A stretch of 23,874 nt of DNA from the IMG/VR virus record IMGVR_UViG_3300020477_001483, positions 1-23,874 of that record. One strand, written 5' to 3'. Made by a program: the position numbers and the translations under genes. The notes below the pieces were generated by a model. The model was given only the letters and a program-made list of their open reading frames with translations, made no database searches and was not told the DNA's origin. Below are positions 1 to 23,874 of this stretch, one piece after another. The stretch comes from a virus. Numbering within the stretch: position 1 is the stretch's first letter; each line of letters opens with the position of its first letter.

Positions 1-1579
1 ACGCCTGGTCGCTGCTGCGCGCCCATGTGGCATTAGTTGTTACCGGAGACGTCTCGCCCCTCATCATAGGCTCGTCTCCGCCCTCGCAGTTGCCGTAGTC
101 GATCAACTGGCCGCAGTTGATTACAAAGTTGCCAGAAAGGCTTGCTCTGTCACACGAGCTGGCGGCGATCTTAACCCCAACGTCCGCATGCTCAATGTGG
201 TTGTTCGCGATGCTTACGTCGTCCGTGTCTGAATGGACCAAAACAGCCGGCGCCAACCCCGCCCCCACGTGCCAGTCGTGAACGTCCCTTATCAGGTTTC
301 CCGAAATTTCAGCGGTAGACCCGTCCCGGCCCCCCGAGGTCGAGATGGCACTGCAAACAGAGTCCGGAGCCGTTTGGGCGACTGCCCGGATGTTCTCAAC
401 AGTGTTGTTCGCTATGGACGCGTTTTTTGAGCCAAATACATAAATCCCCCCGAGGTTGATAGTCCCGGGTCTAGAGTTAATCAGGTTGGATATTGTGTTA
501 TCCGCCACCACAAACCGTGGCGAATTACCCACGACGATGCCCTCCGTGTGCTGCTTGTCTGCGGCAGCGCTCATCGAGATTGTGTTCCAGGCAGCCTGGC
601 CCGTGCAGTGTTCCAGGACGACGCCACAGATTCCTATCTGTAGATCACACTCCCTAACTGCCAAATCGTCGCAGTTATCTGCCCTAATTGCAGCATACGA
701 CCGTATATCAGGGTCAGGGTACACGCGGGCCAAGTCGTCATCACATTCGACGGAACTCACAACAAATCGATCTGCATAATTCAGGCCTATGTCTTCCAAA
801 TGGCGGGGGCTCGAGGACCACGTCTTCGACGCTGGGTAGGACGGAGCAGCCGACCGCTTGATCTTGAGATCGCGAATCTCCGAGCCAACTATTTCAGAGC
901 CATCGCTCCCCATGGCTTCTATTGCAGAAACACCGGCGGCCGGATCCAGCACCGTTGCCTTTCCTGACCCCTCGAGGATGGAGTTGGACAACATCTCAAT
1001 GGGGGATGGAAGTATGAAGGTCCCCGGCGACAGACGAACGATGCCACCTCCGAAAGCTCCTGACAGGTATCTGATGGCGGCATTTACCTCAACATCGTCA
1101 TCCGTCCCGTCACACAGGTAGTCAGAGTCGTCGGTCCACGTAGAAGATCCAACGATCACCTCGGGCACCGACTTGGTTCCAGTGCCGGCAAAGACTTGAT
1201 CACCGTCGGAATCAACATAGAGGCGGCCTATAAACCGCGCCCCGGTAATCGGGTGGTAGTTGTGGAAGTCATTGTCAGTGGACTGAACGGGGCCGGTGGC
1301 GTCCACCTCGAACTCGCCAGCAGAAGTCAAGAAGATGTAGAAGTGGCCCTGGTCGCGGTGCAGTAGCCACATGGAGTCGTCTATCAGGGTCTCTTCGTCG
1401 ATTACCACTTGCTGGCCATTAACATTGGCCGCGCCTGGCCCCACCTTCACCAGGTTGGGTGCCTCCCAAGTGACCTTGAAGCCAGCACCAAACCCAGGGG
1501 GCAGGCCAGTAGCCATGGCCTCCACGTTGGACATGTGGGCGTAATTCTGAGCTGCAAGCAGCTGCTCGTAGCTAGGCAC
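1..1579 (-). CDS. Tailspike / tail fibre with right-handed beta-helix (3' end outside window)
   Basis: At least 526 codons are open on the minus strand and the frame runs off the left edge, so the C-terminus is missing. I chose the GTG at 1579 because it overlaps the TAG of the upstream gene by one base (TAGTG); an in-frame ATG lies 15 codons further in. Residues 1-145 form an N-terminal region that would attach to the virion. From about residue 148 there is the classic entry to a pectate-lyase-like fold (CDGTDDDVEVNAAI, then GGGIVRLSPGTF). Short beta-coil turns follow, with repeated asparagine-rich steps such as SNSILEGSG, VADNTISNL, ASIANNTVENI and VSIANNHIEHA. In phages this fold usually binds or cleaves a host surface polysaccharide. 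Its place last in the virion gene series fits a receptor-binding protein. The fold is clear; the substrate cannot be read. Confidence 0.8.
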   Translation of the reverse strand, partial: MPSYEQLLAAQNYAHMSNVEAMATGLPPGFGAGFKVTWEAPNLVKVGPGAANVNGQQVVIDEETLIDDSMWLLHRDQGHFYIFLTSAGEFEVDATGPVQSTDNDFHNYHPITGARFIGRLYVDSDGDQVFAGTGTKSVPEVIVGSSTWTDDSDYLCDGTDDDVEVNAAIRYLSGAFGGGIVRLSPGTFILPSPIEMLSNSILEGSGKATVLDPAAGVSAIEAMGSDGSEIVGSEIRDLKIKRSAAPSYPASKTWSSSPRHLEDIGLNYADRFVVSSVECDDDLARVYPDPDIRSYAAIRADNCDDLAVRECDLQIGICGVVLEHCTGQAAWNTISMSAAADKQHTEGIVVGNSPRFVVADNTISNLINSRPGTINLGGIYVFGSKNASIANNTVENIRAVAQTAPDSVCSAISTSGGRDGSTAEISGNLIRDVHDWHVGAGLAPAVLVHSDTDDVSIANNHIEHADVGVKIAASSCDRASLSGNFVINCGQLIDYGNCEGGDEPMMRGETSPVTTNATWARSSDQA

Positions 1580-4500
1580 TACTGGGGTACCAGCCTCTGG
1601 TTCTCGAGCAGTCTGCGCTGTCTGCGTTCGTTGCTTACTTGCTGGAAGCCTGGCAATTGTCTACGAGACAGGTTCCTGAGGCGCTCGGCCTCCTGCCTGA
1701 TCTCTTCCGCTCTCCGTCTCTGCCTATCCTCTTCGTCAAACTCGCGGAGCTTGGTGCCCATAAGGAACGCCATGGAGCGAAGCATCTTGGCAAAGGCCTT
1801 GTTGTAGTCGCGTTCGGAGCTGACCTCCTCCACCACGTCAGCTACGCCTCGGTCAAACACCACCCCCAGGGACTCGGCCGACTCAATGACGGACCCGATG
1901 GTGCGAACCATGGGTAGCATGTTGTCCATAATCCGCTCCACCTCTCCGTCCATGACAACGGTGCCGTCCTCTTTGATGCGCATCTTGATGCCGTCTTCAT
2001 AGCCGGCAAGGCGCATCAGACCATCCATGAACCCGAAAGACTCACGGTTCTCGTTGAAGGCCTCTATGATCCGCTTAGAGATGCCGGTCTGGAATATCTT
2101 TGGAGCAATCTCCTCCTCGCGGATGTCCCGTTGCTTGAATATGTTGGCTCCGCGCTCCCCAATGCCCACCTCCATAATGGTCTTGATTACCGGGTGCGAA
2201 GCTGACAGCACCTCGTGTAGGCCCTCGCCAAGGTCAAGCGCGGGCAGAAACTCACCTGGCTCCCAGAACAACGGGATGTTGTTGATGTCCTGGTAGGCGA
2301 AGAAGGGATCAAAGAGCAGGGCCTTTCCCGTGTCTCTGTCTTTCCACACCGGGAACACGCCGAGGTTCTGCTCCCAGCCCTCAAGCAACCTGAAGTCTAC
2401 GTCCTCGTCATGAACGGACGCTCCCGCTTGACCGGGCAAGTCTATGCCAAGGGCCCCGCTGATCTGTTCTGTCAGCCCGCCAACCGCGGACTGTCCCAGC
2501 CGGTGAACCTTGGGCAGCGTGGAGTACATGTTGCCGTGAAGGACCAGGCCTGAAAGCTGGTTGGCGATGTTCTTTCTCATCCACGTATAGAACGGGATGA
2601 TGTTGCGCATGACGTTCTGCTCGAATGGCGTCAGATCGTCATAGTCCAGGAACCACTTGCGGGCCTCGCGAGCCGCGTACTCTGCCCCACCTCGCACACC
2701 AAGCGCTGCCCGGTAGTCCAAGAGGTAGCTCTGCATGCGGGCCGTGTTCTCTATCCAGTCACCAACGTACTGAGAGCCCCTGAACAGAGGGTTGTTGAGG
2801 ACACGAGACTCTTTGGTAAGCCCCAGCGGGTCTACCTCGCGGGTGAACGAACCTCGAGGAACTATCGCCCCCAGGCCCTCTGCTTCTTCCGCTATCTCCC
2901 TGAGAGTCTTGTTTCCTATCCGCTTGTTGAGCCTGCGGGCAACCCACCCTTCTGACACGTTCAGATTGTTGGTCAGGAAGTCGAGGTACTTGTCCTTGTG
3001 CAGGGCGTATACCGTAGACACGTAGGCATCCGCCTTGACCCGTGGGTCCATCCAGCGAAGCCCATGCTTCAGGTACCCCGTCATCTCGTTGGACAGGGAG
3101 TTACGGATGTGGAAGCGGGGAGTGAGGGTGGCGAACCCCTTCCAGAACCTGGTGATCCACGCCCAATATCGGCGCAGTGCAGTAGCTCCCTCGTTGGTGC
3201 TGGTGGCGTCATAGACCCGCTCAATGATCTGGGCCATGTCCTCGTCGAACACGTAGTCCTCAAGGGCGGGATCGTTAACCATGCGGATGTTGAGGGCGCG
3301 GATGTTGCCCAGGGCATTCCGGGCCTGCGGAGGTATCTCCGAAGCCTTCAGACCAAACTCGCGGAACTGTCGGATCATGTTGCCGCGAGCCATCACTCGG
3401 GCGTGGGCCTGCATCCTCATCTTTAGGGCCTCGCCCAAGTCGATCTCTATGTCCGACCAGCCCTTGTTCTCGATCAGGTCATCGAGCACCTGGTCCTTGG
3501 ACTTGCCAGTTCTGGTCAAGTACTCACCAAGGCTGTCACCAAGAGCCCAGCTGAGGTTGCGCTTGTTCAGCTCTACGTGGTCTTCAGGGCTTAGGTTCCT
3601 GCGTTGAGTAAAGCCTGGAGTACGAGATCCGATGGGCCCGCCCTGGACCGGCCTGGGGTCATCAAGGAACCGAATGGGGAAGTAGTTCAGGGTCTCGCCA
3701 AAGGACTGAATGATTCCCTCGTCAGCCAGAGAGAGCTCGGCCTCCCTGATCTGGCGCATTAGGGTCTCAATCTTCTCGAGAGCCTCGCTGGCGGCAGGGT
3801 CGTCACCGAAACCCGCCAAAATATCTTGGGCCGAGTCGGCTATCTCCTCCGTGCTCCGCCTTCTGGCAGTGTCTGCGCGGAACAGGGAGGTCCTGATCTT
3901 GCTGGACTGGTCGTCTGACAGACCCTGCATGATCTGATCTACAGCCTGAGCGCCCTGCCGGATAGCCTGGTGCATACCCAGGTCGTGCTGCCGCATCTTG
4001 GCGTGTCTGATCTGCTCGAATGGTGTGCGCAGAAAGCCGAACTGCTTGCGCAGGGCCCCAATAACACCGAGCTCCTTGATGGGCTTGCCAATAAGGCCTC
4101 TGACCGCATCAACCGGCCCACCGTTCAGCAGGCCCCACCACGCATCTCCGAACCTCTGCCCCGGACGGGTCTGTCCAAAGGCTGCGCGCCCGTGTTCAAA
4201 AACCTGTCTACCGGCCCTCATGGGGGCGTCAAGCAGTCTTCCGAGGGACCCTGGCACGCGGATGCCCATGAACCTCGCCTCGCGCCGTCCTGCGCCCGCA
4301 AAGCCCTCGTCAATGTCCTTCTGAATGCTCCGCAGGTGGGGGTCGCCCAAAACTTCTCGAGTCAGCCTGCCGTCAAAAGCCCTCGCTGCATCGGTAGCAT
4401 CGGGATAGTCCCTGGCCAGCAGGTTGTTCATGCGAGTTTGCAAGTCTCTCTGAAGACCGGCCTCGAACTCGGCTCCACCTCTACCTCGGGTAGCGCCAGG

Positions 4501-5223
4501 AGCATCCATAGCCCTGCGGAAGTTCTCGTTGTATATGTCCCGGACCGCTTTCTTCTGGGTGGTACTCAGGCCCCGCAGCATGTCCTCGGGCTTTCCCTTG
4601 CGGACACTGTTGGCCACGCGAGCCCCAAGCCTCTGCGCCAGCTCAGGGGCGCTCTCCTTGAGGGCTACACGGGTAGCGGTCCAGGCAAACTCTGCGGCAG
4701 CAGCTCGAGCAACTGAACCAGCGCCAAATGTCAGATAGGTAGTGGGGTCGAGAAGTACGTCCGCTACGAAACCAACGGCCTTCTGGCCAAAGGTCCGCTC
4801 TTCTTTGGGAGTTCCCTCGAAGAAGACGTCAGTGAAGGACAGCGGCCGGCCGCGTCTGCCGCCAGAGAAGCCAGCCTGGACCCCAGAGACTATACCATCC
4901 CATATGCCCGTGACTTCATTCTTGGCCTCTTCCGACAGGGGGGTGCCCCAGTTCATAGACTCCTTGATTTCTTGAGCTATGTTGGCAGTAACAAACTGCC
5001 CGGTCTGGAGCAGGTTGAAGATGAACTGAAGGGGGCGTATGCGCTCGCGGGGCTCGTCGACAGCCTCTGTTGCCTGAGGTATGTAGTTCTGCTGAAGGTC
5101 GCGCTGAGCAGGAGTCAGGCCGGTGCGCAGACGCTGAGCAGTCTCGCGAAACCTAAGGAAGTCGGCCCTGTTTCTTCTCGGGTTGTTCCTTAGCTGCCGA
5201 AGGAGCTCAAGGCGGTCCGACAT
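1579..5223 (-). CDS. Very large virion protein, probable DNA-ejection (internal virion) protein
   Basis: 1214 residues, ATG start, 10 bases after the upstream stop. Near residues 150-185 there is a weakly hydrophobic stretch reading FVADVLLDPTTYLTFGAG. A basic aromatic region lies around 686-715 (WAWITRFWKGFATLTPRF, then IRNSLSNEMTGYL), and around 870-890 there is IIPFYTWMRKNIANQLSGL. From memory, large proteins with these blocks are common in uncultured phages and are usually annotated only as hypothetical or as internal virion proteins. The C-terminus (about the last 70 residues) is charged and probably a coiled coil. Its size, its position between helical virion proteins and the tailspike, and the amphipathic segments suggest a role in carrying DNA through the host envelope, as for T7 gp15/gp16. 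That role is inference. I see no lytic transglycosylase motif. Confidence 0.65.
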   Translation of the reverse strand: MSDRLELLRQLRNNPRRNRADFLRFRETAQRLRTGLTPAQRDLQQNYIPQATEAVDEPRERIRPLQFIFNLLQTGQFVTANIAQEIKESMNWGTPLSEEAKNEVTGIWDGIVSGVQAGFSGGRRGRPLSFTDVFFEGTPKEERTFGQKAVGFVADVLLDPTTYLTFGAGSVARAAAAEFAWTATRVALKESAPELAQRLGARVANSVRKGKPEDMLRGLSTTQKKAVRDIYNENFRRAMDAPGATRGRGGAEFEAGLQRDLQTRMNNLLARDYPDATDAARAFDGRLTREVLGDPHLRSIQKDIDEGFAGAGRREARFMGIRVPGSLGRLLDAPMRAGRQVFEHGRAAFGQTRPGQRFGDAWWGLLNGGPVDAVRGLIGKPIKELGVIGALRKQFGFLRTPFEQIRHAKMRQHDLGMHQAIRQGAQAVDQIMQGLSDDQSSKIRTSLFRADTARRRSTEEIADSAQDILAGFGDDPAASEALEKIETLMRQIREAELSLADEGIIQSFGETLNYFPIRFLDDPRPVQGGPIGSRTPGFTQRRNLSPEDHVELNKRNLSWALGDSLGEYLTRTGKSKDQVLDDLIENKGWSDIEIDLGEALKMRMQAHARVMARGNMIRQFREFGLKASEIPPQARNALGNIRALNIRMVNDPALEDYVFDEDMAQIIERVYDATSTNEGATALRRYWAWITRFWKGFATLTPRFHIRNSLSNEMTGYLKHGLRWMDPRVKADAYVSTVYALHKDKYLDFLTNNLNVSEGWVARRLNKRIGNKTLREIAEEAEGLGAIVPRGSFTREVDPLGLTKESRVLNNPLFRGSQYVGDWIENTARMQSYLLDYRAALGVRGGAEYAAREARKWFLDYDDLTPFEQNVMRNIIPFYTWMRKNIANQLSGLVLHGNMYSTLPKVHRLGQSAVGGLTEQISGALGIDLPGQAGASVHDEDVDFRLLEGWEQNLGVFPVWKDRDTGKALLFDPFFAYQDINNIPLFWEPGEFLPALDLGEGLHEVLSASHPVIKTIMEVGIGERGANIFKQRDIREEEIAPKIFQTGISKRIIEAFNENRESFGFMDGLMRLAGYEDGIKMRIKEDGTVVMDGEVERIMDNMLPMVRTIGSVIESAESLGVVFDRGVADVVEEVSSERDYNKAFAKMLRSMAFLMGTKLREFDEEDRQRRRAEEIRQEAERLRNLSRRQLPGFQQVSNERRQRRLLENQRLVPQ

Positions 5224-5233
5224 TCACCGCCGC

Positions 5234-6403
5234 CTACTGCGACGTCTGATGAAGCCGAATCTGGTTCGGGTTAAGTCTTATAATTATCTCCTTGAGAGCA
5301 TCTATCTCGGCTTTCGTGGCCTCCCCATCTTCAATAGCTTTATTAACCAGTGCTTTCTCTTCCTCTGACAACCTGCCGACATCCAAGTCCTCTAGAACAG
5401 AAATCTCGCTGTCTCCCAAAGACAGCAGTGTATTTTCGTCCACAGAACTTTCTCTCAACTCGACATTGGCAGTATCGGAGGACACCAAGCCCATACTTCG
5501 GGACAACTCGTTTAACATCTCCTGAACACGGGCGAGATTTTGATCTCCTTTCTGGACTAAGAATGCCCCGGCAGTACTGGCTTGAGTCTGGTGTGCCACG
5601 TTACCACTTTCAATGGCCTTGCTAAGCAGTAACCTCGCCTGCTCCCAAGCGTCACGCTCACTGGGCATAAGGTTCTCGGAACCTATAAGCGGCACCGCCC
5701 TGTCGTAAGAAAGAGAAAACGCGTCTCCTTTAGAGTCGCCATCGTCGGCGACAAAAGTCTCCTGCGTTGGCGTGGCGGCAGGTGGCGGCTCAAGCTCAAC
5801 TCTGAGCTGACCTTCGGCTATCTCCCTCTCCTTGTCGGTAAAAAGCCTGCCCTGCTGCTCCGCAAACACCCTCTCCACCTTGGCCAAAAGGGCCGCAAAG
5901 AGTGCTTCTTTTTGATTTTCCGGAGCGCCCGCAAGACTGTTATAGACAAGCAACTCTTCATCAACAACATTACCCACGGCCTCCATGAGGTGCTGCGTGG
6001 GGCTCTTGGCGCCGGTGTCTACATGGACCCTGCCAGCACCGGCAAGATTCAGCCTGAACCGTTGTTCCTCTTTAAAAGCATCGGCAATCTCTTCCGGGGT
6101 GGAGTTGATGCCATCTGGCAGCCCCAGCTGCTTCAGGAATAGATCGTGCTCGTTCTCGGCCCTTTTATCCTCAACGGCCATCTGATTGCTCTGGCGCTTC
6201 GCCTCAACTCCGAGCCTGTTCTTACGGTCCAGCCTTTTTTGCTCAGCCTCAAATTCGCGATCCCTGCGAGCCTCCATCGCGCTGGACAGGGTGCTTCCGG
6301 CCGATAGAATGCCCTGAAACAACCTATTCCTGGCACCTTCTCTGCGCTGTTGGCGCTGCCCCATGAGAGTCGTGAACATTTGTCGTGCGTCTTGAATAGC
6401 CAT
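5234..6403 (-). CDS. Helical virion-associated protein (unknown; internal virion protein candidate)
   Basis: 389 residues, ATG start four bases after the preceding stop. Residues 10-90 are dense in Arg, Glu, Lys and Gln with little proline (MGQRQQRREGARNR, then EARRDREFEAEQKRLDRKNR), a pattern expected for a long coiled coil. The rest is acidic and mostly helical, with a Pro/Thr-rich linker near residue 210 (PPPAATPTQETF). There is no signal peptide or membrane span. I do not recognise a named family. It lies between two other large proteins in the late virion block, which suggests it is packaged in the particle or helps build the ejection machinery. A scaffold- or chaperone-like role is also possible. 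Confidence 0.6.
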   Translation of the reverse strand: MAIQDARQMFTTLMGQRQQRREGARNRLFQGILSAGSTLSSAMEARRDREFEAEQKRLDRKNRLGVEAKRQSNQMAVEDKRAENEHDLFLKQLGLPDGINSTPEEIADAFKEEQRFRLNLAGAGRVHVDTGAKSPTQHLMEAVGNVVDEELLVYNSLAGAPENQKEALFAALLAKVERVFAEQQGRLFTDKEREIAEGQLRVELEPPPAATPTQETFVADDGDSKGDAFSLSYDRAVPLIGSENLMPSERDAWEQARLLLSKAIESGNVAHQTQASTAGAFLVQKGDQNLARVQEMLNELSRSMGLVSSDTANVELRESSVDENTLLSLGDSEISVLEDLDVGRLSEEEKALVNKAIEDGEATKAEIDALKEIIIRLNPNQIRLHQTSQ

Positions 6404-6407
6404 CTAT

Positions 6408-7874
6408 TTACTCTCCCAATCCTTCCAGAAACTCTATGCCCGCCTCGATCAAGATCGGGATTACAGCAATAGCAACCGCCTGCAGCCATTCCCAATCGCC
6501 TGAGCCACTCCGATCGATACCTTCCCAGCCTAGACTCTCCTGATCCAAAATTGGCTGCACGAGCTGGTCGTACTCGGCCTGCCAAATGTCATAGGCCGTG
6601 GACTCAATGCCCATGGCCGTCATGGCAGCCTTGGTAACATTGTCTACGTTGGCCACAATAAGGGAAAGCTCGGCCCCGAACTTCTGGAGCTGAACTTGAG
6701 CATTCCGGTATACCGATTCGATCTCGGCCATGATGGCTCGCTCTCTGCGGTCCATCCACTGCGTGGCAGACAGAGCGCCTCGGTTCACCGCAGCCTGGAG
6801 TTGAGCGTTCTCAGCCTGGAAAGAGATCATCGCTCTCTCAAAGTTCTGGTTGTCCACCTCCATCTGCCGCCGCAGATCTTGGTTGGCTATAGTGGCGGTG
6901 AAATCGTGAGTTGCCGCCATGGCCCTTCCGAACGACTCGCCCCCCACGTCGCCCATCATCCGGGCAGCAAGATTCACGTCAGCGGCGCGAGCCTGCTGAA
7001 GCTGCCTCTGCTGAAGCTCCGTTCGAGCTACACCGCCATATTTGGGTACTCTGGTTATGTCCTTAGATTTCGCTATCGCTTGTTGATAGCCGAGCAAATC
7101 AGCCTCGACATCGCCGTCATCATTTAATGTCCAGAAGCCAGCATCTATGGCCGCCTGCGTCTGCCTCTCAAGCTGCTCCGCGGAAGTGAGTTCAGAACCA
7201 AGTTCGTCCAGAAGTGCTTTAACAGCGTCCTTTGTGTCGATGTCCGGCACTTCAAGATCTTTAAGCTTTTTGAGCCACTCATCTAGTTGATTTATGTACG
7301 GCTGCATGTCCGCGACGAACGCTTCTGCTGCGTCATCCGCGGCGCCCGCGGCCGATTCAGGAGTTGCTGGGGGCTCGTCAGGAAGATAATCAGGATCGGG
7401 ATCAACGCGGGCGTATTCGCCTCCCCATTTACTGTTGTAGTAAAGGCTCATCCCAGTCGTGTCGCCTTCCCACCAGACCCAGGTATGGTTCCAGGGGTCC
7501 CTCTTATCGATCCTCCACATGCCATGTTCGGTGGGGCCAATATGGTCGCGGTTGGGCCCACCGGCGGCCGCGGAGATCGGATCCCCCAACTGCCATGCGT
7601 AACGATGATTGGTTGCGAAGGCGGGGCCGTTATAATTTCCAACGGTCCGCATATCTTCGTCACTGAAGGCCTGGCGATTGGCCGCAGGTGCGTCTGGGGG
7701 GGGCAAGACATTCTCGGGAGCCCCCTGGCCAGCCGTAGAAAAAGTGGGCCCAGAAAGATCCGGGGGAGCGCCAGCAAGGGTCTTCTTGCCAAAATCCCCG
7801 AACAGATCTTGCATGCCCCGCTTTTTGCCTAACAGACTGCCAAGAGCCTTGTTGTTGCCAAATAGATCGCTCAC
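6408..7874 (-). CDS. Virion protein with disordered N-terminus and hydrophobic C-terminus
   Basis: 488 residues. The GTG start at 7874 overlaps the TGA of the upstream gene by four bases (GTGA), which indicates translational coupling. Residues 1-80 are rich in Gly, Pro and Ala and look disordered. Residues 90-165 are aromatic and polar (many Trp and Tyr). Residues 190-430 are helical with many Gln and Ala. The last 30 residues contain a hydrophobic stretch (LQAVAIAVIPILIEAGIEFL) that could insert into a membrane or pack against other ejection proteins. No named family is recognised. The position between the nozzle-like protein and two other large virion proteins supports an ejection-complex or internal virion role, by inference only. 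Confidence 0.6.
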   Translation of the reverse strand: MSDLFGNNKALGSLLGKKRGMQDLFGDFGKKTLAGAPPDLSGPTFSTAGQGAPENVLPPPDAPAANRQAFSDEDMRTVGNYNGPAFATNHRYAWQLGDPISAAAGGPNRDHIGPTEHGMWRIDKRDPWNHTWVWWEGDTTGMSLYYNSKWGGEYARVDPDPDYLPDEPPATPESAAGAADDAAEAFVADMQPYINQLDEWLKKLKDLEVPDIDTKDAVKALLDELGSELTSAEQLERQTQAAIDAGFWTLNDDGDVEADLLGYQQAIAKSKDITRVPKYGGVARTELQQRQLQQARAADVNLAARMMGDVGGESFGRAMAATHDFTATIANQDLRRQMEVDNQNFERAMISFQAENAQLQAAVNRGALSATQWMDRRERAIMAEIESVYRNAQVQLQKFGAELSLIVANVDNVTKAAMTAMGIESTAYDIWQAEYDQLVQPILDQESLGWEGIDRSGSGDWEWLQAVAIAVIPILIEAGIEFLEGLGE

Positions 7875-9829
7875 TGCGCCCTCTCCTCCACCTCCAGCGA
7901 CACGCCAAAGAACTTAGCGTGATGCTGGGTGTCGTGGTTCACGCCGAACCCGAAGTTGTATCCATCCATGCCCGGAGGCACTCCCACCGAAGCCACATGG
8001 ATTCCGGATGCCACTGAAGCGGTAAGAGTAGCGGTAGCGCTGGCCTCCCCGTATTGGTTCTGGGTGAACAGCTTGATCGTGTAGTCATCGCCCCCGGCTG
8101 CCGATACGTCCGCCACGCGGAACGTAGGCCTTCGGAACACCTTGGGCCTGTGGTACGAACCAAAGTCGTAATACTTGGACTGCACGTCGTAGTTAATGGT
8201 GGCCGACGCGTTGATTTTGTCCACCGTTCCGCTGTAAAGCTTCAGGATGTATACGTTGGTGTTGTCTATGCCCAGCAACAGATCATTGTCATCTGCCGAT
8301 GACTGCCACTGGAACTGACTAATGCCCACCCCGGTGTGTCTGAAAAAGGATACACGTGCATCGCCCATAGGGTCTGGCCGAAGCGTGTCGGGATCAAACT
8401 CCAGGATGCGGGAATTAGTGGGGAACGAGAATAGGATCTTACCCTTCCAGGATACCGCCGCGGCATCAGTCAACGTCCAAGAGTCGATGTCGGACTGAAT
8501 ATGCTTACTGATCTTGGTGGCCTTCATGCCGTCCCAACCGTAAATCCCATCTCGAGAAATGAAGTACATGACCCGGCCGTGAACCACCGCCCCGCGCTTG
8601 CTTACTCCGCCGACCTTGGACTGGTCCCTATCAACGGACACGTTCTTCAGAGACGTGCCAAAAATGGTGTGAATTCCGCTATCCATCAGGACAACCAGGG
8701 CATCTCTTCCCACGCCAGGAACCATGGCTTGAATGGACCCACCGTCGTGGAAGAATTCAAAGTCCCGAGACATCCAGTTAGTCAGCTTCCCAAAAGCGCC
8801 GAACCTAAGCCAGTTCCCCATGCCCAGCCATATCTTTGATCCGTGCTCGGCAACGGTGTCTGGCTTGTATCCCAGGTTGATCTGACGCAAGTACTGGGAG
8901 TGCTTAACGTTCAAGCCCTGGGCGTCCAGCGGGGCAGCTAAGTCGGTCTCCCTGTTCACCGCCCTCCAGCAGAACCTGTTGGTTAACGGCACCCCGAGAG
9001 AAATAGGTCCAGTAGCAAGTAATTGATCTCCGGTGACGGGGTCGAGCGGAAAGTCGAACTCCATGGCCCTGTCGCCGGCTGCAGTCCAAGTCGGCACGTC
9101 GTTAGGCGTGTAGGACACCCAGGTGACAGAAGATCCAATAGAAGCCCGCCCAAGGTATTCAAAGGCGAAGGTGGCGCTGGTAGTGGCCTCCATGTCGAGC
9201 ACCTCGGGCAGGTTGAACGTAAGGTCAGATGCCACCCAGAACCCGGTACCAGTAACGGTGGCTTGGAGCTCAAAGGTGACAGACGAAGAGCTCTGGGCGG
9301 CAGCCGTGTCGGTGCCATAGTTGCCGCTGGCCGTAACAGAGCTGAACTGCCCCGCGTACCAGTAGGCGTCGTCCATGTCCCTGGTATCCAGCCTCTCCAC
9401 GGTATCAACAAACACAGAGGAAGCAGTGGCATAGATAACGGACGGCTGGTCCACTCCATTGACCGCCACCACCTTCTCGCCCAGTCGGGCGAACTGCACG
9501 TCTGATCCTTTGGTAATCGTATAGGACGTAGCAGAGGCGTGAGTGAGAGTAGAGAACGCAGTAGTAGTCCCCACCTCGAAGGCCACATTAACGGTGCCCT
9601 GAACGGCCCTGATGGTCCTCCAGACGCCCTCTATCTTCGCCCTGATAGACCCGAGGGTAAGACTGCCGGTTACCGAGGCGTAACGTGAGTGACCTGCTCT
9701 CTGGTCAAGCCCATCGTTCCATGTCACGTCGTCCGCCTTGAGCATCTCGTTGTCTGCCATGTGCTCAGACGGAACCGAGGTCGCGTAACCTCCGCGGAAG
9801 TCGGCAAAGGAGAAAATGCTCCCCGGCAT
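7871..9829 (-). CDS. Nozzle-like / tail hub beta protein
   Basis: 652 residues. Its ATG follows the TAG of the adaptor gene with no gap. The N-terminus (FADFRGGYATSVPSEHMADNEML, split here by WNDGLDQRAGHSRY) has the layout of phage proteins that begin with a 'gets-a-list-of-defined-points' beta motif and continue as a beta-propeller. Around residues 360-480 there are blade-like repeats: VVLMDSGIHTIFG, RVMYFISRDGIYGWDG and KILFSFPTNSRILEFD. This pattern resembles podovirus nozzle proteins (T7 gp12 or P22 gp10 type), which close the tail channel. The gene directly follows the head-tail adaptor, as expected for that role. Assignment to a precise family would need a structure-based search. Confidence 0.65.
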   Translation of the reverse strand: MPGSIFSFADFRGGYATSVPSEHMADNEMLKADDVTWNDGLDQRAGHSRYASVTGSLTLGSIRAKIEGVWRTIRAVQGTVNVAFEVGTTTAFSTLTHASATSYTITKGSDVQFARLGEKVVAVNGVDQPSVIYATASSVFVDTVERLDTRDMDDAYWYAGQFSSVTASGNYGTDTAAAQSSSSVTFELQATVTGTGFWVASDLTFNLPEVLDMEATTSATFAFEYLGRASIGSSVTWVSYTPNDVPTWTAAGDRAMEFDFPLDPVTGDQLLATGPISLGVPLTNRFCWRAVNRETDLAAPLDAQGLNVKHSQYLRQINLGYKPDTVAEHGSKIWLGMGNWLRFGAFGKLTNWMSRDFEFFHDGGSIQAMVPGVGRDALVVLMDSGIHTIFGTSLKNVSVDRDQSKVGGVSKRGAVVHGRVMYFISRDGIYGWDGMKATKISKHIQSDIDSWTLTDAAAVSWKGKILFSFPTNSRILEFDPDTLRPDPMGDARVSFFRHTGVGISQFQWQSSADDNDLLLGIDNTNVYILKLYSGTVDKINASATINYDVQSKYYDFGSYHRPKVFRRPTFRVADVSAAGGDDYTIKLFTQNQYGEASATATLTASVASGIHVASVGVPPGMDGYNFGFGVNHDTQHHAKFFGVSLEVEERAQ

Positions 9830-10843
9830 CTACGTGCTACTAATTACTTTCGGTGGTCGGTAAGCAGTCTCCGGATCTGGGAACAGAGCCCAGTCAGCGT
9901 TTGACTCGCGCAAGCGATACTCTCGGGCCATGCGAACAAAGTTACCCATATGGCGGGTGGCTTTATCGTACTCGTGCTTCTCCTCAAGGAGCATGGCGGT
10001 GGCGTAGAAGGCAGGAGCCATGTGCACCTCGGAAGGAAGTGGGCAGTCAGTCCCGTCTGCGGAACCGTTAACCGCCAGGTCAGTCTCGGTTCCCTTGTAC
10101 CAGATGTGAAACATCTTCTGCGAAGAAGGGGCAGGGAACAGCCTGATCTTATTGTTCTTTGTTGCGTAGTGAGTGGGGTCGCCATGGTTGTCCGGGGAAA
10201 TAAACAGCGCCCACGGACCCTCTGCCAAAGGCTGGCCGTCCCATTCCACATCGGTGATGGCCAAGAAGCCAGAAGGCAGGTCAGTTTCGATGAAGGTGTC
10301 TTGCGGAAGGTTGGACACCCAGGTCTGGGCACCCGAAGATCCGGTCTTTGCGAACAGAACTTCAGTGGCGTCAGTCAGGTCATCTCTCTCTGGAGACTCT
10401 ATGGCTATGTCGGTTCCGTTCACCGAATCAATGGTGAACTTCCACAGGCTGGACCCGGAGGTGTTGAACACCACAGTGGCGTTGGCGTCCGATCCCCCCG
10501 ATGCCGCATTTATGGCCGCCCGGAGTCGAAGCTGCAGATCGGAAGCGATAGTACCGCCCGTGGTGTTGGCCCGGTTGGTCGAGGTTATCGCCACATCAGT
10601 GGCGCTAATGGCGTTAGTGCCGCCAGTGATGGTAATGCGGATGCCCCACCAGGTCTTGGAGTCAAAGCGCGGCACCAGCTGTAGGTAGTCCTCCTTGTCG
10701 ACGCCCTTGACGATCTTGCAGAACTCTCTGACGCCTTCGTTGATGTACTTGCGAGTCGCCTCAGAATTGACTGAGACGTTGGTCTCGTTGGCAGTCGAGC
10801 GAGACTGCCTGTGCGCGTAGGTTACCTGGTCGCCAAGAGTAAT
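9830..10843 (-). CDS. Head-tail adaptor protein, apparent AUU start
   Basis: A conventional start (GTG at 10675) would give 281 residues. The same frame stays open for 56 codons upstream, and those codons read like the true N-terminus of an adaptor: TLGDQVTYAHRQSRSTANET, then ATRKYINEGVREFCKIV. There is no ATG, GTG or TTG in that stretch. An AAGGAGG ribosome site (10853-10859) lies nine bases before ATT at 10843, giving 337 residues. The core has aromatic and acidic features typical of gp6/T7 gp11-like adaptors, including an all-helical C-terminus (FYATAMLLEEKHEYDKATRH). Residues about 65-160 look like an inserted beta domain. It would join the portal to the nozzle. I am confident in the extension and less so in the exact start codon. 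Confidence 0.7.
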   Translation of the reverse strand: MTLGDQVTYAHRQSRSTANETNVSVNSEATRKYINEGVREFCKIVKGVDKEDYLQLVPRFDSKTWWGIRITITGGTNAISATDVAITSTNRANTTGGTIASDLQLRLRAAINAASGGSDANATVVFNTSGSSLWKFTIDSVNGTDIAIESPERDDLTDATEVLFAKTGSSGAQTWVSNLPQDTFIETDLPSGFLAITDVEWDGQPLAEGPWALFISPDNHGDPTHYATKNNKIRLFPAPSSQKMFHIWYKGTETDLAVNGSADGTDCPLPSEVHMAPAFYATAMLLEEKHEYDKATRHMGNFVRMAREYRLRESNADWALFPDPETAYRPPKVISST

Positions 10844-10851
10844 ATCAGCAT

Positions 10852-10859
10852 CCCTCCTT
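10852..10859 (-). promoter_or_regulatory. Strong Shine-Dalgarno site for the adaptor gene
   Basis: AAGGAGGG is the best ribosome-binding sequence near this gene. It is followed one base later by an out-of-frame ATG (10851) that opens a nine-codon dead-end frame, and nine bases later (counting from AAGGAGG) by the in-frame ATT at 10843. One base of spacing is too short for initiation at the ATG, so this site decides in favour of ATT or of a mutated start. Confidence 0.6.
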
Positions 10860-10935
10860 GACTATGTGACAAAATGGGCGGCGGAAAATATCTATATCAT
10901 CGAAAGAAACAGGCACAGAAGGCTCCACGGATTGC

Positions 10936-11073
10936 CTACTTCTTTCGCCTCTTGAAGTGTTCAATCTGGCGAAGGCGCCTGGCAGCCTCCTTGAAGGACT
11001 TGAACGTCTTGGAGAGGTTCTTGCCCTTTTTGGAAACTACTCGGTAGCCCCCGCCAGACCTTACAACACTCAC
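10936..11073 (-). CDS. Small basic phage protein (45 residues)
   Basis: GTG start at 11073 overlaps the TGA of the upstream structural gene by four bases (GTGA), and the frame closes with TAG at 10936. The product is 45 residues, very basic, with a short beta-like N-terminus (VVRSGGGYRVVSKKGKNLSK) and a helical C-terminus ending in RRLRQIEHFKRRKK. Proteins of this shape, a 'GK(N/K)L' turn followed by an 'A.(R/K)RL.Q(V/I)E.FK' helix, are frequent small ORFs in phage structural blocks, often of unknown role. The charge suggests nucleic-acid contact. It was too short to be found by length-limited ORF calling; coupling by overlap and family-like sequence are my evidence that it is real. Confidence 0.7.
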   Translation of the reverse strand: MSVVRSGGGYRVVSKKGKNLSKTFKSFKEAARRLRQIEHFKRRKK

Positions 11074-11402
11074 TTTCCGCCGGTGTGCCCCACGAAGACC
11101 GCGTTAACAGTGCCGCCAGCAGGAGCCTGCATTCGGAGCGAAGTGTTGGTAACCGAAGACGTGTACCCAACATAGAACGAGTCGGTCATTTGGGTCGCTT
11201 CCACCGGGATGCGAGCCACCGTAACCGAGTCGTCCATGATCAGGATCTCCTGCCCCTCAGTAGCCCCCGAATAAGACACAAAGATGTTGTCCAGGGTCCA
11301 CCTTGAGCCGGAGATGGCCGCCCAGACGGTACCAGTCGCATTGCTGAGACTGGCAACCCCCTGAAGCGGCTTAGTTCCCGGGCCTGTCCCGTAAGGGAAC
11401 AT
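11070..11402 (-). CDS. Small structural protein, beta-rich
   Basis: 110 residues, ATG start seven bases after the preceding stop. The composition is Gly, Thr, Ser, Val and Ala rich with few charged residues (for example GYTSSVTNTSLRMQAPAGG), as expected for a beta-sandwich virion component. There is no signal peptide. It is the third of three consecutive small beta-rich genes after the major capsid gene. This context suggests a head decoration, vertex or neck protein. I do not recognise a named family. Confidence 0.6.
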   Translation of the reverse strand: MFPYGTGPGTKPLQGVASLSNATGTVWAAISGSRWTLDNIFVSYSGATEGQEILIMDDSVTVARIPVEATQMTDSFYVGYTSSVTNTSLRMQAPAGGTVNAVFVGHTGGK

Positions 11403-11410
11403 TTACGCCC

Positions 11411-11770
11411 CTAGTGGCCGAACGCCACGAACTGAACAGCAGTGAACGACGTTACATCGGTATCCGAAGCCAACTCCTGCGCAGGAGAAGTCTCGTTCTC
11501 GGCAGTGCCGGTCACGGTCACCGAGGCGGTCGGATTAAAAATCTGAAGCGCCTCGTTTTCGTAATCGTACTGGAACATATAGCCGGAAGCTGGACCAACT
11601 AACACGAAATCCGTGTTGTTGAAGTCCAACGTAAAGGTCATGCCTCCGGACGTATACGTGCCGAGAGCAACGGTCCCAACCGCAAAGTTGAAACCGTTCG
11701 ACTCCGCCGACTGGATCGTGTAATTCCCGTTCAGTCCCTTATCGTAGGTAGCGGTTACAGTACCAGCCAT
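11411..11770 (-). CDS. Small beta-rich structural protein, probable head decoration
   Basis: 119 residues, ATG start preceded by TAGGAG with seven bases of spacing after GGAG. The sequence alternates polar and hydrophobic residues (FTLDFNNTDFVLVGPASGY) and includes MFQYDYENEALQIFNP, followed by a final strand VTSFTAVQFVAFGH. A central 'F.YDY.N..L' strand and a closing 'F.A.(Q/R)F.A.G' strand are familiar from small phage proteins encoded directly after the major capsid. I infer that it binds the capsid surface. It is unlike its two neighbours in sequence, so it is not an obvious duplication. Confidence 0.6.
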   Translation of the reverse strand: MAGTVTATYDKGLNGNYTIQSAESNGFNFAVGTVALGTYTSGGMTFTLDFNNTDFVLVGPASGYMFQYDYENEALQIFNPTASVTVTGTAENETSPAQELASDTDVTSFTAVQFVAFGH

Positions 11771-11779
11771 TCACTACTC

Positions 11780-12259
11780 CTAAGTCGTCCCAGAGACCCT
11801 GACGGGAACCTGGTTGATCGCGAACGCGGTATTCGACCCAGTCGAGTCAGAGACCGCGCCTACCGCCCACTCGTTCGCCGCACCCGTATAGGTCTGATCG
11901 GCGTTCGAGAAGGAGGCGTCATGCCACTTGATAGCCGTGCCCTGGGTGATCGTGGTCTCACTAAGAGTGACCGAAGCGTTGTAGCCGCCAATCTGAAGCC
12001 ACCCGGAACCATCCGAAGTGATCGCCTCAGCGGGAACCCCAACGTAGGCCCAGTGGTACCCGGCCGTGGTTGAACCAGGGTAGGTGACGCCGGTGTCAAA
12101 GACAGCCTGCGCCTCGTAGCCAGTTGCCCCCACAAAGACCAGGTACGGAGTGCCTGCGGTGAGATCCTCGAGAGCGGTCGCCTTAATCCACGTCTTGGTG
12201 TCTGAGTCCTGGCGAAAAGCCAGGCTCGTGAAAGACGAGTTTGTGTCAGTGTATGCCAT
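11780..12259 (-). CDS. Probable capsid decoration protein
   Basis: 159 residues, ATG start with AGGGG seven bases upstream. The N-terminus (LAFRQDSDTKTWIKATALED) and segments such as TPYLVFVGATGYEAQAVF and GYHWAYVGVPAEAI read as a beta-barrel protein. The composition is Thr/Ser/Gly/Ala rich with few basic residues. In many tailed phages a small trimeric beta protein is encoded beside the major capsid and stabilises the shell; this gene follows the capsid stop by only nine bases. Family not named with certainty. Confidence 0.6.
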   Translation of the reverse strand: MAYTDTNSSFTSLAFRQDSDTKTWIKATALEDLTAGTPYLVFVGATGYEAQAVFDTGVTYPGSTTAGYHWAYVGVPAEAITSDGSGWLQIGGYNASVTLSETTITQGTAIKWHDASFSNADQTYTGAANEWAVGAVSDSTGSNTAFAINQVPVRVSGTT

Positions 12260-12268
12260 TCAGCACCC

Positions 12269-13219
12269 CTATACGGTGTAGTCCAGGGCCGTGTACTTGA
12301 AGTTGGTCTTGCGCATCTTGCAGCACAGGTTACCAGCCCAAGAGCTGATCTTGATCAGTGCATGCGGGAAGCCAGCCTGCTTCAGGTCGTCCCATGGCTC
12401 GGTCGTAAAATTGAAGTTCGGGTGATACCGAAGCTCAAAGACCGAGGTGTCAATGCCATACAGCCTGTTAGCGGTACAGGCGTAATCCCCCACCACGCTC
12501 GAACGACCGAACTTGATCGCTTCAAACCCCATGTCGGCCATGTTGTTGTCACGGTAGACCCGCTGCGGGTCGGCCAGGGACTCGAACTTGCTGAACAGGT
12601 CACGGGTGGTGACCAAGAGGTCTGGGAAGTTAGGACCGAAAGTCGCATCGTTAATCCGCTTCGAAACGGAGGTTGCAGAACCCCACAGGTGAAGACGGGT
12701 CTCGGAAGTGTCCTCGGCCGCAGCTGCCCATTCGGCGGCATCCGCCACTGCGATGTCGGCATAGGTCGTGCCGGTGTCGATGATGGTGTCAAGACTCGAG
12801 AAAGAATTGTCCGCCTGAGTGGTTGCGTACAGGTCGGTGTTGAACTTGTTCAACATGTCCTGCTGCATTTCCTCAGTCTTGTCGCGAATAAGGTCGATGA
12901 TCTGGGCCTTGCCGGTGTTCTGCACCCGCTCGTCCCAGCTGATCATGTTCTTGCCCACGATGTACTTCCACGCCAGGATTCCTGACGTGCGAGTCTCTTT
13001 CTGTTCGTATGTAATCTGCTGGCGCGGGTCCACTGCCTCCGCCAAACCAAGGGTCTGGTACCGGATCGCAAATTGGATGTTGTTACCACCAGAGGTACGA
13101 ACGTTGTTTCGTTGTTTGAGGCGACTATAGAACGGCGACTTCTCGTAGACCTGCTGCGTAAGCGTCTTATCGAAGAAGTTGCTCGATACTGAGTTTGCCT
13201 CGTCCCTAGTCAGAGCCAT
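12269..13219 (-). CDS. Major capsid protein
   Basis: 316 residues, ATG start with an AGGA ribosome site eight bases upstream. It follows the scaffold gene. The N-terminal arm is helical (EANSVSSNFFDKTLTQQVYE), and the sequence continues with an 'E-loop'-like strand region (NNIQFAIRYQTLGLAEAVDP) and a long spine-like helix (IIDLIRDKTEEMQQDML). The C-terminus includes short strands typical of an axial domain. Length and order (portal, scaffold, capsid, decoration) fit an HK97-fold capsid protein. The fold is inferred from composition and context rather than from a diagnostic motif. There is no sign of an N-terminal protease cleavage site. Confidence 0.85.
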   Translation of the reverse strand: MALTRDEANSVSSNFFDKTLTQQVYEKSPFYSRLKQRNNVRTSGGNNIQFAIRYQTLGLAEAVDPRQQITYEQKETRTSGILAWKYIVGKNMISWDERVQNTGKAQIIDLIRDKTEEMQQDMLNKFNTDLYATTQADNSFSSLDTIIDTGTTYADIAVADAAEWAAAAEDTSETRLHLWGSATSVSKRINDATFGPNFPDLLVTTRDLFSKFESLADPQRVYRDNNMADMGFEAIKFGRSSVVGDYACTANRLYGIDTSVFELRYHPNFNFTTEPWDDLKQAGFPHALIKISSWAGNLCCKMRKTNFKYTALDYTV

Positions 13220-13235
13220 TCACTCGTCCTGTTGC

Positions 13236-14024
13236 TCAGCCAGTAGTTATGCCAGCGGCTTTGTAGGCCGCGTCGGCCGCATCCTGTGCTGAGCTAAAGT
13301 TTTGTGGAGCAGAGCTATTGGCAGCCCCTCCCGCCGGGGAAAGGTCGGCCAGTGATTTCTCAGCCTCCGTCTGTTTAGCCACGCTGTCGTCTGACACTGC
13401 AGGACTGCCATTCAACGAATAGCCCTTCTGCGCGTGGTACAAGACCTCGATCATCTTCTGGGAGTCCCCGTCGCCGATCTGCGCCAGGATCTCCTCAACG
13501 GCACCGCGGTCAAGGTCGCCGTACCGCGATGCGGCTTGCGCCCATGCAGCTTCGGTGTCCCGATCCGCTTTGTACTGGTTGAGCTCCTCCCTCAGCTCCT
13601 CGATCTCCCTGGAAGAGCCGCTTTCCTGGGCAGGTGCAGGCTGTCCATTCATGCTGACATTCCCCCTGTTAAGGATCTCTTGGACCTGTGCGTAGGCCGC
13701 AGGGTCGCTCTGAAGAATCCGATCATACTCAAGCATCTGACGGGATACTGCGCGTTCGTGCTCACGCTCTGAGCGAAGATGCTCGATCTCCTTACGGATA
13801 TCGGACCTCTCCGACTCAAACTTGGCGCGATCCCGGTCAAACTCCTTCTGTCGCAAGTACGACTTTCTGAAGCCCTCGGTAAGATCGTCTCGGGTCTTAA
13901 ACTCCTTCCGGTCACCGTCCAAGTACTGGAAAGCGAAGAAAGGTTCGGCAGGAACCGTCTCCGGCGCCGCCTCAGCTGGAGTCACCTCTGGCTGTTGAGC
14001 ATCACTGCTCTCGTCTTTTGCCAC
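13236..14024 (-). CDS. Capsid scaffolding protein
   Basis: 262 residues, GTG start at 14024 with GGGAG seven bases upstream. The N-terminal 25 residues are Pro/Ala/Glu rich and disordered. A short conserved-looking block follows (FFAFQYLDGDRKEFKTRDDL). Residues 55-110 form a charged coiled coil (FDRDRAKFESERSDIRKEIE and onward), with a second helix around 135-160 (REIEELREELNQYKADRD). The C-terminus is Ser/Ala rich. High charge, coiled coil and placement just before the major capsid gene are the standard signs of a scaffold, which shapes the procapsid and leaves on maturation. No protease domain is visible. Confidence 0.8.
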   Translation of the reverse strand: MAKDESSDAQQPEVTPAEAAPETVPAEPFFAFQYLDGDRKEFKTRDDLTEGFRKSYLRQKEFDRDRAKFESERSDIRKEIEHLRSEREHERAVSRQMLEYDRILQSDPAAYAQVQEILNRGNVSMNGQPAPAQESGSSREIEELREELNQYKADRDTEAAWAQAASRYGDLDRGAVEEILAQIGDGDSQKMIEVLYHAQKGYSLNGSPAVSDDSVAKQTEAEKSLADLSPAGGAANSSAPQNFSSAQDAADAAYKAAGITTG

Positions 14025-14025
14025 T

Positions 14026-14262
14026 TTAGGCTCCCATTCTACTTAAAAGGTCGGCCATAACCTCGGCCCTGTCCGCATCCATGCCTATCCTCCGGAGAGC
14101 CGCCACAGATCTTTTTCGCCGATCAGGTTGTTGCCGAATTGGAGGCATCTGACCTGTCATGCCTGTCATGGTTGGCATTGGAGGTCTTTTTGAGCGGAAA
14201 TTGGGAGACGCTCCACCAGCCCCTGCAAACATCCTGTTACCTGAAAACAAGTCCCCAGCCAT
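14026..14262 (-). CDS. Small unknown protein in the head-gene block
   Basis: 78 residues, ATG start one base after the preceding stop. The first half is Met/Pro/Gly/Gln rich and looks disordered (PTMTGMTGQMPPIRQQPD). The second half is a short Arg/Ala helix (RRKRSVAALRRIGM, then DRAEVMADLLSRMGA). I do not recognise it. Together with the Pro-rich gene upstream it forms a pair between portal and scaffold. Roles in capsid assembly or as a portal-associated peptide are possible but unproven. Confidence 0.5.
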   Translation of the reverse strand: MAGDLFSGNRMFAGAGGASPNFRSKRPPMPTMTGMTGQMPPIRQQPDRRKRSVAALRRIGMDADRAEVMADLLSRMGA

Positions 14263-14263
14263 A

Positions 14264-14641
14264 CTATCTGCCCCCTAGAAGACTACCGAGGCCACCGCCG
14301 CCCGGAGCGGCTGGAGGAGGACCACCAGCTGGGGGAGGAGCAGGAGCAGCGCCTCGGATCTTCCCCTCGGTGGTTGCGTTTTGCATCTGTCTCCGTCTAA
14401 CGCCCGACAGCTGTGAAATAGGGCCGTCCACATCAATACCCATCATCTCAAGGCCCTCTCGGACGCTCATGTCGGGATGCACGCGCCCGCGCGCCACGTT
14501 CCGTAGAGAATCAGCAGGGTTGAGAATGGAGTCAGACGGACTCGGTCCCGCCGGGGCCCCAGGAGGCGCCCCAGGAGGCGGCCCAGGAGGCGGCCCGGGG
14601 GGAGGCCCGGGGGGAGGCGGGTAACCCCTACCAGCCGGCAC
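14264..14641 (-). CDS. Proline-rich small protein
   Basis: 125 residues, GTG start at 14641 with AGGG a few bases upstream. Residues 6-35 are almost only Pro, Gly and Ala in four-residue steps (PPGP, PPGA), encoded by a 12-base tandem repeat. The middle (residues 40-85) is a folded-looking region including VHPDMSVREGLEMMGIDVDGP and SGVRRRQMQNATTEGK. The C-terminus is again Pro/Gly rich. The middle portion could be a small helical domain. No family is recognised. Its place between portal and scaffold suggests a structural or assembly accessory. Confidence 0.55.
   Translation of the reverse strand: MPAGRGYPPPPGPPPGPPPGPPPGAPPGAPAGPSPSDSILNPADSLRNVARGRVHPDMSVREGLEMMGIDVDGPISQLSGVRRRQMQNATTEGKIRGAAPAPPPAGGPPPAAPGGGGLGSLLGGR
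14559..14618. repeat. 12-base tandem repeat (5 copies) coding a Pro-Gly stretch
   Basis: Five consecutive 12-mers: one CCAGGAGGCGCC, two CCAGGAGGCGGC and two CCGGGGGGAGGC. They lie inside the Pro-rich gene and encode repeating P-P-G-P / P-P-G-A units. Copy variation by slippage would stay in frame. Confidence 0.85.
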
Positions 14642-14674
14642 TTCGCCCTACCCCAAGTGGAGCAATAAAACTCA

Positions 14675-16462
14675 CTACGCTACCCCCTCGTTAATTTCGC
14701 CCACCGGCCGCGGCCCACTCACGGGGGCTGGCTGGGGCGGATTTTGAGCTTGCTGCATTGCGCTCATGTTCTGCTGCATTTCTTCGATTATCTGCTTCCC
14801 GCGAGGTATGCGAAGGGCATCAATCGTGGCTTTCCAGATCGGCATGGAAGTAACCGGGTTACCGGCCGCCATCTCGAGCAAGCGAAGGAACATGTTGGCC
14901 TTGGACTGCTTGTCCATAGGCAGTGAGGAATTAGTGTCGACGGTCAGGTCGAAGGCCGCGTATATCGGGTCTACTTCTCCCCACTGCTCAATAAACGCCT
15001 GCATCTCCGCGTCTATCTGAGCGCTCTCGTCAGGGCCCTCTTGGCCATCCCTGGCTCCCACGGCCTCTCTGGCAAACTGGTTGCGGTTGCTAACCGTGAA
15101 GCGCTGGCTCTTACCGTCCACGCTGACCTGGAACTCGCGCAGGTCCGTATAGAACTGCTGCATGATCGAAATCATCATGTAAAGCAGACGGGCCACAGAG
15201 GACTCGTAGTTGCGGACACGCTGCCGCGTACGGGTGTAGGCCGACTCTATCAGCGTGCTGATCTCAGTGGCGGACTGGCGCTGGGACTTCCCGACTTGAC
15301 CCTTGGATACGTCGGTCACCCCGCTAACCTCTTCCATGAGGCGCTGGATAGCTGACATCAGCATGGGCACCGTCTGGTTTACCGCAGGTGCTTCCATTTT
15401 CTCCAAGGGCCTCTGGGCGCCGGTCTGGGTGGCCTCCATGACGCCGCCACCTCGCTTCAACTGATCCTTGACCTTCTCGGACTCCAGGCCGGAAGCCGGG
15501 TCCACGATCCACACCGGATCGGCGTAGTAGGTCATCCACTTGTGCATGAGCTGCAACGAGTGGTTAAAGGAGAGGTTCATCTCCTCGATTTGGTCTGGCT
15601 CGGACATGCCGTAGAACTCGTGAGGAACGGTGTAGTCGTAGAGCTCTACGTAGGGAGGCATGCCGTGACGGAAAGGAGATGGCCGCTCGTCAAGGATGAC
15701 CCCGCTGGTCATGGTAACGATCTTGCCGTTGGGGAACTTGGGCCTGGCCTTCTTGTTGGCCGTCTTCTCTTTGGTCTCCTTGCCCTCGTCGGTTACGTAG
15801 TACTCCTCAGCCTCGGAGTCACGCATCCAGACCTCATAGACCTTGATCTTGTGCTCCTCTAGCTCCCAGTCCTGCATACTCTGCAGCTCCGGGTTGTCTT
15901 GCTCGCTGACCACCTCCCCCCACTTCTCGGGGTACTTGAAGCGCAGCCAGGACATGGGCTTCTCCATGCGCTCGCCGCACATCGGGGTGTCTTTGAGGGA
16001 GGTATAGCCGGGGGCATTAAAGAATGTCCGCGGATCCACGTTGTCCACCGCCAGGTCATCCTCCGACCTGTTCCAGCGGACTTTGACGATGCCGATCTTC
16101 ATGATCAGCGCGTCCTTGACCCAGCGATAGGAGATGTCATCCATCCCCAGCTTGTCCCACAGGTACTCGGCGGCCAGGGAGAAGGCCTCGAGGTGGTTCT
16201 GCATGAAGCTCTGGCGAGCTCGCACAGACCAGATGGGTCGGTTGTCGGTGAGGAGCGGAGCTACCGTCTCTACGGTCGAGAAGATGTAGTTGGCGTGGAT
16301 CTTGGAGTCGTTCTCGTCTAGCCGGCCCTCGTTCCACCACTCGCCCTTGTACCGCTTCATATAGCGGTTCATGGCGTTCAGGGTGGATTCGTTGGCGGTG
16401 AAGATGCGGTCTACCCGACCGGATAGCTTCGAAGCAAACTTATCGTCTTTCTGCTTAGCCAA
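14675..16462 (-). CDS. Portal protein
   Basis: 595 residues. The TTG start at 16462 overlaps the stop of the zinc-ribbon gene by eight bases. The N-terminal half has features of P22/T7-like portals: YMKRYKGEWWNEGRLDENDS, IFSTVETVAPLLTDNRPIWS, and VKDALIMKIGIVKVRWN followed by VDPRTFFNAPG. The long helix of the stem region includes IEEMNLSFNHSLQLMHKWMT, and SATEISTLIESAYTRTRQRV forms the wing/crown transition. The C-terminus is Gln/Pro rich. It would form the dodecameric gate through which the terminase pumps DNA. The terminase is three kilobases upstream, separated by the sugar cassette. The family is clear. Confidence 0.9.
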   Translation of the reverse strand: MAKQKDDKFASKLSGRVDRIFTANESTLNAMNRYMKRYKGEWWNEGRLDENDSKIHANYIFSTVETVAPLLTDNRPIWSVRARQSFMQNHLEAFSLAAEYLWDKLGMDDISYRWVKDALIMKIGIVKVRWNRSEDDLAVDNVDPRTFFNAPGYTSLKDTPMCGERMEKPMSWLRFKYPEKWGEVVSEQDNPELQSMQDWELEEHKIKVYEVWMRDSEAEEYYVTDEGKETKEKTANKKARPKFPNGKIVTMTSGVILDERPSPFRHGMPPYVELYDYTVPHEFYGMSEPDQIEEMNLSFNHSLQLMHKWMTYYADPVWIVDPASGLESEKVKDQLKRGGGVMEATQTGAQRPLEKMEAPAVNQTVPMLMSAIQRLMEEVSGVTDVSKGQVGKSQRQSATEISTLIESAYTRTRQRVRNYESSVARLLYMMISIMQQFYTDLREFQVSVDGKSQRFTVSNRNQFAREAVGARDGQEGPDESAQIDAEMQAFIEQWGEVDPIYAAFDLTVDTNSSLPMDKQSKANMFLRLLEMAAGNPVTSMPIWKATIDALRIPRGKQIIEEMQQNMSAMQQAQNPPQPAPVSGPRPVGEINEGVA

Positions 16463-16700
16463 CCTTGGTCAGGTTCTCCTTGCGGAGGTAGTTGTCACGG
16501 TCAGCCTTGGTTGGGAAGTGTTGGCCAAGCATCCGATCGTACCCCGCCTCGAACTCCATGATCTGTCCCATGCTGCCGATAGAGTAGATGCGCTCTGCCT
16601 TCTCACCGCATTGCGGGCACACGAGCTGCGAATCTTGCAGGTGTTTCACGAATACTTCTTGCGCCCCGTGGGAGGGGCAGCGAAGGTCCACTAACGGCAA
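16455..16700 (-). CDS. FmdB-like zinc-ribbon protein
   Basis: 81 residues. The TTG start at 16700 gives MPLVDLRCPSHG, the expected opening of FmdB-like zinc ribbons; an in-frame GTG three codons later is the alternative. Metal ligands are C8 with H11 (a CxxH instead of the usual CxxC) and C28-x2-C31. Residues 40-80 are a charged C-terminal tail. Single-ribbon proteins of this type are common just before the portal gene in phages; their function is unknown, perhaps regulation or assembly. It starts 11 bases after the cytidylyltransferase gene ends and overlaps the portal start, so it is part of the same operon. Confidence 0.7.
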   Translation of the reverse strand: MPLVDLRCPSHGAQEVFVKHLQDSQLVCPQCGEKAERIYSIGSMGQIMEFEAGYDRMLGQHFPTKADRDNYLRKENLTKVG

Positions 16701-16711
16701 TCTGGTCAGCC

Positions 16712-17503
16712 CTAAACCCGTCCCGCCGTTGCTGGGGCGACTTTCTCTGCTGCTCCATTAGCCTTTGGATTGCCGACGCCGGAGCCCCAAGCTGAAGCAA
16801 AAGCTCGAAAATGTTCACTCACCCTCTCCGCTATCTCCTGGTACCCGTCCCCAGGTTGAATTTCGGAATAAACGGCCCGGACAAAGTTAAGATCGTCCTC
16901 CGTGTCCACGGCAAGCTTTATCCAGCTGTAATCCTTAACAGCATCTACGTTGTTATGCAACCACAAATGTCCACTTTTGTATACCCCGTATGTTACGTGC
17001 TCTCTCCAGAACGGATCGTCCTTAGCCATCCGCTCCATGCGGTAAAGGGTGTCGCGGTGAAAAACCTCCACATCAAAGCCCACGGGGAACCTGCGTCGCA
17101 GCACATTGCTACTAAAGTCATACGGGCCCTGGAGAGCATTGACGCACAGGTCGATAACCTTGGGGTCGAGCAGGGGGCAGTCGGCGGTGAGGCGAACGAT
17201 GATGTCGCAGTTCACCCATTCGGCCGCCTTAACGTAGCGATCAAGCACGTCGGTGGAGTCGCCGCGATACCAGAAATCGAGGGCATTCCTTGATCCTGCG
17301 ATGTCCGATATCCGCTTATCGGGAGTGGCAACAACCACCGCATCCACCGTCTCTGCTTCATGGGCCCTAGCTATGACATGCTCGAGAAGGGAAGCCCCGC
17401 CAATCTTTCGGAGTACCTTGCCGGGCAGTCGGGAAGAGTTCTCTCTGGCCTGGATGATTGCGGCCACGTAGGGGCGCGGGCGGATATTCGGGTCTTGGAT
17501 CAT
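16712..17503 (-). CDS. spsF: SpsF-type sugar cytidylyltransferase
   Basis: Nucleotidyltransferase-fold enzyme of the SpsF/CMP-sugar-synthetase-like family (COG1861). Counting from the ATG at 17503 (263 residues), the signature is IIQARENSSRLPGK at residues 16-29 and RLTADCPLLDP at 104-114 (usually TGDCP, here TAD), with AVDTEDDLNFV near 210. These bind the nucleotide and metal. The ATG at 17503 makes a four-base ATGA overlap with the methylase stop; an in-frame ATG at 17521 would add six residues but has no ribosome site. The last about 30 residues (after ERVSEH) are an Ala/Gly-rich tail beyond the usual domain. The family often sits in nonulosonic-acid and flagellin-glycan clusters, and its exact substrate is usually unknown. 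Confidence 0.8.
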   Translation of the reverse strand: MIQDPNIRPRPYVAAIIQARENSSRLPGKVLRKIGGASLLEHVIARAHEAETVDAVVVATPDKRISDIAGSRNALDFWYRGDSTDVLDRYVKAAEWVNCDIIVRLTADCPLLDPKVIDLCVNALQGPYDFSSNVLRRRFPVGFDVEVFHRDTLYRMERMAKDDPFWREHVTYGVYKSGHLWLHNNVDAVKDYSWIKLAVDTEDDLNFVRAVYSEIQPGDGYQEIAERVSEHFRAFASAWGSGVGNPKANGAAEKVAPATAGRV

Positions 17504-18093
17504 TTGCGGAACAGGCTCCATGAGCAGTTATCGAATCCCATGTCTTTCTCCAATTCACCGGACTGCTGACGCTCTAACCCGAGCTCGCCATAGAGGGTCG
17601 AGTAAGGCCCCTTGAACAGGCTCATGTTCTTGCCGTGATAGGAGATCTCCTCGAACTCCTCCGCTTCGTACTCGATGCATAGCACCCACTTTCTGGAGCA
17701 CCTGGCTGCCTGCCGCATGACATCTCTGACCAGGTCAGGGTGTTGGTGAATGAGCACGCCAGCCGTGAAGACTAGGTCGAAGTAACCATCCCTAAACGGA
17801 ATGTCATGCCCCGAAGCCTTGACCACCTGTACGTCAGGCAAAGCGGAGGCGAACCTGAGCGCGTCATCGTTCAGGTCTATGCCCCACGCCTCGGTATGGT
17901 TCCATATATGCTCCAAGTTGAGGCCGGCGCCACAACCTACCTCAAGGGTTCGATCTGGCTGGAGCGAGCTCATCATCTCCTCCCAGAACACCATTCGTTG
18001 CGGTGCAGACTTGGGGTTACGGTCGGTGTAGGCGCTTCCAAAGGAGCCGGTCCACAACTGCTCCTGGTAGGTCAGGTGATCCTTACTGGCCAT
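17500..18093 (-). CDS. SAM-dependent methylase, pseudaminic-acid-associated type
   Basis: 197 residues, ATG start overlapping the WbuZ-like gene by 22 bases. The fold is class I Rossmann: motif I is LEVGCGAGLN at residues 50-59, the acidic residue binding the ribose is D73 in WGIDLNDDAL, and the motif IV region is FDLVFTAGVLIHQHP. The N-terminus, QEQLWTGSFGSAYTDRN, matches my memory of the 'pseudaminic acid biosynthesis-associated methylase' family (TIGR03587), whose members begin with a similar W.G.FG..Y..RN block. Members lie in bacterial clusters for nonulosonic acids. Methyl transfer to a sugar amidine or hydroxyl is plausible; the acceptor is not shown by the sequence. A general small-molecule methylase is the alternative. 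Confidence 0.75.
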   Translation of the reverse strand: MASKDHLTYQEQLWTGSFGSAYTDRNPKSAPQRMVFWEEMMSSLQPDRTLEVGCGAGLNLEHIWNHTEAWGIDLNDDALRFASALPDVQVVKASGHDIPFRDGYFDLVFTAGVLIHQHPDLVRDVMRQAARCSRKWVLCIEYEAEEFEEISYHGKNMSLFKGPYSTLYGELGLERQQSGELEKDMGFDNCSWSLFRK

Positions 18094-18752
18094 CCCTTAC
18101 CCCCAAGGTGCTCTTTGGCCTCAAGCGGAGTGTGCTGGGTGAACTGCCAAATTGCTCCAGCCGCGACAGCGTCAGCCCCCACATCAAGAGCAGCGTGCAT
18201 ATCGTCAAACCCGCCACAGCCAGAAGAAGCAACAACGGGGCAGTCGGCCACACCCGCCATCCGCTCGATCCGCTCAAGGTCATAGCCACCCATAGTCCCA
18301 TCTAATTCTCTGGACTGAACGATAACTTCACCGAAATGCTCCATGTAAGGTTCGTAATCACCTCTCCCAGAAAGCACACCAACAACAGACTGACGGCCAA
18401 AGGCGTCAGCAATATCTCCAGCCAGGTGCCATCCTCTTGAGCCCAAAGCTACTTTGTCAGCCCCACATTCCCTAAAAAGGCGTCTCGCAGTGCAGACACT
18501 GTCTATTCCTCCTCCAACGGTAAGCGGAACAAAATTAGCGGAGGACATGCGACGAATCTGTTCCAGATCCGGGCCGCGGCCCATGTCCCTCGCGTCGATA
18601 TCGAAAACGACAAGCTCATCCACTTCGCGCAAATTGAAAACACGCACAGTCGCGGAAGGGTTTCCTACCACCCTATCCGAAACGAACTGTTCGCCTTTCA
18701 CCAGCTTCCCACGTCTAAGCAGCAGCGTGGGTATTATGCGCCTTGCGAGCAA
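18072..18752 (-). CDS. wbuZ: WbuZ / HisF2-type partner of sugar amidotransferase
   Basis: 226 residues, TTG start at 18752, 38 bases inside the amidotransferase gene; the start is fixed by the family-like opening MLARRIIPTLLL. This is a HisF-like TIM barrel with the phosphate-binding loops LTVGGGI (77-83) and VASSGCGGFDD (174-184), and ADAVAAGAIWQF near the end. True HisF needs Asp11 and Asp130 as acid and base. Here residue 11 is Leu, and the second position aligns with Ser128 (GVLSGR), so histidine-type cyclisation is not expected. The LLL opening is characteristic of the glycosyl-amidation subfamily (WbuZ, TIGR03572). In that subfamily the barrel is thought to pass ammonia from a HisH partner to the WbpG-type enzyme. 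No HisH is present here. Confidence 0.85.
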   Translation of the reverse strand: MLARRIIPTLLLRRGKLVKGEQFVSDRVVGNPSATVRVFNLREVDELVVFDIDARDMGRGPDLEQIRRMSSANFVPLTVGGGIDSVCTARRLFRECGADKVALGSRGWHLAGDIADAFGRQSVVGVLSGRGDYEPYMEHFGEVIVQSRELDGTMGGYDLERIERMAGVADCPVVASSGCGGFDDMHAALDVGADAVAAGAIWQFTQHTPLEAKEHLGGKGWPVRIT

Positions 18753-19803
18753 GGTTGGTTACCGACCCCACGAAGATGTCTCGGTTGACGAACTCCTCGC
18801 AGATGTCCATGAACTCATCCACGGTGAGCCCCAGTGGCCGAAGAATGTCCTCCAGGAAGATGTTCAGGTACTTCCAGGGGAATTGTCCGTCCCATTCTTC
18901 CACGTGACGAAGGGCCTTCTCCCGAGTCCACCGCCCGCGCCGTACATGTGTGCAGGCAATATCGGTGGCGCGACCGAATCCGAACTTGAGGTACTTGAAG
19001 AAATCGTGGATACCAGTCTGGTGGTTATCCAGATTCTCATATCTGAACCCGTGCCCCTCGACTCCCCGGTACCACCACTCGAACCCATGGCTGCGAGCAA
19101 CGCTCGCGTTTCGGAATCCGTCCCAGGGAAAAAAGTAACCCATGAAGACTCCACTGATTCCCTCCACGTCAGTCGGATAGGTGTACGGGGCGACATCCTG
19201 CTTCGACAAACCAAGATCGGTCACCCTCAGTCCTAACAACCCACCGAATTCTTCCAGCCACGATCGGTCCAAATGCCGGCGACCACTCTGCGGGCCACCA
19301 TATTCGTGCTGAGGGTTCTCCCCCCACACTATCGTCGGGATCGAGTACTGCCGTGCGACACGGACCGGAGTAGTAAAGATGGATACGTGTTCCGGCCATG
19401 AAATGTCGCCAACGGTCTCGAGGCAAAACTTGTTCAACCCCGCGCGCGCCTTGGCATTGGGGGCAACCTCCACCAAGTCGCAGAGGTTCCGAATGTTATC
19501 CAGATTCCTGCGGCCAATGGCGGAAAGGTCGCAAGTGCGGGCATTGACAGCAAGTGGGTTGAATCCCAGCTCCTGGATCTTCAGAACCTGGGCAGTAGAG
19601 TCCTTGCCGCCACTAACAGGAACCACGCAGTCGTACTGACCGCCGCCGCCCTCATGAATGAGTGCAATGAACTCCCTCTCTCGCTCGGCCCAGGGAATAT
19701 CTTTTCTCGCCTCGAAGTTCCTGCACGCACTGCATACTCCTTCTTCGTCGAACGATATGTCCGGCCTGGTATCCGGCATCACACATCGGCTACAATACCT
19801 CAC
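18715..19803 (-). CDS. wbpG: N-acetyl sugar amidotransferase (WbpG / WbuX / PseA family)
   Basis: 362 residues. The GTG start at 19803 overlaps the terminase TGA by four bases (GTGA). The N-terminal zinc site is C4-x2-C7 and C24-x2-C27 (MRYCSRCVMPDTRP, then GVCSACRNFE). The PP-loop that binds ATP is SGGKDS at residues 64-69. Further family blocks include IVWGENPQHEYGG and GYFFPWDGF. The enzyme adenylates an acetamido group and replaces the oxygen by nitrogen, giving an acetamidino sugar (Pseudomonas B-band O-antigen, Campylobacter Pse5Ac7Am and Leg derivatives). The length is normal for the family and both motif sets are intact, so it is likely active. The identity of the sugar cannot be read from the sequence. 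Confidence 0.9.
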   Translation of the reverse strand: MRYCSRCVMPDTRPDISFDEEGVCSACRNFEARKDIPWAEREREFIALIHEGGGGQYDCVVPVSGGKDSTAQVLKIQELGFNPLAVNARTCDLSAIGRRNLDNIRNLCDLVEVAPNAKARAGLNKFCLETVGDISWPEHVSIFTTPVRVARQYSIPTIVWGENPQHEYGGPQSGRRHLDRSWLEEFGGLLGLRVTDLGLSKQDVAPYTYPTDVEGISGVFMGYFFPWDGFRNASVARSHGFEWWYRGVEGHGFRYENLDNHQTGIHDFFKYLKFGFGRATDIACTHVRRGRWTREKALRHVEEWDGQFPWKYLNIFLEDILRPLGLTVDEFMDICEEFVNRDIFVGSVTNLARKAHNTHAAA

Positions 19804-21428
19804 ACCTTAACCCTCTCAGACCAGCTGCTGGCGCTTCTCTGCGCCTCTGCCAATTTATCCAGCAACGTGAATCCCAATCCTCCTGCGTGAAGCGTTTCGT
19901 ACAGCGGGTTCTCCCAGGACTTGAAAGCGAATGACTCCACCAGCTGGAAGATCATCGCCACCGAGTCAGCCAAGTCGTCTTTGCCCTCGTAATTCGGGTT
20001 GATCTTCTCCATCTGCTCAAAGAGGCGATGGAGGTTGGGGTGAAAGAAGCACTTACCCTGCCTCACCCACGACCCAAGCGTGATGTTGATTCGCTGGAAC
20101 TTGTTGATCCGCTTGATCGGCATAGAAATGAGGGGCAGGGATATCTTGCGGCCCTGGCTCTGCTCCCACTGGGCGTGGGTCATGCGGATGACAGTGGCCA
20201 GATGTTCCTGCAAGCCAGCCTCCACCCCGATCTTCAGCGGCTTGTAGCGCTCGTTCAGCTGAAGGACGATGCGGGCTATCTCCTCGCCGCCCTTCTTCAC
20301 GCCAAAGCACTCCACCACGTACATCCAGCCCTTGGAGTTGATGGCGGCCACACAGAAGGCCGTCTCATCGGAGTACTTCTTCACCGAAGCGGCGGGGTCA
20401 ACGGTGATGTAGTACTTGTATACCTCGTCCTTGCCCGGAAGGGTGCCGCTGTAAGTAGGTTGCGGCGGCGGGAACAACTGATCCTCCGCCGGGATCGGGT
20501 TGATCATGATCTGGGTCGAGTAGAGGTAGTTTCCCATCCTCTTCTTCAGCCGCTCATGCATCTTGAGCGTGTAGAACGAGTAGATGGGCTTGCCGTTGAC
20601 TATTCCGGGTCGCTTGTAGATGTGCTTTCCGTAGATCCCTTCCTGTTCGATGTAGTTGTAGAGATCCGAGTAATGGTAGGGGGTGCCGGTAACGGTTTCA
20701 GTGCCACCAGGCTCGAGAACGCCCTGGATGTATCCGTACCACTCGACAACCTTTCGATTTCCCTCAGGGGTATTGGCGTCGTCTTCGTTGAGAATATCGT
20801 CGTAATAGTGTTCGTCGAAGTGCTTTCCCGTGACAGTTGCACCAGCACCGTAAACTTCAAGTTGGTTCTCCTGGGGCACGGTCTCGCCGTCCCTCTTCAT
20901 AGTCAGCATGTTAGCCGTCACACGGGCCCAGCCGTTCATGTTCTTGCCGGGGTCAGGAATGACATCGGAGAAGATGGCCATGAGGGATGGCGTCTGCAGC
21001 ATGCGAATGATGGACTTGAGTTCAGACTCCACCAGGTTCGAGGTCTTGGAGTAGAGGGCGATGCGGATATTGTCGGGGTTTCGGAGGATCTGCTGGATAA
21101 TCCTGACCTTGACCCAGAACGTCTTCGCATGGCGCCGGGGGATCAGGACCATCTTGTCGTTGTCCTGCTCCAGGACGCCGCAGAGCCAACGATGGAGCGA
21201 AGGGTCAACGATGGACTTGCCGCGACGGTCCTTTGCGGCTGACAGGCCGAGCACATCGTTGCCGAGGTAAAAGAGGTCGGCCAGCGACTTCCACCTCATC
21301 CAGAGGAGGTTGGCGTTGTCCCAGAGCTCCGGCTCCTTGGAGGGCAGCTCTTTCGTGAGCCCCTCTTTCCAGCCAAGGCCCTCAAGTATTTCGTTGAGCT
21401 TGGCCTTGTCTTGGCTCTTAGAGGTCAT
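19800..21428 (-). CDS. terL: Terminase large subunit
   Basis: 542 residues, ATG start overlapping the upstream gene by 11 bases. The ATPase half has a Walker A-like RRHAKT at 98-103 (preceded by MVLIP), the adenine-side block IRIALYSKTS at 121-130, and a Walker B region FDEHYYDDIL at 204-213. The coupling motif is TVTGTPYHYSD (245-255). The RNase-H-like nuclease has D344 (ITVDPAAS), D354, E403 (KIGVEAG) and D488 (KDDLADS). It cuts concatemers and powers DNA packaging into the procapsid through the portal. In most phages the portal gene follows nearly directly; here four sugar genes and a zinc ribbon lie between. Confidence 0.93.
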   Translation of the reverse strand: MTSKSQDKAKLNEILEGLGWKEGLTKELPSKEPELWDNANLLWMRWKSLADLFYLGNDVLGLSAAKDRRGKSIVDPSLHRWLCGVLEQDNDKMVLIPRRHAKTFWVKVRIIQQILRNPDNIRIALYSKTSNLVESELKSIIRMLQTPSLMAIFSDVIPDPGKNMNGWARVTANMLTMKRDGETVPQENQLEVYGAGATVTGKHFDEHYYDDILNEDDANTPEGNRKVVEWYGYIQGVLEPGGTETVTGTPYHYSDLYNYIEQEGIYGKHIYKRPGIVNGKPIYSFYTLKMHERLKKRMGNYLYSTQIMINPIPAEDQLFPPPQPTYSGTLPGKDEVYKYYITVDPAASVKKYSDETAFCVAAINSKGWMYVVECFGVKKGGEEIARIVLQLNERYKPLKIGVEAGLQEHLATVIRMTHAQWEQSQGRKISLPLISMPIKRINKFQRINITLGSWVRQGKCFFHPNLHRLFEQMEKINPNYEGKDDLADSVAMIFQLVESFAFKSWENPLYETLHAGGLGFTLLDKLAEAQRSASSWSERVKV

Positions 21429-21750
21429 TCTGGGATACGAACTCTCCCAGTTTGCCCTCCGCTTTGGCCATGTCGTAGGCCATGGACACCGAGGGGAGCT
21501 CCTCGGCTTCCACGTTGGGGTCTTGGTATGTCGCCCACTGGTGCATCTGGGGCATACGCACCACCCGGCCGTTGCGAGCCAGCTTGAGAGCCGCTATGGC
21601 CCTATCAGGGGCGCTCTCAACCGACCACACCCTCTCTCCGCCATCGTGGTTGGCCGTAAGGACGAAGAACACGTCGACCAAGGTCTTGGGCTCTTTCTGC
21701 TGTTCCTCCCTCACGCTAAACGACGGGTCTTGGTCTTTAGGAACGAGCAC
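21418..21750 (-). CDS. Small unknown protein before large terminase
   Basis: 110 residues, GTG start overlapping the upstream gene by 14 bases, and overlapping the terminase start by 11. The middle shows alternating strands (TLVDVFFVLTANHDGGERVW) followed by a helix (APDRAIAALKLARNGRVVRM). The C-terminus is acidic (SMAYDMAKAEGKLGEFVSQ). I do not recognise a family. Overlaps on both sides make it part of the packaging operon. Confidence 0.6.
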   Translation of the reverse strand: MLVPKDQDPSFSVREEQQKEPKTLVDVFFVLTANHDGGERVWSVESAPDRAIAALKLARNGRVVRMPQMHQWATYQDPNVEAEELPSVSMAYDMAKAEGKLGEFVSQNDL

Positions 21751-21943
21751 TCTTGGCCTCTTTCGCCGCCAGGAACAGGGCGCGGAGCGGTTTTTCGTTG
21801 CCCGCCTCCACTACCGCCTCAATTATCTCGTGGAACACCTCGTTCATGGGGTACCCGAGGTTGCGGCAGATGCGCTTGAACTCGTCCCTGGCGGGCCTGT
21901 CGATGCCGTAGATGTTGATCTGGCTACCGGATCTGGCGGCCAC
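21737..21943 (-). CDS. Small RHH-like protein, copy A
   Basis: I place the start at GTG 21943 because AGGAGG lies four bases upstream, giving 68 residues; a TTG at 21964 would add seven glycine-rich residues. The N-terminal strand SQINIYGID is followed by two helices, ARDEFKRICRNLGYP and NEVFHEIIEAVVEAGN. This beta-alpha-alpha order and size fit a ribbon-helix-helix DNA-binding protein. The block FKRICRNLGYPMNEV matches FKAICEHHGHPVNRV in the gene at 22242-22451, so the two look like paralogues. The DNA target is unknown. A small terminase is another thought, given its position, but the size is too small. Confidence 0.55.
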   Translation of the reverse strand: MAARSGSQINIYGIDRPARDEFKRICRNLGYPMNEVFHEIIEAVVEAGNEKPLRALFLAAKEAKSARS

Positions 21944-21985
21944 GCCACCTCCTCGCCCACCCAATCATCTGGTGGATTCTTACCT

Positions 21986-22270
21986 TCAAAACAGGCCCTC
22001 AAGCTCAACCGTCTGGGTTTTCGGAGTGTCAATTTCAGGAAGGCCGGACTGAGGGCCCGTAGGCAGGGGCCCCAGATCGGGCGGGGCTATTTCCGGCTCC
22101 ACATCAAACGGGTCTTTCTCCAGGGGCTCGGCCGGCTTAAACGCTTTGGCCTCGAGGGCTTCTTGGATCTGCTCCACCATTTGCATTGCCCCATCTCGGG
22201 TCAGCTTGATGGACTGGCCTTCCACGAAGAACTCCCAGCCGTTAGCCAGTGGCTTCGTTGCTGTTTGCAA
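21986..22270 (-). CDS. Small unknown protein, acidic Pro-rich tail
   Basis: I place the start at TTG 22270, preceded by GGGGGAAG with a good spacing, giving 94 residues; the longer frame from 22330 would overlap the upstream gene by 89 bases and adds a basic segment without family-like character. Residues 10-45 contain a strand-strand-helix (GWEFFVEGQSIKLTRDGAMQ, then MVEQIQEALEA). The C-terminal half is acidic and Pro-rich (EPEIAPPDLGPLPTGPQSG). No family is recognised. It overlaps the stop of the upstream RHH-like gene and so is likely translated from the same message. Confidence 0.5.
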   Translation of the reverse strand: MQTATKPLANGWEFFVEGQSIKLTRDGAMQMVEQIQEALEAKAFKPAEPLEKDPFDVEPEIAPPDLGPLPTGPQSGLPEIDTPKTQTVELEGLF

Positions 22271-22451
22271 AGGTCTTCCCCCTGTCCTCGTACTCCTGCA
22301 TGGCTTGTGGCAGGCGTTCCGGGTGGTCAATGACGCGATAGACGAGCATGTTCAGCACCCTGTTCACCGGGTGGCCGTGGTGCTCGCATATCGCCTTGAA
22401 ATCCCCGGCCGCCGCTTCGGAAACAGATACGCCAAGACTCTTGTTCGGCAT
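22242..22451 (-). CDS. Small RHH-like protein, copy B
   Basis: 69 residues, ATG start with a modest AGGA upstream. A short strand (KSLGVSVSEA) precedes two helices (AGDFKAICEHHGHP and NRVLNMLVYRVIDH), the ribbon-helix-helix order. The block FKAICEHHGHPVNRV is shared with copy A. The gene lies just after a run of CCTATG/CATAGG repeats, as expected for a small autoregulator. The N-terminal strand is less typical than in MetJ/Arc-like proteins, so DNA binding is an inference. Confidence 0.55.
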   Translation of the reverse strand: MPNKSLGVSVSEAAAGDFKAICEHHGHPVNRVLNMLVYRVIDHPERLPQAMQEYEDRGKTFANSNEATG

Positions 22452-22457
22452 GCCCGA

Positions 22458-22487
22458 ATCCTACCCATTCCTATGCGGGCCCTGCAA
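22458..22487 (-). promoter_or_regulatory. Possible promoter for RHH-like copy B
   Basis: On the minus strand TTGCAG (22482-22487) and TAGGAT (22458-22463) are separated by 18 bases and resemble sigma70 -35 and -10 boxes. The -10 box ends six bases before the ATG, so a transcript would be nearly leaderless; the same AGGA can also be read as a weak ribosome site. Matches are moderate. Confidence 0.3.
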
Positions 22488-22520
22488 GTCCTATGCCCCT
22501 CCTGCCTATGTGGCATAGGC
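22470..22520. repeat. CCTATG repeats with a short hairpin (operator-like)
   Basis: CCTATG occurs at 22470, 22490 and 22505, and its complement CATAGG at 22514. The last two form the hairpin GCCTATG-TGG-CATAGGC (22504-22520), a perfect 7-bp stem. They lie in the 72-base gap before RHH-like copy B and overlap the possible promoter, as an autoregulatory operator would. The hairpin lacks a T-run, so it is not a good terminator. Confidence 0.5.
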
Positions 22521-22523
22521 GTA

Positions 22524-23069
22524 CTATGCAGGTGAGGCCGTGGCTGCATCTGGCCAGAACTTAGCCGGGTCCAGCCTTCCTGTGTAACCGCCTGGATATC
22601 CGGGCGTGGTGATCTCCATGTGGCAGTGAGGGCCGGTGGAGAAGCCGGTATCGCCGATCCTGGAGAGGGCTTCCCCCTCTGTGACAGGGCCGTGGTTACG
22701 CGAATAGCACTCAACGAACTTGGCCGGATTGTGGTTGTCCCGCCATTTGGTCATGTCGCCGATTTCGCCAACAGGGCAGTGAGCGAACAGCCACCAGCGG
22801 TCTTTGGCCAACAAGATCGAGCACAGCCCGTATCGGTCGGCGAAGTACCAGGAATAAGGGCGGATTTCGGGTGGCAGAGTCCCATGGTCCTTCTTTACGT
22901 CCTTATCAGAGCGCAGCATGAACAGGGAGAAGTGCACTCCGTCTTCCGGGGCCAGTATGGTGGCAGCCTCGACGTCCGCCACATCCCACGCATTGTGGTT
23001 CTTGCGGCCACTGACATGGCCATTGAAGTCGTCGCTTACAATGGCGTCTTCTGAGAAGGGGTAGGTCAT
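22524..23069 (-). CDS. M23-type metallopeptidase, probable endolysin
   Basis: 181 residues, ATG start with GAGGA about ten bases upstream. It carries the ligands of M23 (LytM-like) peptidases in order: H25 and D29 in KNHNAWDVAD, a third His in LFAHC (H97), and H148-x-H150 in GFSTGPHCHMEI. APEDG at 41-44 fits the glycine turn after the second strand. There is no signal peptide or transmembrane segment, so the protein would act in the cytoplasm until released or be carried in the virion. It would cut peptidoglycan cross-bridges at lysis. No holin is visible next to it. Placement before the terminase genes is unusual but seen in some phages. Confidence 0.8.
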   Translation of the reverse strand: MTYPFSEDAIVSDDFNGHVSGRKNHNAWDVADVEAATILAPEDGVHFSLFMLRSDKDVKKDHGTLPPEIRPYSWYFADRYGLCSILLAKDRWWLFAHCPVGEIGDMTKWRDNHNPAKFVECYSRNHGPVTEGEALSRIGDTGFSTGPHCHMEITTPGYPGGYTGRLDPAKFWPDAATASPA

Positions 23070-23127
23070 GACTTAGAGATCCTCTGTAAGGCCCCTGAGC
23101 GGCTCACCACGGCATTTTCTAATCGCA

Positions 23128-23463
23128 TCAGTATGGATCATCCTCCCACGCCTGTTCGGCTATCTCATCGTCCGTTTTGACCGGGGGTGTTGTTTCAGCT
23201 ATTCGAGCCCCCTCAGCTTCCGCCCACTTTGGCTTCTCGAGCATTCGCTCCTGTGGCGATAATCCCACAGGGCCAGATTCAGGCATATCTTGAACAGCCG
23301 GCCCCTCTTCCCCAAGACCCGCCCCAGGCGAAGCCTGGCGGTCACCAACACGCCCCTCTATCAACCTAACCACCGCATCCTGCATGGTCTCCCCGCTATC
23401 AAAACAGGACCGTCTAAATAGACCATGTAGTTCCTCTGGTAGTTTGGTATGTATGATCTTCAT
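23128..23463 (-). CDS. Ribbon-helix-helix protein with disordered tail
   Basis: 111 residues, ATG start with no ribosome site. Residues 1-37 match the RHH pattern: strand MKIIHTKLP, helix EELHGLFRRSCFDSG, then ETMQDAVVRLIEGRV. Residues 45-111 are Pro/Glu/Gly rich and probably disordered, ending in an acidic segment. RHH dimers insert the strand into the DNA major groove and usually bind tandem short boxes. Boxes of TAGTCT/AGAC type lie directly upstream, which suggests autoregulation. A small antitoxin role is possible, but there is no toxin next to it. Confidence 0.6.
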   Translation of the reverse strand: MKIIHTKLPEELHGLFRRSCFDSGETMQDAVVRLIEGRVGDRQASPGAGLGEEGPAVQDMPESGPVGLSPQERMLEKPKWAEAEGARIAETTPPVKTDDEIAEQAWEDDPY

Positions 23464-23470
23464 GGACCAT

Positions 23471-23500
23471 ACAGTACTTATAGTCTTTGTATGCCGTCAA
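23471..23500 (-). promoter_or_regulatory. Possible promoter for the RHH gene
   Basis: Minus-strand TTGACG (23495-23500) and TACTGT (23471-23476) are 18 bases apart, resembling -35 and -10 boxes. The -10 box ends seven bases before the ATG, again suggesting a nearly leaderless message. A TAGTCT box (23481-23486) lies in the spacer and AGACCAT overlaps the -35. Confidence 0.4.
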
Positions 23501-23534
23501 GACCATAACCTATGTTTAGTCTACGTAGTCTAAA
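23481..23534. promoter_or_regulatory. Operator-like cluster of TAGTCT / AGAC boxes
   Basis: TAGTCT occurs at 23481, 23517 and 23526, and the inverted box AGACCAT at 23500-23506. The last two TAGTCT copies lie in the near-perfect 20-bp palindrome TTTAGTCTACGTAGTCTAAA (23515-23534; nine of ten base pairs match). Repeated short boxes upstream of an RHH gene, overlapping its likely promoter, are typical of RHH autoregulation; the boxes also resemble the AGAC half-site that MetJ recognises. Confidence 0.5.
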
Positions 23535-23616
23535 AATTCTGTGTGAAAAATGGGTCGGGTGATCGAGGCCTGCAGGTCTACACGTGTATGGGGGTGGGGT
23601 AACCCCCGCCGGGCAC

Positions 23617-23874
23617 CTACTGCAGCAAGTGTCTGTTAGCCCGTATGAGCTGCTTATATGCCTCGGCCTGCACGTTTACTGTCTGTTCTGCGGCAGCGTA
23701 GCTGCCATCGAGTCGGTTCAGCAGATCTATGGCCTTGAGCGCGTCGGCTTGGGAAGGGGAAGTAGTGACGGTGCGCACCACCTCACCCTCGCTGTTCGCT
23801 ATCGTCTGTGTCTGCTCCTGGCCATCCATGATCTCGCGCAGCCGTCTTATGCGTTGCTCACTGTCCACGCTATG
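23617..23874 (-). CDS. Possible terminase small subunit, C-terminal part
   Basis: A GTG at 23868 gives 83 residues, but the frame remains open to the window edge, so the true start may lie outside. The segment EGEVVRTVTTSPSQADALKA, then IDLLNRLDGSYA, resembles the C-terminal region of small terminases ('D.LKALELLG...G.'), which contact the large subunit. The remaining 20 residues are helical and basic. The N-terminal DNA-binding domain would be outside the window. Position upstream of the large terminase supports this but the genes in between are unusual; an unrelated small protein is possible. Confidence 0.4.
   Translation of the reverse strand, partial: HSVDSEQRIRRLREIMDGQEQTQTIANSEGEVVRTVTTSPSQADALKAIDLLNRLDGSYAAAEQTVNVQAEAYKQLIRANRHLLQ

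Follow-up and report, generated by a model that had tools for sequence, protein, structure and literature searches.

This locus raises the question of why a phage would carry a run of sugar-modifying genes between its large terminase gene (terL) and its portal gene, and what those genes could do for it. Nonulosonic acids are capping sugars of flagella, capsules, and lipopolysaccharides, and they act as phage receptors or shields. With moderate confidence, we read the four genes as an accessory cassette that finishes a nonulosonic acid supplied by the host or by unseen phage genes, with ammonia taken from the host or used free, and so alters the surface glycan of the host. The window, that is, the whole stretch of DNA analyzed, corresponds to a 23,874-base IMG/VR record that is classed as linear and is thus possibly a fragment; the features discussed are collected in Table 1.

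Table 1. Coordinates of the cassette genes and other features of the window
Feature	Position	Strand	Size and best matches
Large terminase (terL), upstream flank	19800..21428	-	phrog_38 2e-61
WbuX/WbpG/PseA/PtmG-type N-acetyl sugar amidotransferase	18715..19803	-	362 aa; TIGR03573 9e-82
HisF2/WbuZ-like (beta-alpha)8 subunit, shortened	18072..18752	-	226 aa; TIGR03572 1e-48, below cut-off
SAM methyltransferase, "pseudaminic acid biosynthesis-associated methylase" family	17500..18093	-	TIGR03587 8e-34
SpsF-type cytidylyltransferase, CMP-nonulosonate synthetase candidate	16712..17521	-	PF02348 5e-27
FmdB-type zinc-ribbon gene	16455..16700	-	TIGR02605 3e-7
Portal, P22/SU10-like, downstream flank	14675..16462	-	PF16510 7.5e-24; phrog_156 7e-41
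Major head protein	12269..13219	-	phrog_9953 6e-37
Right-handed beta-helix protein, candidate tailspike	2..1579	-	PF13229 1e-7, PF05048 6e-7

Gene order and authenticity of the locus

The four-gene cassette described in an earlier note on this DNA is real and runs exactly from position 19803 to position 16712 on the minus strand. Its placement between terL and portal stood, but it does not lie directly beside the portal gene, from which an FmdB-type gene separates it; because the FmdB gene is also present in cassette-free relatives, it belongs to an ordinary terL-FmdB-portal order and falls outside the cassette. The GTG start of wbuX overlaps the terL stop by 4 nt, and successive frames from terL on overlap by 4, 38, 22, and 22 nt. 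No promoter-like site was found between terL and the portal start, and a search for a promoter or terminator belonging to the cassette itself returned such sites no more commonly than in shuffled sequences. The overlapping frames, together with the lack of a promoter-like site in that interval, indicate that the cassette is probably transcribed with the late genes, and the position of the head protein gene places it within the late structural run. Rfam and tRNA scans of the window gave no match. Elsewhere on the minus strand, a candidate endolysin with a weak M23 peptidase match lies upstream of terL (22524-23069), and two large late-region open reading frames (ORFs) have a weak match to an internal virion protein (7871-9829) or no informative match (1579-5223; 1,214 aa). 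The candidate tailspike gene runs off the left end of the window.

That the cassette might be an assembly chimera, as the earlier note had considered, or recent bacterial debris could seem in keeping with its restricted occurrence, the exact arrangement at this site being found in only two genus-level groups. A search of metagenome-virus contigs recovered the four genes in order at the terL-portal site in three further IMG/VR contigs. One of these (IMGVR 3300030329_005402) is 99.8% identical to the window over 18.1 kb spanning the cassette locus; the other two (3300025122_000275 and 3300038433_001165) keep the order terL-WbuX-HisF2-methylase-SpsF-FmdB-portal, with identities from terL to portal of 78, 70, 67, 47, 69, 69, and 68%, the methylase (47%) being the least conserved of the four cassette genes. 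Independent contigs at 99.8% and at 70% (WbuX) identity rule out chimerism or contamination, and the cassette evolves under purifying selection, the pN/pS values of its genes being 0.31 to 0.42 (portal, 0.36; terL, 0.21; head protein, 0.14). We therefore assign a negligible probability to an artifactual origin.

The cassette is absent from all 11 related contigs (L048 and L102 to L111) that a terL profile scan found, with terL 32 to 43% identical; each has terL and portal, and at most about 0.6 kb separates terL from FmdB or, in L110, where FmdB was not detected, from portal. These relatives bear out the expectation that most such phages have at most a small gene between terL and portal, and because their site is empty, the cassette is an accessory element cleanly inserted in a single subgroup. 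In another contig, an ORF of about 50 codons resembling a ribbon-helix-helix protein lies between terL and wbuX (L003:3188-3340); it is absent from the window, where the latter two genes overlap.

Identities of the four enzymes

The amidotransferase scores 275.2 bits against its family model, TIGR03573 (curated cut-off, 203.2). It has the PP-loop SGGKDS and an N-terminal CxxC...CxxC arrangement, and C4, C7, C24, C27, and S64 to S69 are invariant across 20 sequences. Structure prediction, proposed in the earlier note as a check, gave a WbuX model (pLDDT, 88.4) whose best fold match is the Legionella N-acetyl sugar amidotransferase 8wex (TM score, 0.79; next match, about 0.3) and a HisF2 model (pLDDT, 92.6) whose closest fold is HisF.

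HisF2 matches His_biosynth (E = 2e-31) and scores 165.6 bits against TIGR03572 (cut-off, 299.7) and 159.8 bits against NF038364 (cut-off, 310). We call it HisF2-like only, since it falls below both cut-offs; a bacterial HisF2 homolog adjoining WbuX, at 281.5, is also under the WbuZ cut-off. The methylase, at 117.5 bits, is slightly above the cut-off of TIGR03587 (112.05), a family whose name derives from gene neighborhood. SpsF has a CTP_transf_3 domain (PF02348, 95.5 bits), and the solved chain nearest to it is 6oew ("Cytidylyltransferase"). It is below the cut-off of the PseF model TIGR03584 (32.1 bits; cut-off, 205.7) and far under those of KdsB-type models, and NeuA models gave no match.

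Bacterial counterparts and the proposed pathway

The bacterial counterparts of the cassette genes sit in pseudaminic- or legionaminic-acid clusters. They occur as PseB-WbuX-HisH2-HisF2-SpsF-methylase in a Thalassospira cluster (L013), as methylase-SpsF-WbuX-HisH2-HisF2 in a member of the Myxococcota (L012), and with PseC and PseG in a third cluster (L016). The pseudaminic-acid clusters L012, L013, and L075 resemble the phage in having the four gene families side by side, but they carry HisH2 next to a full-length HisF2, whereas the window clade has no HisH2 at the locus and a HisF2 about 25 residues short. A search via terL for a provirus or host signal in 289 class-mates of Thalassospira returned distant generic terminases only.

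Among characterized systems, PtmG amidinates CMP-Leg5Ac7Ac and PtmH then N-methylates the product, the same order of amidotransferase and methyltransferase (PtmH/ORF8) acting on CMP-legionaminate (PMC3766260). The PtmG/PtmH pair of Campylobacter (ORF28/ORF8 in Legionella) and PseA/WbpG thus share with the phage an amidotransferase and methyltransferase whose expected substrate is a CMP-nonulosonate; the phage set differs in that it belongs to a late operon of packaging genes, includes SpsF and a HisF2 of reduced length, and has no HisH2. The PtmG/PtmH order, together with bacterial clusters that include PseB, PseC, or PseG, suggests that the cassette represents the last steps of a pathway: activation, amidination, and probably N-methylation. 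The gene identities and sugar-amidination reading given in the earlier note, as well as its proposal that a precursor made elsewhere is finished, are likewise supported by the family models, the match to 8wex, and these clusters, as predictions from sequence and models.

We infer the enzymatic steps, where the ammonia comes from, which glycan is targeted, and what the phage gains as follows. In this podovirus-like phage, the cassette sits between terL and the FmdB-portal pair and would be expressed with the late genes. SpsF would convert a nonulosonic acid of the pseudaminic or legionaminic type, supplied either by the host or by phage genes that are unseen, to the CMP-activated form; WbuX, with ammonia arriving via HisF2, would change an N-acetyl substituent to an acetamidino one; and the methylase would then probably N-methylate the amidine, the reaction reported for PtmH and Legionella ORF8. 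HisF2, having no glutaminase of its own, would be an ammonia conduit that docks on host HisH2 or HisH or takes free ammonia. Host transferases would use the altered CMP-sugar, the host surface glycan would change late in infection, and the changed glycan may bind less spent debris or fewer superinfecting phages.

Since other N-acetyl sugars are substrates of WbuX/WbpG family members in certain O-antigens, the cassette could instead modify such a sugar, or a nucleotide, rather than a nonulosonate. We consider this improbable, because the nearest bacterial clusters with both methylase and SpsF are of the Pse type and several other phage modules carry NeuB/PseI.

Related modules in other phages

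At least five further phage lineages in IMG/VR (L026/L037, L039/L040, L042, L043/L044, and L027 to L029) have modules similar to the cassette, some of them including a nonulosonic-acid synthase. Like the cassette, these modules combine WbuX, HisF2, and a CTP_transf_3 protein, mostly without a GATase domain; several add NeuB/PseI and PseB/PseC- or LegC/NeuC-like genes, their terminases and portals are unrelated to those of the window, and their insertion places differ. NeuB-family synthases were present on 9 of the 16 viral contigs examined. The contigs L027, L028, and L029 (44 to 60 kb) have near-complete legionaminic-type pathways, with NeuB, a LegC-like protein, WbuX, HisF2, and a glycosyltransferase and without GATase; L028 has PseF-, LegC-, NeuC-, and NeuB-like genes with its glycosyltransferase. 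In L042 and L043/L044, NeuB/PseI, SpsF, WbuX, and HisF2 accompany PseC- or PseB-like genes (PseB-, PseC-, or dehydratase-like in L042 and L043), and the nonulosonate run of L043 ends directly at the terminase gene.

A tblastn search of 50,697 INPHARED records with WbuX, SpsF, and the methylase found none of them. HisF2 did have matches there, about 33% identical, but the annotated ones are named hisF, and we set these aside as looking like ordinary bacterial hisF. We found no report of phage-encoded amidinated nonulosonates in the open-licence literature, where a review names pseI among phage genes (PMC6359870). The cassette is thus a short representative of a class of nonulosonate modules that recurs among phages and is apparently undescribed in that literature. 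With finishing enzymes among the packaging genes of a phage and similar modules in several unrelated lineages, nonulosonate editing would be a phage strategy that recurs and is directly testable.

Target of the modified sugar

No glycosyltransferase was recognized in the window by family and profile matches, and this, with the beta-helix tailspike candidate, favors host glycans, modified through a host transferase, as the target. The cassette could alternatively serve to decorate the virion itself, with amidinated sugar on capsid or tail proteins masking or tuning them. Its location among late structural genes would suit such a role, as would the pairing of a glycosyltransferase with a fuller pathway in L027 to L029; the lack of a recognized glycosyltransferase in the window speaks against it, and we consider decoration unlikely though worth weighing. 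The contig is a 24-kb fragment, and the remainder of the genome could encode HisH2, NeuB, or a glycosyltransferase.

The lack of a recognized transferase in the window, together with four genes that act on precursors, would also fit a cassette that creates no new surface but mainly drains or poisons the host's pool of nonulosonate or flagellar glycan, as a way to stop motility, for example. A Campylobacter phage protein, Gp047, recognizes acetamidino-pseudaminic acid and targets it on flagella (PMC4690887). Four enzymes under purifying selection, with a complete activated product expected, would be a costly means to that end, and we give pool draining little credence. A change of the host surface, the reading we prefer, has a parallel in serotype-converting modules (P22/Sf gtr) and morons, which are likewise accessory, with a host-glycan change expected and the site empty in relatives. 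The gtr modules encode a glucosyltransferase and flippase, whereas the cassette encodes sugar-finishing enzymes in a late operon, with no promoter of its own seen.

A shortened HisF2 without its glutaminase

In the window clade, the stretch between beta5 and beta6 of HisF2 is 19 residues long and the equivalents of D11 and D130 are absent, with Ser at the D130 position; HisF2 proteins from bacterial WbuX loci have 39 to 44 residues there, and their D130 equivalent is Asp or Glu. The barrel is nevertheless predicted to be intact, and the ammonia-gate residues of HisF (R5/E46/K99/E167) are invariant in 20 of 20 aligned HisF2 sequences. Shortening recurs in the phages L026/L037 (22 to 27 residues) and L043/L044 (26 residues), and HisF2 is unshortened in L039/L040, L042, and L027 to L029 (37 to 45 residues).

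HisH2 adjoins HisF2 in all 33 distinct bacterial WbuX-HisF2 loci (37 sampled minus 4 double entries: L086=L010, L087=L013, L088=L014, and L092=L015), which are mostly from Alphaproteobacteria and not independent. Of the 14 phage contigs that encode both WbuX and HisF2, which may be incomplete, only 2 have a GATase domain (L026 and L037; one of six lineages), although five of those without GATase span 44 to 60 kb. No GATase was found at the locus or elsewhere on the window contig or its relatives G001 to G003. The intact gate residues and barrel in the absence of GATase fit an ammonia conduit that uses a host glutaminase or free ammonia, and because the cassette has no HisH2, the phage probably borrows the nitrogen-supplying part from its host.

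More tentatively, we speculate that several phage lineages repeatedly acquired WbuX-HisF2, dropped the glutaminase, and plug the HisF-type barrel, which in some is pared down toward a mere conduit for ammonia, into host HisH2 or HisH. If so, the phage enzyme would be fully active only where the host already makes amidinated nonulosonates. The missing glutaminase also raises the question of whether HisF2 can function with a foreign glutaminase or with none. On the WbuX tree, the phage contigs fall into six groups, and the switch between phage and bacterial rows occurs separately at least three times. Among bacterial WbuX proteins, the one nearest to that of the phage (59%; L007:8001-9074) has no HisF2 or SpsF nearby and is adjoined by a large ORF that looks PAAR/Rhs-like by eye.
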